The notes below the pieces were generated by a model. That model ran no database searches. It was not told where the DNA came from and worked only from the letters and a program-made list of their open reading frames with translations. From Sulfurimonas sp. HSL3-7 (GTDB lineage Bacteria; Campylobacterota; Campylobacteria; Campylobacterales; Sulfurimonadaceae), in the NCBI RefSeq assembly GCF_039645985.1, contig NZ_CP147919.1:2728001-2792000 (forward strand): a stretch of DNA of 64,000 nt, read 5' to 3'. The position numbers and the translations under genes were made by a program. Shown piece after piece: positions 1 through 64,000 of the stretch; position 1 is the first letter of the stretch, and every line of letters begins with the position of its first letter.

Positions 1-1
1 C

Positions 2-1753
2 CCGCTCGAGAACAACTGGGAGATCGGCGTCCTCTACGGCCCGCACGGTGCCCCGGACTTTTTTACCGATGATGATATCAAGACCTTTTTCGAGACCGAA
101 TGGGAGATCCACTACAACTCCAACCGTACGGGTGTACGCCTGATCGGGCCGAAACCGCAGTGGGCACGGACCGACGGCGGCGAGGCGGGGCTTCACCCCT
201 CCAACATCCACGACAACGCCTATGCGATCGGCGCGGTCGACTTTACCGGCGACATGCCGGTCATCCTCGGTCCCGACGGCCCGAGCCTCGGCGGTTTCGT
301 CTGCCCGGTGACCATCATCACTGCCGAACTCTGGAAGATGGGGCAGCTCCGCGCCGGCGACAAGGTCAAGTTTGTCCCTGTCGAGCACGACACCGCGATG
401 GCGATGCTCAAAGCGCAGGAGGAGGCCGTCGCTTCGCTCTCTACCTACGACGAACGCGCTTTCCTGGCGCCGAAACCGATCGGTTCGCCGATCCTCTACA
501 GCGACCCGGGCAAAGGCGACCTTCCGGATGTGGTCTTCCGCCAGTCGGGCGACAGCTACCTGCTGGTCGAGTACGGCGAGATGACGCTCGACATCGAGCT
601 GCGTTTCAGGGTCCATGTATTGATGGAGGCGCTCAAAGAGGCAGATATCGAGGGGATCACCGACATCACGCCGGGTATCCGTTCGCTTCAGCTCCATTTC
701 GAACCGAAGGTGTGCGACCGTGCGGAACTCATCGAGAAACTCAAAGAGATCGAGCTGACCCTCCCCTCCATCGAGGATATCGAAGTCCCGGCGCGTGTTG
801 TCCACCTGCCGCTTTCGTGGGATGACGAATCGACGCGTGTCGCCATCGACAAGTATATGAAGACGGTCCGCCCCGATGCGCCGTGGTGCCCGAGCAACAT
901 CGAATTCATCCGCCGTATCAACGGCCTCGACAGTATCGAGGAGGTCAAAAAGATCGTCTTCGGCGCCAACTACCTGGTGATGGGTCTGGGCGACGTCTAC
1001 CTCGGTGCTCCGGTCGCGACTCCGCTTGACCCACGACACCGTCTGGTCACGACCAAATACAACCCGGCACGTACCTGGACGCCGGAGAACGCCGTCGGTA
1101 TCGGCGGTGCCTATATGTGTGTCTACGGCATGGAAGGCCCGGGCGGCTACCAGTTCGTCGGCCGTACCGTGCAGATGTGGAACCGCTACCGTCAAACGGC
1201 GGATTTCAAGGAGGGCAAACCGTGGCTGCTGAACTTTTTCGACCAGATCAAGTTCTACGAGGTAAGTGCCGAAGAGCTTCACCATATGCGCGAAGAGTTC
1301 CCGCGGGGCCGTGTCAAACTGAAGGTCGAGGAGACCACCTTCAGCCTTAAAGCCTACAAAGCGTTCCTTGAGACGAACGACGACTCTATCAAAGAGTTCA
1401 AGCAGATCCAGCAGGCTGCATTCGACGAAGAGCGGGCGATGTGGGAACGCACCGGTCTGGCCAATTTCAAGAGCGAGAGCGGCGAGGTGCTTGAGCAGGA
1501 GATGGAGATTATCGATCTCGGCGATAACGGCGAAGCGGTCGAATCACCGGTCCAGGGGAGCCTCTGGAAGGTGACGGCCAAGCTCGGCGATATCGTCGAA
1601 GAGGGGGAGGTGCTTGCGATTGCGGAATCGATGAAGATGGAGGTCGACATCGAAGCACCCGAGTCGGGCAAGATCACCAAAGTGCTCTGCCATGAGGGCG
1701 AAAACGTCCATGCCGGCAAGATGCTCTTCGTCATCGAACCGCTGGAAGCGTAG
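2..1753 (+). CDS. Urea carboxylase, C-terminal part (start outside window)
   Basis: Biotin-dependent enzyme that carboxylates urea to allophanate with ATP and bicarbonate. The frame is open from base 2, so the biotin carboxylase half lies upstream of the window. The 583 visible residues begin inside the carboxyltransferase KipA-like (CT_A_B) domain ([28 protein letters not shown]), continue through the KipI-like (CT_C_D) domain, and end in a biotinyl domain with the acceptor lysine in AESMKMEV about 38 residues from the C terminus. A split allophanate hydrolase for the next step lies at 3601-5320. Close relatives act on guanidine rather than urea, and the visible part alone does not exclude that. 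The domain order is normal for urea carboxylase. Confidence 0.93.
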
Positions 1754-1762
1754 GCGGCAGGT

Positions 1763-2614
1763 ATGCAGCTGCAACTCTTCAAGACGATGTGGGGCTTCGA
1801 GGGAGATTTCGAGAACGCCTGTATTGAGGCCAAAGAGGCCGGTTTTGACGGCATCGAAGGCCGGGCGCCGAAAGATCCGCAGGAGCGCCTCCGCTGGAAA
1901 AGATCTCTTGAGAAGCATGGTCTCGCCTATATCGCCGAGATCGTGACCGGCGGGGATTATGTCCCGCGGCGTGATCTTGCTCCCGCAGCCCATCTGCAGG
2001 ACATCGAAACGGCGCTCGAAGAGAGCAGGGAGCTTTCCCCGCTCTTCGCGACCTGTATAGCAGGGTGCGATGCCTGGAGCGAAGCGGAGAGTATCCGTTT
2101 CTTCGACGACGCGATGCAGCTGGCGAACAAACACGGTGTGGCGGTCACCTTCGAGACGCACCGCAGCCGCTGCCTCTTTACCCCGTGGGCAACACGGCGT
2201 ATTGTCGAGGCGCTGCCGGAGATTTCGCTTACGGCGGACATCAGCCACTGGTGCGTCGTCTGTGAACGGCAGATGGATACCGAACTGGAGATCATCGCCG
2301 CGATCGCCCCGAACGTCCGCCATATCCATGCCCGCGTCGGATACGATCAGGGACCGCAGGTACCGCATCCCGGTGCACCGGAATATGCCTCCGCACTGGC
2401 GGCACACCAACAGTGCTGGGAGCTCTTCTGGGAAGCGCAGCAGGCCGAGGGCATGCAAACAACGATGACCCCGGAGTTCGGACCCGACGGCTATCTGCAC
2501 ACCCTTCCCTTTACCCAGGCCCCGGTTGCCGATCTCTGGACGCTTAACCGCTGGATAGCAAATGAAGAACGCTGCCACTACAGCAAGTATCAGGAAAAAA
2601 AGGCTCTTATATGA
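1763..2614 (+). CDS. Sugar phosphate isomerase/epimerase-like TIM-barrel protein
   Basis: A 283-residue protein of the xylose isomerase-like TIM-barrel family (AP endonuclease 2 type). Motifs fitting a metal-binding barrel are VTFETHRSR, SLTADISHWCVV (Asp and His), RHIHARVGY and the late acidic residue in TPEFGPDGY. It begins 9 bases after the urea carboxylase stop and its stop overlaps the next start (ATGA), so it is probably co-transcribed and translationally coupled with the urea genes. Its substrate is unknown. A role in nitrogen-compound metabolism is inferred only from position. Confidence 0.85.
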   Translation: MQLQLFKTMWGFEGDFENACIEAKEAGFDGIEGRAPKDPQERLRWKRSLEKHGLAYIAEIVTGGDYVPRRDLAPAAHLQDIETALEESRELSPLFATCIAGCDAWSEAESIRFFDDAMQLANKHGVAVTFETHRSRCLFTPWATRRIVEALPEISLTADISHWCVVCERQMDTELEIIAAIAPNVRHIHARVGYDQGPQVPHPGAPEYASALAAHQQCWELFWEAQQAEGMQTTMTPEFGPDGYLHTLPFTQAPVADLWTLNRWIANEERCHYSKYQEKKALI

Positions 2615-3495
2615 GATCACATCTGCCCGTCATCATCCTTTTCGGCGCCTCCATACTCTGGGGGCTTACCTGGCTGCCGCTTAAACATATCAATGCTCTC
2701 GGTATCGACGGTGTCACCCTCACCTTCCTGGTCTACGGTCTGCTGGCACTGGTATTGACACCGCTTCTGCTGGTACAGTTTTCAACATGGCGCATGCACA
2801 CCAAAGCAATGCTGCTGATCCTGATACTTGGCGGCGGAGCCAACCTCGCCTTCACCTATGCCCTTGTCAACGGTGAAGTGATCCGCGTTATGGTCCTCTT
2901 CTACCTCCTGCCGGTCTGGGGCGTGCTCGGCGGCAAGTTCTTTCTGAAAGAGGAGATCGACCGCTGGCGCTGGCTTGGTGCTTCGCTGGCTGTTTTCGGC
3001 GCTTTTTTTATTCTCGGCGGCTTCGAAGCTCTCGACGCACCGCCGTCGTGGATCGACCTGATCGCCCTGCTTTCCGGGTTTTTCTTCGCCATGAACAACC
3101 TTGTTTTCCGTGCCGCCCAGGCGGTACCGGTCGGCTCGAAGATCACCGTGATGTTCTACGGCTGTTTTGCACTGGCCGGGCTGCTGCTAATTGGCGGCGT
3201 GGAACAGCTGCCGCAGGTAGTTTCCGGTGATGCATGGCTCGCACTGGCACTCTACTCTCTGTTCTGGCTGCTGATCGCCAATATCGGTTCCCAGTGGGCC
3301 GTCACCCATATGGAAGCGGGCCGCTCTTCGATCATCATTATCATGGAGCTGATCACCGCCGTTATCTCGGCGATGCTTATCGCGCATGAGACGATGATCC
3401 CTATCGAGATGGCAGGCGGCGTCATGATTCTTACGGCCGCCTTTATCGAAGCCGCGCGCACCAAAGATGACGAAATACCCGAGACCACTATTTAG
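2611..3495 (+). CDS. EamA/DMT-family inner-membrane transporter
   Basis: A 294-residue, strongly hydrophobic protein with about ten predicted membrane segments in two EamA repeats. The first repeat starts at the N terminus (LFGASILWGLTWLPLK). The second starts near residue 150 and ends in the typical late-helix motif GGVMILTAAFIEA. The ATG overlaps the preceding stop as ATGA, placing it in the urea-degradation operon. DMT proteins move small metabolites and can be importers or exporters. The substrate is not readable, and import of a urea-related compound is only a guess from context. Confidence 0.88.
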   Translation: MRSHLPVIILFGASILWGLTWLPLKHINALGIDGVTLTFLVYGLLALVLTPLLLVQFSTWRMHTKAMLLILILGGGANLAFTYALVNGEVIRVMVLFYLLPVWGVLGGKFFLKEEIDRWRWLGASLAVFGAFFILGGFEALDAPPSWIDLIALLSGFFFAMNNLVFRAAQAVPVGSKITVMFYGCFALAGLLLIGGVEQLPQVVSGDAWLALALYSLFWLLIANIGSQWAVTHMEAGRSSIIIIMELITAVISAMLIAHETMIPIEMAGGVMILTAAFIEAARTKDDEIPETTI

Positions 3496-3563
3496 AGAAC
3501 GCTATATGAGCAAAAGCCCATGTAGCTACGCTGGCCGCTAAGGCACAAAATGAGTGAAACACT

Positions 3564-3580
3564 TGCCCCGTTCAGGGGCA
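3564..3580 (+). other. Short hairpin in operon spacer
   Basis: The sequence TGCCCCGTTCAGGGGCA forms a six-base stem with a five-base loop. It sits between the transporter stop and the allophanate hydrolase start and has no following T-run, so it is not a standard terminator. It could stabilise or process the mRNA between the two halves of the operon. Role unproven. Confidence 0.4.
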
Positions 3581-3600
3581 GAATGACACAAGGAAGAACT

Positions 3601-4935
3601 ATGACAATCTCACAACTTAAAAACGATTATATAAATAAAATATCGACACCCCGGGAGCTGATGGCAGCGATCAGAAAACGGATCGAAGCCCATGCCGAAA
3701 ACCCGATCTGGATCCATCTTCTCAGCGATGAGGAGCTGGAGCCCTACCTGGCACGCCTCGAAGAGAGCGATCCGGCATCCTTGCCGCTCTACGGCATCCC
3801 CTTTTCCATCAAGGACAACATCGATCTTGCCGGTGTTCCGACGACTGCCGCCTGTCCCGACTTCAGCTATGTTCCCGAGCGCTCCGCCTATGTCGTGGAG
3901 TTGCTGATCGAAGCTGGGGCGATACCTGTCGGCAAAAGCAACCTTGACCAGTTCGCTACCGGTCTGGTCGGAACCCGTTCGCCCTACGGTGCCGGCCGTA
4001 ACAGCATCAACCCTGACTACATTTCGGGCGGTTCAAGTTCCGGGAGTGCCCTGAGCGTTGCTCTTGAGATGGCAGCCTTTTCACTCGGGACCGACACCGC
4101 CGGTTCGGGACGTGTTCCGGCTGCCTTTAATAACCTCGTGGGCGTCAAACCTTCCAAAGGGGTATTGAGCACTTCGGGACTGGTACCGGCCTGCCGCAGC
4201 CTCGACTGCATCTCTATCTTTGCCAACACCACCGAAGATGCCCGGTGCGTCTTTGACATCGCCGCCGCTTTCGACGAGAGCGATCCCTACAGCCGTCCGA
4301 TGCCGGTGACACAGAAGAGTCTACTCTCCACTTTCAGGTTCGCTATCCCGAAAAAAGAGCAGCTGAAGTTCTTCGGTGACGATGAGGCCGAAACCCTCTA
4401 CTACAAAGCGATCGAACTTTTTGAAAGTATGGGCGGCACTGCGGTTGAGAGCGACTTTTCGCCTCTCTTCGAAGCCGCCGACCTGCTCTACTACGGCCCC
4501 TGGGTCGCCGAACGCTACGTTGCTGTCAAGGAGATGATGGAAGAGAAGCCCGAGAGCTTTATTGATGTCACAAGAACCATCATCCAATCCGGAAAAAGTA
4601 AAAGCGCGGAAGACTACTTTAACGCGGAATACAAGCTCAAAGCCTACCGTCGCCGGGCCGACAGACTGATGGCCGATGTCGCCTTCGCTTTGACGCCGAC
4701 GACAGGGACCATCTACACCATCGACGAGGTCAACGCCGACCCGATCCAGCTCAACACCAACCTGGGCTATTACACCAACTTCATGAACCTGCTCGACTTC
4801 TCGGCCTACGCCGTTCCGGCCGGCTTCAGGAAGAACGGTCTGCCCTTCGGCGTCACCCTCTTTGCCGAAGCATTCGAGGACCGCAAGCTGATGCAGTTTG
4901 GCGAAGCGTACATCCGAAAGGCATCCCATGGCTGA
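3601..4935 (+). CDS. atzF: Allophanate hydrolase, amidase domain subunit
   Basis: Amidase-signature hydrolase that splits allophanate, the product of urea carboxylase, toward ammonia and CO2. The start at 3601 has AAGGAAG eight bases upstream; an earlier ATG at 3550 has no such site. The protein is about 444 residues. The Ser-cisSer-Lys triad is visible: Lys in PFSIKDNID (about residue 71), cis-Ser in GGSSSGSA (about 145-147) and nucleophile Ser in TDTAGSGRVP (about 169). AtzF/DUR1,2-type allophanate hydrolases are usually about 600 residues with a fused C-terminal domain. Here that domain is the next gene, which overlaps this one by 8 bases. Confidence 0.88.
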   Translation: MTISQLKNDYINKISTPRELMAAIRKRIEAHAENPIWIHLLSDEELEPYLARLEESDPASLPLYGIPFSIKDNIDLAGVPTTAACPDFSYVPERSAYVVELLIEAGAIPVGKSNLDQFATGLVGTRSPYGAGRNSINPDYISGGSSSGSALSVALEMAAFSLGTDTAGSGRVPAAFNNLVGVKPSKGVLSTSGLVPACRSLDCISIFANTTEDARCVFDIAAAFDESDPYSRPMPVTQKSLLSTFRFAIPKKEQLKFFGDDEAETLYYKAIELFESMGGTAVESDFSPLFEAADLLYYGPWVAERYVAVKEMMEEKPESFIDVTRTIIQSGKSKSAEDYFNAEYKLKAYRRRADRLMADVAFALTPTTGTIYTIDEVNADPIQLNTNLGYYTNFMNLLDFSAYAVPAGFRKNGLPFGVTLFAEAFEDRKLMQFGEAYIRKASHG

Positions 4936-5320
4936 GTTCATCGATATCGCCGTCTGCGGCGCCCACATGCGCGGCCTGCCGCTCAACCACCAACTTACCG
5001 AACTCCAAGCCATCTTTATTAAGGCGACCAAAACGGCCAAAGGGTACCGCCTCTTTAACGTCCCTGAGAAAGTGCCGCCGCGCCCCGGTATGGTACGCGA
5101 CCGTTCGTCCGAAGCAGCGCTTGAACTCGAAGTGTGGTCGATGCCACTGGAAAACTTCGGCGCCTTCATGGTGCAGATCACCTCACCGCTGTGCATCGGG
5201 ACGGTCTTTTTGGAAGACGGTTCTTCGGTCTACGGCTTTCTGTGTGAGAACGACCCGCTCAAAGGGGCCGAGGAGATCACCGTCCACGGCGGCTGGAAAA
5301 ACTACCTCGCAGCACGCTGA
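4928..5320 (+). CDS. Allophanate hydrolase C-terminal domain as a separate protein
   Basis: A 130-residue protein matching the gamma-glutamylcyclotransferase-like C-terminal domain of allophanate hydrolase: AVCGAHMRGLPLNHQL at the start, then LFNVPEKVPPRPGM, VWSMPLENFGAFM, PLCIGTVFLEDG and the late YGFLCE and GGWKNYL motifs. In fused enzymes this domain decarboxylates the N-carboxycarbamate made by the amidase domain. The ATG at 4928 lies inside the amidase gene (8-base overlap), suggesting coupled synthesis of two halves of one enzyme. It is read here as a natural split, not a frameshift, because it keeps its own start and a complete domain. Confidence 0.8.
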   Translation: MAEFIDIAVCGAHMRGLPLNHQLTELQAIFIKATKTAKGYRLFNVPEKVPPRPGMVRDRSSEAALELEVWSMPLENFGAFMVQITSPLCIGTVFLEDGSSVYGFLCENDPLKGAEEITVHGGWKNYLAAR

Positions 5321-5355
5321 GACGAGAACGCACTGTTTTTACCGAGGGGGCACCT

Positions 5356-5763
5356 TTAATGCTGTACCCGTAACAGGACCTGAAACGTGCTCTCCGCCCC
5401 GATATCATCACGATCGACGGTGACACTCAAGTCCTCCCCGACGGTCGCAATGATCTCCACCTGCTTTCCGGCGTCACGGTAAGTCACCAGCCCCGCCTCC
5501 TGTTCCGCCGACAACCCGGGCATGACGCTCTCAATATAACCGTTCAGGGCCGCTATGTCCGAAAAGGTGCGCCCGGTGATACCCGCGATCAGCGTCTGCA
5601 TGGCGTCGAAAGTGATAACACACTGCAGGCAGTCCTTGTTGGCGCGGCTGATCCCCTCGTTGGCAAACGAGACGATCCCGCTCGACTGGATCGTTCGGAG
5701 CTCCTCCATCGTGATCTCTTTGGAGCCGTACCGCGCTTTAAGTTGTGAAAACGTCGTGATCAT
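5356..5763 (-). CDS. Unknown 135-residue protein
   Basis: Function not recognised. The gene has a good ribosome site (AAGGGGA seven bases before the ATG) and codon use like its neighbours, so it is probably real. The protein is soluble-looking, without signal peptide or membrane segment. It contains a KDCLQC pair of cysteines near residues 43-46 and a C-terminal beta-rich stretch (VEIIATVGEDLSVTVDRDD). It is convergent with the allophanate hydrolase pair and lies just downstream of the ABC exporter operon, separated from it by about 100 bases. Confidence 0.6.
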   Translation of the reverse strand: MITTFSQLKARYGSKEITMEELRTIQSSGIVSFANEGISRANKDCLQCVITFDAMQTLIAGITGRTFSDIAALNGYIESVMPGLSAEQEAGLVTYRDAGKQVEIIATVGEDLSVTVDRDDIGAESTFQVLLRVQH

Positions 5764-5860
5764 ACTGTCCCCTTTACCTTGAACGCGGATGGTTGCTCCG
5801 CTCTTTAGCGATACAGATGCATAATCCGTTCATTTACCGCTCCCGGTGACAACCGCCCCT

Positions 5861-6985
5861 TTACGACCCCGATGCCAGGCTTCGGCGGAAAAGTATCAGC
5901 GTCAGCGTGAAGAATATCACCCCGATCCCGAGAATGGCCAGCATGTCGGGCCAGACGAGATCGAACCCTGCACCACGGTAAAGTACAGCCTGGGCCATGC
6001 TGACGAAGTGGCTCGTCGGCAGTAGGTGCATAATCTGCTGCACCATGAAGGGCATGCTCTCAAACGGCGTGATCGTACCGGAGAGGACCATCAGCGGCAA
6101 AAGGGTCAAGATGAGGATCAGCCCGAACTGCGGCATGCTCCGCGCCACCGTCCCCATGAAGATCCCCATGGAGGTGGTCGAAAAGAGCATCAGGAACCCG
6201 CCGAAGAGAAAGAGCAGCGTTGAGCCTTCCACCGGTACTTTCAGGATCTCCTGCAAGACGACGTAGAGGGCGAAGGCCGTTGCCGCAAGCACGACCACCG
6301 CCATCGACCACACCTTCGCCAGCATGATCTCCAGAGGGTTCAGCGGCATCACCATAAGATGCTCGAGCGTACCGTGCTCGCGTTCGCGGATCAGCGACGC
6401 CCCGGCCAGGATGATCGCCAGCATCGAAATATTGTTGATGATCTCCATCACACCGCCGAACCAGCTGCTTGTCAGGTTGGGATTGTATTTCATCCGTATG
6501 GCGAGCTCGACGGGCAGGCGGCCGCCGTGGCTGCCGCTGAGAAAATCGGAGACCTCGTTCGTGATCATCTGCTGAATGTACCCCGCCCCGATACCCGCCT
6601 GGGCCATACGCATCGCATCGATGTTGACCTGGATGGAGGGCTGTTTTCCGGCAAGCAGCTCTTTTTCGAAACCGGAGGGGATGTTCAGCACGAAGGTGTA
6701 ACGCCCGGCATCCATGCCCGGATCGACCTCGCTGCGCGATATATATTGCGGCGTCTGGAAGCGCGGGCCGTAGAAGGCGTCCACGATACGGCCGGAGAGG
6801 ACGGAGCGGTCCGCATCGACGAAGGCAACGGGAACGTTGCGGAGCTCCGTGGAGGTCGCCGTCGCACCGACGTAGATACCGATGGAAAAGGAGTAGACGA
6901 TCAGGATGATCATCACCTTGTCGTGCCAGAGGCTTCGAAGCTCTTTGATTCCGAGACGATAGATATTGCGTAGGTGCTGCATCAT
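5861..6985 (-). CDS. ABC-2 type permease, YhhJ-like
   Basis: Inner-membrane permease of a tripartite ABC exporter, about 374 residues. One membrane segment near the N terminus (MIILIVYSFSIGIYVGA) is followed by a large periplasmic loop and then five or six segments from about residue 180, ending FFTLTLILFRRSLA; this is the ABC-2 YhhJ layout. The ATG at 6985 is chosen because GGAG lies eight bases upstream; a TTG two codons earlier overlaps the preceding TGA and is an alternative. It is the last gene of the operon starting with the TetR gene and probably pairs with the permease half of the RbbA-like protein. Confidence 0.9.
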   Translation of the reverse strand: MMQHLRNIYRLGIKELRSLWHDKVMIILIVYSFSIGIYVGATATSTELRNVPVAFVDADRSVLSGRIVDAFYGPRFQTPQYISRSEVDPGMDAGRYTFVLNIPSGFEKELLAGKQPSIQVNIDAMRMAQAGIGAGYIQQMITNEVSDFLSGSHGGRLPVELAIRMKYNPNLTSSWFGGVMEIINNISMLAIILAGASLIREREHGTLEHLMVMPLNPLEIMLAKVWSMAVVVLAATAFALYVVLQEILKVPVEGSTLLFLFGGFLMLFSTTSMGIFMGTVARSMPQFGLILILTLLPLMVLSGTITPFESMPFMVQQIMHLLPTSHFVSMAQAVLYRGAGFDLVWPDMLAILGIGVIFFTLTLILFRRSLASGS

Positions 6986-6987
6986 CG

Positions 6988-9708
6988 TCAACGCTCCTGC
7001 CGTTTTAAGGCCGCAATACTCAGCAGCGTCAGTACAACGGCTTCCGTAGCCAGTATGAGCAGGTCGGGGTAGAGTTCCTCAAACCCCAGCGCCTTGCTGA
7101 AGACGCCGCGGCTGATGTTGATGAAGTAGGTCACCGGGAAGATGTGGCCGACAACGGCGGCGATTCCTTCGAGCGAACTCACCGGATCTTTCAGCCCCGA
7201 AAAGTTGATCGTCGGCAGCAGAGTCAGGACCGAAGTTCCCGCCAGCGCGGCGATCTGCGTCCGGGTGAACGAGGACATCAGCAGGCCGATGCCCGTCGTG
7301 ACCGTCACGAAAAGCAGTGCCCCGAGCGTCAAAACGGCGAAACTTCCCTTGATCTGAACGCCGAAGAGCGTGACCGCCAGGACGATCAGCCCGAAGTACC
7401 CGACCATACTGATGACGATATAGGGGAGCTGCTTGCCGAAGAGGAACTCGAACCTGGTCGTCGGCGTCGCGTAGAAATTGGTGATGGAGCCCAGCTCCTT
7501 TTCGCGCACTACGCTCAGCGCCATCAAAACCGCGGGGATAAAGATGAGCAGCATGGGAATGACCGCAGGCACCATCGCGTCGAGACTCTTAAAGTCCTGG
7601 TTGTAGCGGTAACGCATCTCCATCTTCACCGCAGAGAGTTGCGGGGTATAGCCCAGCGTCTCCCTGGCCGACTGGAGCAGGTAGGCATAGTGCATCCCCT
7701 GAACATACCCGCGAATCGTCTCCGCGCGAAACGGCATCGCACCGTCGATCCAGACCCCTATCTCCGTCGCTTCACCCCGCTGGACAGCCCTGCCGAAGCC
7801 CGGCGGTATCTCCAGTGCCACCGAGACATCCCCGCTCTTCATCCGCTGGTCCAACGCCCCCTGGTCGCTGAGCTCCGGCCTTTCACGGAAGTAGCGCGAT
7901 CCGGATATGTTCTGTATATAGTTGCGGCTCTGCGGGGTTTTGTCACGGTCAAGCACCGCGAAACGTATATCTTCGACATCCATCGTGATGCCGTAACCGA
8001 AGATGAAGAGCAGGATCGCCATACCGGCAAGCGCAAAGGTGAGGCGGATGGGGTCTCGGATCACCTCGAGCGACTCCCGGTAAGTGTAGCCGAAGAGCCG
8101 TAAAAAGCTGAACCAGCGCCGCTGCCCCGCCAGAGCGCTTTTCGTGACGGTCATGTCGGCGGGAAGGCTCTTCTTCGGACCGTCTGCCGCCTCAAGGTAG
8201 TCGATAAAGGCCTCCTCCAGCGTCGCTTTGTCGCGTGCCGCGACCAGAGCTTCGGGCCTGTCGCATACCAGTACCCTCCCCTGGTGCATCAACGAAATGC
8301 GGTCGCACCGTTCGCCTTCGTTCATAAAGTGGGTGGAGATAAAGATGGTGACGTTGTCCTTGCGGGCAAGATCGACGAGCATCTCCCAGAAACTGTCCCT
8401 CGAGACCGGGTCGACGCCGGAGGTCGGTTCGTCGAGAATGAGCATCTCCGGCGCATGGACCACCGCCACCGCAAGCGAAAGTCGCTGGCGTATGCCCAGC
8501 GGAAGATCCGACGCAAATGTCTCTTCGTAACGCTCAAGATCAAAACGGACCAGCATCGCATCCACCCGTCCCTCGATCTTCCCTGCAGGCAGGTGGTAGA
8601 GCTGGGCGTGAAGTACGAGGTTCTGTCTGACCGTCAACTCCCCGTAAAGCGAAAAGGACTGGGTCATATACCCCACCCGTCGGCGTGTCTGGAGGTCGTG
8701 TCCGGCCGCGGGTTCGCCGAAGAGCCAGGCGCTGCCCTCGCTCGGTGTCAGCAGCCCGGTCAGCATCTTCATGGTCGTGGTCTTACCGCAGCCGTTGGAA
8801 CCGAGAAAACCGAAGATCTCCCCCCGCCCGATCCTGAAACTCACATTGTCAACCGCCGTAAAATCGCCGAAGGTCATGGTCAGTCCTTCGGCGATGATCG
8901 CGTCGTCGTGATCGACTTCGGCACTGCCGCGCGGCGGTACGACCAGTGTCTGGTGCCCCCGCCGCTTCTCTTCGGGCAGCAACGCGATGAAAGCCGCATC
9001 AAGGTTGTCCGTCCCCGTACGTCTGAGCAGCTCCTGCGGCGTCCCCTCTGCAAGCACCCTGCCCGCATCCATCGCCACCAGCAGATCGAAGTGTTCCGCC
9101 TCCTCCATATAGGCGGATGCCACCAGGACGCTCATCCCGCTGCTGCCTGCGCGGATATGCGCTATCAGCTCCCAAAACTGGCGACGTGACAGCGGGTCGA
9201 CACCGGTCGTCGGTTCATCCAGGATCAGAAGGTCCGGATCGTGGATCAGAGCACAGCAGAGGCCCAGTTTCTGTTTCATCCCCCCGGAGAGCTTTCCCGC
9301 CGGCCTCTCTTTGAATGCGATCAGGCCGGTACTTTCAAGAAGTTCCTGTATCCGGACCTCCCGCGCCTCTCTCTCCAGACCGAAAAGGCGGGCGAAAAAT
9401 TCGACGTTCTCGTAGACGGAGAGGGACATGTAGAGGTTTTTGCCGAGCCCCTGCGGCATATAGGCGATACGCGGGCAGACCCGGAAACGGTAGCCCGCCC
9501 TGCGCATATCGCCGCCGAGCACCTCCAAATGGCCGGTCTGGATCGTACGGACACCCGAAACCAACGACAATAGGGTCGACTTCCCGACACCGTCCGGGCC
9601 GATCAGACCGATGATCTTTCCGGCGGGAAGCTCAAGGGAGACATGGTCGACGGCAACATTTTTACCGTAGGTGTGGCTGATCCCGCTGAGCTTGGCGACA
9701 GGCGTCAT
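6988..9708 (-). CDS. Fused ABC ATPase (two domains) and permease, RbbA/YhiH-like
   Basis: A 906-residue protein with two complete nucleotide-binding domains followed by an ABC-2 permease. The first has Walker [10 protein letters not shown] near residue 37, signature LSGGMKQKL and Walker B LLILDEP. The second has GSNGCGKTT near residue 300, the variant signature LPLGIRQRL and MLILDEP. The permease half starts near residue 550 with an N-terminal membrane segment ([16 protein letters not shown]), a long extracytoplasmic loop and five C-terminal segments. This is the RbbA/YhiH layout. It starts 5 bases after the adaptor gene with GAGAGG upstream. It likely powers export through the adaptor and channel encoded just before it. 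The substrate is unknown. Confidence 0.92.
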
Positions 9709-9713
9709 GGAAC

Positions 9714-10706
9714 CTACCTCTCGCCGGGCAGTTTGCTGAGTGCTTCCGGCCAGGGCGTCGTCTCGTCAAGACGGACATATGCCATCCCCGGCAGCCCGGT
9801 TTTGACCTTCTCGAGATGCTCCCTGAGCAGCGCTTCGTCCACTTTGACCTTGACCCGGAACATCAGCTTTTCACGTTCGTTCGCCGTTTCGATCTCTTTG
9901 GGCGTAAACTGGGCCTGGGGCGAAACGAAGCTCACGGTTGCAGGGATGGCGACATCGGTAAAAGCGTCCAATACGATGCGCGCTTTGCTCCCTATCATCA
10001 CCCGGCCCGCCTCCGACGTAGGCAGGAAGATGGTCATAAAGACGTCATCGAGTTTCAGCAGGGTCAGCACTTTCCCGCCGCCGCCGAGCACCTCGCCAGG
10101 CTCGGTCAGGCGGTAAAGCACCCGCCCCCTGACGGAAGAGCGCAGGGTGCAGTCGTCTATGTTGACCTGGATCGTCTCGACCTCCGCCTCGGACGCTTTG
10201 ATGGCGGCGTCGCTGCTTACCACCTGCGCCCTGGCCGCAGCCAGCCCCGCTTTCGCGCTTTTGAGAGCGGTTTCATGCTGCTGCAGCTGTACCAGCGAAA
10301 TGTTCTTGTTGACATAGAGGCTTTCGGAACGTTGGAGATTCTTCTCGGCCAGAGCCAGTTCGCTTTTACGCTGCGCGACAACGGCTTTCGCGTAGTATCT
10401 GTTCTGACGGGCCTGCTGCACATGGGCCTGCGCCTGTTTAAGACGGGCCTCGAGTTCATAGGTGTCGAGCCGTGCAAGCACTTCGCCCGGCTCGACCATG
10501 TCGCCCTCCTGTACGGTGATCTCCCGTAGACGTCCGGGCAGTTTTGTCGCAATATTCACCTCGGTCGTTTCGAGGCGCCCGTTGCCCGAAGCAAAGGCTT
10601 TGGGCCCGATATCACCGTTGAGAAAACCCCCGTACCATGCCGCAACGGCGATACTCCCCGCCACCGCGGCAAGAATTGCGATCCGTTTGAGTAGACGTTT
10701 ATTCAT
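9714..10706 (-). CDS. HlyD-family membrane fusion protein
   Basis: Periplasmic adaptor of 330 residues linking the ABC permease to the outer-membrane channel. One N-terminal membrane anchor ([20 protein letters not shown]) is followed by a biotinyl-lipoyl-like half ([20 protein letters not shown]), a long alpha-helical hairpin (about residues 75-190) and a closing beta half ([17 protein letters not shown]). The arrangement resembles YhiI/YbhG adaptors. It lies between the channel gene and the RbbA-like gene on the same strand with short gaps, so all are one transcription unit. Confidence 0.9.
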
Positions 10707-10726
10707 TTTTACCCCCGTTCCGTCAC

Positions 10727-13081
10727 TTAATCGCGACTGTTGTTACCGGCCGAATCGGCGGTAATATAGTTTTTAAGACGTTCCACCGTCCGGTCGCGTT
10801 CCGAATCTTCCATGAAAAAGTCAAAACGCCCGACGTCGCGCTGCAGTGTCATCAGATCGTTTAAAAAACCGTACACGGCGTTCGACGCCCCCTGCTCCGC
10901 CAATAGACTTGCATTCTGCGCGACAAGCAGGTCGGTCATCTGCCGCGTCCCTTCGGCATAGTTGTCGCGGATCAGTACAAGACTTTTTCGGGCGGCTTCG
11001 GCCGCCTCTTTCGAGAGGGCGATGGCCGGGTAGCTCGAGCGGATGGCATGCAGATCACTGCGGACACGCTGTTCGAGAGCGGCCGTGCTCTCGCGGGTAT
11101 TGACATTCAATTGCTGCAGCGAAAGACGGGAACGCGCACTTCGGGCACTTCTGGCACCCCCTTCAAACAACGGCAGAGAGAGGCTCACACCCGCCTGCCA
11201 GTCCGTTTCGTCTTCGAGACTGAAACCGGCAGTCGCCGCGCGGGTCTCGTTGAAGACATGCGACACTTCGCCGTAAGCGAGAAGATCGGGCATCCAGTAG
11301 GCCCGGCGGTCGGAAACGAGCTGACGCTTCTGTGCGTCAGTCTGCGCCTGGAGAAGCGCCAACTCCGGCGACTGCCGAAGCCCCTCCTCCACAAAAAATG
11401 CGGCCATCCGCCTGTACGCCTTTTCGTTGGCGATGATCTCGACGAGACTGTTGCGGCTGATCAGCAGAGACGGATCGTCCAGGGTCGCCGGTTCAAAGGT
11501 AAGTCTTTGCGTAATGGGGCGGTGCAGGATACGGTTTAGGATGTCTCGGGCCTGTTCCACCGACGCCTCCGCCGAAAGTGCCCGCTGCTTTGCCGTCGCG
11601 ATCCGGCTCTGCCAATAGTAGACGTCGGAGAGGTCCGAAACCCCCGCATCCACCCGTCCCTTTGCCAGTACGAGGTTGGTATCGGTCAATGCCAGGTTGT
11701 CACGTTCGATACGCAGATTGGTCTGCGCCATCAGGATCTTTAAAAACGCCGATACCGCCTGTTTGACCACCTCCAGTTCAAGCATCCGCTGCTGGGCTTC
11801 TACGGCGACCTGCAGATGTTTCTGCACCGCCAGCCTCGCCAACGCCTTTTCCGAAAAGAGGATCTGTTCAAGCCGAAGGGCGCCCGTCGTGCTTTTTTCG
11901 GCGTAAAAACCGCTCTCCACAAAGACATTGTCGCTGTTGACCTGAGTATAGGCGAGGTTTCCGGTCATACGCGGCAGAAGGACCGAACGCACTTCATCGA
12001 CGGTTTCGCCGTGAACCTGTGTCCCGAGTTGCCCCGCGATGATGCCCAGGTTGTTGCGCAGCGCCTCTTCGGCCACATCTTTTAGCGTCAGACGCTCTTG
12101 ACCCTCTTCACTGCCGTGCAGCAAAACGGCATCTCTGAGTACCGCGAAAGGCGGCGAAAGGTCTATCGCGCGAGCGGTCGCCATATTGAGTTTCAGCTGC
12201 CGCTGCACCTCGAAACCAGCGGGCTGCGCCTGCGCTTGAGCGCCCTGTATAACCGTATAAATGTTCAATGCGGCACGGCGAAGCCGTTTGGAAACTTCGG
12301 AACCGTCCTGCTGCGAAGCCAAAACCCCGTCATCCACCGTCACATTTTCTGCGAAACTGTACGAAGGCAGCTGCCGGTGCTTCAATGCCGCCAGCAGCCG
12401 TTGTTCTGCCGCAGGGCTCAGCTGCGGCAGCGGGGCGATCATCACCGCCTCCGTACCGTCGGGAAAACTTTGGGCGGGGGCCTCGTACGAAAAGGCCGTA
12501 ATCAACGTCAGCTCAACCCCCTCGTCGCCGGCGATCTCTTTTGCGCGCCGTGCCATCCCGGGAAAGCGGGCGTACTGGGTTTCATCCGCCAACAGAACCG
12601 CTTTTGAAAAAGGTACGACACGCAAAAACGTTTTGAGTTCCTCTGCAAACGTCGTGTCTGCGGTAATGTAGTTGAAATTCCCGATGCCCCTTTTCGCCTT
12701 CTCTCCGGTGAGTCCGACCAGGTCCCGACGACCGATGAAAGGGGCAAAGGTCGGTTTGGCAAACCCGCTCTTTTCCAGCGCCAGCTGACTTGAGAGGGCA
12801 CCCACCGCAAACACGATATCGACACCGGGGTCCTTCTCCAGCGCATCCATCGCGCTTTCGATTTTGTCAGCCGACCATCCGCCGTCATACTGTTTTGACG
12901 ACGGGTAGACCAGTGTGAAAGCGGTGCCGGTCAACCGTGCAAGTTCCTCTTTCAGCAGCGTCTGCTGCCGAAGCAAAGCCGGTGTGTTCCCGTCGCTGAC
13001 AACACCTATCTTCACCGTTTGCGCTGCGACCGCCATATACCCGCTGGCGTAGAAACCAAGCAGCAGTACGAAAAGTCTCAT
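10727..13081 (-). CDS. Outer-membrane efflux protein fused to a periplasmic-binding-like domain
   Basis: About 784 residues, far longer than ordinary TolC-family channels (about 450). The start at 13081 follows AGAGGGGAT, overlaps the TetR stop as ATGA and gives a signal peptide (MRLFVLLLGFYASGYMAVA). Residues about 20-330 resemble ABC transporter substrate-binding proteins: VKIGVVSDGNTPAL at the start, VDIVFAVGALSSQLAL, KAVLLADETQYARFPGMARR and a C-terminal lobe. From about residue 340 (LTLKDVAEEALRNNLGI) the rest is a TolC-type channel with two coiled repeats (PLFEGGARSA in the second). The fused module may sense or deliver cargo at the channel. An earlier start at 13150 would overlap the regulator more deeply and lacks the signal peptide position. 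Confidence 0.87.
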   Translation of the reverse strand: MRLFVLLLGFYASGYMAVAAQTVKIGVVSDGNTPALLRQQTLLKEELARLTGTAFTLVYPSSKQYDGGWSADKIESAMDALEKDPGVDIVFAVGALSSQLALEKSGFAKPTFAPFIGRRDLVGLTGEKAKRGIGNFNYITADTTFAEELKTFLRVVPFSKAVLLADETQYARFPGMARRAKEIAGDEGVELTLITAFSYEAPAQSFPDGTEAVMIAPLPQLSPAAEQRLLAALKHRQLPSYSFAENVTVDDGVLASQQDGSEVSKRLRRAALNIYTVIQGAQAQAQPAGFEVQRQLKLNMATARAIDLSPPFAVLRDAVLLHGSEEGQERLTLKDVAEEALRNNLGIIAGQLGTQVHGETVDEVRSVLLPRMTGNLAYTQVNSDNVFVESGFYAEKSTTGALRLEQILFSEKALARLAVQKHLQVAVEAQQRMLELEVVKQAVSAFLKILMAQTNLRIERDNLALTDTNLVLAKGRVDAGVSDLSDVYYWQSRIATAKQRALSAEASVEQARDILNRILHRPITQRLTFEPATLDDPSLLISRNSLVEIIANEKAYRRMAAFFVEEGLRQSPELALLQAQTDAQKRQLVSDRRAYWMPDLLAYGEVSHVFNETRAATAGFSLEDETDWQAGVSLSLPLFEGGARSARSARSRLSLQQLNVNTRESTAALEQRVRSDLHAIRSSYPAIALSKEAAEAARKSLVLIRDNYAEGTRQMTDLLVAQNASLLAEQGASNAVYGFLNDLMTLQRDVGRFDFFMEDSERDRTVERLKNYITADSAGNNSRD

Positions 13082-13689
13082 CGTATCATCCCCTCTTCCC
13101 TTGTCGTCGATCCGCCGCATTGTTGCATCATGCAGATGAACTGCCGGCATACCTGTCCGGCAAGCGCTTCCGTATCGCCGCCGACCTCGATCCAGTGCTG
13201 AAAACAGCCGTTGGCGAAGCCGTTGAAGAGTCGGGCGTTCAGCAGCGCCCCCGTATCGCTAGTCCCCGGCTGCAAACGCCGGAAATTATCCGTCAAAAAA
13301 CGGTGTACCGGTTCCAGGATGTCGTTGAACTCGTTCAGAAGCGACTGGAAAAACAGGGGGTTGTTCTGCATACCCAATTCGACCAGTTTCCGTTGGTGGC
13401 CCATATGTTCGAATTTCAAGACGATATAAATTCGCAACCGCTCCGCAGGGTCGTCGACACCGTCACAGCGGCATAGCAACTCATCGAAAAACTGTTTCAG
13501 CTGCATTTCGACATATGCGATGTAGAGCCCCTCTTTCGATCCGAACAGCGCATATATCGTGCTCATCGAGACCGAAGCGGCTTCGGCGACTTCGGCTATT
13601 TTCAGCTGACCGTAGCCGCCGCTTTCGAGCAGCTCGCCTGCCACCTTGACCAGTGCGTCCTTTTTTGATGTCAATCCCGCTGCGTTCAT
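13078..13689 (-). CDS. TetR/AcrR-family repressor of the ABC exporter operon
   Basis: A 203-residue regulator with an N-terminal helix-turn-helix (KIAEVAEAASVSMSTIYALFGSKEGLY, shown here in pieces: IAEVAEAASVSMSTIYALFG) near residues 29-55, typical of TetR, and a variable ligand-binding C-terminal half. It is the first gene of the operon and overlaps the channel gene by four bases, so it probably controls its own operon. Two palindromes immediately upstream (13718-13745) are candidate operators. The ligand is unknown; in related systems it is a toxic small molecule exported by the pump. Confidence 0.9.
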   Translation of the reverse strand: MNAAGLTSKKDALVKVAGELLESGGYGQLKIAEVAEAASVSMSTIYALFGSKEGLYIAYVEMQLKQFFDELLCRCDGVDDPAERLRIYIVLKFEHMGHQRKLVELGMQNNPLFFQSLLNEFNDILEPVHRFLTDNFRRLQPGTSDTGALLNARLFNGFANGCFQHWIEVGGDTEALAGQVCRQFICMMQQCGGSTTREEGMIR

Positions 13690-13717
13690 CTCTCATCCTT
13701 ACATACGCAGTATAGGG

Positions 13718-13745
13718 CGTAAGACCTTACGGGTAATTTAATTAC
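13718..13745. promoter_or_regulatory. Candidate TetR operator (two adjacent palindromes)
   Basis: Two palindromes lie just upstream of the TetR start: CGTAAGACCTTACG at 13718-13731 (six-base arms, two-base centre) and GTAATTTAATTAC at 13733-13745 (five-base arms). Their place ahead of an autoregulated TetR gene fits an operator. Binding by this TetR is inferred. Confidence 0.45.
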
Positions 13746-13805
13746 TCTAGAGCCGATCCTCTAAAGCTTCCGCAGTTTGGCTCGCATGGGCAGAGTGCAG
13801 ACCGT

Positions 13806-14576
13806 TCAGCCGTTGCGGCTGTGGACGTAGGGGTTTCGCTGTGCCGTCGGCATGACGAGGACATCCTGGATGTTGACGTGCGACGGTGCGTTCAGGATGT
13901 AGAGTGCCAGATCGGCGATATCCTCGGGATGCAGCGGCTCGTAGCCTTCATAGACCGCATCAGCCCTGGTTTCATCGCCGCTGAAACGGGTGTTAGAAAA
14001 GTTGGTCTCCACGGCACCCGGGGCGATATTTCCGACCCGGACCGCCGTACCGGCAAGGTCGATGTTCATCGCCTCGCCCAGGGCGTGCACGGCGGCTTTG
14101 GTCGCGCTGTAGACGTTGCCGCCCGGGTAGGTCATCTTGCCGGCAATACTGCCGATGTTGAGGATATGACCGCTGTTTCGGCGCCGCATCTGCGGCACGA
14201 CGGCGCGGCTGACGTAGAGCAGCCCCTTGATGTTCGCATCGATCATCTCTTCCCACTGGTCGACATCGCCCCCGTCGAAAGCCTCCAGCCCCAGAGCCAG
14301 CCCCGCGTTGTTGATCAGGATGTCGATCGCCGTCGTCTCCAGCAGGATGGAGAGCCGGCTTTCGACCTCTTTGCGGTTTCGCACGTCGAAAACCAGCACT
14401 TTGATATCAACACCGAAAGGGCCAAACGCCTGTTTAAGTGCCTCGAGTTTCTCACCGTTGCGTCCGCAGAGCACCAGATCTGTTCCGGCTTCGGCCAGTC
14501 TATGAGCACAGGCCTTGCCGATGCCGGAGGTCGCACCGGTGACAAGCACCCGTTTGCCGTTGAGTTGATTGCCCAT
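13806..14576 (-). CDS. SDR-family NAD(P)-dependent oxidoreductase
   Basis: A classical short-chain dehydrogenase of 256 residues, similar in style to YdfG (serine/3-hydroxy acid dehydrogenase). It shows the nucleotide motif TGATSGIG near residue 10, NNAG in DILINNAGLALG, and the catalytic set Ser in NIGSIAGKMTYPG and Tyr-x3-Lys in VYSATKAA. The start at 14576 is preferred since AAAGGAA lies six to seven bases upstream; five more codons upstream are possible. It stands alone on the minus strand between the TetR operon and the proline genes. The substrate is not determinable. Confidence 0.9.
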   Translation of the reverse strand: MGNQLNGKRVLVTGATSGIGKACAHRLAEAGTDLVLCGRNGEKLEALKQAFGPFGVDIKVLVFDVRNRKEVESRLSILLETTAIDILINNAGLALGLEAFDGGDVDQWEEMIDANIKGLLYVSRAVVPQMRRRNSGHILNIGSIAGKMTYPGGNVYSATKAAVHALGEAMNIDLAGTAVRVGNIAPGAVETNFSNTRFSGDETRADAVYEGYEPLHPEDIADLALYILNAPSHVNIQDVLVMPTAQRNPYVHSRNG

Positions 14577-14589
14577 ATGTTTCCTTTTC

Positions 14590-14620
14590 AATCCGCTTTA
14601 TTCTAAAATATATGCGGATT
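14590..14620 (-). promoter_or_regulatory. Inverted repeat in the leader of the SDR gene
   Basis: AATCCGC at 14590-14596 pairs with GCGGATT at 14614-14620 around an AT-rich loop that contains a TAGAAT-like -10 on the minus strand. It is either an operator around the promoter or an mRNA leader hairpin ending at the ribosome site. The role is inferred from position. Confidence 0.35.
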
Positions 14621-14766
14621 TTAGCGCTTTTGCATTGAAAGAAGAGGAAAACGGCAAAAAACTCGCTTAACAGCAACCATCCAAAAAGAAACCGTGTTTT
14701 AAAAACTGATTTTTAGAAGTTTCCATACGGTTTATTTTGATACCATCCCTTATCGATGGATCCTTG

Positions 14767-16239
14767 TTACCGTTTGTTCAAACGTTTCCAGACGGCTTCG
14801 TGCGTTGCCCAGCATGTCGATGAGACACGGCTTCCTCTGCTGAAAACCAAAATGGCGACCGCCCCCGCAATGAAGCCCGGCAGGAGCTCGTAGAGATCAA
14901 AGATGCCCCCTTCAAGCTGCTTGTAGACAATAACCGTCACCGTTCCCGCGACCATGCCGGCTATCGCACCGATCTTGGTGATCCCCCTGTGGTAGAGCGA
15001 TAGAATGATCAGCGGACCGAAGGCCGCGCCGAAACCGGCCCAGGCGTAGGCAACGAGGGAGAGAACAGTGGAATCTCTGTCGGTTGAGAGGTACCAGGCA
15101 ATAACGGCGATAGCGATCACCGTGGCACGGCCTAACCAGACAAGCTCTTTGTCACCCGCGTCGGGTCGAATCGAGGCGTGGTAGAGATCGCGGGTCAGTA
15201 CCGACGAGGAGACCAGCAGCTGCGAGTCGACCGTGCTCATGATGGCGGCCAGAATAGCGGCAAGCAGGAAGCCGGCTATCCAGGGGTTGAAAAGCAGCTG
15301 CGAGAGGGTGATGAAGATCTTCTCGCTGTCCTGCAGGTCGATGCCGTTGGCCGCAACATAGGCAAAACCGAAAAAACCGACGGCAAGAGAACCGATGACG
15401 GAGGCGATCATCCAGCCCATGCCGATCTGCTTGGCGCGGTGCATCTCATGCTCGTCGCGTATCGACATAAAGCGCACCAGGATGTGCGGCTGGCCGAAAT
15501 ACCCCAGTCCCCAGGCCATCAGCGAGATGATCCCTATGAAAGAACTTCCGGTCATAAAATCAAGGTTTTCGGGCTTGATTCTCCCGATGGTCTCGAGTGC
15601 GGCAGAAACACCCCCGATCTCGTAGATGACCACCAGCGGCGTCACCACCAGGGCCAGCATCATCAATATCCCCTGAATGAAGTCGGTCCAGCTCACCGCA
15701 TTGTAGCCGCCCAGGAAGGTATAGGAGACGATGATGAAGCTGCCCGCAAGCAGTGCCGTGTCGTAATCGAGTCCGAAAGTCGCCTCGAAGAGCTTGGCGC
15801 CGCCGACAAGGCCTGAAGAGGTGTAGAGCGTGTAAAAGAGCAGGATCACCAACGCGGTGACGATGCGCAGGCCGTTGCCGCTCTCTTCAAAGCGGTTGGA
15901 GAAGTAGTCGGGTATCGTGATGGCGTCGTTGAGATGGTGCGTATAGACCCGCAGCGGCTTGGCGACATAGTGCCAGTTCAGGTAGGCACCGATGATCAGC
16001 CCGACCGCGATCCAGCTGCCGACGATCCCATCGCTGTAGAGCATGCCCGGCAGTCCCAGCAGCAGCCAGCCGCTCATGTCGGAGGCACCGGCACTGAGCG
16101 CCGTCACGCCCGGCCCGAGGCCGCGCCCTCCGAGCACATAGTCGGAGAGGTCTTTGGTCTTGAAGTAGAAATAGAGGCCGATAGCGACCATTACGAGCAT
16201 ATAGATTGAAAACGAGATGATAACGGGGAGTTCTAAGAT
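14767..16239 (-). CDS. putP: Sodium/proline symporter
   Basis: Sodium:solute symporter family importer of proline. Hallmarks are YVLGGRGLGPGVTALSAGAS, SDMSGWLLLGLPG (sodium and proline binding region), TIPDYFSNRFE, YTSSGLVGGAKLFE and GGYNAVSWTDF, with about 12-13 membrane helices. The first ATG in frame (16200) falls inside the first helix compared with known PutP. The homologous N terminus (LELPVIISFSIY) runs upstream to an ATC codon at 16239 that has a perfect AAGGAG five bases before it, so that is taken as the start (about 490 residues). The stop of putA overlaps this start region, indicating coupling. It feeds the PutA enzyme encoded by the preceding gene. Confidence 0.88.
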   Translation of the reverse strand: MLELPVIISFSIYMLVMVAIGLYFYFKTKDLSDYVLGGRGLGPGVTALSAGASDMSGWLLLGLPGMLYSDGIVGSWIAVGLIIGAYLNWHYVAKPLRVYTHHLNDAITIPDYFSNRFEESGNGLRIVTALVILLFYTLYTSSGLVGGAKLFEATFGLDYDTALLAGSFIIVSYTFLGGYNAVSWTDFIQGILMMLALVVTPLVVIYEIGGVSAALETIGRIKPENLDFMTGSSFIGIISLMAWGLGYFGQPHILVRFMSIRDEHEMHRAKQIGMGWMIASVIGSLAVGFFGFAYVAANGIDLQDSEKIFITLSQLLFNPWIAGFLLAAILAAIMSTVDSQLLVSSSVLTRDLYHASIRPDAGDKELVWLGRATVIAIAVIAWYLSTDRDSTVLSLVAYAWAGFGAAFGPLIILSLYHRGITKIGAIAGMVAGTVTVIVYKQLEGGIFDLYELLPGFIAGAVAILVFSRGSRVSSTCWATHEAVWKRLNKR

Positions 16240-19200
16240 GGTATCTCCTTTTTTTCGAGCGCTCTGCTGCCCAGGTTACCGTAACGGTGGTACCGGTGTG
16301 AAACGCTCTGTTCGATGTAGTAGTGCATCAGTTCGATGCGGCCGTGCGACACAAAAGGCGCCGTGGCGAGATAGTAGGCCTTGTCGGCGATATCCTTGTA
16401 GAGCTGCTCCGAGACGTGTTCGGGCTTAAGGAAGCGGATGCGCTCGAAATGGACAAACGAAAAGATCAGTGCGAGTTCGTTCTCCATCACAAAGTCATCC
16501 TCCTCCTCAAGCAAAAGCTTCTGTTTTGCGGCGAACCAGAGCAGCGCCCGGGAGTCGTCATCTTCGGAGATCGAAAGGGTCACCTTCGCACCGGCTATCT
16601 TTGCCGCGCAGTAGGAGCAGAGCATCTCAAAGAGCGTATCGTCACTGCCGAAACGCAGCAGCACACTCTTTACTCCCCGGTAACGCAGGATATTGCTCTC
16701 CCCCCGGATATGGAAATGGTCGTGTTCTCTGGTAAACTCTTTTTCGTTCCAGTACACGAAGTTGCCCACTGTCTCAAGAACCTTTTTTAGCTCCTCTTTG
16801 TAGTGGGTCTCCCCTTCCATCAGTTTACGCAGCTTATCCAACAAAGGGTGGTCCGACTGCTGCGGTTCGGTCTCTGCCGTTATGTTGAGAAACTGGGTGA
16901 CATAGTTGGGACCGCCCGCCTTCTTGCCGCTGCCGATAGCCGATTTGCGCATGCCGCCGAAGGGCTGACGCAGGACGATGGCCCCGGTCGTCGGGCGGTT
17001 GATATAGAGGTTGCCCGCGATCAGCGCCTCTTTCCACCTCTTGACTTCGCGCTCGTCGAGTGACTCGATACCCGAGGTGAGGCCGTAGCCGGTCGCATTG
17101 ACAATATCGATGGCATCGTCGAGGTCTTCGGCGCAGATAACCGAGAGGAGCGGTCCGAAGAGCTCATTGGTGTGGCAGTAATCGCCCCGTTTTGTCCCCC
17201 AGCGGATGGCGGGCCTCAGCATATAGGGGTTATCGTTATCCGCATAAGCGGGCGGCAGCAGCCACGACTCGCCCTCGTCGAGATGCTCGAGTGCATGAGC
17301 CAGCTTGCCGGCCGGCCTGTCGACCAGTGAGCCGATTTTGTTTTCAAACGCCCACACCGAACCTGTCTCCAGCGAAGAGGCAGCATCGAGCAGTATCGCT
17401 TTGAAGGCTTCGTCCTCATAAACCTCCCTCTCCAGCACCAGCAGCGAGGTGGCGGAACACTTCTGCCCGGAGTTGTTGAAAGCCGAAGCAAGCACATTGG
17501 CAAGCGCCTGATCGCGGTCAGCCATGGCGGTGATGATCGTCGCATCCTTGCCCCCGGTCTCGGCAGAGAGATGGATATCGGGACGCGACCGGATCATCTC
17601 GTAGGCCGTCGATTCACCGCCGGTAAAGATAACGAAATCGATCGCCCTGTTCGGTATCAGCTCCCGTCCTGCCAACGCACCGTCGCAGGGGACGAACTGA
17701 AGCGTGTTTTTCCCAACTCCTGCGGCCCAGAAACACTCGCAAAGACGATAGGCGCTCAACACCGCGGCAGAGGCCGGCTTGAGGATGACCGTATTGCCCG
17801 CCGCCAGTGCAGCAGTGATACCGCCGGCGGGTATCGCCACCGGAAAGTTCCACGGGCTGACCACAAGGCCTGCCCCTTTCGGAGAGAGATTCACCCCCGC
17901 CAGGGATTCAAGCTGCGCGACGCTGTAGGGGTAGAAGTTGAGAAAGTCGATCGCCTCGGAGACCTCCACGTCGGTCTCGGTAAAGACCTTGCCTACCTCC
18001 GCCGCCGCAACGCCGATCAGATCGCCCCTGCTTCTTCGGACCTCGTTTGCGGCCTCCATCAGGATCTTCCCGCGCTCTGTGGAGCTCAACTTCCGCCAGC
18101 CGTCAGGATCGTTTCGGGCCGCATCGGCGGCACGCTGCAGCTGCTGAGCAGAGGCCTTTGCATAGCTTCCAACCAGTGCGCCTTCACGGTATTGGGATTT
18201 GTCGATCACCTCTGTGCGTTCACCTCCCGCAAAGCTCTCTCCGCCGACAACCACCTCGGCATGGAAGCCGCCGTTTTTGCCGATGTTCTGCCATTTGTCC
18301 CGAATTGCCTCTGCCCAGCGTCGGTTCGGTTCGAGAATGAAATCGGTATCGCTCTCGTTCTCAAAGCGGTAGCTCTGCGGCCCAGGCACGGTTTTTGCTT
18401 CTTCTATGCCGCGGTCCTGCGTTCTGAACGGTTCCAGGGGGATGCTCCCCATTGACCGGCACGCCTCCTCAAACCCCGCTTCAAGCTGATGCCATACGGC
18501 AGAACCCGCTTCGAGCCCAAAGCTGTGGCGCATGAAGTTCCCTTCGGCAGTATTTTCGTCGAAACGGCGCACGAGATAGGCTACGGCATTGGTAAAGGTC
18601 GCCATGGTCGCCGTCGGGGCGTAGAGGATCACCTCTATCCCCTCCTCTTTCAGCACGCGGTAAGCCGCTTCGCTCATCCCCTCGAGCATCTCGGCGGTAA
18701 GGTAGGATTCGACCTTTCTCTCTTTCGCCAAAGTCGTTGCCAGCGCATGTTCAAAGAGGTTGTGCGAGGCGATGCCAAGATGGACGCAGGGAGCTATCGC
18801 AGGGTCAAGCAGGTAGTCCATCAGCTGTTTGTAGTTGGCGTCGGTCTCGACCTTCTGATTGTAGGTGATGCAGGGCCAGCCGCGCAGGCTCGCCTCGGCA
18901 CGCTCCATCTCCTGGTTCGCCCCTTTGACGAGGCGTACCTTGATGGGGGCGCCCCCCTCCTCGACGCGCTTAACGGCCCACGCCGCAAGCTTCTGCAGCT
19001 GCGACATGGCATCGGGCATATAGCTCTGTATGACGATACCGGCATGGTAGTGTTTGAACCGCTCCTTTGAGAGTGTGGCCATAAAGGCGTCCACTGTCAG
19101 CGAGAGGTCGCGGTACTCCTCCATATCGAGGTTAACGAACTTGTGGCACACCTGCCCGTGTCTGTCGACAAAAGTGTTGGCCATCGCCGCGTCATAGACC

Positions 19201-19820
19201 CGGCCGATGCGCTCGACCAGCTCCTCGACGCTCCATTCATGGGCCAGCGGATTAAGCTGCGAAAAGATGGTCGATATCTTGATGGAGATATAGTCAATCT
19301 GCGGCCGGCGAAGCGACGCAACATATTTGTCGAGCCGCTTGTGGGCCTCTTTCTCCCCCAGTACAGCTTCACCGATGACGTTGATGTTGACGCGGGTCCC
19401 CTCTTCTCGGCGACGCTGAATATGTTTGAAAAGCGGGTGCTCTTCACCTTTGATGACGACGCCGCTGACCTCTTCGCGCAGCAGCCGTATAAAGAGCGGA
19501 ACAGAAAAATTGGGAATATGGCAGCCGACTCTTCTAAAAAGCCAGATCAGCAGCTTCTCGAAGTCACTGAAGAAGTCGGTGTTTTCATATTTTGCGAAGA
19601 TATACTCCAGCTGGTCGGCAACGCGACCGGGATCACCGGAGCGGAAACTCTGGTCGAGAAGTTCGATCAGAAAGACCTTGTTGCGGGGGTTTTTCAGCAT
19701 CCCGGCCATCATCGCATGGAACTTGAGTTCCTCTTTGGCGCGCACCTCTTGGATGCGCTGCTGCCAGCCGCTGGCAACACGCTTTGTCTTTTCGATAATC
19801 TCCGGTGATAAAGTTCTCAT
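16233..19820 (-). CDS. putA: Bifunctional proline dehydrogenase / P5C dehydrogenase
   Basis: Oxidises proline to glutamate in two steps. The N-terminal half (about residues 100-470) is the FAD proline dehydrogenase barrel: ISIKISTIFSQLNPLAHE, KVRLVKGANQEMERAEA, YAPTATMATFTNAVAYLVRR. The middle (about 500-1000) is P5C dehydrogenase with SPWNFPVAIPAGG, catalytic Glu in SAETGGKDA and catalytic Cys in NNSGQKCSA. About 180 C-terminal residues follow. There is no N-terminal ribbon-helix-helix, so it is probably not self-regulating as in enteric PutA. At 1195 residues it is longer than minimal PutA. AAAGGACGTAG precedes the ATG. It is followed by overlapping putP. Confidence 0.95.
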   Translation of the reverse strand: MRTLSPEIIEKTKRVASGWQQRIQEVRAKEELKFHAMMAGMLKNPRNKVFLIELLDQSFRSGDPGRVADQLEYIFAKYENTDFFSDFEKLLIWLFRRVGCHIPNFSVPLFIRLLREEVSGVVIKGEEHPLFKHIQRRREEGTRVNINVIGEAVLGEKEAHKRLDKYVASLRRPQIDYISIKISTIFSQLNPLAHEWSVEELVERIGRVYDAAMANTFVDRHGQVCHKFVNLDMEEYRDLSLTVDAFMATLSKERFKHYHAGIVIQSYMPDAMSQLQKLAAWAVKRVEEGGAPIKVRLVKGANQEMERAEASLRGWPCITYNQKVETDANYKQLMDYLLDPAIAPCVHLGIASHNLFEHALATTLAKERKVESYLTAEMLEGMSEAAYRVLKEEGIEVILYAPTATMATFTNAVAYLVRRFDENTAEGNFMRHSFGLEAGSAVWHQLEAGFEEACRSMGSIPLEPFRTQDRGIEEAKTVPGPQSYRFENESDTDFILEPNRRWAEAIRDKWQNIGKNGGFHAEVVVGGESFAGGERTEVIDKSQYREGALVGSYAKASAQQLQRAADAARNDPDGWRKLSSTERGKILMEAANEVRRSRGDLIGVAAAEVGKVFTETDVEVSEAIDFLNFYPYSVAQLESLAGVNLSPKGAGLVVSPWNFPVAIPAGGITAALAAGNTVILKPASAAVLSAYRLCECFWAAGVGKNTLQFVPCDGALAGRELIPNRAIDFVIFTGGESTAYEMIRSRPDIHLSAETGGKDATIITAMADRDQALANVLASAFNNSGQKCSATSLLVLEREVYEDEAFKAILLDAASSLETGSVWAFENKIGSLVDRPAGKLAHALEHLDEGESWLLPPAYADNDNPYMLRPAIRWGTKRGDYCHTNELFGPLLSVICAEDLDDAIDIVNATGYGLTSGIESLDEREVKRWKEALIAGNLYINRPTTGAIVLRQPFGGMRKSAIGSGKKAGGPNYVTQFLNITAETEPQQSDHPLLDKLRKLMEGETHYKEELKKVLETVGNFVYWNEKEFTREHDHFHIRGESNILRYRGVKSVLLRFGSDDTLFEMLCSYCAAKIAGAKVTLSISEDDDSRALLWFAAKQKLLLEEEDDFVMENELALIFSFVHFERIRFLKPEHVSEQLYKDIADKAYYLATAPFVSHGRIELMHYYIEQSVSHRYHRYGNLGSRALEKKEIPS

Positions 19821-20119
19821 CTACGTCCTTTTGCAGTATCCTCAAATAAGACGATCAGTATTCGTAACGACCACCCCTCGCCGTTCTGTTCAACCGAAGC
19901 TTGCACAAAACAGCATGGATCTTTTTTCTTGAATTTCCCCGATTGTAACGTTTTTTACAGTACATTGCAAACGCTTCCGGGTTGAGTGGGCAGCTTCTTC
20001 CCAATACGTCTCCCGGCACGTATTATGCCATTGACGCCTGTCTCCGCCCCTCTTGGTGTTTCAAGCAATAAACTGCTCGATCGAATCAATAACAGTGCTC
20101 TCTTTTTAACGATCACACC
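19821..20119. other. Intergenic region upstream of putA
   Basis: About 300 bases between the putA start and the end of the GGDEF gene, both on the minus strand. It must hold the putA promoter, but no convincing -35/-10 pair or inverted repeat is visible. No credible gene was found. Confidence 0.5.
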
Positions 20120-21649
20120 CTATCTTCCGTAGACGTATATTTGATTTTTGGCTTGAACCACCTTGTTCCTACCGCTCTCTTTGGCTTCATAGAGGGCTAT
20201 ATCGGCACGCTTTAGGGTCTGGTCGATCGATTCATCCGGGGTATGGAGTGTCATCCCGAAGCTGCAGGTTACCTTGCCGACTATTTCAAAAAGCTCACTT
20301 TCAACGCGCTGCCTGACATGCTCGGCCATCCGTCTCAGCGTTTCGACCGATTCCGTCTCGATGATCAGCAGAAACTCTTCTCCGCCCCATCTGATCAACA
20401 GGTCCCCGCTACGGATGGAGTACTTTACCGTCGAGACGAGATGCTTCAGGACTCTGTCGCCGATGTCATGGCCGAAGGTGTCGTTGACGTTTTTGAAATG
20501 GTCGATGTCCATCATAATAAGGCCGAGATGACGGTTCCGTTTTTCGGCATTTTCAATAAAATCACCGATATTTTCATCAAAGAACCCCCTGCTGTAGGCG
20601 CCTGTAAGGTGGTCACGGCTTACCCGTTCCTCCAGTGAGAACTGCTCCGACATGGTCTCACTGATGTCGGTAAAGGAGACGATGAAATCATCATCGTCGA
20701 AATGATTGATGGATACACTGAATGCATAAGGGTGCCCGTGTGTATTGAGCAGTGAAACCACACGCTCTTTTTTCGGAAGCGTCTGCAGCACCTCGACCCA
20801 ATCCTCATTTCCCTCGGGCAATTTCCCACGGTGGAAAAACCGCTCATCTTCGACGAAAAGGTCGCAGATGCAGCCGTGCTCTTTCAAAAAATCCTCGAGG
20901 GTTGCATAACCAAAAAAGTGCAAGAAAGAGTAGTTGGCCTTTTTTATAACTTGGCCATCCGTTTGAATGATGATGTTCTTCTGCAGGTCGAAAAGGCGCT
21001 GAAGCTTGTTCTGATCGGCGATACGCTCTGTAATGTCGTAGACAGTACCAATGGAGCGTACAGGCTTGCCTTCCTTGTTGTAGGAGTGTTCACAGTGTTC
21101 TTCGACATAGCGAACTGATCCGTTTTTCGGGATGATACGGTGGACAAGATGGTAACTTCGTTTCTCTTGAACGGATTGCCTGTACTCATTAGCCAAGGCA
21201 TCACGGTCCTCGGGATGAACATAGTTTAAAAAGCCTTCAAAGGTCGCTTCAAATTCCTGAGGTTGCAATCCGAAGATCCGATAAACCTCATCGCTCCAAA
21301 AAAGTCTATCCTTTTCCAGATCGAACTCCCAAAAACCCAAATGGGCAATATCCTGCGCCTCTTTAAGCAGCATATTTGAATTTTTCAACCCTTTTTCCGC
21401 GGATTTCAAGTTCTCCTGGACCGTAACCAGGTAGCGGATCAGGTATGCGACAAGGGAGAACATGAAGAGGCCGACAAAGATCGGGACGATAAATCCGGCG
21501 GTCAGGAGCATCTTGTCAAAAAAACTGCCTGTCAGCCAATAGCTCACTGCCATGACGGCCGTCTCTGCAAGGATCGTGGCCAAAATCGTAAAGAGCATGA
21601 CGAACGGCCAAAACCCCAACCTTGCTAAAAAAGAGACCACTTTTGTCAC
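20120..21649 (-). CDS. Membrane diguanylate cyclase with PAS domain
   Basis: A c-di-GMP synthase of about 509 residues. The GTG start at 21649 is chosen because GAAAGG lies six bases upstream and it directly precedes two membrane segments (FWPFVMLFTILATILA and GFIVPIFVGLFMFSLVAYL). A PAS_3 domain follows (WSDEVYRIFGLQPQEFEA to GTVYDITERI), then a second PAS-like part, then a C-terminal GGDEF domain with intact RWGGEEFLLI. The inhibitory site RSGD stands five residues before GGEEF, so product inhibition is likely. Its PAS resembles that of the kinase at 38529-40010, suggesting related signals. Confidence 0.9.
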   Translation of the reverse strand: MTKVVSFLARLGFWPFVMLFTILATILAETAVMAVSYWLTGSFFDKMLLTAGFIVPIFVGLFMFSLVAYLIRYLVTVQENLKSAEKGLKNSNMLLKEAQDIAHLGFWEFDLEKDRLFWSDEVYRIFGLQPQEFEATFEGFLNYVHPEDRDALANEYRQSVQEKRSYHLVHRIIPKNGSVRYVEEHCEHSYNKEGKPVRSIGTVYDITERIADQNKLQRLFDLQKNIIIQTDGQVIKKANYSFLHFFGYATLEDFLKEHGCICDLFVEDERFFHRGKLPEGNEDWVEVLQTLPKKERVVSLLNTHGHPYAFSVSINHFDDDDFIVSFTDISETMSEQFSLEERVSRDHLTGAYSRGFFDENIGDFIENAEKRNRHLGLIMMDIDHFKNVNDTFGHDIGDRVLKHLVSTVKYSIRSGDLLIRWGGEEFLLIIETESVETLRRMAEHVRQRVESELFEIVGKVTCSFGMTLHTPDESIDQTLKRADIALYEAKESGRNKVVQAKNQIYVYGR

Positions 21650-21943
21650 AATAACCTTTCGTACTATATTATTAAACCTGACTATTATGCAACGAAATAA
21701 ATATCTTATAAATATGTCTGATATTAGAGTATAAAGAAAATAAGTCTCAATCAAGCTGAAAATGGCTGAGGGCAATTGTATAAATGCGCGACAAAAGCAG
21801 CACCCCCCACCCCTTAGAAGCGGCTTATGACGCAAGAACGTATTGCAATAGTGTTGGCGTCACATGAAAAAGTATTCAACATTAACTAACTTGTAACATT
21901 TTAAGAGTACCATTGTTACAAATCACCCTGAATGGAGAAAAGC

Positions 21944-22078
21944 ATGGAACCGAATTTGGAAGATATGAGCGACTATAAAAAACCGCTGGGTAAGAACAAG
22001 ACCAAGATCATTATTATCGCCTTTGCTATTGTGATAGCGATTTATATTATCTATGCTCTGGTGATGGGCGCACTGTAA
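21944..22078 (+). CDS. Small single-span membrane protein, 44 residues
   Basis: Short gene with AATGGAGAAA about seven bases before the ATG. The peptide starts MEPNLEDMSDYKKPLGKNKT, is charged at the N terminus, and then has one strongly hydrophobic helix (IIIIAFAIVIAIYIIYALVM) ending in GAL. This is an N-in or N-out single-pass membrane peptide of unknown function. Not similar to anything I recognise. The clear ribosome site and clean topology support it as real. Confidence 0.6.
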   Translation: MEPNLEDMSDYKKPLGKNKTKIIIIAFAIVIAIYIIYALVMGAL

Positions 22079-22086
22079 CAGAGTGC

Positions 22087-22290
22087 TTACCGTGTGATCG
22101 CAATGTCTTTACCATCCCACTTGGTGGTCAGGTTGAACTTGTCTGCCAACTCTTTAATATACATGACTTCCATCACACCTTCACCGGCGAGCGATTTAGC
22201 TTCTAGAATAATTGTCCCGTTATTAACACCCCTGAGTTCATGGTACTGAAGTTCCAATTTACTCAATTCGTTATGTAAACTATTTAGCAT
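22087..22290 (-). CDS. Unknown 67-residue protein
   Basis: A small soluble-looking protein, convergent with the 44-residue membrane peptide. The ATG at 22290 has GAGGG about nine bases upstream; a TTG five codons earlier is an alternative. The N-terminal 20 residues are helical (LHNELSKLELQYHELRG) and the rest looks like a mixed alpha/beta fold ending in KWDGKDIAITR. Function unknown. Confidence 0.5.
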   Translation of the reverse strand: MLNSLHNELSKLELQYHELRGVNNGTIILEAKSLAGEGVMEVMYIKELADKFNLTTKWDGKDIAITR

Positions 22291-22488
22291 GAAACAAACC
22301 CTCAATTGGTTTTATTCATTGTAGCCAATTTCTGAATACAGAACAAAAAAAACAGCAGTGGTACCCGCACTGCGATGATAGAATTGGTCCGAAAAAGAGA
22401 AGCATCTTTTTTTTCTTATCACAAAAGCACGGTATCATATGTAACGGTTTAAGATATACTAAAAGACACTGTATCAAGGGGGAATAAG

Positions 22489-23283
22489 ATGCGTTATAAC
22501 AAAATGGCGACGGTCGCATTGTCAGTGATACTCTCGGGAGGGATGCTCTCTGCAGAGTCCGGGCATACTGGAGGAAAAGAGAGTTACGGTAAACACACGG
22601 AGGTGAAACGAAGTGCAGGTCTCAAACGGACTGACCGTGACAAAGATGCACATCAACGCCTTTCGAAAACACCGAAGGAGCGGACACCTGAGGTACGCTA
22701 TAAGATCAATAGACCACCGGAGACGGTCCACCGCATCGTAAAGCAGGAAGCAGAGGTCAAGCGCAAACGGCCCCCTGTTCAAAAAGAACTCAAGAGGATA
22801 GAACGCCCTCACCACTGGATACCTCCCAAGACCAAACCGCTGCCGCCCCACCGTCGTCCGGGCTATGTCATCCGTACCATACCGAAAGTGGCCATGACCC
22901 TCACCCTGGGCGGCCTGCTCTTCTACTACTCGGACGGCATCTACTACCGCCATCATGACAGCGGCTTTGTCGTCATTGTGCCGCCGATAGGGCTCATCGT
23001 GCCGGTACTGCCGCCGGGGTACACCGTTTTCAGTCTCCATGGCAGCACCTACTACTACTATGCCGATGTCTACTACGTTTGGGATATCCATCACCGGGCC
23101 TACCGCGTAGTGGAAGCACCCGAAGCCTATGAGCGCTACCAGCCCGGTGACATTGTCGACACTCTGCCCGACGGCACCTACACCGTAACGATCGACGGCG
23201 TGCAGTACTACCGTTACAACGGGATCTATTTTATGCAGGCGATACAGGGTGAACGAATCGTCTACATCGTCGTCACCCCCTAA
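22489..23283 (+). CDS. DUF6515-like exported protein, Tyr-rich
   Basis: A 264-residue protein with a signal peptide (residues about 1-22, ending MLSAESG), preceded by AAGGGGGAATAAG. The middle (25-120) is very basic with many Lys, Arg and His. The C-terminal half has repeated aromatic motifs: GGLLFYYSDGIYYRHHDSGF, GSTYYYYADVYYVW and GVQYYRYNGIYF, matching the pattern of the DUF6515 family (small beta modules with YY...G.YY). It is probably periplasmic or outer-membrane linked. Function unknown. Confidence 0.75.
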   Translation: MRYNKMATVALSVILSGGMLSAESGHTGGKESYGKHTEVKRSAGLKRTDRDKDAHQRLSKTPKERTPEVRYKINRPPETVHRIVKQEAEVKRKRPPVQKELKRIERPHHWIPPKTKPLPPHRRPGYVIRTIPKVAMTLTLGGLLFYYSDGIYYRHHDSGFVVIVPPIGLIVPVLPPGYTVFSLHGSTYYYYADVYYVWDIHHRAYRVVEAPEAYERYQPGDIVDTLPDGTYTVTIDGVQYYRYNGIYFMQAIQGERIVYIVVTP

Positions 23284-23709
23284 AAAGGCTATGCCCTTCT
23301 CGACATCACGAGGCACCCAAACGACAGGGGTGCAGGAAGTCGGCAAGCAGCTAGCAACGGGTTTGAACATCAGAGCCTCTGGCGTCATTCCGATGCTTGA
23401 CGTCACGAAGATGCACCTCGAGCGTGTAAAGAGCAGCGCCTGATTTTGGCTGGCCGATGATAACCGTAAACTGACCCAGCATTGCGATCTTGCCGTCCAT
23501 GCCAACAATGACGCGGAATGTAGCAGTCCCTTTACGACTCACTGATAGAGGCTGCAAAATCAACGTATCTGAACTATTTTCAGAGTATCATTCCCCCTAT
23601 TGTCTATATAAGCAAGCCGAATATCCAGTCAACTTTTCCTGTTAATACAGACGTCAATGCATTTAGAGTATTTTAGATAAAAAAACAAACAACTATTGAA
23701 AGAGCACAG
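23284..23709. other. Intergenic region, no confident gene
   Basis: About 425 bases between the DUF6515-like gene and the GGDEF/EAL gene. A minus-strand frame near 23351-23563 encodes a protein-like stretch (RVIVGMDGKIAMLGQFTVII), but it has only a TTG start without a ribosome site. It may be a decayed gene piece. The region before 23710 is AT-rich and probably carries the promoter of the next gene. Confidence 0.45.
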
Positions 23710-26040
23710 ATGTTCACACCAGCAGAGAGCACAGACGAGACACAGATCAAAGCCGAGATGATCACCGTTGCCTACGACCATTTGGGATTCTCTTCTTTTG
23801 CCGTTATTGTCAACGCCTTTGTGCTGAGCATGGCGCTTTGGAGCGTCATTGATCATGCAACGATATTGATATGGGTTATCGCCGTATTAAGCGTGAGCCT
23901 GTTTCGTTACTACTCGTCCCTGCGTTTCAGACACCACAGAGAAAAGTACACGGTCAAATACTGGGAACAGCTTTTTCTTGCCGGTGTCACTGTGTCGGCG
24001 ATCTTCTGGGCAAGTGCCTCTTTTGTGCTTTTTACGCCGGAAAGCATTATGCATCAGGCAATGCTCATCATTGTACTCGCCGGCATAAGTGCAGGCGCGG
24101 TAAGCAGCCTTGCATCGGTATTGACGGCGATACGTATCTTTCTTGTTTTGCTGCTGGTTCCCCTTCTCATCCAGCTTTTGCTGCAAGGCACCGAACTGCA
24201 CTATTGGACCGCTCTGCTCATCGTCATGTTTATAGCGCTTGTTCTGACTATTTCCAAACGTTTTAACGAAAACCATCTCAAAGTGATCAAATCGCATCTT
24301 ATGTATGAAAAAGCAAAAGAGGAGCGCGACCTGACGGCGGAACGTTTTGAAACCGTTTTTCGTGAAGCACCCGCGGGCATCTTTCTTTACGATAGCGACC
24401 TGAAAATACTGGAGATCAACCAGGAGTTTTCTGATTTTCTTGATACGCCGCCGGATTCCCTTATCGGACTGGACATGAAACAGCTCCCGGACCAGCGTAT
24501 TTTACCTGCAATTCAGGCCGTTATGGACGATAGCGGCGGTTATTACGAAGGAGAGTACCGCACCAAATACAAGCGAAAAGAGACGTGGATCAGCATGCGC
24601 ACCTCTCCGGTTCTTGATGCAAACCGCCATGTGATCGGCGGCATCGCCATCATTTCCGACATCACCGAACGGATGAATGATCAAAAGAAGATCCAGCATC
24701 AGGCCTACTACGATGCCCTCACCAATATACCCAACCGCACCCTTCTGATAGAGCGGATCCATCACGAGATCGGCCGCTTCAAACGCCATCATATTATTGC
24801 CGGAATGCTCTTTCTCGACCTCGACCATTTCAAGAACATCAACGACTCCCTGGGGCATCAGGTCGGTGACCAGCTGCTGATCGAGACAGCCAAGCGGCTA
24901 AAAAGCATACTAAGAGACGAGGACACCCTCTCACGTCTCGGCGGTGACGAGTTCGTCATCCTTCTACCCGACCTCGGATCCGAGCCGATACCGGCTCTCG
25001 GCAAAGCGGAACACGTTGCCGAGAAAGTCCACCGGGCACTGGAAGAGCCGTTTATTCTGCAGGGGCATGAGCTTTCCACATCAGCGAGTATCGGCATGGT
25101 GATAACGGATGATGACAACAGCACGACCGAAGATCTGATCAAGCATGCCGATATGGCGATGTACCAGGCCAAAAAAGAGTGGCGGGGCAGTACAAGCTTC
25201 TACCGTCCGGAGATGGACAGAATGATAAAAAGACGCCTTAGAATCGACCATGCCCTGCGTTCTACCGTTTCCGCCAACGAGCTTGAGCTCTATTTTCAGC
25301 CTATTATCGAGTTTGCGACCGGCAACGTCATCGGGGCCGAAGCCCTGCTGCGGTGGGAAAACCCGAAACTGGGGAGAATCACCCCCGATGAGTTCATCCC
25401 CATCGCCGAAGAGAGCGGCGTCATCATTGAAATCGGGGAATGGGTTCTAAACCGGGCCTGCGAGCAGTTTGCCCAGTGGCAAAAAGAGCTGGGAGCGGCC
25501 ACACATCTACGCAAGATAGCGGTAAATGTAAGCAGCAAGCAGTTTAATGAGACGACCTTTTTCGACAAAGTGCTGCATGCCATCAGCCGAAGCGGGATCA
25601 AATCCGCCCAGCTCGAACTTGAGCTAACCGAGTCGATCATCATCGACAACCTTGAAAAGGTCTCCGAAAAGATGCGGCAGCTTCGCGCGCATAATATCGG
25701 CATCTCCATTGACGATTTCGGGACGGGTTATTCGTCGCTCTCCTACCTCAAAAAGCTCCCCTTCTCGACACTCAAGATCGACAAGTCCTTTACCCAGGAT
25801 ATTCAGACCAATGCCGACGATGCCGAACTGATCAGGACCATCATCACCATCGCACACAGTTTTCATCTCAACGTGATCGCAGAAGGGGTCGAGACCGCCG
25901 AACAGTACGCCTTTTTGCACGAGCACCGCTGCAGCTGTTTTCAGGGTTACTACTGCAGTCCGCCGCTCCCAGGCAAAGCGTTTGGCGATCTGCTGCACGA
26001 TAAGAGCAGGGCCTGCACCGATACACCGGTCAACATTTGA
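23710..26040 (+). CDS. Membrane c-di-GMP protein with PAS, GGDEF and EAL domains
   Basis: A 776-residue protein. Residues about 25-185 hold six or so membrane helices in a MASE-like region. A PAS domain follows (REAPAGIFLYDSDLKILEINQEF, in part; ending GGIAIISDITERM), then GGDEF with intact SRLGGDEFVIL and I-site RDED five residues before it, then EAL with GAEALLRWENP, ELTESIIID and DDFGTGYSSLSYLKKLP. Both catalytic motifs look complete, so it may make and break c-di-GMP. It stands alone on the plus strand. Confidence 0.92.
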   Translation: MFTPAESTDETQIKAEMITVAYDHLGFSSFAVIVNAFVLSMALWSVIDHATILIWVIAVLSVSLFRYYSSLRFRHHREKYTVKYWEQLFLAGVTVSAIFWASASFVLFTPESIMHQAMLIIVLAGISAGAVSSLASVLTAIRIFLVLLLVPLLIQLLLQGTELHYWTALLIVMFIALVLTISKRFNENHLKVIKSHLMYEKAKEERDLTAERFETVFREAPAGIFLYDSDLKILEINQEFSDFLDTPPDSLIGLDMKQLPDQRILPAIQAVMDDSGGYYEGEYRTKYKRKETWISMRTSPVLDANRHVIGGIAIISDITERMNDQKKIQHQAYYDALTNIPNRTLLIERIHHEIGRFKRHHIIAGMLFLDLDHFKNINDSLGHQVGDQLLIETAKRLKSILRDEDTLSRLGGDEFVILLPDLGSEPIPALGKAEHVAEKVHRALEEPFILQGHELSTSASIGMVITDDDNSTTEDLIKHADMAMYQAKKEWRGSTSFYRPEMDRMIKRRLRIDHALRSTVSANELELYFQPIIEFATGNVIGAEALLRWENPKLGRITPDEFIPIAEESGVIIEIGEWVLNRACEQFAQWQKELGAATHLRKIAVNVSSKQFNETTFFDKVLHAISRSGIKSAQLELELTESIIIDNLEKVSEKMRQLRAHNIGISIDDFGTGYSSLSYLKKLPFSTLKIDKSFTQDIQTNADDAELIRTIITIAHSFHLNVIAEGVETAEQYAFLHEHRCSCFQGYYCSPPLPGKAFGDLLHDKSRACTDTPVNI

Positions 26041-26199
26041 TCTGCTGTGCTGCGGGAGATAAGGGCATCCCCTCATAAATCCCCCGACAACAGGGTTTTC
26101 CTGCAAGATAGAGAACCTTCCCTGTCAACATCCTTCTTGTTTACATACGTTAACACGCCGTTGAGCAACCGCTTACAAACCCGCTCTATCATTATGAAA

Positions 26200-26219
26200 G
26201 ATAAAGAGGACTCTTTATC
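26200..26219. promoter_or_regulatory. Perfect inverted repeat before the Spy-like gene
   Basis: GATAAAGAG and CTCTTTATC (nine-base arms) flank a two-base centre, ending 23 bases before the Spy-like start and just ahead of its ribosome site. It could be an operator for the adjacent response regulator or an mRNA hairpin controlling translation. CpxP/Spy-type genes are often targets of their neighbouring two-component system. Confidence 0.5.
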
Positions 26220-26242
26220 ATACACCGTAAAAAGGATACAAC

Positions 26243-26584
26243 ATGAAACGTACACTATTGATCGGACTGCTTTTGACCTCGGTCAGCGCTTTTGCCTATA
26301 TGGGCCATCCCGGACCCGACAGGATGATGCTCGACGAACTCAACCTCACACCGGCCCAGGAGAAAGAGATCAAGACGATCCGCAAAGAGTCCAGAAACGA
26401 GCGTATCAAGCTGATGGATCAGATGGATGAGCTCCGCGATGAGACCCGAAAACAGATGATGTCGGTTCTAAACGATGAACAGAAGAGACAGTTCATAGCC
26501 CTTCGCAAAGAGATGCGCCAGTCACGCAGGGACAACGGCTGCGATCGTGGTACAATGGGTAAAATGAAACCACCAATGCGATAA
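26243..26584 (+). CDS. Spy/CpxP-like periplasmic protein
   Basis: A 113-residue protein with a signal peptide (MKRTLLIGLLLTSVSAFA) and an LTxxQ-type helical body: ELNLTPAQEKEIKTIRKE and VLNDEQKRQFIALRKEMR. Proteins of this type act as periplasmic chaperones or stress sensors and dampen a Cpx-like kinase. AAAAAGGATACAAC precedes the ATG. It is followed after 3 bases by an OmpR-type regulator and then an ArsS-type kinase, so it may be the accessory sensor of that pair. Confidence 0.85.
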   Translation: MKRTLLIGLLLTSVSAFAYMGHPGPDRMMLDELNLTPAQEKEIKTIRKESRNERIKLMDQMDELRDETRKQMMSVLNDEQKRQFIALRKEMRQSRRDNGCDRGTMGKMKPPMR

Positions 26585-26587
26585 AAG

Positions 26588-27253
26588 ATGACAAAAGTAC
26601 TGCTGATAGAAGATGATACAGAGATCACCACGCTGCTCAAAAGCTTTCTCGAGCGCTACGGCATGGAGGTAATCGCCTACGAGAACCCTTTGAGCGCGAT
26701 CGACTCCTTCGGCATCGAGTCCTACGACATCGTACTGCTCGATCTTACCCTGCCGCAGCTCGACGGGCTTGAGGTGTGCCGGCAAATCCGCAAAAAGAGC
26801 GACATCCCCATCATCATCTCATCGGCACGCCATGATCTTGCCGACAAGGTCGTGGCACTCGACTACGGCGCAGACGACTACCTGCCAAAACCCTACGAAC
26901 CGCGCGAACTTGTCGCCCGTATTCAGAGTCATATCCGCCGCTACGCCGGCAGCCTGGCCAAAAAGCCTTCGCGTTTTGCCATCGACAGCGAACGGATGCG
27001 CATCACCAAAGACGGTGTTCCGATTGAGCTGACGCTGGCAGAATACGAACTGCTTTCACTCCTCATCAAGAACGCCCAGAAAGTGATCTCCCGCGACTTC
27101 ATCGCCAACAACGTCAACGCCATCTCGTGGGAGAGCTCCGAGCGCAGCATCGACGTGCTGATGAGCCGCATCCGCCATAAGATCGAAGAGAACCCGAAAA
27201 AACCACTCTTCATCCGCTCCATCCGCGGCGTCGGCTACAAGTTTACGGAGTAA
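26588..27253 (+). CDS. OmpR-family response regulator
   Basis: A 221-residue regulator with receiver domain (acidic pair EDD at 8-10, phospho-acceptor Asp52 in VLLDLTLPQLDG, Lys101 in DDYLPKPYEP) and a C-terminal winged helix (ELTLAEYELLSLL to IRSIRGVGYKF). It lies between the Spy-like gene and the kinase gene with gaps of 2-3 bases, so it is the partner of that kinase. The set resembles CpxR or the ArsR regulator of Helicobacter acid response. Confidence 0.93.
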   Translation: MTKVLLIEDDTEITTLLKSFLERYGMEVIAYENPLSAIDSFGIESYDIVLLDLTLPQLDGLEVCRQIRKKSDIPIIISSARHDLADKVVALDYGADDYLPKPYEPRELVARIQSHIRRYAGSLAKKPSRFAIDSERMRITKDGVPIELTLAEYELLSLLIKNAQKVISRDFIANNVNAISWESSERSIDVLMSRIRHKIEENPKKPLFIRSIRGVGYKFTE

Positions 27254-27255
27254 GC

Positions 27256-28467
27256 ATGAACCGCCACTCCATCTTCTTCAAACTCAACCTCCTCTTTGGC
27301 CTTGCCCTGCTGATGCTACTGCTGCTTTTCGGCTTTTTCAGGTTCAACACTGCCCTGCATGAACACCGCCTCGAGAGCCAGCGCGGCATGGAGCTGATGC
27401 GCCTGCTTCACCATACCAAGGCCGCCTCCGCCTCCCAACGCGCCGAACAGCTCGAAGAGGCGCAGTTCGAGCTGCTGCCGGCCGGCAGCCTGCCCACCGC
27501 CGCCAAGCTGCTGCCGGCACCAAGAAAAGAGCCCCGGCACCGTGCCCCTTTTGCCCTCTACATCGATGACGATACCTACTATTTCAAGTCCCTGATCCCG
27601 CATGACGACTTCCTGGTCAAAGACAGCCGCAAAGCCGATACCTTCGCCGGACTGCACCTTATCTTTCTGCTGCTGCTTGCCGGATTGACGGCACTCTACG
27701 TCACCCTAAGACGGAGCCTTCTGCCCCTGAAGGGCCTCACGCAGGAGATCCGCCGTTTTGCCAGGGGTGACAACGGAGTCGACACCGCCAGCACCCGACG
27801 CGACGAGATCGGTACGATCGCCAACGAGTTCAACGACGCCGTCAAGACGATCGTTCAGCTCCAATCCTCCCGTCAGCTCTTCCTGCGCAACATCATGCAC
27901 GAGCTAAAGACCCCGCTCACCAAAGGCAAACTGACCCTGGCGATGATGGAACCCGGCGAGGAGGTACGCTACCTTGACACCCTGCTCAACCGCATGGATT
28001 CCCTGATCAACCAGTTTGCCCGCATCGAAAAACTTCAGAGCGGCAACCGCCAAAAAGAGAGGCGGAAGATCTACGCCCTGATTCAAGAAGCCATCACCAA
28101 CCTCTACCTCGACAACGCCCAGAAGAGCCGTATCGAGATCAATGCCCAAAGAGAGGTGCAGATCGACGTCGACAGCGAGCTCTTTGTCAGCGCCCTTTCC
28201 AACCTTCTCGACAACGCCCTGAAATACACCGCCGACAAGACGGTCAAGGTCACTATAGAGCCGACGCAGATCTGCATCAGCAACCGGGCCGACACACTGC
28301 CGCAGCCTATCGAGGCGTACCTGCAGCCGTTTATCAGCGAACACCACAGCGACGGCGGAACGGGGCTGGGGCTCTACATCGTCGACACCGTCGTGAGCGC
28401 CCACGGTTTCACCCTCGACTACCGCTATGAACATGGCATCCACACCTTCTGCATCCGTTTCATATAA
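27256..28467 (+). CDS. Membrane sensor histidine kinase, ArsS-like
   Basis: A 403-residue kinase with two membrane helices (about 11-28 and 132-151) around a basic, Ala/Gln-rich periplasmic loop, a HAMP-like segment (RRSLLPLKGLTQEIRRFARG), the H-box RNIMHELKTPLTKG with His215, an N-box ALSNLLDNALKYT and G-box DGGTGLGLYIVD. The HELKTPLTKGKL form and overall size resemble the ArsS family of Campylobacterota. It follows its regulator directly. The signal is unknown; acid, metal or envelope stress are possibilities from the family and the Spy-like neighbour. Confidence 0.92.
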   Translation: MNRHSIFFKLNLLFGLALLMLLLLFGFFRFNTALHEHRLESQRGMELMRLLHHTKAASASQRAEQLEEAQFELLPAGSLPTAAKLLPAPRKEPRHRAPFALYIDDDTYYFKSLIPHDDFLVKDSRKADTFAGLHLIFLLLLAGLTALYVTLRRSLLPLKGLTQEIRRFARGDNGVDTASTRRDEIGTIANEFNDAVKTIVQLQSSRQLFLRNIMHELKTPLTKGKLTLAMMEPGEEVRYLDTLLNRMDSLINQFARIEKLQSGNRQKERRKIYALIQEAITNLYLDNAQKSRIEINAQREVQIDVDSELFVSALSNLLDNALKYTADKTVKVTIEPTQICISNRADTLPQPIEAYLQPFISEHHSDGGTGLGLYIVDTVVSAHGFTLDYRYEHGIHTFCIRFI

Positions 28468-28547
28468 CGGAGCACGGCGGCTAGATGCTTAACCCAAATT
28501 TTTTAGTGCTATTACTCTATTAATCTGAAAATTTAAGTCTAACGAAA

Positions 28548-28579
28548 TATTACTTATGTAATAGTTGCATAGCTAACTA
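28548..28579. promoter_or_regulatory. Candidate MarR operator upstream of the RND efflux operon
   Basis: Two overlapping palindromes lie 24-55 bases before the marR-type start: TATTACTTATGTAATA (28548-28563, six-base arms) and TAGTT-N8-AACTA (28562-28579). MarR repressors bind 16-20-base palindromes in their own promoter. Binding here is inferred. Confidence 0.45.
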
Positions 28580-28602
28580 ATATGCCCTCAAAGGAGTACT
28601 CT

Positions 28603-29064
28603 ATGGAGTACAAGCTTAGAAACTCGATCGGGTTTCGTTTTAACACCATCGGCAACAGGATCCATGCCATGTTTTCCAAGGCGATCGAGCCTTACGGCAT
28701 CGCTCCCGAACAGTTCGCCGCAATGAAAATGATCAGCGAAGACGGGGCCGTGACCCAGTCCAAGATCGCGGAGATGCTCGCCAAGGCCAAACCGACAGTG
28801 AGTCGAACGCTCGATGCACTCGAGAAAAAGGGGCTTATCACCCGCGACGAGGATACGGCCGACCGGCGCATCAAATATGTCCGGCTGACCGATGCGGGGC
28901 GTAAGGTGCTCGACGAGGTCATCCCGATCGCGAAGAGCTTTAACGATGCCATCTACGAACAGCTTACGCCGCAGGAGATCGAAACGTTTTTCCGCATCCT
29001 CGAAACCATCAGCAACACCGTCGAACAATGCACTTTAACAGGAGACAAACACCATGAAATATAA
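28603..29064 (+). CDS. MarR-family regulator of the RND efflux operon
   Basis: A 153-residue winged-helix regulator. The start at 28603 has AAAGGAG seven bases upstream and gives MEYKLRNSIGFRFNTIGNR; an ATG at 28582 lacks a site. The DNA-binding part shows TQSKIAEMLAKAKPTVSRTL, LEKKGLITRDEDTADRR and the wing KYVRLTDAG. It overlaps the adaptor gene by 11 bases, so it heads the operon and probably represses it. Confidence 0.92.
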   Translation: MEYKLRNSIGFRFNTIGNRIHAMFSKAIEPYGIAPEQFAAMKMISEDGAVTQSKIAEMLAKAKPTVSRTLDALEKKGLITRDEDTADRRIKYVRLTDAGRKVLDEVIPIAKSFNDAIYEQLTPQEIETFFRILETISNTVEQCTLTGDKHHEI

Positions 29065-30169
29065 GATTATCTCAACACTTTTGCTGGCCGTCGCCGCGCT
29101 CAGCCCGCTCTCGGCTCAGGAGGCGAAAGCCCCTGCCGCTACCCATGTCGACGTCTATGTCGTCCCGCCTGCGGCGCAGATGCCCATCACGCTGGAGTAC
29201 CCTGCCCGCCTCAAAAGCATCCGCAGCGCGACCGTCGTCTCTCGGGTCTCGGGCGTCCTGCAGAAAAAGATGTTCACCGAGGGTTCCTACGTCAAGAAAG
29301 GGACGCTGCTCTACCGCATCGAACCGGATATCTACGCCGCACTGGTACGCGAACGCCAGGCCGACCTCGCCCTGCAGGAGTCGGTACTGACCAAGACAAA
29401 GCGTGACTGGGATCGCGCCCAGTCACTCTACAAAGACAAGGCGATCAGTCTCAAAGAGTATGACGCCGCCCTCTCCTCGTACGAAACAGCCGTCGCCGAG
29501 GTCAATGCAGCCAAGGCGAAACTCGCTTCGGCCAGAGTCGACCTGAACTACACCGATGTCAGGGCGCCGATCAGCGGTATCGCCGGCATCAAAGCGACCG
29601 ACCTCGGCAACGTCGTCTCCTCTGGGACCCCGCTGGTCACTATCACCCAGACCGACCCGATCCATGCCGAGTTTTCCATTCCCGATACCGATTTCATCAA
29701 AGCCCAGGAGGCACACGCTGACGGCAGCTGGGACACATCTCTTCAGAAGAAGCTGACCGCGACGCTCAGCGTCAAGGGGGTGAACGCGACCGGCCGCATC
29801 GACTATGTCGCGCCCGTCATCAGCGAAAAGACCGGCAGCGTCCAGGCACGTGCCCTCTTTGAGAACAAAAAGGGCAGCCTCGTTCCGGGGTCGTTCGGAC
29901 GGGTCAAGGTCGAGGGGATCGTACGTAACGGCGCCCTGACGGTTCCACAGAAGGCGATCCTTCAGAACCCGCTCGGGACAATCGTCTTCATTGTCGAAGA
30001 GGGGAAAGCAGCCGTACGTCCGGTCATCCTCGGTGACGCTTCCGGCGAAAACTTCATCGTCAAAAAAGGGCTCAACGCCGGCGATACGGTCATCGTCAAC
30101 AACTTCTTCCGTGTCCGTCCCGGCGCTGCCGTTGCGATCGATAAGACAATCAACGGAGAGGGGGAATAG
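29054..30169 (+). CDS. RND efflux periplasmic adaptor (AcrA/MexA family)
   Basis: A 371-residue adaptor with signal peptide (MKYKIISTLLLAVAALSPLSA), lipoyl halves (ATVVSRVSGVLQKKMFTEGS and DVRAPISGIAGIK), a helical hairpin (about 85-150) and the beta-barrel and membrane-proximal domains to GDTVIVNNFFRVRPG. No lipobox cysteine is seen. AACAGGAGACAAACACC precedes the ATG within the marR-type gene. It connects the pump encoded next to the outer-membrane channel. Confidence 0.93.
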   Translation: MKYKIISTLLLAVAALSPLSAQEAKAPAATHVDVYVVPPAAQMPITLEYPARLKSIRSATVVSRVSGVLQKKMFTEGSYVKKGTLLYRIEPDIYAALVRERQADLALQESVLTKTKRDWDRAQSLYKDKAISLKEYDAALSSYETAVAEVNAAKAKLASARVDLNYTDVRAPISGIAGIKATDLGNVVSSGTPLVTITQTDPIHAEFSIPDTDFIKAQEAHADGSWDTSLQKKLTATLSVKGVNATGRIDYVAPVISEKTGSVQARALFENKKGSLVPGSFGRVKVEGIVRNGALTVPQKAILQNPLGTIVFIVEEGKAAVRPVILGDASGENFIVKKGLNAGDTVIVNNFFRVRPGAAVAIDKTINGEGE

Positions 30170-30171
30170 AG

Positions 30172-33100
30172 ATGTTCTCCAAGTTTTTCATCGACCGCCC
30201 GATTTTCGCATCGGTCCTCTCGATCATACTCGTCCTCGCGGGGCTGATCGCCATCAAGGGGCTGCCGGTACAGGAATACCCGAGTATCGTGCCGCCGCAG
30301 ATCTCGATCCAGGCCGTCTACCCCGGTGCTGACGCCGAGACGCTCTCCAAGACCGTCGCCTCGCCGCTTGAAGATGCGATCAACGGCGCGAAGAACATGA
30401 TCTATATGACCTCGACAGCCTCTCCGAGCGGTATCCTGCGGATGACCGTCACCTTTGCGACCGGGACAAAACCCGCTGATGCCAATGTCGACGTCAACAA
30501 CCGCGTGCAAGTCGCTTTGAACAAGCTACCCGAAGCGGTGCGCCGGCAGGGTGTCAGCATCCGCGAACGCTCCCCGGACATGCTGCGCGTCATCGCCTTC
30601 ACCTCCGAGGGTGAAAAACATGACGCACTCTGGCTCAACAACTACGCCATGATCAACGTCCTCGACGATATCAAGCGCATCAACGGCGTCGGCGACGCCT
30701 TTTTGTTCGGCAGCAAGGAGTACGCTATCCGCGTCTGGATCCGTCCCGACAAACTTGCAGCCTACGACCTGACTGTCGACGAGATCGTCAATATCATCGC
30801 CAGCCAGAACGTCCAGATCGGTGCCGGGCAGATCGGTGACGAACCGACAGCCTCCAAACAGGTCTATACCTATACGGTGCTGACGGAAGGGCGTCTCAAA
30901 ACCGCCAAGGAGTTCGGCAACATCATCGTCCGATCCAACCCAGACGGTTCGGCACTTCGCCTCAAAGACATTGCCGGTGTGGAGCTCGGTGCGGAACGTT
31001 ACATGCTCAATGCCCTCTACAACAAAAAACCGATGGCCGTCGCCGGTATCTTCCTGGCACCGGGTGCCAATGCCCTGGAGGTCTCGGCCGCGCTGGACAA
31101 AACCCTTGAAGAGGCCGCGACAAAATACCCTGAAGATGTCCGTGAGCATACCCTCTACGACACCACCAAGTTTGTCAAGGCCTCGATCGAAGAGGTGCTC
31201 AAGACCCTGGCCGAGGCGATCCTTCTCGTCATTGTCATCATCTACTTCTTCCTCGGCAACCTCCGCGCGACCATCATCCCGGTACTGGCGATCCCGGTCT
31301 CGCTGCTCGGCGCTTTTGCCGGACTCTATATGGCAGGCTATTCCATCAACCTGCTGACGCTTTTTGCCCTCATCCTCGCCATCGGTCTGGTGGTGGATGA
31401 CGCCATCGTCGTCATCGAGAACGTCGAAAGGATCCTGCGTGACAAAGAGGGCATCAGCGTCAAGGATGCCACCGTCGAAGCGATGCGCGAGATCACCGGT
31501 CCCGTCATCGCCATCGTTCTTGTCCTCTCCGCCGTCTTTATCCCGACCGCACTTGTCGGCGGATTCAGCGGTCTGATGTACCAGCAGTTCGCCATCACCA
31601 TCGTTATCTCCGTCGTCATCTCCGGTATTGTGGCGTTGACCCTGACACCGGCACTCTGCGCCGTCTTCCTGCGCGAACATGAGCCTGAACCCTTCTGGCT
31701 CGTCCGCAAGTTCCACGCCTTTTTCGACTACCTGACAAGGGGCTTTACGGCCGGTGTCAAGAAGGTGCTCAAATATGCCGTGCTCAACATCCTGATCTTC
31801 GGTCTGATGATCGCTGCGGCGGTCTGGGCGGTGCAGAAGCTGCCGAGCAGCCTGGTGCCCAACGAGGACAAAGGGGTGCTGATGGTTCTCTCCTACCTGA
31901 TGCCGGGCGCGTCGCTTTCGAGAACAACCGAGGTGCAGAAAGCGGTGACCGACACGATCCTTGCACACCCCGACACCTCGGATTTCGGCGGTATGGCGGG
32001 TATCGACCTCGTCACCTTCGCATTCAAATCCGATTCGGGCATCGGCTTCACCCACCTCAAAGACTGGTCGGAACGTCCGGAGCCGAACCAGAGTGCCCAG
32101 GCGATATCAGGGGCCCTGATGGGGAAACTCTCCCAGAACAAAGAGGCCTTTGTCCTGGCGGTCAACCCGCCTCCGATCAGGGGTATGAGCGCCACCGGCG
32201 GGTTTGAACTCTATGTTCAGGACCGTACCGGCGGCGAGATCGTTCAGCTTGACGCCTACATCAACGAGATCGTCCAGAAGGCCAATGCAAGACCGGAACT
32301 CACCATGGTACGCACCACCCTCAAAACCGGCGTACCGCAGTACCGCCTGACCATCGACCGGGACAAGGCCAAGGCCTACGGCGTCAACATCGACACCATC
32401 TACAGCACCCTCGGCTCGACCTTCGGCACCGGTTACGTCAACGACTTCAACCTCTACGGGCGGGTCTATCACGTCAACGTCCAGGTCGACCCGGAGTTCC
32501 GCGACAGTGTCGAAGATTACCGTTACATCTTCGTTCGCTCCGAAAACGGCGGGATGGTCCCGATCAGCTCCCTCGTCAAGACCGAACGGGTCGTCGGCCC
32601 GAGCGTGATCCAGCGCTTCAACATGTTCACCGCCGGACAGATCTCCGGACAGCCGGCACCGGGCTACAGCTCCGGCGATGCCATGCGCGTTATCCAGGAG
32701 GTTGCCGCAGAGGTGCTTCCTGAGGGCTACACCACGGCATGGGCAGGTACGGCCTACCAGGAGCAGAAGGTGGCGGAAAAGGGGAACAACACCTTTATCT
32801 TTGCGATCATCTTCACCTTCCTGGTCCTTGCCGCGCTCTATGAAAGCTGGAGTATCCCTTTTGCGGTCCTGATGACCGTTCCGTTCGCCCTGCTCGGCGC
32901 CGCACTCGGCGTCATGCTGCGCGGGCTTGAGAACGATATCTACTTCCAGGTCGGTCTGGTCACCCTCGTCGGGCTTGCCGCCAAAAACGCGATCCTGATC
33001 GTCGAATTTGCCCAGCAGAAACTGCGCGAAGGGCTTTCACTCTATGACGCTACTGTCGCAGGGGCACGTATCCGTTTCCGTCCGATCGTCATGACCTCGC

Positions 33101-33300
33101 TCGCCTTTATCGGCGGGACGCTGCCCTTGGCGATCAGTACCGGCGCCGGCGCAAACAGCCGCCATATCATCGGTACGACCGTTGTCAGCGGGATGGTGGT
33201 ACTCACCGTGATCGCGATCTTTTTTATCCCGCTATTCTACTATCTGATCATGCGATCGAAAGATAAGTTTGCCAAAAAAGGAGCCCAAGATGAGAAGTAG
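30172..33300 (+). CDS. RND multidrug efflux pump (AcrB/MexB family)
   Basis: Inner-membrane proton-driven pump of 1042 residues, full length for HAE-1 transporters. It shows the N-terminal motif KFFIDRPIFASVLSIIL, twelve membrane helices, the proton-relay pair in IGLVVDDAIVVIENVER, and GLAAKNAILIVEFA in the second half. Porter-domain motifs such as VNNRVQVALNKLP and AGTAYQEQ are present. It starts 2 bases after the adaptor and overlaps the channel gene by 11 bases. Substrates are probably drugs, bile-like detergents or solvents, by family only. Confidence 0.95.
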   Translation: MFSKFFIDRPIFASVLSIILVLAGLIAIKGLPVQEYPSIVPPQISIQAVYPGADAETLSKTVASPLEDAINGAKNMIYMTSTASPSGILRMTVTFATGTKPADANVDVNNRVQVALNKLPEAVRRQGVSIRERSPDMLRVIAFTSEGEKHDALWLNNYAMINVLDDIKRINGVGDAFLFGSKEYAIRVWIRPDKLAAYDLTVDEIVNIIASQNVQIGAGQIGDEPTASKQVYTYTVLTEGRLKTAKEFGNIIVRSNPDGSALRLKDIAGVELGAERYMLNALYNKKPMAVAGIFLAPGANALEVSAALDKTLEEAATKYPEDVREHTLYDTTKFVKASIEEVLKTLAEAILLVIVIIYFFLGNLRATIIPVLAIPVSLLGAFAGLYMAGYSINLLTLFALILAIGLVVDDAIVVIENVERILRDKEGISVKDATVEAMREITGPVIAIVLVLSAVFIPTALVGGFSGLMYQQFAITIVISVVISGIVALTLTPALCAVFLREHEPEPFWLVRKFHAFFDYLTRGFTAGVKKVLKYAVLNILIFGLMIAAAVWAVQKLPSSLVPNEDKGVLMVLSYLMPGASLSRTTEVQKAVTDTILAHPDTSDFGGMAGIDLVTFAFKSDSGIGFTHLKDWSERPEPNQSAQAISGALMGKLSQNKEAFVLAVNPPPIRGMSATGGFELYVQDRTGGEIVQLDAYINEIVQKANARPELTMVRTTLKTGVPQYRLTIDRDKAKAYGVNIDTIYSTLGSTFGTGYVNDFNLYGRVYHVNVQVDPEFRDSVEDYRYIFVRSENGGMVPISSLVKTERVVGPSVIQRFNMFTAGQISGQPAPGYSSGDAMRVIQEVAAEVLPEGYTTAWAGTAYQEQKVAEKGNNTFIFAIIFTFLVLAALYESWSIPFAVLMTVPFALLGAALGVMLRGLENDIYFQVGLVTLVGLAAKNAILIVEFAQQKLREGLSLYDATVAGARIRFRPIVMTSLAFIGGTLPLAISTGAGANSRHIIGTTVVSGMVVLTVIAIFFIPLFYYLIMRSKDKFAKKGAQDEK

Positions 33301-34690
33301 TATCCTGCTCTCCGTTACGGCCATTCTGCTGATGAGCGGCTGTTCTATGGCGCCGAAGCTTGAGATAAGCAAACAGGCGATGCCGGCAACACTCTCGGAT
33401 ATCAACGCCTCTTCACCCGTCGACCTTAAGTGGTGGGAGCAGTTCGGCGATGAACGGCTCAATACCCTCATCACCGAAGCGCTTGCCAACAACGACGATC
33501 TGAAACTGGCCCTGAGCAACGTAACGCTCGCCAGGGCCACGCTCGGCCTGAGCAACGCGGAACGCTACCCGACCATCGACGGCTCGGCATCGGCCTACCG
33601 TCAGAAGACGAGCGGTGAGAGCCTCTCGCCTTTTTCGGGTTTCATTTACAACAGTTTCGACCTCTCCCTCTCGGCCGCCTACGAGTTCGACTTCTGGGGC
33701 AAATACAGCAATATGGAAGCCTCGGCCCGTGCCGAGATGCTCGCCAGCGAGGCGGACATGGAGACCGTCCGCATCTCGCTCATCAGCAGTGTCGCCGAGC
33801 TCTATTTTGCCCTGATCACCTTCGATCGCCAGATCAAGGTGACGGCCGAAACGGTCGAGGCCTATAAAGAGAGTTACGACTACCGCCGCCGCCAATACGA
33901 CCACGGTGTCATCGATGCACTGGTCCTCGAACAGGCCCACTCTATCTATGCCAATGCCAAGCTGCAGCTGGCGACCTACAAAGAGGAGAAGCGCGTCGCG
34001 CAGAGCGCTCTCGCCGTTCTGATCGGCCGCTCACCGGATGCGATGTTCAACCAGGACGTGGCGACGGCAACTGCCCTCGCAATGCCGCTTGAAATTCCCG
34101 AGCAGCTAAGCTCCAACCTGCTGCAACAGCGCCCGGACATCCGGGCGGCAGAGGAGCGTATGCGTGCGGCCAATGCGACGATCGGCGTCGCCAAAGCCGC
34201 CTATTTCCCTTCGATCTCTTTGACGGGCACGGCCGGCTTCAGCAGCACGGAGCTGGGCGACCTGCTCAAATCGTCTGCCGGCATGTGGGGGTTCGGTCCC
34301 TCCCTGAACGTTCCGATCTTCGATTTCGGTCGCATCGAAAACAGCATCAAGATCGCCGAAGCCAAAAAGGATGCCGCGGTCATCACCTACGCCAAGACGG
34401 TCAAAAACGCCTTCAAAGAGGTCTATGACGCGCTTATAAAGATCGAGAGCACCCGTGAAAAACTGCTCGCACTCAACGAAGAGACCGAGGCCCTTGAAAA
34501 GGTCCTTATGCACTCTCAGCAGCGTTTTGACAGCGGCTACGGCACCTACCTGGAAGTGGTCGCGAGCAAACGCGCCCTGCTGAGCTCACGGATCAACCTG
34601 ATCGCCCAGAACGACGCATTGATCGCCAATCAGATCACCCTCTACAAAGCCCTCGGCGGCGGCTGGGAACCGCAGGAGGAGAGCCGATAG
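33290..34690 (+). CDS. RND outer-membrane channel lipoprotein (NodT/OprM type)
   Basis: A 466-residue TolC-superfamily channel. The start at 33290 has AAAAAAGGAG about six bases upstream and gives a lipoprotein signal with lipobox LLMSGCS, so Cys is near residue 18. The NodT pattern follows: VDLKWWEQFGDERLNTLI, AYEFDFWGKYSNMEASARAE and a second repeat LNVPIFDFGRIENSIKIAE. It closes the MarR-adaptor-pump operon and completes the tripartite efflux system. Confidence 0.93.
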   Translation: MRSSILLSVTAILLMSGCSMAPKLEISKQAMPATLSDINASSPVDLKWWEQFGDERLNTLITEALANNDDLKLALSNVTLARATLGLSNAERYPTIDGSASAYRQKTSGESLSPFSGFIYNSFDLSLSAAYEFDFWGKYSNMEASARAEMLASEADMETVRISLISSVAELYFALITFDRQIKVTAETVEAYKESYDYRRRQYDHGVIDALVLEQAHSIYANAKLQLATYKEEKRVAQSALAVLIGRSPDAMFNQDVATATALAMPLEIPEQLSSNLLQQRPDIRAAEERMRAANATIGVAKAAYFPSISLTGTAGFSSTELGDLLKSSAGMWGFGPSLNVPIFDFGRIENSIKIAEAKKDAAVITYAKTVKNAFKEVYDALIKIESTREKLLALNEETEALEKVLMHSQQRFDSGYGTYLEVVASKRALLSSRINLIAQNDALIANQITLYKALGGGWEPQEESR

Positions 34691-34725
34691 CAAGCGGCCT
34701 GTTTCCCCTGTTTCCGATAAAGTGC

Positions 34726-34748
34726 TATAATTAGTGTAATTACACTAA
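34726..34748 (+). promoter_or_regulatory. Promoter -10 with perfect 18-base palindrome
   Basis: A consensus TATAAT at 34726-34731 is directly followed by TTAGTGTAATTACACTAA (34731-34748), a perfect palindrome overlapping the expected transcription start of the dioxygenase-like gene and ending 13 bases before its ATG. A repressor bound there would block transcription. The regulator is unknown. Confidence 0.6.
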
Positions 34749-34761
34749 GAAGGAGGGTGCC

Positions 34762-35616
34762 ATGACACGAAAAGAGTTTTTGAGACTGCTCACCTTCGTC
34801 CTAGGAGGCCTTGCCATGCCTTTACCCGCCACATCCCATCCCGTACATAGAGCGCCCGCCCTTTTTGCGGGCCACGGCAGTCCGATGAATGCCATCGAGA
34901 CCAACGCTTTCACCCATTCGTTGCGTGAACTGGGCAAAAGTCTGGAAAAGCCCAAAGCCATCCTGGTGGTCTCCGCGCACTGGACGCCGCCCTATTTCGG
35001 CGTTTCGGTCCATCAAAACAGTGATCTGAAATATGACTTTTTTGGCTTTCCAAAGGCGCTGGAGGAGGTGCAATACCCGGCTGGGAACGCCGCCTTTCTG
35101 CTGCCAACACTCAACAAACTCTTCACCCCTCTGCAGGTGAAGGATCGCGGACTTGACCACGGGGCGTGGAGCGTTCTCGTGCACCTTTTCCCCGATGCGG
35201 ATATCCCTGTCATGCAGCTGGGTATCCATCGCGGCCTCTCTTTGCGCGAACATTTTGAGGTCGGAAAGAGGTTGAAAGCCCTGCGCGAGCAGGGGGTAAT
35301 GATCATCGGCAGCGGCAATATCACGCACAACCTGCAGGAGGCCCGCATGCCAAAAGAGGCCCCTGCCGTCAAGTGGGCCGTCGACTTCGACGATTATGTC
35401 AAAAAGGCTATCATCGAACGTGACTTCGAGGCACTGATCGATGTGGAGAACAGAAACCGCTACACCAGACTCGCCCACCCGACGCTCGAACACTACATCC
35501 CGCTGCTCTATGTGGCGGGCGCGTCGTTTGACGACGATGAGAACCGTTTTGTCTATGAGGGGATGGAGCACGGAAGCCTGAGTATGCGGAGCTGGCTGCT
35601 GCAGTCGATTTTATAA
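34762..35616 (+). CDS. DODA-type extradiol dioxygenase, YgiD-like
   Basis: A 284-residue member of the class III extradiol ring-cleavage family (4,5-DOPA dioxygenase, YgiD). Metal ligands are visible: His in FAGHGSPMNAIE, His in VVSAHWTPPYFG and His late in YTRLAHPTLEHYIPLLYVAG; GLDHGAWSVLVHLFP and GSGNITHNL are conserved active-site segments. An unusual N-terminal stretch (FLRLLTFVLGGLAMPLPATS) looks like a signal sequence, so the enzyme may be exported, unlike most YgiD proteins. AAGGAGG precedes the ATG. A palindromic operator lies upstream. Confidence 0.88.
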   Translation: MTRKEFLRLLTFVLGGLAMPLPATSHPVHRAPALFAGHGSPMNAIETNAFTHSLRELGKSLEKPKAILVVSAHWTPPYFGVSVHQNSDLKYDFFGFPKALEEVQYPAGNAAFLLPTLNKLFTPLQVKDRGLDHGAWSVLVHLFPDADIPVMQLGIHRGLSLREHFEVGKRLKALREQGVMIIGSGNITHNLQEARMPKEAPAVKWAVDFDDYVKKAIIERDFEALIDVENRNRYTRLAHPTLEHYIPLLYVAGASFDDDENRFVYEGMEHGSLSMRSWLLQSIL

Positions 35617-35629
35617 TTCTTATACATCC

Positions 35630-35646
35630 TCCCGCCTAAAGCGGGA
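35630..35646 (+). terminator. Hairpin after the dioxygenase gene
   Basis: TCCCGC CTAAA GCGGGA gives a six-base GC-rich stem 14 bases past the stop. There is no strong T-run, so termination is plausible but weak. It also lies at the convergent end of the HD-GYP gene. Confidence 0.4.
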
Positions 35647-35707
35647 AGATCCAACTATACCTTTGTACATTAGAGCAGCACCCTGTTCTAAAAAGCGGTG
35701 ACACCGG

Positions 35708-37093
35708 CTATTCGCGGTACAGCTCTCTGATCGAAAGAAACTCATCAAGATTTTCAAAAAAAAGATCGATCAACCGAGGGTCAAAATAGGTCCCGCGGTT
35801 ATCCTTGAAGTAGGCAAAGATTTCACTGTCCGGCCAGGGCTCTTTATAGGAGCGGGCCGTGCTGAGTGCATCAAAGACATCAGCAACGGCAGTGATACGT
35901 CCGTAAATATGGATCTCTTCGGCTTTCAACCCTTTCGGATAACCGCTTCCGTTCCATTTCTCATGATGCTGGTGAGCCACGATGGCAGCGGCTTTAAGAA
36001 TGGGACGGTCGGAGTTTTTCAAGATGTGGTAGCCGTACTCGCAGTGTGTCTGCATGATCTTGCGCTCGGTATCCGTAAGATATCCCTCTTTGTTGAGAAT
36101 ATCATCCGGTACCGCTATTTTCCCGATATCGTGCATCGGTGAGGCAAGCTGAAGTATGGAGGCTTCGCTTTCGTCGAGTCCGGACCTGATGGCAAGCAGT
36201 CTGGAGTACTCTGCAACCCGTTTTACATGGTTTGCCGTATCGCGGGAGCGGAGCTCACCAATTTCCCCCAGACTATATAAGAGTGTTTTCTGAGTCTCTT
36301 CTATCTCGACGTAAAGATTGCTTTTTACCGTTTCGATCGCTGTGATATCATGACGTATGCCGATATATTCGACAATATTGCCTTTGCAGTCGATAATAGG
36401 GTTGATCACCGTATCGACATAATAGGTTCCGCCGCTTTTCGTACGGTTTTTGACAATGCCCGACCAAGGTTTTTTCTCGGAGATCGTGCGCCACATCTCA
36501 TTGAAAACAGCGGCAGGCATATCGGGATGCCTGATAATATTGTGCGGCTGGCCAATAAGTTCCCCTTCACTGTAACCCGAGATTTCGCAGAACTTTTTAT
36601 TGACAAAGGTGATCACCCCATGGGGATCTGTCTTGGAGACGATCGCACTTCTGTCCACCGCCTCTTTATACTCTTGCAGCAGTCTGTTCTGCAGCCTGTC
36701 CTCAGAGGTAACATCTTCCAAAACGACAATATACTGCTTTGTATCAGCGTAAGTATAGGCCTGTACTTTAGGAAGGAATATGCGCGTCTCGCTTCCATGC
36801 TGGATCATGATCTTGTAATCTTGCTTTGTTTCGGTGAGAATCTCCTCCACCCATAACCGTTCACCTTTGCAAAAAGAGAGATAGCTGAGCGCCTCTTTGA
36901 AAAGTTCGCAAACGCACTGATAACGTTCAAAAAAAGCTTCATTGGAATCAAAACCGATAAACTCCAGCAATGCCCGGTTAGCCCGGAGCATTCGACTGCC
37001 GTCCGTGATGATGCAGGGGCTCGGCATCAGATTAAAGACAGACTCAAAGCAGGTCGCATCCAGCTTCTGCTTACCGCTAGGCATTGGAGACAC
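35708..37093 (-). CDS. PAS-PAS-HD-GYP c-di-GMP phosphodiesterase
   Basis: A soluble 461-residue protein. Two PAS domains are visible: a divergent one (about 15-125, ending YIVVLEDVTSED) and an Aer-like one (about 150-255: FCEISGYSEGELIGQPHN, RHPDMPAAVFNEMW, YYVDTVINPI). The C-terminal HD-GYP domain has HVKRVAEYSRLL, SPMHDIGKIAVPD, HHEKWNGSGYPKGL and GRITAVADVFDAL, with the GYP motif intact. A GTG at 37093 with AAAGGG upstream is the likely start; an ATG at 37084 is the alternative. Its second PAS is close to the stand-alone PAS protein encoded just upstream. Confidence 0.9.
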   Translation of the reverse strand: MSPMPSGKQKLDATCFESVFNLMPSPCIITDGSRMLRANRALLEFIGFDSNEAFFERYQCVCELFKEALSYLSFCKGERLWVEEILTETKQDYKIMIQHGSETRIFLPKVQAYTYADTKQYIVVLEDVTSEDRLQNRLLQEYKEAVDRSAIVSKTDPHGVITFVNKKFCEISGYSEGELIGQPHNIIRHPDMPAAVFNEMWRTISEKKPWSGIVKNRTKSGGTYYVDTVINPIIDCKGNIVEYIGIRHDITAIETVKSNLYVEIEETQKTLLYSLGEIGELRSRDTANHVKRVAEYSRLLAIRSGLDESEASILQLASPMHDIGKIAVPDDILNKEGYLTDTERKIMQTHCEYGYHILKNSDRPILKAAAIVAHQHHEKWNGSGYPKGLKAEEIHIYGRITAVADVFDALSTARSYKEPWPDSEIFAYFKDNRGTYFDPRLIDLFFENLDEFLSIRELYRE

Positions 37094-37163
37094 AACTACC
37101 CTTTAGCTGGAAGACGCTCCTTTTTGCCAGTACACAGCTGTATCGTTGCACCGGCACCCCCTC

Positions 37164-37733
37164 TTACTTTCCGCCAAACATTTTGGCCATAGCGTTAAAA
37201 AAGAGCTTGAAGGCGCCTTTGTTGCCGATAAGGTCGTCGATAAACTCATCGTATGTTTGGCGTTTGGAGTCCAGATAGCCCGAGAGGTACTTTTCAGATG
37301 CTTCCACACCGCCGTTTTTTTCAATATCCAGAAGTTCATTGTAGAGCTTGCTGATGGCGCTGATCGCTTGCGGTTTGGCCGCCTGGCGGTACGCCATATA
37401 GCTTTTTATCGAGCCATCTAACGAATCTTTCTTGATCTCGAACTTGGTCGTGACCCAGTAGTAGCGTCCGTCTTTAGCCATGTTTTTGACGACGGCAAAG
37501 ATGTTTTTCCCCTGTTTAAGACGGTCCCACATCAGCTTGAAGATCACCTTCGGCATATCAGGATGACGTATCGCATTATGCGGTTGTCCGATCAGCTCGT
37601 TAGGCGTGTAGCCCGATATCTCGAAAAAGTAGTCATTTCCGAATTCTATCGTCCCTTTTGTATCGGTGCGGCTCATGATGTACTTGTATTTGTCCAGCTT
37701 GACGGCTTCATTGATCGGCGTAGGTCTTTCCAT
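37164..37733 (-). CDS. Stand-alone PAS protein, Aer/CetB-like
   Basis: A 189-residue protein with one PAS domain (about 15-120) of the Aer type: FFEISGYTPNELIGQPHN, RHPDMPKVIFKLMWDRL, GRYYWVTTKFEIKK. A helical tail of about 65 residues follows, ending FKLFFNAMAKMFGGK. No output domain is present. In Campylobacter, CetB is a PAS-only protein that senses redox for energy taxis; this one looks similar in type. AGAGGAATATGAG precedes the ATG. It lies between the HD-GYP gene and the two-component pair, all on the minus strand. Confidence 0.82.
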   Translation of the reverse strand: MERPTPINEAVKLDKYKYIMSRTDTKGTIEFGNDYFFEISGYTPNELIGQPHNAIRHPDMPKVIFKLMWDRLKQGKNIFAVVKNMAKDGRYYWVTTKFEIKKDSLDGSIKSYMAYRQAAKPQAISAISKLYNELLDIEKNGGVEASEKYLSGYLDSKRQTYDEFIDDLIGNKGAFKLFFNAMAKMFGGK

Positions 37734-37840
37734 CTCATATTCCTCTTTCTATATTAATTTTTCAAATATGATAAAAGAAAAAAGTGACAAAAAAGTGACA
37801 GAAATGAGAGGTAATTTTATTATAAGAAGTTATATATACC

Positions 37841-38524
37841 TCAGCCGGCGATGTTGATGCGATACCCCTCTCCATAAATATTCTCAATACAACCGTCTGG
37901 AAGCTTTTTACGAATACGTTTGATCAGCGCCTTGATTCTGGGGCCGGTATCGTCATCATTTTGAATCGGCCATAAATGAAGTTCGATGGTATAGTTTGAA
38001 AAGACAAGCCCCGGCCTGGAGCATAAAAGCGTAAGCAGTGTGCGCTCGCCGGATGTCAGTCTGACACATTCTCCTCCATAGACCAGTTCATGCATGGAAC
38101 TGTTCCATCTGTAGCCGCTACCTAGGTCGATGTAGTGTCTGTTATCGAGCTCGAGCACTGCTTTTTCCAGTGTGTCTTTGATCATCTTGCGTCCAAACGG
38201 CTTGGGCAAAAAACGGGTCAACCCCAGTTCGACCGCTTGGAGCAGCCGTTTTTCATTGACATAGGCTGTTGCGATGATAATGCGTGTCTCGCCATCGCTC
38301 TTCCTGATCTTTTCAGCGACTTCCAGTCCGTTCATCTTTGGCATCTCGACATCGAGCAGTACAATATCCGGACGGTGTTTTTCATACAGTTGCCAGGCTT
38401 CTTCACCGTCACAGGCTTCGTAAACGTCGTAAAAAAGGCGCCCCAGGAATTCTGCATAATGATTTCGCGCACTCGTCGCATCATCTGCATAGAGGATAGA
38501 AACATTGGTATAACAGTAGTTCAT
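37841..38524 (-). CDS. OmpR-type response regulator
   Basis: A 227-residue protein: receiver domain with acidic pair ADD near residue 14, Asp58 in IVLLDVEMPKMNG and Lys in RFLPKPFGRKM; then a winged helix (CVRLTSGERTLLTLL, SNYTIELHLWP, KLPDGCIENIYGEGYRIN). It starts 4 bases after the stop of the PAS kinase gene, so the two form a cognate pair. Targets unknown. Confidence 0.9.
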   Translation of the reverse strand: MNYCYTNVSILYADDATSARNHYAEFLGRLFYDVYEACDGEEAWQLYEKHRPDIVLLDVEMPKMNGLEVAEKIRKSDGETRIIIATAYVNEKRLLQAVELGLTRFLPKPFGRKMIKDTLEKAVLELDNRHYIDLGSGYRWNSSMHELVYGGECVRLTSGERTLLTLLCSRPGLVFSNYTIELHLWPIQNDDDTGPRIKALIKRIRKKLPDGCIENIYGEGYRINIAG

Positions 38525-38528
38525 ACCC

Positions 38529-40010
38529 TTACCCCTTCAGCGGCAACGCTATAATAAACTCGGCACCTTCGATTCCGTTTTTAACGGAAAGTGTACCGCA
38601 CAAAGCCGTTTCAATAAGCTTCTTGGCTATATACAGCCCCAGTCCCGTTCCATGCCCTTTGCGTTTGGTTGTAAAATAGGGGTCAAAGATCTTGTCGGCG
38701 TACTCATCAGGAATGCCGCCGGCATTATCCGTCAAGGTCACAATACCCCTGTTATCAATGGTGTCGATTCGGATCATTATCTTTGGCTCGTGGATATTCC
38801 GGTGAATAAAACACTCTTTTGAGTTCTGCACTATGCTCAGTATGGCCTGCACAAACTCTTTCTCTGAGCCGCCGATCAAAAAGTCACTGTGCGTACTGAG
38901 TTCACGCCTGATCTTGACACGTTCAAATTCACTTCCAAAAAGCGTAAATACTTTCGCCAAGGCATCAGCTGCACTGAAGACCGTTTTGTGCTTATTCGGA
39001 TGAAAAAAGTTTTGAAAACTCTCTATCGTCTGGGACATATGGCCGGTAAGCATCTCTATTTCATCAAGTTTCGCTGCCAATGACGCACTGCTGAGGGTCC
39101 CGCTTCCAAAATCTTCTTCGATCGCAGGCAAAACCGAATTGATCTGGTGAAGCGGTTGTTTCCACTGATGGGCAATACTGTTGATCATCTCCCCCATCTG
39201 CGCCATCTTGGACTGTTGAAACATCAGCTCCTGATTGATCTCGTGTTCGATCTGAAGCTCTTTCATCACAGTAATATCCTGAACCGTTCCGAATGAGCTG
39301 ATCGGTTCACCTCTCTCGTCAAAAAATGTCTCGCACTCCTCGTGCACATATTTGATACGACCATCCGGCATAAGCAACCGATGTTCGCTGCTGTAAGGGC
39401 TCTTCTCTTCCAAGGAGCGGATATAGGCATTGTTGACACTCTCGAAATCGTCGGGATGGATATTCGTCAGAAAAGCCTCGTAGGATGCTTCAAAGTCCTC
39501 GTGGTCACGTTCAAAGATCCGATAGACCTGCTCCGACCACTGCAGCCGGTTTGCTCTGATATCCAGAAACCATGAACCGATCTGCGCCATCTGCTGTACC
39601 TGTTTGAAAAAGGTCTCATTGCGGCGCAAGGACGCTTCGAGCTCTCTACGCGGCGTAATATCTTCAGCAAGGCCTTGCAGTGCGATGATCTCCCCCTCTG
39701 CATCGTAAGAAGGGTACTCATAGATCTTCAAACTCCGCTGCGAACCGTTTTTGTGAGCAAGTTCCCCCTCATAAGACAGCTTTGTCGCATCGACTTTGCC
39801 GCGCTTCCCCACACCTCCCGCAACGGCCTCGGCATCTTTCAAAAAGGCGTTGAATACTTCCGCAAACTCTTTTTCTCTGTACCCTAAAATAGAGTGCTGG
39901 GAAGGGCTGATGTAACGGTATTTCCCCTCTCTATTGCGTATATAGAAAAAGAAGGTGCTCTCCATTCCCTCGATAAGTGCAAAAAAGTTGTAACTATCGG
40001 CATCTGGCAT
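38529..40010 (-). CDS. Soluble PAS sensor histidine kinase
   Basis: About 493 residues with no membrane segments. Two PAS domains (about 10-130 and 150-255, the second WSEQVYRIFERDHEDF to GTVQDITVMKEL) are followed by an unusual H-box INSIAHQWKQPLHQIN and an ATPase domain with VQNSKECFIHRN, LTDNAGGIPDEYADKIFDPY and GTGLGLYIAKKLIE. The HQWKQPL form is common in Campylobacterota kinases. The start at 40010 is preferred (GGAAGAGAAG upstream); six more codons are possible. It partners with the downstream regulator. Confidence 0.9.
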   Translation of the reverse strand: MPDADSYNFFALIEGMESTFFFYIRNREGKYRYISPSQHSILGYREKEFAEVFNAFLKDAEAVAGGVGKRGKVDATKLSYEGELAHKNGSQRSLKIYEYPSYDAEGEIIALQGLAEDITPRRELEASLRRNETFFKQVQQMAQIGSWFLDIRANRLQWSEQVYRIFERDHEDFEASYEAFLTNIHPDDFESVNNAYIRSLEEKSPYSSEHRLLMPDGRIKYVHEECETFFDERGEPISSFGTVQDITVMKELQIEHEINQELMFQQSKMAQMGEMINSIAHQWKQPLHQINSVLPAIEEDFGSGTLSSASLAAKLDEIEMLTGHMSQTIESFQNFFHPNKHKTVFSAADALAKVFTLFGSEFERVKIRRELSTHSDFLIGGSEKEFVQAILSIVQNSKECFIHRNIHEPKIMIRIDTIDNRGIVTLTDNAGGIPDEYADKIFDPYFTTKRKGHGTGLGLYIAKKLIETALCGTLSVKNGIEGAEFIIALPLKG

Positions 40011-40232
40011 AGCTTCTCTTCCAATCATAATGTGTTGAACTGCGGTGACATGGAAAGCGGGATTTGTACTACAGTTAATAATTATTATATTTGATTGAGA
40101 ATTAAAAAGTGCTTTTCACAAAATAAAGTGGAAAAACGATCAGTGGGCTTCAGCCCTAACGGGTTTCCTGACATGGCTTGAACAGAAGAGAAATAAGGCG
40201 TATCGGCTTCCGAAAAAAGGTATAATTCCCCC

Positions 40233-40862
40233 ATGAAAAAGTACATACTCTTTGACAACGACGGTGTACTGGTGGAAACCGAAAAGTGGTACTTCAGGGC
40301 CAACGTCGAGATCCTTGGAACAATGGGCATCACTCTCGATGAAGAGCGTTACCGCGAGATCATGGTCAACGGCCAGAGCGCCTTTCTGCTGGCCGAGGAG
40401 GCGGGCTATGACAGTGCCGGCATCGAAGCCGCCCGCGACAGGCGCAACGTCCTCTATCAGCACTACCTCAAAAGTGAAGACATAACGATAGAGGGGGTCA
40501 AAGAGGTGCTCGATGCACTGAAGGATCGCTACCGCATGGGCATCGTCACCTCGGCACGGCGCGAGGACTTCGAACTGATTCATGCCGGCCGCGGCATCGC
40601 CGATCCTATGGAGTTCGTTCTCTGCAGCGGCGAGTATGGGCGCTCCAAGCCGCACCCCGACCCCTATCTGAAAGGGCTCGAACTCTTCGGGGGCAAAAAG
40701 CACGAAGCGGTCGTCGTCGAGGACTCGCAGCGCGGACTGCGCTCGGCGGTCAATGCGGGAATAGACTGCGTTGTTGTCCACAACGCCTTCACCCTTTCAC
40801 ACGACTTCAGCGGTGCTACCCACCGAATCAAGACCCTTTATGAGCTGGTAGAGCTTCTTTAA
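40233..40862 (+). CDS. HAD-family phosphatase, beta-phosphoglucomutase-like
   Basis: A 209-residue haloacid dehalogenase-superfamily hydrolase. Motif I FDNDGVLVETEKWYF, motif II VTSARREDF, the Lys of motif III in GRSKPHPDPYLKGLE and motif IV VVVEDSQRGLRSAVNAG are all visible, with a helical cap between I and II. The family dephosphorylates or isomerises small phosphorylated metabolites. The substrate is unknown. It is a single gene with no clear operon partner. Confidence 0.9.
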   Translation: MKKYILFDNDGVLVETEKWYFRANVEILGTMGITLDEERYREIMVNGQSAFLLAEEAGYDSAGIEAARDRRNVLYQHYLKSEDITIEGVKEVLDALKDRYRMGIVTSARREDFELIHAGRGIADPMEFVLCSGEYGRSKPHPDPYLKGLELFGGKKHEAVVVEDSQRGLRSAVNAGIDCVVVHNAFTLSHDFSGATHRIKTLYELVELL

Positions 40863-40923
40863 GCACAGTTTTGATTATTATTTAACCAGTCTTTTCGCTT
40901 CAGGTATCATTTCCGGAGGTATA

Positions 40924-41505
40924 ATGTTGATAATTTCACCCATATTAGCAAGAGGTACAAATATCATGCTCAAAGAAAAATGCATCCATCGCTTACACCA
41001 AGCCCGAACATCGCATATCCGCATGCTCAACTCGCTCAAACTTCTGGTTTCCGGCCTCAATGTCGACGAAAGCCAATTCAAGCCCAACTTTACCGATACG
41101 GCATTCGGAAAATGGTTTTATGAAGAGGCGATGCTCTTCTCCATCGGGAACAGCCGCATGCAGCTCGATGAGATGGAAAGTCTACTGCTAACGTTCAATG
41201 ACCATTTTACCAAGATATATCAGATCTACTTTAACAACCGGTCCGGCGGCTTCGGCGGGTTGCTCGGCATGAAAAAAAAAGCCAGTGATGCCGAAAAGGA
41301 GCTGGCACAGCGCCTTTATGACGAGATGGTCGTCCTCTCAGACCAGATCAAACAAAAACTGAGGATCTTCGAAAGCCAGTTGTCAAGCATGACAGAGGAG
41401 AAATTTGAGGAGCTGGGCTGTACCGCCTCCGAAGAACCGGAACCGGTGCAGACGACAGATGCTAATGAAGGGACACGGTACCAATACGGAGCACGCGGCC
41501 ATTAG
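40924..41505 (+). CDS. CZB-like protein lacking the zinc cysteine
   Basis: A protein of 193 residues (179 if started at 40966). The first ATG has GGAGG about five bases upstream; the second, MLKEKCIHRLHQ, is closer to the conserved start. The pattern resembles the chemoreceptor zinc-binding domain: SHIRMLNSLK, then TAFGKWFYEE where the family has C-x-[LF]-G-x-W, then FNDHFTKIY. The zinc-binding cysteine is replaced by Thr. The C-terminal 100 residues are helical with a short Gly-rich segment (GGFGGLLG). A role in taxis or redox sensing is inferred from the family. Confidence 0.65.
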   Translation: MLIISPILARGTNIMLKEKCIHRLHQARTSHIRMLNSLKLLVSGLNVDESQFKPNFTDTAFGKWFYEEAMLFSIGNSRMQLDEMESLLLTFNDHFTKIYQIYFNNRSGGFGGLLGMKKKASDAEKELAQRLYDEMVVLSDQIKQKLRIFESQLSSMTEEKFEELGCTASEEPEPVQTTDANEGTRYQYGARGH

Positions 41506-41552
41506 CAGCGTGGTGATGCTCTCTTCGCTTCTACGACAGAAACGAAGAAGGC

Positions 41553-41975
41553 TCACCCCTCGCTCCCTTTGAATCTCCCCCGCATCTTTTTGATCTTGCC
41601 CCGTTTTGTCTTGCTGTCGAGGCGCTTCTTCTGTGAACTCTTCGTCGGTTTCGTAGCTTTTCTTTTTTTCTGTGTCGTCTTGACACTCTGGATCAGCATT
41701 TTCAGCCGTGCGAGAGCCTCCTCTCTGTTCTCCTCCTGGCTCCGGGACCCCTGCGACTTGATGTTGATGATCCCCTCTTTGGTAATACGGTGGTCACTCA
41801 GGGCGAGCAGGCGCTCTTTGTAGTGTTCGGGCAGCGACGAGGCAGCGATATCGAAACGCAGATGGATGGCGGTAGAGACCTTGTTGACGTTCTGCCCGCC
41901 TGCGCCCTGTGAGCGGATAGCCTTGATCTCGATCTCGCTATCCGGGATATTTACATGCGTTGAAATTTGCAGCAT
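41553..41975 (-). CDS. arfB: Peptidyl-tRNA hydrolase ArfB (ribosome rescue)
   Basis: A 140-residue ICT1/YaeJ-type release factor that frees stalled ribosomes on truncated mRNAs. It has the catalytic GGQ in [19 protein letters not shown] (residues 26-28), then a compact domain ([18 protein letters not shown]), and the essential basic C-terminal tail ([19 protein letters not shown] and onward) that enters the mRNA channel. Length is normal for the family. The ribosome site is weak. Confidence 0.93.
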
Positions 41976-42124
41976 GATTTAGTACTTAAACGGTTTTATG
42001 GCACCCTCTGCAAAAACGGGGTACACTGCTTGTTTACTCAAATACATTTTCAGCCTTTATTTTCCCTATTATAACGCTTCTTCCGATTAGCTGCCTCTGT
42101 CCGGTAGTCATTGTCCCCAACGGT

Positions 42125-42538
42125 CTACTGTGGTTCGGTCTGCGTTTTGTAGGTATCAAAACTCTCTTCGAGCAGTTCCAAAAATTTCTCCGCGTTTTTG
42201 CCGCCCATGACCGATTCGATCATCTCGGCGTTTTGCGGGTTTATCAGATAGAAAACGGGGGAGACCTCTGACTGCAGCTTTTCAGGCAGACTTTTATCGT
42301 TGGGGTAAAGCTTGACTGCAATATAGTGCTTATTGATATAGTCTATGACCTTTTTGTCGTTAAATACATTCTTGTTCATATAGTTGCAGGTATTACAGTT
42401 CGGAAGGTAGAGGTAGACCATCAACGCCTTCTCTGCACTTTTCGCCTTGGCAAGCGCCGTCTCATAGTTACGTTGCCAGCCTATCGATGCGGCATTCAGT
42501 GAGCTTAGAGCCAATAACAATATAAGTAAAAATCGCAT
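42125..42538 (-). CDS. Exported thioredoxin-fold protein
   Basis: A 137-residue protein with signal peptide (MRFLLILLLALSSLNA) and a thioredoxin-like fold with CNTC at residues 48-51 (YLYLPNCNTCNYMNKNVF), cis-Pro region SPVFYLINPQ and a helical end. This resembles DUF255/SoxW-like small thioredoxins acting in the periplasm. It starts 8 bases after the ArsR-type gene, so they are probably co-transcribed, which may link it to metal or arsenic stress. Confidence 0.8.
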   Translation of the reverse strand: MRFLLILLLALSSLNAASIGWQRNYETALAKAKSAEKALMVYLYLPNCNTCNYMNKNVFNDKKVIDYINKHYIAVKLYPNDKSLPEKLQSEVSPVFYLINPQNAEMIESVMGGKNAEKFLELLEESFDTYKTQTEPQ

Positions 42539-42545
42539 TGTCTTC

Positions 42546-42857
42546 CTAGTTTAGCCCGCACTCTTTTTTAAGAGGCGGCAGTTTGATATCGAGGTATTTG
42601 ATCTCGTCGATGGCTTGCAGACGGAAACGGTCAAGCGGCGAGCGGATACTGTAATAGGCCCAGGTCCCTTTACGCTCAACCCGCAGGAATCCCGCCTCTT
42701 TCAGTATCTTGAGGTGGCGCGACAGTCTTGACTGGATCATCCCGAGCGAATTCTGCAGATCACAGACGCAGAGGGCACCGTGCTCATCGAGAAAGCGCAA
42801 GATCAGTACCCGTGTCTCGTCATTCAAAGCGCCGATCGTTTGTAAAAAATCTTCCAT
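42546..42857 (-). CDS. arsR: ArsR/SmtB-family metalloregulator
   Basis: A 103-residue winged-helix repressor. The start at 42857 follows AAAAGGATCAGGAT. The arsenic-sensing motif ALCVCDL (two cysteines in helix 3, residues 30 and 32) is present with the recognition helix MIQSRLSRHLKILKEAGFL and wing RKGTWAYYSI, plus a C-terminal KECG. The cysteines strongly suggest As(III) or Sb(III) sensing. It is divergent from arsB with an ArsR-type box between them. Confidence 0.9.
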   Translation of the reverse strand: MEDFLQTIGALNDETRVLILRFLDEHGALCVCDLQNSLGMIQSRLSRHLKILKEAGFLRVERKGTWAYYSIRSPLDRFRLQAIDEIKYLDIKLPPLKKECGLN

Positions 42858-42904
42858 ATCCTGATCCTTTTGAAGCTGAAAGTATAGCAAGGCATAGTAA
42901 ATAC

Positions 42905-42920
42905 ATCAAGATGTATTGAT
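42905..42920. promoter_or_regulatory. ArsR operator box
   Basis: ATCAA-GATGTA-TTGAT, an inverted repeat of the ATCAA-N6-TTGAT type described for ArsR repressors, lies in the divergent arsR-arsB promoter. It also forms a second palindrome, ATACATC-AA-GATGTAT, at 42901-42916. It would repress both genes without arsenite. Confidence 0.7.
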
Positions 42921-42969
42921 ATAATGATGATTAGTCGCTATACTGCTGCTACAATTTTTTGAGGTTCCC

Positions 42970-44232
42970 ATGGTTTTAGCATTTTCTCTTTTTCTCATTA
43001 CCCTTCTTTTTGTCATCTGGCAGCCGAAAGGACTTCAGATAGGCACCTCTGCCGTAGCCGGCGCTGTTGTCGCCCTGCTTGTCGGTGTTGTCACATTTGA
43101 CGATGTCCTCACCGTCACCGCCATCGTCTGGGATGCCACCCTTGCCTTTATCGGCATCATCCTGCTTTCGATGGTGCTGGACGAGATCGGATTTTTCGAG
43201 TGGGCCGCACTGAAGATGGCCCACTTCAGCCGGGGAAACGGCTACCTGATGTTCATCTACATCCTGCTGCTCGGTGCGATCGTGGCCGCATTTTTTGCCA
43301 ATGACGGCGCCGCGCTCATCCTCACCCCGATCCTGCTGGCGAAGATGAAACACCTCAAGATGAACCCTGTCGCCGTCTTTGCTTTTTTGATGGCGGGCGG
43401 CTTCATCGGCGATTCGGCTTCCAACCCCTTCGTCATCTCCAACTTGACCAACATCGTAACAGCCGGCTATTTCGACATCGGCTTCTGGGAGTATGCCAAG
43501 GCGATGTTCCTGCCCAATGCCCTCAGTATCATTGCTTCGATTATCGTGCTCTTTATCTACTTCCGTAAAGATATCCCGAGAACGATTGATGTTTCCGAAC
43601 TGGCATCCCCGGCCTCCGTCATTAAAAACAAAACCATGTTCAAACTGAGCTGGTACTTTCTGGCCCTCCTGATGGCCGGTTACTTTATCGGCGACTACTA
43701 CCATCTGCCGGTCTCGCTCTTTGCCCTCGGCGGCGCGCTCCTTTTTCTGCTGCTGGCCAACCACTACAGGGCGACCAAACCGATCATGACGATCAAAGCG
43801 GCCCCATGGCAGGTGGTCTGGTTCAGTATCGGCCTCTATGTCGTGGTCTACGGGCTGAAAAACGCCGGATTGACCGACATCGTCGCCTCATGGATAGCCT
43901 CTCTCCAGTCGCAGGGAGAAGCTGTCGCGGTTATCGGCACCGGCTTCCTGGCGGCAGGGCTGAGCTCGGTGATGAACAACATGCCGACCATCATGATCAT
44001 GGATATCGCCATCGACCAGGTCGGTTATGTCGGCAGCGAGACGCTTGCCTACGCCAACATCCTGGGTTCCAACCTCGGACCGAAGATGACGCCGATCGGC
44101 TCTCTCGCCACCCTGCTCTGGCTGCATGTTCTGGCACAAAAGGGTGTCAGGATCGGCTGGGGCGACTATATGAAAGTCGGTTTGGTGATCACCCCGCCGG
44201 TGCTGCTGGTAGCCTTGGTCGGCTTGATCTGA
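42970..44232 (+). CDS. arsB: ArsB-type arsenite efflux transporter
   Basis: A 420-residue integral membrane protein with about 11 helices of the ArsB/NhaD ion-transporter superfamily. Typical motifs are FFANDGAALILTPILLAKM, GGFIGDSASNPFVISNLTN, SSVMNNMPTIMIMDIAI and NILGSNLGPKMTPIGSLATL, matching ArsB. GAGGTT precedes the ATG. It is divergent from the CVC-type arsR gene with an ArsR box between them, so arsenite export is the likely role. No arsenate reductase gene is in view. Confidence 0.9.
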   Translation: MVLAFSLFLITLLFVIWQPKGLQIGTSAVAGAVVALLVGVVTFDDVLTVTAIVWDATLAFIGIILLSMVLDEIGFFEWAALKMAHFSRGNGYLMFIYILLLGAIVAAFFANDGAALILTPILLAKMKHLKMNPVAVFAFLMAGGFIGDSASNPFVISNLTNIVTAGYFDIGFWEYAKAMFLPNALSIIASIIVLFIYFRKDIPRTIDVSELASPASVIKNKTMFKLSWYFLALLMAGYFIGDYYHLPVSLFALGGALLFLLLANHYRATKPIMTIKAAPWQVVWFSIGLYVVVYGLKNAGLTDIVASWIASLQSQGEAVAVIGTGFLAAGLSSVMNNMPTIMIMDIAIDQVGYVGSETLAYANILGSNLGPKMTPIGSLATLLWLHVLAQKGVRIGWGDYMKVGLVITPPVLLVALVGLI

Positions 44233-44278
44233 CCACGTTCGACTTCCGGATCAGGATGGCCGGCACAGCTTTCTTCTG

Positions 44279-44306
44279 AAAAGCGTTTGTTCGACTTTTC
44301 GCTTTT
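44279..44306 (+). terminator. Possible terminator after arsB
   Basis: AAAAGCG and CGCTTTT form a seven-base stem with a 14-base loop, ending in TTTT, about 50 bases after the arsB stop. The loop is long, so strength is uncertain. Confidence 0.4.
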
Positions 44307-44395
44307 ACCGCTGCAGATTCAGGAAAGATTGCACTGCGGCAAAAAGAGCGTACAGCTAACTTTCATAGCTAAAAAACTCCACAGCACCAAGATGC

Positions 44396-44401
44396 TATAA
44401 T
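44396..44401 (+). promoter_or_regulatory. Promoter -10 of leuC
   Basis: A consensus TATAAT lies 62 bases before the leuC start with a TGC just upstream. The -35 region is weak, as is common in Campylobacterota sigma-70 promoters. Confidence 0.5.
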
Positions 44402-44463
44402 CGCGCCAATTTTTTGGTGACGTTAATACAATATCACTATTTACCATTTTTCAAAGGTTTACT

Positions 44464-45732
44464 ATGGGACAGACTATAACGGAAAAGATCTTCTCCGAAC
44501 ACGTTGGCAGAAAAGTGTATGCAGGCGAGATCGTTCGCTGTAATATCGATATGATCATCGGTAACGACATCACGACACCGATCTCGATCAAAGCATTTGA
44601 AGAGAGCGGCGCAGAAAAACTGGCCAATCCGGACGGTTTTGCACTGGTTCTTGACCACTTCATCCCGGCGAAAGATATCGCTTCGGCGAACCAGGCAAAA
44701 ATCAGCCGTGACTTTGCCTACAAACACAATCTCAAAAACTATTTTGACGAAAAAGACATGGGGATCGAGCATGCGCTTCTTCCTGAAAAAGGGCTGGTCG
44801 TACCGGGTGATGTTATCATCGGTGCCGACTCCCACACCTGTACGCACGGCGCACTGGGTGCATTCTCTACCGGAATGGGCTCAACCGACCTTGCCTTCGG
44901 AATGATCACCGGCGGCAACTGGTTCAAAGTCCCTGAGTCGATCAAAGTCGTCTTTACAGGCAAGCTTCAGCCGAATGTCTACGGCAAAGACCTCATCCTG
45001 GAGCTTATCCGCATTATCGGCGTCGACGGCGCCCTCTACCAGGCCCTTGAATTTACAGGTGACACCATCGCCAGCCTGAGCATGGATGACCGTTTCAGCC
45101 TCTGTAACATGGCGATCGAAGCGGGTGCAAAAAACGGTATCATCGCGGTGGACGATGTCACCAAAGAGTTTTTGGCCGACAAAAAGCTTGCGCGCGAGCC
45201 GAAATACCACTATTCTGACCCGGATGCGAAATATGTCCGTGTCGTCGAGATCGATGTCTCTAAACTTGAGCCGGTCATCGCCTACCCGTCACTGCCGTCC
45301 AACGGCAAACCGCTGAGCACGGCTGTTGCCGACAAGATCAAAGTCGACCAGGTCTTCATCGGTTCATGTACAAACGGCCGCCTCTCTGACCTCAAGATGG
45401 CAGCAGAGATCCTCAAAGGCAAACGTGTCGCCCGCCACACGCGTCTGATCGTGACACCGGCAACACAGAAGATCTTTAAAGAGGCCGAGAAACTGGGTTA
45501 TGTCGATATCATCATCGATGCCGGCGGCGTGATCTCAAATCCGACCTGCGGTGCCTGTCTCGGCGGCTACATGGGGATCCTCGGTGACGGCGAAGTGGCC
45601 ATCGCGACGACCAACCGCAACTTTGTCGGCCGTATGGGCGCACGCAGTTCCGGCATCTACCTTGCCAACTCTGCGGTAGCTGCTGCCTCAGCGGTTGCCG
45701 GCTACATCGCCGATCCTGCTTCCGTACAATAG
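44464..45732 (+). CDS. leuC: 3-isopropylmalate dehydratase large subunit
   Basis: A 422-residue aconitase-family enzyme of leucine synthesis (isopropylmalate isomerisation). The iron-sulfur cysteines are in GSCTNGRLSDL and NPTCGACLGGYMG; SHTCTHGALGAFSTGMGSTD is the conserved active-site region. This is the shorter LeuC type seen in Campylobacterota and archaea. The small subunit gene leuD is not adjacent and is not in this window. It is a single gene followed by a hairpin. Confidence 0.93.
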   Translation: MGQTITEKIFSEHVGRKVYAGEIVRCNIDMIIGNDITTPISIKAFEESGAEKLANPDGFALVLDHFIPAKDIASANQAKISRDFAYKHNLKNYFDEKDMGIEHALLPEKGLVVPGDVIIGADSHTCTHGALGAFSTGMGSTDLAFGMITGGNWFKVPESIKVVFTGKLQPNVYGKDLILELIRIIGVDGALYQALEFTGDTIASLSMDDRFSLCNMAIEAGAKNGIIAVDDVTKEFLADKKLAREPKYHYSDPDAKYVRVVEIDVSKLEPVIAYPSLPSNGKPLSTAVADKIKVDQVFIGSCTNGRLSDLKMAAEILKGKRVARHTRLIVTPATQKIFKEAEKLGYVDIIIDAGGVISNPTCGACLGGYMGILGDGEVAIATTNRNFVGRMGARSSGIYLANSAVAAASAVAGYIADPASVQ

Positions 45733-45738
45733 TACTTA

Positions 45739-45760
45739 TACCGGACGTTATGTTCCGGTA
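45739..45760 (+). terminator. Hairpin after leuC
   Basis: TACCGGA and TCCGGTA form a perfect seven-base stem with an eight-base loop, six bases after the leuC stop. No T-run follows, so it may be a weak terminator or an mRNA-stabilising hairpin. Confidence 0.5.
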
Positions 45761-46243
45761 CCATCCTCTCTCTTCAAGACCTCTATATATTTGGCGTTTT
45801 AAGCATATAAAACTGCAAGAACAACTGCTACGCCTGTAACATGACTCAGTGAACCGTCACGCCTTATTGCCACTGTCAGAATCTACTACTGATTCCAATA
45901 TAAAACAGCTTTGTTATTCCTGTGACACGCTCTGTCATCCTGCTTTCTGCCGGCATGATCTCCCTGAATACCGTTCTGATCCATTGTCATAGACTTTATC
46001 TGAAAGCCCTCGTCAGCATTGCTATCAACGGGAAACTAACACATCTGTTAGCCACGCGGGCCGTCATAATATCAATCCCAGGTATCATTCCGTGGAACCA
46101 TGAACTCGCCGATAACCGATTAATCTTCTTTTTTAGATCAGAAAATTCTTAGCGCATAATGCTCTTGCCCGCCCTTTACAGCAGTTTTATCTGAAGCGTA
46201 CTATACTTCTGACACTAAACAAGATCTCATGGAGAGGTAAGCA
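45761..46243. other. Intergenic region, no credible gene
   Basis: About 480 bases between the leuC hairpin and mobA. Short open frames here lack ribosome sites and plausible composition. A TATACT at 46202 may be part of the mobA promoter. Nothing else was recognised. Confidence 0.5.
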
Positions 46244-46831
46244 GTGTCTCACAAACCGGTACCGTTCGATATCCCCTGCGTCATCTTTGCCGGCGGCAAG
46301 AGTTCGCGTATGGGCAGAGACAAAGCACTGCTTCCCTTTGGCGGGTACAACTCCTTGGCCGAATTCCAGTACCGTCGTCTCTCATCGCTGTTTGAAAAGG
46401 TCTATATCTCGGCCAAAGAGAACAAGTTCAATTTTACTGCCGATATTATCGAAGATTCACCGGGAGAAAAAGTTTTTGCACCGACCGCCGGGTTCAACGC
46501 GATGTTCAAAAAACTGAAAGACGAACGTATCTTTGTCCTGAGTGTCGATACCCCTTTCGTCGGCGAGGAGGAGATCCGGACATTACTGGAAAATGATAGT
46601 GAAGAACTTGACGCCGTTATCGCCAAAACAGGCTCCGGAACACATCCTATGTGCGGTATCTACCACCGTTCGCTTTTGCCCTCTTTCGAGCAGATGCTCC
46701 AAGAAGATAATCACCGTCTGGGGCAACTGCTTAAAAAGTCAAAAACAGTCTATATCGATTTTAAGGACGAGACACCCTTTGCCAACCTCAACCATCCGCA
46801 TGAATACGAAGAGGCGTTCAAATCGCTTTAA
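46244..46831 (+). CDS. mobA: Molybdenum cofactor guanylyltransferase
   Basis: A 195-residue nucleotidyltransferase that adds GMP to molybdopterin to give the bis-MGD cofactor used by DMSO-reductase-family enzymes. The nucleotide loop FAGGKSSRMGRDKALLPFGG is near residue 15, with VLSVDTPFV and the C-terminal THPMCGIYHRSLLP and NLNHPHEY. The GTG start is supported by GGAGAGG six bases upstream. The molybdoenzyme operon at 52-58 kb is a likely user. Confidence 0.93.
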   Translation: MSHKPVPFDIPCVIFAGGKSSRMGRDKALLPFGGYNSLAEFQYRRLSSLFEKVYISAKENKFNFTADIIEDSPGEKVFAPTAGFNAMFKKLKDERIFVLSVDTPFVGEEEIRTLLENDSEELDAVIAKTGSGTHPMCGIYHRSLLPSFEQMLQEDNHRLGQLLKKSKTVYIDFKDETPFANLNHPHEYEEAFKSL

Positions 46832-46872
46832 AAGCACTTACCCCTTCTCATCACCTGCAAGAGATGCCCTAG

Positions 46873-47739
46873 CTACTCTCCCTTTTTTAAACTGCCAACT
46901 TTTTGCAGTGCAACAAATCGGCTAAAAACATACAACAGAAAAGAGACGGCCACGATAAGCGCCGCTGCGTAAGGAAGGTCTTTGTAATCATTGATGGAGA
47001 TCTTAAAAACAACCAACAACGCCTCTATCAGCAGAGCAATGATAATCGAGACCATAAAAGTGATCAGGCTTTTCGGGTTAAAGACCTCGGAAATATTTTG
47101 CGTACTCGGCAAGACTTCCTGCTCGAATATGGTCTTGCCAAGGTCAAATACGGCCAGCCCCAACGTCAATGCGATAACCGGCTTGAAGACAACCTCCAGG
47201 CTCATCGCTGCATCAGAGAAGAGGTACATCACAAAACTCGTTATACCGTAAAGCACGACGAATAGACCAAAAAGAAGCAGCCCGCCGCCTATTATGCCGT
47301 AGGAAAAACGGCTGAGGCGGTGGAACTTTGTATTGCTCACTATAAGATGAAAACGCTCCAGCAGTTTGCGCAGCCTAAAGTCCAAAAAGAAAAAATTTCC
47401 CTGGCACTTATGGACAACCGTAATACACAGGTCCCCGGAAACACTTGATATATAGGGTTCAGTCACATAATAGCCGCCATGCATCGCCTCCATATCGACA
47501 AGATAGTCCCTTCTTTTCCCGATCTGCTCGATATCATAAATGCCTTCGCCGTAATTTGCCGAGATCTGAACCATATTTGGATCGCACTCATAAAGCAGTT
47601 CAAGGCTTGGAAAAGACTCTTTTAGTATTTCAAACGTTCTGTCATTGATCTCTTTAAGATGTAGTCTTCGCAAAGAGGAGACAATAAATTTTTGAATTAT
47701 TGCTTGATTTTGTTCATAAATCTTTACCAGACTCTGCAC
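46873..47739 (-). CDS. Unknown membrane protein with N-terminal sensor-like domain
   Basis: A 288-residue protein. Residues about 1-140 are soluble and may be a PDC-like or similar sensing domain (ELLYECDPNMVQISANYGEG, GYYVTEPYISSVSGDLCITV). Four hydrophobic helices follow (about 148-175, 185-203, 222-248, 255-275). Such proteins recur in Campylobacterota, but I cannot name a function. It is convergent with mobA. Confidence 0.7.
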   Translation of the reverse strand: MQSLVKIYEQNQAIIQKFIVSSLRRLHLKEINDRTFEILKESFPSLELLYECDPNMVQISANYGEGIYDIEQIGKRRDYLVDMEAMHGGYYVTEPYISSVSGDLCITVVHKCQGNFFFLDFRLRKLLERFHLIVSNTKFHRLSRFSYGIIGGGLLLFGLFVVLYGITSFVMYLFSDAAMSLEVVFKPVIALTLGLAVFDLGKTIFEQEVLPSTQNISEVFNPKSLITFMVSIIIALLIEALLVVFKISINDYKDLPYAAALIVAVSFLLYVFSRFVALQKVGSLKKGE

Positions 47740-48313
47740 TGGAATTCCTTTCTCTAATGGGCATCTTTAAAAACCCTCTCAATGGATTCTTAGAGCTGTC
47801 CGTTAACGGCTATAGAAGTGTGATTTGAATTGTTTACATAACTCCCCCATCCAATGGGAAAAGACAGGGAAAAGGAGAATACGCTTACAGAGTGAGCTGT
47901 ATTATTAGGACTTACCTACCTAATCTGGGGCAGCGCCTAAAGCTGTAACAGCTCACCCTCCTTCGCTAATTTTTATATAAAGAACGGTATGCCCTTATTC
48001 AACAATGCTGACACTCGAGATATGCCGGAGAACCACACAGTCACACAACTGTTCTCAATGCCCTACCCGATCTTCAACTTTGTTTTCAAGTTTCCGTCAG
48101 TAACGAACGCAATAGCTAGAAAAAGCCAATCGATCAGTAGCTTTTTATACCATCAATGTCAATCACTGTAAAAGTATAGCCCTAATACGGACTTTTCATG
48201 AACACCCGACTGTTTATTTTTTAATCACCTATCTGGATATTATTTACAGCATCATAGATATACCCTTCTTTGGTATAATGATAAAAGAAAAGAATTCCAA
48301 ATATAGAGAAAAA
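47740..48313. other. Intergenic region upstream of moaC with inverted repeats
   Basis: About 570 bases without a credible gene. GTGAGCTGT at 47892-47900 can pair with ACAGCTCAC at 47948-47956, and AGCTGT-A-ACAGCT (47941-47953) is a competing local palindrome. This could be a structured RNA or leader, but it does not match any RNA family I recognise. Promoters for the flanking divergent genes must lie here. Confidence 0.4.
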
Positions 48314-48796
48314 ATGCAATTAACCCATTTAGATGAAAAAGACAGACCGAAAATGGTTGATGTCTCCGACAAAGAGCAGACGACACGTGTAGCCGTCGCC
48401 AGCGGTATTATAGAGATGTCGCTAGAGGCCTATGATGCCATCGTAAGCGAAAAGACGAAGAAAGGGCCCGTACTCCAGACTGCGGTCATCGCAGCGATCA
48501 TGGGGACAAAAAAGACCAGTGATCTGATACCGATGTGCCACCCGCTCAACCTCAGCGGTATCAACTGCGATGTCGAAGAGCTCCCTGAACTGCCCGGTTT
48601 CAAACTTACGGTTACGGCAAAACTGACAGGCCAGACCGGAGTAGAGATGGAAGCGCTCACAGGTACGAGTATCGGTCTATTGACCATTTATGACATGGTT
48701 AAAGCGATCGACAAGGGGATGATCATCCGTAATGTTCAGCTTGAACAAAAATCAGGCGGCAAAAGCGGTGATTTCAGACGTGAAGGAGAAGGCTAA
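48314..48796 (+). CDS. moaC: Cyclic pyranopterin monophosphate synthase
   Basis: A 160-residue enzyme of the first stage of molybdenum cofactor synthesis, making cyclic pyranopterin with MoaA. Conserved segments are [36 protein letters not shown] and [20 protein letters not shown], containing the active-site His and Glu. The ATG at 48314 is chosen over one at 48278, as family members begin [15 protein letters not shown]. It overlaps the next gene by one base (TAATG). Confidence 0.95.
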
Positions 48797-49089
48797 TGGC
48801 AGCAGACACACCCAAATTGAGAGTCATAGGCGAAGATGCGAATCAGAAGCTTGAGCTTGAATATCCCTGTAGCTGGAAATACAAGGTCATTGGTGAAGAA
48901 CGCCGGAAACTTGAAGAGGCTATTCATTCGGTCATTTTGGAGCGCGCACACACACTCAAGCACTCCAAAGCAAGCAAAACAGGCAAATATGTCAGTCTCA
49001 ACCTTGATCTGATCGTCCAGAACGAAGATGAGCGCACCTTTATCTATGAAGCGCTTAAAGCGCACCAAGACATCAAAATGGTACTATAA
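48796..49089 (+). CDS. DUF493 (YbeD) family protein
   Basis: A 97-residue small ferredoxin-fold protein of the YbeD/DUF493 family: LELEYPCSWKYKVIGEERRK, KYVSLNLDLIVQNEDER and YEALKAHQDIKMVL are typical. Its exact role is unknown; ACT-like folds suggest regulation. It is coupled to moaC by a one-base overlap and followed by the helical protein gene after 15 bases. Confidence 0.88.
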   Translation: MAADTPKLRVIGEDANQKLELEYPCSWKYKVIGEERRKLEEAIHSVILERAHTLKHSKASKTGKYVSLNLDLIVQNEDERTFIYEALKAHQDIKMVL

Positions 49090-49104
49090 GGCAAAGGATA
49101 AACG

Positions 49105-50154
49105 ATGGATATCGAAAAATATGAACGTAACATTCGCAATTTTTACAAAAAAAACAGCGGCTCATCATTAGACGAAAAAGTCTCTTCGATTGTTGCCCAT
49201 ATTGAAGAAGAGTGGAATGTTCCAAAAGAGCGTCTCAACTTTCAGGAACTAAAAGTCCTTGCCGAGTCTGTCATGGAACTGGAAACCAAAAGCCTGCATG
49301 ACCAGGTGCAGGATCTGCTGGCGCAAAAAGAGCAGATCGAACGTCAACTCGAGCGTAAATCTCTAGAACTGCAAAATGCCAAATACGCCATTTTTAATGC
49401 ACTCGAAGAGAAGCTTGGTACAGACGCGCCATCTCTGCAGCGCGACCTCCACCAGATCAAACTTCAGTCCATCGATCTTTTTGATATGCTTGAAGAGATG
49501 GTCGAGTCTGCCATCCTGACCACCCTTGAAAAGGGACACGATGTCGAAGAGACGATCAAAGAGATCACAAAAGATATCACCCATGAGACGCTCAATGAAG
49601 GTACGATGAGCACTATTCGCATCCGAAAGATCATCTACACCATCTTGCAAAGCGCCATCAGTATCTCTGAGGCGACACCCAACTGGGCTGAAGAGATTTT
49701 GCGCGGAACGCTTCGCGGTATCCGCACCGGTCTGGTAAAATCGATCCATGAGTTCAAACAGCAGCTGCAATATATGCCCGATGAGATCAAAGCCGATGTG
49801 CTTCGCGATTACGCTGATATTGACGAACTTAAACAGACCAATCTTGTCTTTACGCAGACCATTCAGTCGCTCTCCAAGACCACTGACAAAGGCACTGAAG
49901 CGTTGCTGATGAAAGTAAGTAAAGACATTCACCTCGACATGGACGAGCTGATCATTATCTCCAAAGAGACGGTCGATGTTCTGAAAGAGCGTCTCAGCAG
50001 CGTAACCAAAGAGGCGATGGAACGTGGTTCACGTGCCCTTCAGTCCGAAAAGGCCCAGGAAGCCAAACGTATGGGTATTCAGGCCTGGGGAGCTGCTAAA
50101 ACTGCTCTAGACAGTGCAATCCGCACTGCTAAAGATAAAATAGAGAAAAAATAG
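49105..50154 (+). CDS. Long helical protein of unknown function
   Basis: A 349-residue, almost wholly alpha-helical protein with no signal peptide or membrane segment. A coiled coil is likely at about 60-100 (QDLLAQKEQIERQLERKSLE), and the last 60 residues are Ala/Lys/Glu rich (EAMERGSRALQSEKAQEAKR), apolipoprotein- or phasin-like. Similar proteins appear in Campylobacterota (possibly DUF6781), but no role is known to me. It is the third gene of the moaC-DUF493 unit. Confidence 0.7.
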   Translation: MDIEKYERNIRNFYKKNSGSSLDEKVSSIVAHIEEEWNVPKERLNFQELKVLAESVMELETKSLHDQVQDLLAQKEQIERQLERKSLELQNAKYAIFNALEEKLGTDAPSLQRDLHQIKLQSIDLFDMLEEMVESAILTTLEKGHDVEETIKEITKDITHETLNEGTMSTIRIRKIIYTILQSAISISEATPNWAEEILRGTLRGIRTGLVKSIHEFKQQLQYMPDEIKADVLRDYADIDELKQTNLVFTQTIQSLSKTTDKGTEALLMKVSKDIHLDMDELIIISKETVDVLKERLSSVTKEAMERGSRALQSEKAQEAKRMGIQAWGAAKTALDSAIRTAKDKIEKK

Positions 50155-50169
50155 AGTTTAATGAAAATT

Positions 50170-50193
50170 GCTTTTCTCAATAATGAGAAAAGC
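50170..50193. terminator. Strong hairpin between convergent genes
   Basis: GCTTTTCTCA-ATAA-TGAGAAAAGC is a perfect ten-base stem with a four-base loop, 15 bases past the stop of the helical protein gene. With AATTTTC following on the minus strand it may terminate both that gene and the ferredoxin operon. Confidence 0.6.
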
Positions 50194-50280
50194 CGTTTGA
50201 GAAAACGCCTATCCTATATAGAATCAGAACATCCCTTAACGACGTATAGGCAACGCTTAAAGCATTCGCCGGCAGACTGA

Positions 50281-51372
50281 CTATTGATCTTTCGCTAAAG
50301 TGAACATCCCGCTAAAATCTTTTTTGAAGTCGACACAACGGTCACAGATCGGGTCGCCGCCTCTGTAAGGGTAGGGACAGCGGCACTCATGACACATGAC
50401 CATCTCATAATGCACCAATGTCTCCATACGGTCATAAGCTATCGAGATCAGATCAAAACTGTCATCGGTATAGATTGCGTCGGTCTTACAGATATCATCA
50501 CAGATACCGCAACCGATACAGTTGCCAGATACAAAATTTATACCCTGTTTGTCTGCTGTAAGCGTCAGCGCTTCGGTCGGACAGAACTGCGCACAGTCAC
50601 CACAGTTGGTACACTTCTCGAAGATGATCTTCTTGTTAAAAAAGAGTGGGTTCTGCTCTTTAAAGGCTGTCTTCTCAAACTTGCTGGAATTTTTACGGAT
50701 CGCCTCTTTCAGGATGATGTTCTTAAGAGGCAAGCCCGTATGCTCATTGCTCTTTTGATGCGCCAAGGTCATACCGAGTTCAAGCTGTTGCGCTTCTATG
50801 GCAACTTTGGCTTTATCAACTGCCTTTCTAAAAAGCATGCGCTTCGGATTGACCTCTTCTTCCTCTTTTTCATCTATCGTCGTTATGCGCTTCTCAAGGC
50901 CTACATTCTCTAAAAAAGTGTTGGCAACCGCAATCTTTTCACGAATAGATCTCTCCAGCTTGTTCTCTGCGTTTATCGGACAACCTTCACAATGGCGCAT
51001 GTCGCAGACAGGTGCGTTTGTGCCGTCTAGCGCCATCGTAATAAGATGATGCGCATCAAATACGCCCAAACACGGCGTATTCTTTTTACAAGAAAGTTCG
51101 GGTTTTTCCTCTTTGTGAAAAACGACACTGAAAGCATTGGGATCAAAACTCTCTATCGTAAGTGCCTCTGTCGGACATGAACCGATACATGCCGAACATC
51201 CCGTACATTCATTTTCAAACAATGTCAGTTTGTTACGGATAATGTGGAAAGCGTTCTCCGGACAAATGTCGACACAAATATGACAGTCGTGATGATAGTA
51301 GTCGTTTCTTACACAGTTCGTACCGCTGTACGAAAACAGGTTTGCTTTTTGTAAAAAGCTATTTACTGCCAT
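50281..51372 (-). CDS. Multi-cluster 4Fe-4S ferredoxin-type protein
   Basis: A 363-residue soluble protein with four ferredoxin-like cysteine groups: HDCHICVDICPENAF and CTGCSACIGSCP near the N terminus, CTNCGDCAQFCP and CIGCGICDDICK near residue 260-300. A middle region has further cysteines (MRHCEGCPI), and the end has a zinc-ribbon-like CHECRCPYPYRGGDPICDRC. AGGAGAAG precedes the ATG, which overlaps the TorD-type gene by 14 bases. It resembles NapF-like maturation or electron-transfer proteins and may help load or feed the molybdoenzyme. Confidence 0.85.
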   Translation of the reverse strand: MAVNSFLQKANLFSYSGTNCVRNDYYHHDCHICVDICPENAFHIIRNKLTLFENECTGCSACIGSCPTEALTIESFDPNAFSVVFHKEEKPELSCKKNTPCLGVFDAHHLITMALDGTNAPVCDMRHCEGCPINAENKLERSIREKIAVANTFLENVGLEKRITTIDEKEEEEVNPKRMLFRKAVDKAKVAIEAQQLELGMTLAHQKSNEHTGLPLKNIILKEAIRKNSSKFEKTAFKEQNPLFFNKKIIFEKCTNCGDCAQFCPTEALTLTADKQGINFVSGNCIGCGICDDICKTDAIYTDDSFDLISIAYDRMETLVHYEMVMCHECRCPYPYRGGDPICDRCVDFKKDFSGMFTLAKDQ

Positions 51373-51934
51373 TTTCTTCTCCTGCCATCAGGCCATCAAG
51401 ATCAGCAACCAGGAACTCAACGATAAAATCACAAATGTCTTGATAGAACGGTGTTGTACTCATACTTTTCATCCCCATCATATACGGCACGACCCAGGGG
51501 ATCATGTGCTGTTCCAAGAACTCACGCTGAGGCTTTTTCTCATCTCTATAGACCAGGGTCTGCATAAAAGCAAACTCGATGGAGAGATGGTCCGGAGCCA
51601 TGATAGAGGTCTGATCCATATTGACTTCAAAATTGTTTTGAAAATAGTAGCTCATCGCCGGATTTTGCAACCCCACCTGCGCCTCGTTTTTCGCATCGAG
51701 TACAAAAGATTCTATCGGCTGCGTATTCAATACAAAGAGCGATGTAAAGTCACTGTTCAGCTCATCCAGAATAAACATATCATCCAGACCTAACAGCCAC
51801 TGCATAGAATTTTCACCTATCGTCGACATAAGGCTCTCATTTGCCTTGAGGTCTTTAATAAAGCGTGCGTCGGGAATATCACTCATAACGCGGGACAAAA
51901 AAGCGTAAATATAAAGTCTTGTATCATTATCCAT
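51359..51934 (-). CDS. TorD-family molybdoenzyme chaperone
   Basis: A 191-residue all-helical chaperone of the TorD/DmsD/NarJ family that binds the apo-catalytic subunit and its Tat signal until cofactor is inserted. Motifs are YIYAFLSRVMSDIPDARFI near the start and the conserved DHLSIEFAFMQTLV segment, then FLEQHMIPWVVPYMMGM. The start at 51934 has GAGGAA nine bases upstream. It lies downstream of the alpha/beta/gamma genes and has its own candidate promoter. Confidence 0.87.
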   Translation of the reverse strand: MDNDTRLYIYAFLSRVMSDIPDARFIKDLKANESLMSTIGENSMQWLLGLDDMFILDELNSDFTSLFVLNTQPIESFVLDAKNEAQVGLQNPAMSYYFQNNFEVNMDQTSIMAPDHLSIEFAFMQTLVYRDEKKPQREFLEQHMIPWVVPYMMGMKSMSTTPFYQDICDFIVEFLVADLDGLMAGEENGSK

Positions 51935-52008
51935 AAATCGGTTCCTCTTGGAAAATCTATAAAAATTCAATGTTTGGATCTTTATAAAATTCCCTATTTA
52001 AATGCGGT

Positions 52009-52039
52009 ATTATAGGTGAATATGCCTTACATCAGACAA
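52009..52039 (-). promoter_or_regulatory. Candidate promoter of the TorD-ferredoxin unit
   Basis: On the minus strand TTGTCT (52039-52034) and TATAAT (52014-52009) are spaced by 19 bases, about 75 bases before the TorD start. A hairpin between this and the preceding gene suggests a separate transcript. Confidence 0.4.
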
Positions 52040-52078
52040 AGTATTTTATGTTAATAGTGTACTGAAAGTAGAAGAGAA

Positions 52079-52102
52079 CGGATCAGGAAAACCCCCGATC
52101 CG
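52079..52102 (-). terminator. Terminator after the Cys-rich protein gene
   Basis: On the minus strand CGGATC and GATCCG form a six-base stem with a 12-base loop followed by TTCTCTTCT, seven bases past the stop. It probably ends the sulfurtransferase-to-Cys-rich operon, with partial read-through to the TorD gene possible. Confidence 0.5.
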
Positions 52103-52108
52103 CAAAGA

Positions 52109-52510
52109 TTATAGACAACCTTTGAAGAATGACTTCGTAGGTGGCGGTGGTGCTTTAAACTCAGTTGCATGAATTGTGTTTGTCTTTTTATCGTACTCGC
52201 CGATAAATGTAACCATGTTACGGCTAACACCTTCATCAAGCTCAGAAGCAGGGATCTTGCTAACGTCAAGTTTATAGATCACACCGTCATCATGAGAATA
52301 AAGAACAAGAGGTGCGCCTTTATGGACACCTGCTTCTTCTGTCTCAAAACAGCCGTCGCTTCCACATGAAAAATTTTCAAGGTAGCAGTCAGCAAATTCA
52401 CCGGCTTTTGCACACTTCTCAGTTGTTAAAAAGCCGTTTTTTTCAAATTCACCCTCGTTTGCCAAAGCAGCAAACGCAAGAGCAGATAGTAATAATGCAA
52501 TCTTTTTCAT
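52109..52510 (-). CDS. Small exported Cys-rich protein
   Basis: A 133-residue protein with signal peptide (MKKIALLLSALAFAALA). Four cysteines cluster near residues 33-56 (TTEKCAKAGEFADC, ENFSCGSDGCFE), and a fifth ends the chain (FFKGCL). The rest looks beta-rich (LVLYSHDDGVIYKLD, VTFIGEYDKKTN). It overlaps the cytochrome gene by one base (TAATG), so it is translated with the enzyme subunits and likely acts with them in the periplasm. Function unknown. Confidence 0.75.
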   Translation of the reverse strand: MKKIALLLSALAFAALANEGEFEKNGFLTTEKCAKAGEFADCYLENFSCGSDGCFETEEAGVHKGAPLVLYSHDDGVIYKLDVSKIPASELDEGVSRNMVTFIGEYDKKTNTIHATEFKAPPPPTKSFFKGCL

Positions 52511-53724
52511 TATTTAGCCTCCGCTTTCAGAGTTTTCAGATACGCAACGATATTGTCGATCGTCGCAGCATCCAAGAAACTGTAGTCTGTCATGGTTGAA
52601 GTACGTTTACCGTTCTCTTCCATGTACCACATGTAGTTAGAGTGCGCGTTACGGTTATAGCCAGGTACGACTACAGCAGATGGAGCAACAAGTGACTCTT
52701 TTAGGTAACCAGCTGTCGCATATCCACCTACATTCGTAAGTGATGGCGCCATCAGATTAGCCGCATCTGTCGCTTCCACCTGGTGACAGCCCACACAACC
52801 GTTATCAGCAACTGCCTGTTTACCTGCAGCTACATCGCCATTAACAGCACTTGCATCAAGAGCAGCGATAAGTGCATCACCGCCCTCATTACCCTCTAGT
52901 TTAACTGAGACCCACTGTGAAAGGTTTTTAAGACCGTCACGGCCCATTTTAGCACCGTCCCAAACAGCGAAAGCGACCGGGATTGCACCTTGGTTAAGGT
53001 CGACGTAGTCGTCTTTCATCGGGCGGGTTAGTGTACCTTCCCAACCATCGTTGTTCGTGTTGTAGCCAAGGCGTGCAGACGATTTGTTAGAACCGTCTTT
53101 GATCTCAGTCATAGAACGGAATCCCTGACTAACGAATGAACGCTCATAGTCAAAGTTACCAAGTGCAGCTACGTCTTTGTCGAATTTAGCCAAGTCAGCA
53201 CCGAATAGGTCTGTCTGGTTACGGTTGACCTGCATTGCAACGTCACCCTTACCGTTTGGCTCATACGATGGACGAACCGCCTTTTGTAGGTGGATCACGA
53301 CTTCACGGTCAGCTGAACCCATACCAATGTATGGAAGCGCTTCCGGGTTACTTGCATCTTCAGCGAACTGGACTGCAAAACCGTCACCGTACGACGTTGT
53401 TTTGCAGCCGCGCTGGATGTTCATTGATGCATCCGGCCATTTGACCATAAAAGCAATATTTTCGCCGTTGTATACAGCAGCAATCTGCGCTTTTACTGCC
53501 GTGTTGGCAGCGTTAAGCTCGTTTGCTTTTGCGTCATTCATTTTGATCGTTGTTTGTGGGTAAAGTGAAACTTCGGAGAATTTCGCTTTTGACCATACGG
53601 CATCGGAATACGATACGTTGTTTAGATCGCCACTAACTTTTACAGCTGTAATCGCTGCTTCTGCAGCCATAAGTGATGAGGCAGCAATACCTGCTGCGAT
53701 CATTGATGTTGCTATCTTTTTCAT
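52510..53724 (-). CDS. Heme-b gamma subunit fused to monoheme cytochrome c
   Basis: A 404-residue exported protein (signal about 1-21). Residues about 25-280 match the gamma subunit family of ethylbenzene dehydrogenase-type enzymes, a beta-sandwich that binds heme b: DAVWSKAKFSEVSLYPQT, NGENIAFMVKWPDASMN, YIGMGSADREVVIH, PVAFAVWDGAKMGRDG. It is followed by a class I cytochrome c domain with CVGCH at 310-314 and candidate axial Met near 365. In known type II enzymes the gamma subunit has no c-type heme. The fusion could pass electrons from heme b directly to an outside carrier. It overlaps beta and the next gene by one base each. Confidence 0.87.
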   Translation of the reverse strand: MKKIATSMIAAGIAASSLMAAEAAITAVKVSGDLNNVSYSDAVWSKAKFSEVSLYPQTTIKMNDAKANELNAANTAVKAQIAAVYNGENIAFMVKWPDASMNIQRGCKTTSYGDGFAVQFAEDASNPEALPYIGMGSADREVVIHLQKAVRPSYEPNGKGDVAMQVNRNQTDLFGADLAKFDKDVAALGNFDYERSFVSQGFRSMTEIKDGSNKSSARLGYNTNNDGWEGTLTRPMKDDYVDLNQGAIPVAFAVWDGAKMGRDGLKNLSQWVSVKLEGNEGGDALIAALDASAVNGDVAAGKQAVADNGCVGCHQVEATDAANLMAPSLTNVGGYATAGYLKESLVAPSAVVVPGYNRNAHSNYMWYMEENGKRTSTMTDYSFLDAATIDNIVAYLKTLKAEAK

Positions 53725-54848
53725 TAGTGGTGTCCTCCTGCTGCATGACCACCGTGTGTGAAGTTCATCACATGCTTGGTGCTTGTATGCTTACCAGCCA
53801 CATAACGGTTATCTACCGGCGCCAATGGTGTTTGACCAGCTGCTTTAGCAACCTCTTGGTAGTAGTTGTTATCCAGACGGAACATGTCAGAGTGTTGGTA
53901 TGCGATAAGGATATCCATCAATTCGCTCTCACCAGTCTCTTTACGTTTTTTCATCTCAGCTTTCAATGTAGCGATAGCCTGATGAACATCCGGGCCGAAC
54001 AGTTTTTCAAGTTCTTCTACCGGAAGACGTGTTGAACCTTCGATGATCTTACCTTCTGCGTCAAATTTCGCAGGAGATTCGGTCGGTGGCACATAGTATA
54101 CATTTGGCTGCGTACCGTATTCAGGACGCAGACCAAGTGCAACTTTATACTTGTTGACAAGTTTAGAAACCTGTCCTTCCTCATCATCAAGGAAACCGAC
54201 AAAGCGGATACGACCGACACACTGCTGTGCACACGCCGGTGGAAGACCCTGCTCAACACGTGGGAAACATAGAATACATTTCTCAGATTTTGAGATCTTC
54301 GGATTGAAATAGATCTTTTTGTAAGGACATCCCGCGATACAGTAGCGGTACCCCTGACAACGATCAAGGTCAACCAATACAACACCGTCTTGCTCACGTT
54401 TGAAGATCGCGTCACGAGGACACGCTGACAAACAACCAGGGTTTGTACAGTGGTTACAAATACGTGGCAGGTAGAAGAAGTAGTTGTCTTGTGGGAATGC
54501 ACCCGCACCCTGATCTTCGTCCCAGTTTGGTCCCCATGTAGGTTCTACATTCGGCTCGAATGATGCACCGTTTTGGAGTTCATCATAGTTATAATCCCAA
54601 GGCACCCCGTAATCTGCTTCTAGATTCGGGATAACGCCCGGCTGAAGGTCGCCGGCAGCATCAAAACCACCGCCAAGCTCCATCCAGTTTTTAGGATAAC
54701 CCGCACCAGGATACGTCTCAACGTTATTCCAGTACATATACTCACGACCGTTACGGTTGGTCCATTGAGTCTTACATGCTACAGTACATGTTTGGCACCC
54801 GATACATTTGTTCAGGTCCATTACCATTGCTAATTGTCTTTTTGACAT
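53724..54848 (-). CDS. Type II molybdoenzyme beta subunit (iron-sulfur)
   Basis: A 374-residue NarH-like electron-transfer subunit with four cysteine groups: CIGCQTCTVACKTQW, CNHCTNPGCLSACP, CQGYRYCIAGCPYKKIYF and CILCFPRVEQGLPPACAQQC. The third has Tyr at the site where NarH has Trp in CRGWRMC, the mark of a [3Fe-4S] cluster. It has no signal peptide of its own, so it is probably carried out with the alpha subunit by Tat. A His/Gly-rich tail (HGGHAAGGHH) may bind metal. It sits between alpha and gamma in one operon. Confidence 0.93.
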   Translation of the reverse strand: MSKRQLAMVMDLNKCIGCQTCTVACKTQWTNRNGREYMYWNNVETYPGAGYPKNWMELGGGFDAAGDLQPGVIPNLEADYGVPWDYNYDELQNGASFEPNVEPTWGPNWDEDQGAGAFPQDNYFFYLPRICNHCTNPGCLSACPRDAIFKREQDGVVLVDLDRCQGYRYCIAGCPYKKIYFNPKISKSEKCILCFPRVEQGLPPACAQQCVGRIRFVGFLDDEEGQVSKLVNKYKVALGLRPEYGTQPNVYYVPPTESPAKFDAEGKIIEGSTRLPVEELEKLFGPDVHQAIATLKAEMKKRKETGESELMDILIAYQHSDMFRLDNNYYQEVAKAAGQTPLAPVDNRYVAGKHTSTKHVMNFTHGGHAAGGHH

Positions 54849-54862
54849 TCATGTCCCCTTTA

Positions 54863-57775
54863 TTAAACGTTTGCTTTTTCGAAGTTAACCGCGCCATCGT
54901 AAGCGTACTGGTTACCATCCCAAAGACCACCGAATTTCAGGTGACCCCAACCGTCAGCCATCTCAAGTAGATTCAACGCTGTCGGTACAACTTCATTGTG
55001 ACCTTTGTTGAATTTATACATGTATGGTTCCCAACCGTGCTCGATTACGAGACCGTCCGGTGGACAAGATGAAGACACTTTCGCGTTCGCATAGAACTCA
55101 CCAAGTGCATTAAAGATACGGATAGTATCGCCGTCTTCGATGCCTTTAGCTTTTGCCACTTCTCTGTTGACCATCATCGCCGGTACACCACGCTGAAGGC
55201 GTAGAAGCGTACGAGACGTTTTGTAGTTCGAGTGAATTGACCAGCGCGCGTGCGGTGTCATCAGTTTGTATGGTGTTGTCGACCCTTTGTTGTCCGCAGG
55301 GTTGATACCCTCCATACCCGTATTTGTCGCTGCACCCATCTGGATGAAACGGTCGTGGTCTACATAGAATGTCTGACGACCGGAAACCGTGTCAAGACGC
55401 TCAAATTTGTAGAGGTGGTTCTCCATAGACGAGTATGGGCGATCAGAATAAAGTGGAGACGATTTTGCTGCTTTTTCATTGATAAGCAGGAAACCACCGA
55501 CTTTATACATTTTTTCCATTGTCCATGGGTTGTACTGGTCACACTTCTCAAGAGCCGCTTCAACAGCCATTTTGTCTGTACCGAGGTAGACTTCACCTTC
55601 ACCCTCAGACTCTTCATCTGTATTCGTATACTCTTTGTGGAAGATCGTAAGGTCGTGGAAACCTGGTTTCGCATAACGCTTGTCGTCTTTAACTTTCGCT
55701 TTGTCGATGTTCTCAGGACGGTTTGCGATCTCTTCAAGTTTCTTCGCCAAGAAAGCAAACATTGTCCACTCGTCTTTAGCTTCACCAACGTTTTTGATGT
55801 TTGCAACCGGCTGCGCCAGGTTCGTAAAACGGTGATAACCCGGAGATGTACGAAGGTCATATACCTCATAGTGTGATTTCGCAGGAAGAAGAACGTCAGC
55901 GTACTGCGCTGCTTCAGACATACGGTAATCCACATAGAAGTAGTGTTTCATCTTGCTCAAGAACGCTTTACGGTATTCGTTACCTTTATTACGGCGGAAC
56001 TTGGAGTCTGCAACGATAAGTGCAGTATCCGGTTGCCACCAAGGTTTAACAACGTTACCGTGCTCAGAAGTGTTGTTCAGACCGCCGTTTTCACCATCTT
56101 TGATGATCTGGTTGACAACAGCCATGTACTCTTCTTTAGACATACCGTTTTGTGCACGTTTTACATCTTCGTCAGAGAAGTACTGATCAAATGTTTTCAT
56201 ACCGTCACCGAATACGAATTCACCGACGAAACCAGAACCGAAACGCGGTTTGTATTTACCGCTGAAGCCCGAGAGTGCGCCAAGACCTGAAAGTGAGAAC
56301 TCATTTTCAGTGTTCAGACCACCGTACGGCCCCATACGACCTGTAAGACCACAGATAGAAGAGATGTTCCAGATTGACATAACACCGTTAAAGTATTTGT
56401 TCAATGAGAAACCTGTAGTGATCTCGACAACTTGTGGCAATGCGATATCTTTAGCCAGTTGGACAACAGTATCCGGGTGAACACCTGTGATATCTTTTGT
56501 CTGCTCCGGAGCAAATTTAGCAGCTGATTTTTTCAACATTTCAAATGCTGTAGTAACCGTACGCTCTTTACCGTGGATATCAGTGATTTTGAACTCACCT
56601 TCAAGAACAGGAGCAATACCATGCTCTTCCAACCGAAGGGATTTATGCTCAGAACCTTCAGTACCAGGCATTAGTGCCGGACCGTGTGTTCTAGCATTCC
56701 AGCAGTAGAACTCTTCTTCATATTTATGGTGATCTTCAGGGGATGCCGCATGTTCCATATCAGAACGGCGGATCATTTTCTGTGTCTCAACATCAACCAG
56801 GAATGGAAGGTCAGTGTATGACTTCATGAATTCCGGTTTGTAAAGCTTTTGATCAAGGATGACCTGGATCACTGACATTGCAAGAATGTTGTCTGAACCG
56901 GCTTTGATCGGGATCCAAAGATCTGCAGATTTTGCAGTTGCGTTGAATTCAGGTGTAATAACGATGATCTTGGCACCGTTGTATTTACCTTCCCACACGA
57001 AGTGAGCATCAGGAATACGTGATACAGAAGGGTTACCACCCCACATAACAGCCGTATCAACATTGTACATGAAGTCCCATGTACAACCGACGTTACCTTC
57101 ACCGTATGCGATCGCCGCACCGGAGAACATATCTCCCAGGTAAGAAGACGGGTAGATACGGTTAGCACCCAGCTGTGTAGAGAAACGAAGTGGTGCACCA
57201 CGGCGACCTTCAGTAAGAAGACCTGTACCCGCGTGTACCATCAATTTGTCCGGACCGCGCTCTGGATCAGTCAATGTGTTGAAAATCTCTTGACAGATCT
57301 TCTCTGCTGCTTCGTCCCAAGATGCGCGTCTCCATTTACCTTCCCCACGTTCGCCAACACGAATCATCGGATAAAGGATACGATCTTTTTGGTACATTAC
57401 CTGTGAGTGCTGTACCCCTTTGTTACAACCACGCGGGTTGAAGTCAGGGATCTTGGCATTGATTACAGGGTAACGAGCAGATTGGTTTTCACGTGTGATA
57501 ACACCATTGTGAGACCATACTTCCCAAGCACAGTTACCTTGACAGTTTACACAGTGGTAAGCGAAACCGTGCTCTTCTTTTTTACCGTACGTGAAAGAGA
57601 ACTCATTACGGTACATCTCTTCAGTATAGTTTGTATTCGGGTAATCGTTTTTACCGTTCTCTACAGACATTACTTCAGTTTTTGCGAAAAGGCTACCTTG
57701 AGAAGCCACTAACGCAGCTGTCATCCCTGAAACTTTCAGGAAATCTCTACGTTGATTATTCATAACTTTAGTCAT
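54863..57775 (-). CDS. Type II DMSO reductase-family catalytic subunit
   Basis: A 970-residue molybdopterin enzyme exported by Tat (NNQRRDFLKVSG, signal to about residue 31). The FS0 cluster ligands His74, Cys78, Cys82 and Cys117 have exactly the H-x3-C-x3-C-x34-C spacing of NarG, which defines the type II group. The likely Mo ligand is Asp215 in SSYLGDMFSG, aligned with the NarG Asp region before the conserved PDAHF. Relatives reduce nitrate, selenate, chlorate or perchlorate, or oxidise ethylbenzene or dimethyl sulfide. The substrate is not determinable here. The preceding gene is a periplasmic sulfurtransferase, which hints at sulfur chemistry. Confidence 0.92.
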   Translation of the reverse strand: MTKVMNNQRRDFLKVSGMTAALVASQGSLFAKTEVMSVENGKNDYPNTNYTEEMYRNEFSFTYGKKEEHGFAYHCVNCQGNCAWEVWSHNGVITRENQSARYPVINAKIPDFNPRGCNKGVQHSQVMYQKDRILYPMIRVGERGEGKWRRASWDEAAEKICQEIFNTLTDPERGPDKLMVHAGTGLLTEGRRGAPLRFSTQLGANRIYPSSYLGDMFSGAAIAYGEGNVGCTWDFMYNVDTAVMWGGNPSVSRIPDAHFVWEGKYNGAKIIVITPEFNATAKSADLWIPIKAGSDNILAMSVIQVILDQKLYKPEFMKSYTDLPFLVDVETQKMIRRSDMEHAASPEDHHKYEEEFYCWNARTHGPALMPGTEGSEHKSLRLEEHGIAPVLEGEFKITDIHGKERTVTTAFEMLKKSAAKFAPEQTKDITGVHPDTVVQLAKDIALPQVVEITTGFSLNKYFNGVMSIWNISSICGLTGRMGPYGGLNTENEFSLSGLGALSGFSGKYKPRFGSGFVGEFVFGDGMKTFDQYFSDEDVKRAQNGMSKEEYMAVVNQIIKDGENGGLNNTSEHGNVVKPWWQPDTALIVADSKFRRNKGNEYRKAFLSKMKHYFYVDYRMSEAAQYADVLLPAKSHYEVYDLRTSPGYHRFTNLAQPVANIKNVGEAKDEWTMFAFLAKKLEEIANRPENIDKAKVKDDKRYAKPGFHDLTIFHKEYTNTDEESEGEGEVYLGTDKMAVEAALEKCDQYNPWTMEKMYKVGGFLLINEKAAKSSPLYSDRPYSSMENHLYKFERLDTVSGRQTFYVDHDRFIQMGAATNTGMEGINPADNKGSTTPYKLMTPHARWSIHSNYKTSRTLLRLQRGVPAMMVNREVAKAKGIEDGDTIRIFNALGEFYANAKVSSSCPPDGLVIEHGWEPYMYKFNKGHNEVVPTALNLLEMADGWGHLKFGGLWDGNQYAYDGAVNFEKANV

Positions 57776-57790
57776 ATTAACGCTTCCCCC

Positions 57791-58930
57791 TTATTTCTTG
57801 ATTGGCAAGTTCATGTCGTTACCCCAAACATCCCAGCTACCAGTAAATACTTTTACATTTTTGTAACCAAGAAGTTGAAGCGCAGTGATCTGCTGTGAAC
57901 CACGACCAGCACCAACCATACAATATGCATAGATTGTCTTGTCCGGAGTAATACCATAGTGGTCAAACACTTTTTTCAGCTCTGCAGCAGATTTGAACGA
58001 TCTCTTGTTGTCAAGATCAGATGTCTTTTTCCACTCCATAAAGGTTGAACCCGGAATGTGACCGCCGCGCGCGACATTGTCCATCTTACGCTCGCCGATG
58101 ATCTCGATCATACCGCGTGAGTCGATGATGACATATTTCGACTTGTCGCCTTTTTCAAGGATATCGTCCATCGCATGACGCACTTCCTCTTTACCGGCAA
58201 TGTGTGTAAAGTCAAGTTTGTTTTTGTCAATAACGTAATGTTTCGCTTCTACCTCTTCATCGCCTTTAACAACAAGAAGATTTTTTTCGATTTTTGCCAG
58301 CTCAGCTTTCAGTGTTTTTTGCTTTTTCTTTGAATCAGCGATAACTTTGTTCAGCTCAGCTTCGTTCGGTAGTGTTTTACCAGCTTTTTTCGCATTTTTA
58401 AGTGCTTTTTTCGCTTTTTTCTCTACTTTTTTCTCAGCTTTCAGCGTGTCGTTAATCTTGTCAAACTTTTTTTGAGCAGGGTCAAGTTCCATGATTGCAT
58501 TACGTCCGCCGTTAAGAACTTTTACATTCTTATGACCGTAACTTGTAAAGAATGAGTAAACACCTGTCGCATTCGGACCTTTAAAGTCATCATATGCAAT
58601 GATCATCATGTCATTGCTGATACCTTTGCTGCCGATATATTCTTGAGCATCATCGATACAGCGATATAGTGGTGCACAATGCATATCACCTGTAATATCT
58701 GAATGGTGTAAATGGTGGGCATACATAGAGACAGAACCTTTGATGTGTCCTAACTTGTATACATCCTCACTATCACCAGAAACAAACATAACTTTCTCAT
58801 TGCCAATCAGCTTGATCGCATCTTTAGCAGAGATCAGAATGTCGTTGTTCTTATAACCTTTACCAGCGGCCATTGCTGGTACAAGAGTAAGGGCTGCTGT
58901 AACACATAATGTTTTAAGCATTCTCTTCAT
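57791..58930 (-). CDS. Periplasmic two-domain rhodanese-type sulfurtransferase
   Basis: A 379-residue protein with signal peptide (MKRMLKTLCVTAALTLVPAMA). The N-terminal rhodanese domain (about 30-150) has lost the catalytic Cys (IAYDDFKGPNATG in the loop). The C-terminal domain (about 235-370) is intact, with Cys337 in YAYCMVGAGRGSQQ. Between them lies an unusual Lys/Ala-rich coiled-coil segment of about 70 residues (KKVEKKAKKALKNAKKAGKT). It moves sulfane sulfur between donor and acceptor. It leads the molybdoenzyme operon, AAAGGAGC precedes its ATG, and it ends 16 bases before the alpha gene. Confidence 0.88.
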   Translation of the reverse strand: MKRMLKTLCVTAALTLVPAMAAGKGYKNNDILISAKDAIKLIGNEKVMFVSGDSEDVYKLGHIKGSVSMYAHHLHHSDITGDMHCAPLYRCIDDAQEYIGSKGISNDMMIIAYDDFKGPNATGVYSFFTSYGHKNVKVLNGGRNAIMELDPAQKKFDKINDTLKAEKKVEKKAKKALKNAKKAGKTLPNEAELNKVIADSKKKQKTLKAELAKIEKNLLVVKGDEEVEAKHYVIDKNKLDFTHIAGKEEVRHAMDDILEKGDKSKYVIIDSRGMIEIIGERKMDNVARGGHIPGSTFMEWKKTSDLDNKRSFKSAAELKKVFDHYGITPDKTIYAYCMVGAGRGSQQITALQLLGYKNVKVFTGSWDVWGNDMNLPIKK

Positions 58931-59303
58931 TCTTGCTCCTTTCAGTCTAGCTTTTTTTGCATCGCCAATGCCTGCTAAAAATTAACACGAAACGTGCATA
59001 CCTTTAGCAGGCAAATGGACTTTTGGGGAATAAACGCTTTATTATAGGCGCTTCACTCTTTAATGAGGGTAAATTACGGGCTTTACCTGTCGGATTAATT
59101 ACCATTTGTAACACTAATCACTTGTGATGACTTTGTGATAAATGGTAGGCGTTCTTATTCGTTTTTTTAAAAAACAAGTGTCATTTCAATGCTGTTACCA
59201 TTCTACAAAAGAATTAATTTCTTTTATATAGATAGATTTAGTCAGCATCAATTAACAATGTTTTGATACTATTTTCCAAACATTATATGAAGGGTAGAAC
59301 TTA
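58931..59303. promoter_or_regulatory. Divergent promoter region of the molybdoenzyme operon
   Basis: The 373 bases between the divergent sulfurtransferase and LRV genes hold a long inverted repeat, TACCATTT at 59100-59107 and AAATGGTA at 59140-59147. Between the arms are a TCAC-TT-GTGA palindrome and two TTGTGAT half-sites about 10 bases apart, similar to CRP/FNR-family half-sites. These are candidate sites for control of the operon by an FNR/CRP-type regulator. No gene was seen. Confidence 0.45.
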
Positions 59304-59918
59304 ATGATTACACCTGAAACACAGACGGCGATTGATGCAAACAACAAAGAGGCATTGATTGATCTTCTTGAAGAAAAAGATTGCCCAATCGAAGATGTTA
59401 AAGCAATCTACTATGCCAATCGTGACGATAAGGAGATTGTGGGCCAGACAGCCATGAACCTGAGCCTTCGTACTTCTGTTTATGATCGTGATAAAGAGTA
59501 CAGCGACACAATGGTTGAGTTACTGATCGATATTGCCAAGAATAAAGTCGATATGGGAGCGCGTTGGGCTGTAGCAAAGAACCCCCACACCCCAAGTGAA
59601 GTCCTTGCTTTTCTGGCTAATGATGAGATCAACCTGGTCCGTGCCCTTGTTGCTACCAATCCATCAACCCCGCCGAAAGTGCTGGAAAAGTTCTTCAGCG
59701 ATGAAAAAATAGTAAAAGACGGTCTTTCCGGCAACCCCTCGACACCGATCAAACTGCTCAAAATCTTTGTTAACGATGTAGACAAGATGGTTCGTATGCG
59801 ACTTGCTGAAAACCCTAGCGCGACAAAAGAGATATTGACAGACCTCTTAGAAGACAGTGATCCGAATGTCTCTAAAGCGGCTGATATCAAACTGAAAGAG
59901 ATGAAGGCCGAAGCATGA
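59304..59918 (+). CDS. LRV/HEAT-like repeat protein
   Basis: A 204-residue soluble helical repeat protein. Repeats of about 24-25 residues carry the pattern ALVATNPSTPPKVLEKFFSD: WAVAKNPHTPSEVLAFLAND, LVATNPSTPPKVLEKF, LSGNPSTPIKLLKIFVND, LAENPSATKEILTDLLED. This is the leucine-rich variant (LRV) repeat, known from a nif-linked Fe-S protein of Azotobacter, though the N-terminal cysteine cluster of that protein is absent. It probably binds another protein. It overlaps the next gene by four bases and is co-transcribed with mrp. Confidence 0.78.
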   Translation: MITPETQTAIDANNKEALIDLLEEKDCPIEDVKAIYYANRDDKEIVGQTAMNLSLRTSVYDRDKEYSDTMVELLIDIAKNKVDMGARWAVAKNPHTPSEVLAFLANDEINLVRALVATNPSTPPKVLEKFFSDEKIVKDGLSGNPSTPIKLLKIFVNDVDKMVRMRLAENPSATKEILTDLLEDSDPNVSKAADIKLKEMKAEA

Positions 59919-60298
59919 TAAAGGGACCACGCAAACACGGGAATGAGGCACGATCAAAGTTCACCGCTTTGGAGAACCATTTCCTAAACACCTTTTTTTC
60001 CGGTCTTTACCTCTCACAGGGAGACTTTATGCATATAGCAAAGCAATTAGGCATAGAGATGCAGATGAATACCAGGGAACTCCAGATCAAAGAGCTTCTC
60101 AATACCGCCTATGACAAAGACGTGCTCACACAAGCGATAGGCATGTTGAACAATCTTATCGATGAACGTATTCAGGCCTACCACCGTCTCAGTATGGATT
60201 ATCCTCATGCCAGAGGTATATTGGCCAAACTGGCTCAAAAAGCAACCGGGACTAAAAACCTGCTGGCAAGAGAATCAAGAGGGAATCCCTATGAATAG
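59915..60298 (+). CDS. Unknown 127-residue protein between LRV and mrp genes
   Basis: A helical soluble protein, basic overall, starting in an ATGA overlap with the LRV gene and overlapping mrp by eight bases. Segments such as LTQAIGMLNNLIDERIQAYH and IAKQLGIEMQMNTRELQIKE suggest a helical bundle; there are no cysteines. I do not recognise the family. The tight overlaps on both sides support a real gene with a role linked to Fe-S carrier Mrp. Confidence 0.68.
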   Translation: MIKGPRKHGNEARSKFTALENHFLNTFFSGLYLSQGDFMHIAKQLGIEMQMNTRELQIKELLNTAYDKDVLTQAIGMLNNLIDERIQAYHRLSMDYPHARGILAKLAQKATGTKNLLARESRGNPYE

Positions 60299-61331
60299 TA
60301 AAGAGCTACTCGAAACACTGATCAATCTCCAGTATCCAGGGCTTGAGCGTACGCTTGGCGAACTCAAACTGATAAGTTCTGCAACGGTAAAAGACGCCAA
60401 TGCAAAAATTGAATTAGCCACAGTGACAGATGAATCCTACAATAATGTAAAAAAAGCAATTGAACAGACCCTTGCAGGGAAATTCAAAACCCTGGACATC
60501 CGTAAAAAGCTTCAAACGCAAAAAGATATGAACTACGGTGATACGGCTGCGCCGAACAACCGTGCACCTTACGCTAAAAATGTGATAGCGGTAACCAGTG
60601 GAAAAGGTGGTGTCGGAAAAAGTACTGTATCGGTCAACATAGCTATTGCACTTGCGCAAAAAGGGTACAAAGTCGGTCTTTTGGATGCTGATGTATACGG
60701 GCCGAATATTGCTCGTCTGACAGGTACCGATCTGGAGCGAATTAAGTGGAATGACGATGACAAGATCATTCCGTCAGAGAACTACGGTCTGAAGATCATG
60801 AGTGTCGCACACACGACACCGACAATGGATACGCCTCTGGTCTGGCGTTCGTCTGTCGCTGTCTCTGCACTGATGCAGTTCTTGGAAGATGTCGCGTGGG
60901 GCGAACTTGACTTTATGGTGATCGACATGCCGCCTGGAACGGGTGATATCCAGCTTACTATGGCGCAGGAATTACCGATCAAAGCCAGTGTCCTTGTCAC
61001 AACACCGCAACTGATCTCGACAGATGACGTCAGCCGTGCCATTATGATGTTCAAAGACATCAACGTCCCGATGGCCGGTATCGTCGAGAATATGAGTTTC
61101 TTCGTAGCACCTGACACCGGTAAACGCTATGACATCTTCGGCAAGGGCGGTGGCCAAAAGGTTGCAGAAAAGTACGGCGTGCCGCTTCTAGGACAGATTC
61201 CTTTGGATATGGAGATACGAGAAGGTTCCGACATGGGCAAGCCCCCTGTAGCTTTGGGCTCCGACGCGCAAAAAGAGTATTATCAGCACATCGTCGATAA
61301 TATGCTCAAAAATATCACTTTCGATCTCTAG
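60291..61331 (+). CDS. Iron-sulfur carrier ATPase Mrp/ApbC
   Basis: A 346-residue P-loop ATPase that carries Fe-S clusters to apo-proteins. An N-terminal MIP18 (DUF59) domain (about 1-85) precedes the ATPase with deviant Walker A TSGKGGVGKST, switch motif LDADVYGPNIARL and DMPPGTGDIQLTM. The C-terminal cysteine pair typical of many Mrp proteins is not seen. The ATG at 60291 has AGAGGGA upstream; a more distant in-frame ATG overlaps the previous gene heavily and is rejected. It may serve the many Fe-S proteins encoded nearby. Confidence 0.93.
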   Translation: MNSKELLETLINLQYPGLERTLGELKLISSATVKDANAKIELATVTDESYNNVKKAIEQTLAGKFKTLDIRKKLQTQKDMNYGDTAAPNNRAPYAKNVIAVTSGKGGVGKSTVSVNIAIALAQKGYKVGLLDADVYGPNIARLTGTDLERIKWNDDDKIIPSENYGLKIMSVAHTTPTMDTPLVWRSSVAVSALMQFLEDVAWGELDFMVIDMPPGTGDIQLTMAQELPIKASVLVTTPQLISTDDVSRAIMMFKDINVPMAGIVENMSFFVAPDTGKRYDIFGKGGGQKVAEKYGVPLLGQIPLDMEIREGSDMGKPPVALGSDAQKEYYQHIVDNMLKNITFDL

Positions 61332-61340
61332 ATCATCCGT

Positions 61341-61375
61341 GTGCAAAGAGGTTTTATCTTTGCACTTCTTTCATT
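61341..61375 (+). terminator. Rho-independent terminator after mrp
   Basis: GTGCAAAG and CTTTGCAC form an eight-base stem with a nine-base loop, followed by TTCTTT, nine bases past the mrp stop. A good terminator for the three-gene operon. Confidence 0.8.
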
Positions 61376-61667
61376 AAGCAGAATATACTCTATAAAGCTT
61401 CTTAATCATCTCTTTCATTCCGTCCCATCACCGAGTATGCATCAAGTCTTAAACACACCGTAAAGCAGGTATAAGCTTATTCCCACAACATCCAATAATT
61501 CATGCACGTGTTCAAATAAACAGGCTATCTCGTAGATTAAGAATTGATGTAATAAAGAGCGAAGTCGAAGTGAAACAATATAATAGGACAAGACCCGCTA
61601 CGGCCTGCAATATAAACAGATATGGTCCCAGAGGCATGTTATGTGCGGATATAGTATGAAGAATAAA

Positions 61668-61842
61668 AATCCGAGAACTGGGATATCTCATAGAAAAGAT
61701 GCCCAAAGGCATGTTTTGTATGAGTAAAGTAGCAATAAATAGAGAGTGTAACGATCAATAGCCGGCGATTTGTATATGATAAAAGTTATGATTGTTAAGA
61801 GTAAATGTAGTTTATGGGAGTTTGTATAATCCGAGAACTAGG
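61668..61842 (-). repeat. Repeated 5S-flank/terminator unit (first copy and start of second)
   Basis: AATCCGAGAACTGGG near 61668-61682 and AATCCGAGAACTAGG at 61828-61842 match the sequence at the 5S rRNA 3' end (62002-62016). Each is followed by GATATCTCATAGAAAAG, then a hairpin, then TGAGTAAAGT. Copies recur every 160-175 bases, and a TAGCCG(G/C)CGAT element is also shared, so the unit looks like a duplicated rRNA operon end. Confidence 0.7.
61699..61712 (-). terminator. rRNA operon terminator, distal copy
   Basis: On the minus strand ATGCC-TTTG-GGCAT is followed by CTTTTCT. It belongs to the repeat unit starting near 61668 and reads out of the rRNA operon. Confidence 0.6.
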
Positions 61843-61858
61843 ATATCTCATAGAAAAG

Positions 61859-61873
61859 CTGACTAAATGTCAG
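61859..61873 (-). terminator. rRNA operon terminator, proximal copy
   Basis: On the minus strand CTGAC-ATTTA-GTCAG is followed by CTTTTCT. The stem differs in sequence from the distal copy but the fold and flanks are kept, which points to selection for the hairpin. Confidence 0.65.
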
Positions 61874-62011
61874 GTTTTATCTGAGTAAAGTCGCATAAGA
61901 TGGAGCAAATGAACGAAGTGAATACGCAGACAATAGCCGCCGATATGGATGTGAAAAAGTTTATAATAATTGTAAATGATTGAAGTTTAAAAATTGAAGT
62001 AAATCCGAGAA

Positions 62012-62126
62012 CTAGGCGGCGACCTACGTTTCCACACCTGAAAGGTGCAGTATCATCAGCGAAGGGAGGCTTAGCTTCTGGGTTCGGAATGGAGCCAGGC
62101 GTTTCCCTCTCTCTATAGCCACCTAG
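62012..62126 (-). rRNA. rrf: 5S ribosomal RNA
   Basis: About 115 bases. Terminal helix I is visible: CTAGGTGGC at the 5' end (62126 down to 62118) pairs with GCCGCCTAG at the 3' end (62020 down to 62012). Internal 5S landmarks are present, such as CCATTCCGAACCCAGAAG and GAAACGTAGG. It lies downstream of 23S, as in a standard rRNA operon. Ends are accurate to a few bases. Confidence 0.92.
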
Positions 62127-62282
62127 ACAATCGGAAGTAAAAGCATCGAGATGATCTTACTTCCAACTGCTTGGATATATTGGAGTAGTTAATTATTGTC
62201 AGTCAACAGGTTTTGTAACTATAATCGATTCATGCTGCTCATTCGATATATACTGAATAAGGCAGTGATTACGCAATTATGA
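62127..62282 (-). other. 23S-5S spacer
   Basis: About 155 bases between the 3' end of 23S and the start of 5S. No tRNA is recognised in it; it is AT-rich and has no open frame of note. Confidence 0.6.

Positions 62283-64000
<1,718 letters not shown>

Follow-up and report, generated by a model that had tools for sequence, protein, structure and literature searches.

The window analysed here, the whole stretch of 64,000 nucleotides from Sulfurimonas sp. HSL3-7, encodes a protein of 784 amino acids in which a TrpX-like solute-binding domain, predicted to be a complete two-lobed fold, is joined to the front of a TolC-type outer-membrane channel. The fusion appears to have a single origin, occurs in at least two phyla and accompanies export pumps of two unrelated kinds, so that the extra domain can be regarded as a genuine and conserved part of the channel. 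The constituent parts belong to known families; their combination is apparently undescribed, literature searches for the fusion having yielded no description, and such proteins are probably held in databases under the name 'TolC family protein'.

Organisation of the fusion gene and its operon

The fusion CDS lies on the minus strand at positions 10727..13081, with its ATG at 13081 and its stop codon at 10727 according to the open reading frame and its translation. The initial annotation had recorded the 784-residue frame, which was confirmed, without stating its strand. All features described in this section are encoded on that strand. A signal peptide recognised from the sequence (MRLFVLLLGFYASGYMAVAA, residues 1-20; 13022..13081) is followed by a solute-binding-protein domain of type I fold, TrpX/PF04392-like, at residues ~21-322 (12116..13021; AlphaFold2, VIA-align and hmmsearch). 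A linker of ~7 residues (323-329; 12095..12115), delimited from the domain limits of the model and alignment and from the junction DNA, runs directly into the position of the TolC mature N-terminus. The TolC-type outer-membrane channel occupies residues ~330-776 (10754..12094; PF02321, TIGR01844, Foldseek and secondary structure).

The operon has the order TetR, fusion, HlyD, RbbA-type ABC and ABC-2 permease. The TetR-family regulator (13078..13689; PF00440, 4.9e-10) lies upstream of the fusion, and its stop codon overlaps the fusion start as ATGA. Downstream are an HlyD/YhiI-type periplasmic adaptor (9714..10706; HlyD_3, 1.3e-15; PRK03598, 1.1e-38, under its curated cut-off), an RbbA-type ABC-2 transporter (6988..9708; NF033858, 1492 bits against a cut-off of 1050) whose single chain combines two ATPase domains with one membrane domain, and a second, YhhJ-like ABC-2 permease (5861..6991; ABC2_membrane_3, 9.8e-37; operon position conserved). 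The ABC exporter operon first annotated at this site was thus borne out. The RbbA-YhiI-YhhJ genes of E. coli likewise comprise an HlyD-type adaptor, an RbbA-type double-ATPase ABC-2 protein and a second permease, but the window operon is led by the fused channel; the E. coli set is not known to include a channel gene. Elsewhere in the window, a sodium/solute symporter-like gene was seen by eye beside a gene for a 1195-aa PutA-like proline dehydrogenase/P5C dehydrogenase (14767-19820).

Identity of the channel half

Pfam PF02321 (OEP) matched two stretches, confined to the C-terminal half (E 4e-34, 118.5 bits against a cut-off of 22), and TIGR01844 matched the channel half at 9e-34, under its cut-off. 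Secondary structure prediction gave four strands and long paired helices, as in the TolC fold. The full-length model matched both TolC (1EK9, E 6.7e-18) and 3LFT (1.8e-11) in one Foldseek search, so that a structure prediction for the full chain, as suggested in the initial annotation, supports as a monomer the complete TolC-type channel claimed there as well as the domain in front of it. In common with the TolC/OMF family (PF02321; E. coli TolC, 1EK9; Campylobacter CmeC, 4MT4), the fusion has two OEP repeats, a subunit predicted to contribute four strands to the outer membrane besides its long helices, and an operon shared with an adaptor and a pump. It differs from that family in the folded domain of ~310 residues placed in front, in its membership of a clade apart from unfused TolCs and in its N-terminus. 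Many outer-membrane channels are held by an N-terminal lipid. A scan of the window protein found zero cysteines; the acylated cysteine that follows the signal peptide of lipid-anchored channels of the OprM/CusC type is absent, and hence there is no N-terminal lipid site. No convincing lipobox was found by scanning across 31 fused members. With a profile of the fused TolC halves, these scored at least 253 bits and unfused TolCs at most 123.

Identity of the N-terminal domain

When the protein was searched on its own against Pfam, NCBIfam and PDB sequences, nothing matched the N-terminal half, and a family profile was therefore needed. A 17-member profile of this half found 3LKV (VC_1101) at 4.2e-10 and 3LFT (the pneumococcal Trp-binding protein TrpX/SP1069) at 1.6e-5 using hmmsearch. 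PF04392 (ABC_sub_bind) was matched by 11 of the 17 family members, the best at 6.6e-11, with no Pfam match for the window's own domain; a paralogue in the same genome exceeds the Pfam curated cut-off for PF04392. The domain search with the first 330 residues that had been proposed at the outset failed with the single sequence and succeeded with the family profile.

The isolated domain was modelled by AlphaFold2 with a pLDDT of 90.6, and VIA-align gave Z scores of 25.1 to 3LKV, 23.9 to 3LFT and 23.5 to 6HNI (C. difficile CD0873). The remaining type I fold families trail the TrpX group at Z 17.8 and lower; urea, benzoate and mGluR binding domains, which also appeared in the fold lists, reflect the general type I fold and were rejected as kin. 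On the basis of profile and model, the N-terminal half is a predicted PF04392-type, TrpX-like solute-binding domain with a complete two-lobed fold and cleft. The resemblance of the ~310 N-terminal residues to binding proteins, noted initially from the sequence, therefore holds, and a simple extension of the channel is ruled out by the separate two-lobed fold. The domain shares its fold and length with the PF04392 proteins TrpX/SP1069 (3LFT), VC_1101 (3LKV) and CD0873 (6HNI), as well as the scaffold residues P110, N135, P239, G252, G280 and N299. It differs from them in being fused to a channel within an efflux operon, in having no importer genes alongside and in not keeping the amino-acid contacts.

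Recurrence of the fusion

The same fusion was found in ~30 loci from two phyla and one gammaproteobacterial MAG. Full-length orthologues in the same operon are 46-48% identical to the window protein, and the same genome encodes a second fused protein (788 aa, 25% identical), with genes for a membrane-fusion protein and RND permease behind it. The phyla sampled were Campylobacterota, Bacteroidota and Pseudomonadota, and the counts that follow represent samples rather than an exhaustive census. The survey of Campylobacterota that had been recommended for this fusion located it in 11 of 397 genomes, all within the family of the window organism; among Bacteroidota sensu lato it was present in 16 of 345, including the centre genome picked for carrying it. 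These frequencies agree with the original view of the fusion as uncommon. It is not confined to Campylobacterota, being about as common in Bacteroidota, where it occurs in RND operons. In Pseudomonadota the fusion was found only in the centre genome, the gammaproteobacterial MAG, in which the gene is cut by a contig end and which could be mis-binned; the other 22 matches were weak, and those examined were free binding proteins. Every clear member examined is fused, and no member of the fused clade without the N-terminal domain was seen among those examined.

Two candidates were rejected as fusions. The N-terminal profile also found L090 (genome G670), in which a 945-aa chain (538-3375) consists of an ABC importer permease joined to two PF04392-like binding domains and not to a channel. 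L045/L065 (G165) encodes a binding protein that stands alone and shows weak similarity.

The initial annotation had raised the case of a sequencing error concealing a stop codon and ribosome site near residue 330. Near the junction, in-frame start-type codons are limited to TTG (about residue 320) and GTG (about residue 336); reading of the junction DNA revealed no good ribosome site for either, and a product begun at the junction would be without a signal peptide. Since independent homologues in ~30 loci share the same junction, and neither a good start site nor a second signal peptide is present, a hidden second gene or an annotation or sequencing artefact joining two genes is ruled out, with a probability that is practically negligible.

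Pump contexts of the fused channels

Fused channels occur in two contexts; most are encoded alongside RND pumps, both in Bacteroidota and in Campylobacterota. The ABC-type loci (window, L047, L058, L060-L064, L066 and L067) consist of the fusion, HlyD, an RbbA-type ABC protein and a permease, with a TetR gene in front in most. The RND-type loci (L049-L057, L059, L116-L125 and L127-L129) consist of the fusion, an adaptor and an RND permease that, where compared, is 31-46% identical to that of L057. L126 was placed in neither group, its neighbours not being resolved. No importer permease or ATPase was found beside the fusion, the neighbours being exporter or RND genes, and no free PF04392 protein was found in the genome of the window organism. 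The nearest unfused TolCs of Bacteroidota are encoded in TetR/TolC/adaptor/RND operons that contain no free binding protein; neither the nearest-clade unfused TolCs (L201-L204) nor other TolCs (L196-L200) had a free PF04392 gene beside them.

The fusion is not a universal feature of RbbA operons, as the Campylobacterota HlyD-RbbA-permease sets at L160:4537-9370 and L161:6964-11676 are without an adjacent fused channel. The window organism also has another, divergent RbbA-like exporter set (L162:4503-10830), in which the ATPase pair and the permease are encoded by separate genes and which includes an ordinary TolC-type gene of 445 aa.

The permease gene of most orthologous ABC-type operons is directly followed by one for an LpxR-type outer-membrane lipid A deacylase (L060:1947-2939, L061:1095-2090, L062:1747-2757, and at the same place in L063, L064, L066 and L067); PF09982 matched with E values of 1e-46 to 1e-56 in the three genes tested. 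The window operon has no LpxR at that place, which is taken by a 135-aa hypothetical gene (5356-5763) behind the exporter operon; three LpxR genes lie elsewhere in the genome. The LpxR gene beside the exporter in these relatives may point to an exporter function that involves the envelope or lipids.

Origin of the fusion

A maximum-likelihood tree was computed from the channel halves of 20 fused proteins together with 37 unfused TolCs; L011 was left out. The fused channels formed one side of a branch with support of 100/99, separate from all 37 unfused TolCs. The ABC type was nested beside the RND-type L059 of Campylobacterota; the N-domain tree, with weak support for its deep branches, likewise put L059 next to the ABC type. 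In an earlier tree that included L011, which has a very long outgroup branch, L011 fell inside the fused group, a placement flagged as unsafe by the program. The simplest reading of these sequence comparisons is that the fusion arose once, in an RND-linked TolC operon. As the ABC type is nested inside the RND-type clade, it seems that an already fused RND channel was later recruited, within a group of Campylobacterota, by an RbbA-type ABC exporter. A single origin combined with two unrelated pump types would mean that the module is a property of the channel rather than of any one pump.

Selection and the ligand pocket

Omega values for close pairs were 0.07-0.35 for the N-terminal half and 0.05-0.14 for the channel half, indicating purifying selection on both that is weaker on the former. 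By this measure the N-terminal half evolves faster than the channel half, by a factor of ~2 to 4, and among ABC-type members its identity is 39.5% compared with 57.8% for the channel. Its faster evolution indicates that its constraint is moderate.

Ligand-contact residues have been described for the TrpX/CD0873/VC_1101 group (PMC6816091, PMC9382623), and the pocket was compared by aligning 31 fused members with 3LFT and 25 free relatives at ~15% identity, a level at which single positions may be off by one. The SP1069 contact positions T119, A138, T140, D163 and N244 are not conserved in the 31 fused members. Among the free relatives, T119 is kept in 16 of 25, T140 in 12, D163 in 10, A138 in eight and N244 in seven. 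Both groups retain the scaffold residues P110, N135, P239, V249, G252, G280 and N299. A glycine present in all 25 free relatives is replaced by tyrosine in 26 of the 31 fused members. Within the fused group, near-invariance was seen at D30, G94 and R268, the last of which is common in free relatives as well; D30 and G94 sit at strand ends which point to the cleft in this fold. Given these three residues, a different ligand is possible. Classical capture of amino-acid cargo appears disfavoured from the sequence comparison, owing to the lost contacts together with the lack of a free PF04392 protein in the genome.

Proposed role of the N-terminal domain

The reading given the highest probability, a little short of an even chance, is that the domain forms a collar, assembly, positioning or gating module of the channel. 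From TolC structures, the N-terminus of the channel is taken to be near the equatorial belt rather than at the entrance. By our own reading of the alignment, the channel half would begin where mature TolC begins, and with so short a linker at this place the three binding-protein lobes of a trimer would be expected to form a periplasmic collar that encircles the equatorial belt, away from the adaptor-docking tip. The full-chain model has a pTM of 0.55, which leaves the placement of the N-terminal domain relative to the channel unfixed. A repurposed PF04392 solute-binding protein would thereby have become the permanent N-terminal domain of the TolC subunit of a tripartite pump. Such a built-in accessory module would most likely position or stabilise the channel and transmit small-ligand binding, or a contact made with the adaptor or cell wall, to the assembly or opening of the channel. 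The lost contacts, the lack of a free PF04392 protein and the pairing with two pump types suggest that the domain serves the channel and would neither take part in import nor capture cargo for a particular pump; importer-like delivery of an amino acid into the pump is not expected. Of the two functions suggested initially, cargo capture or gating, the former is thus disfavoured where amino acids are concerned, and gating, assembly or positioning would fit better.

A precedent exists in E. coli YbjP, a collar protein bound at the equatorial domain of TolC (PMC13082787, PMC13095208). In the YbjP-TolC complex (9TG4, 9V52), each TolC subunit carries one extra periplasmic globular domain, an arrangement that the fusion would resemble. 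YbjP is a separate lipoprotein of another fold, whereas the solute-binding fold of the fusion is covalently attached. YbjP is dispensable for efflux under standard laboratory conditions (PMC13082787), and a collar therefore need not act in gating.

A narrower role as a ligand sensor, in which the domain binds a signal that is not cargo and opens or locks the channel, partly overlaps with the collar and is regarded as rather unlikely. Type I binding folds often sense ligands in receptors, AmiC and mGluR being among the fold matches, and the domain is linked covalently straight to the first helix of the channel; that helix, however, lies in the rigid portion of the channel, whose opening is driven from its tip (PMC13095208), and no canonical pocket is conserved.

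Capture of a periplasmic pump substrate that is then passed on, raising its local concentration, is unlikely. The predicted complete two-lobed fold with its cleft and the near-invariant D30, G94 and R268 would suit such a function, as would the RND pumps, the commoner partner, which take substrates from the periplasm. Against this, the canonical ligand contacts are not kept, the TolC N-terminus, near the equatorial belt, would be far from the uptake sites of the pump, and the domain is also paired with an ABC-2 exporter, the substrate of which normally comes from the cytoplasm or inner membrane.

That the domain is a vestigial or neutral passenger tolerated by the channel is very improbable: the lower identity and higher omega of the N-terminal half would be consistent with it, but full length is retained in ~30 loci of two phyla, omega is well below 1, scaffold residues are well kept and the domain is present throughout the fused clade as examined.

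TolC channels are usually viewed as passive exit ducts, opened by the adaptor only. The conserved solute-binding domain on the channel suggests that some pumps possess a sensing, positioning or anchoring module of their own at the outer-membrane end. In one form of this, held to be improbable, the channel would be a ligand-gated exit duct in which a small molecule at the three fused domains controls the assembly or opening of an RND or ABC pump. The fusion would represent a natural covalent counterpart of the recently found YbjP-TolC complex.
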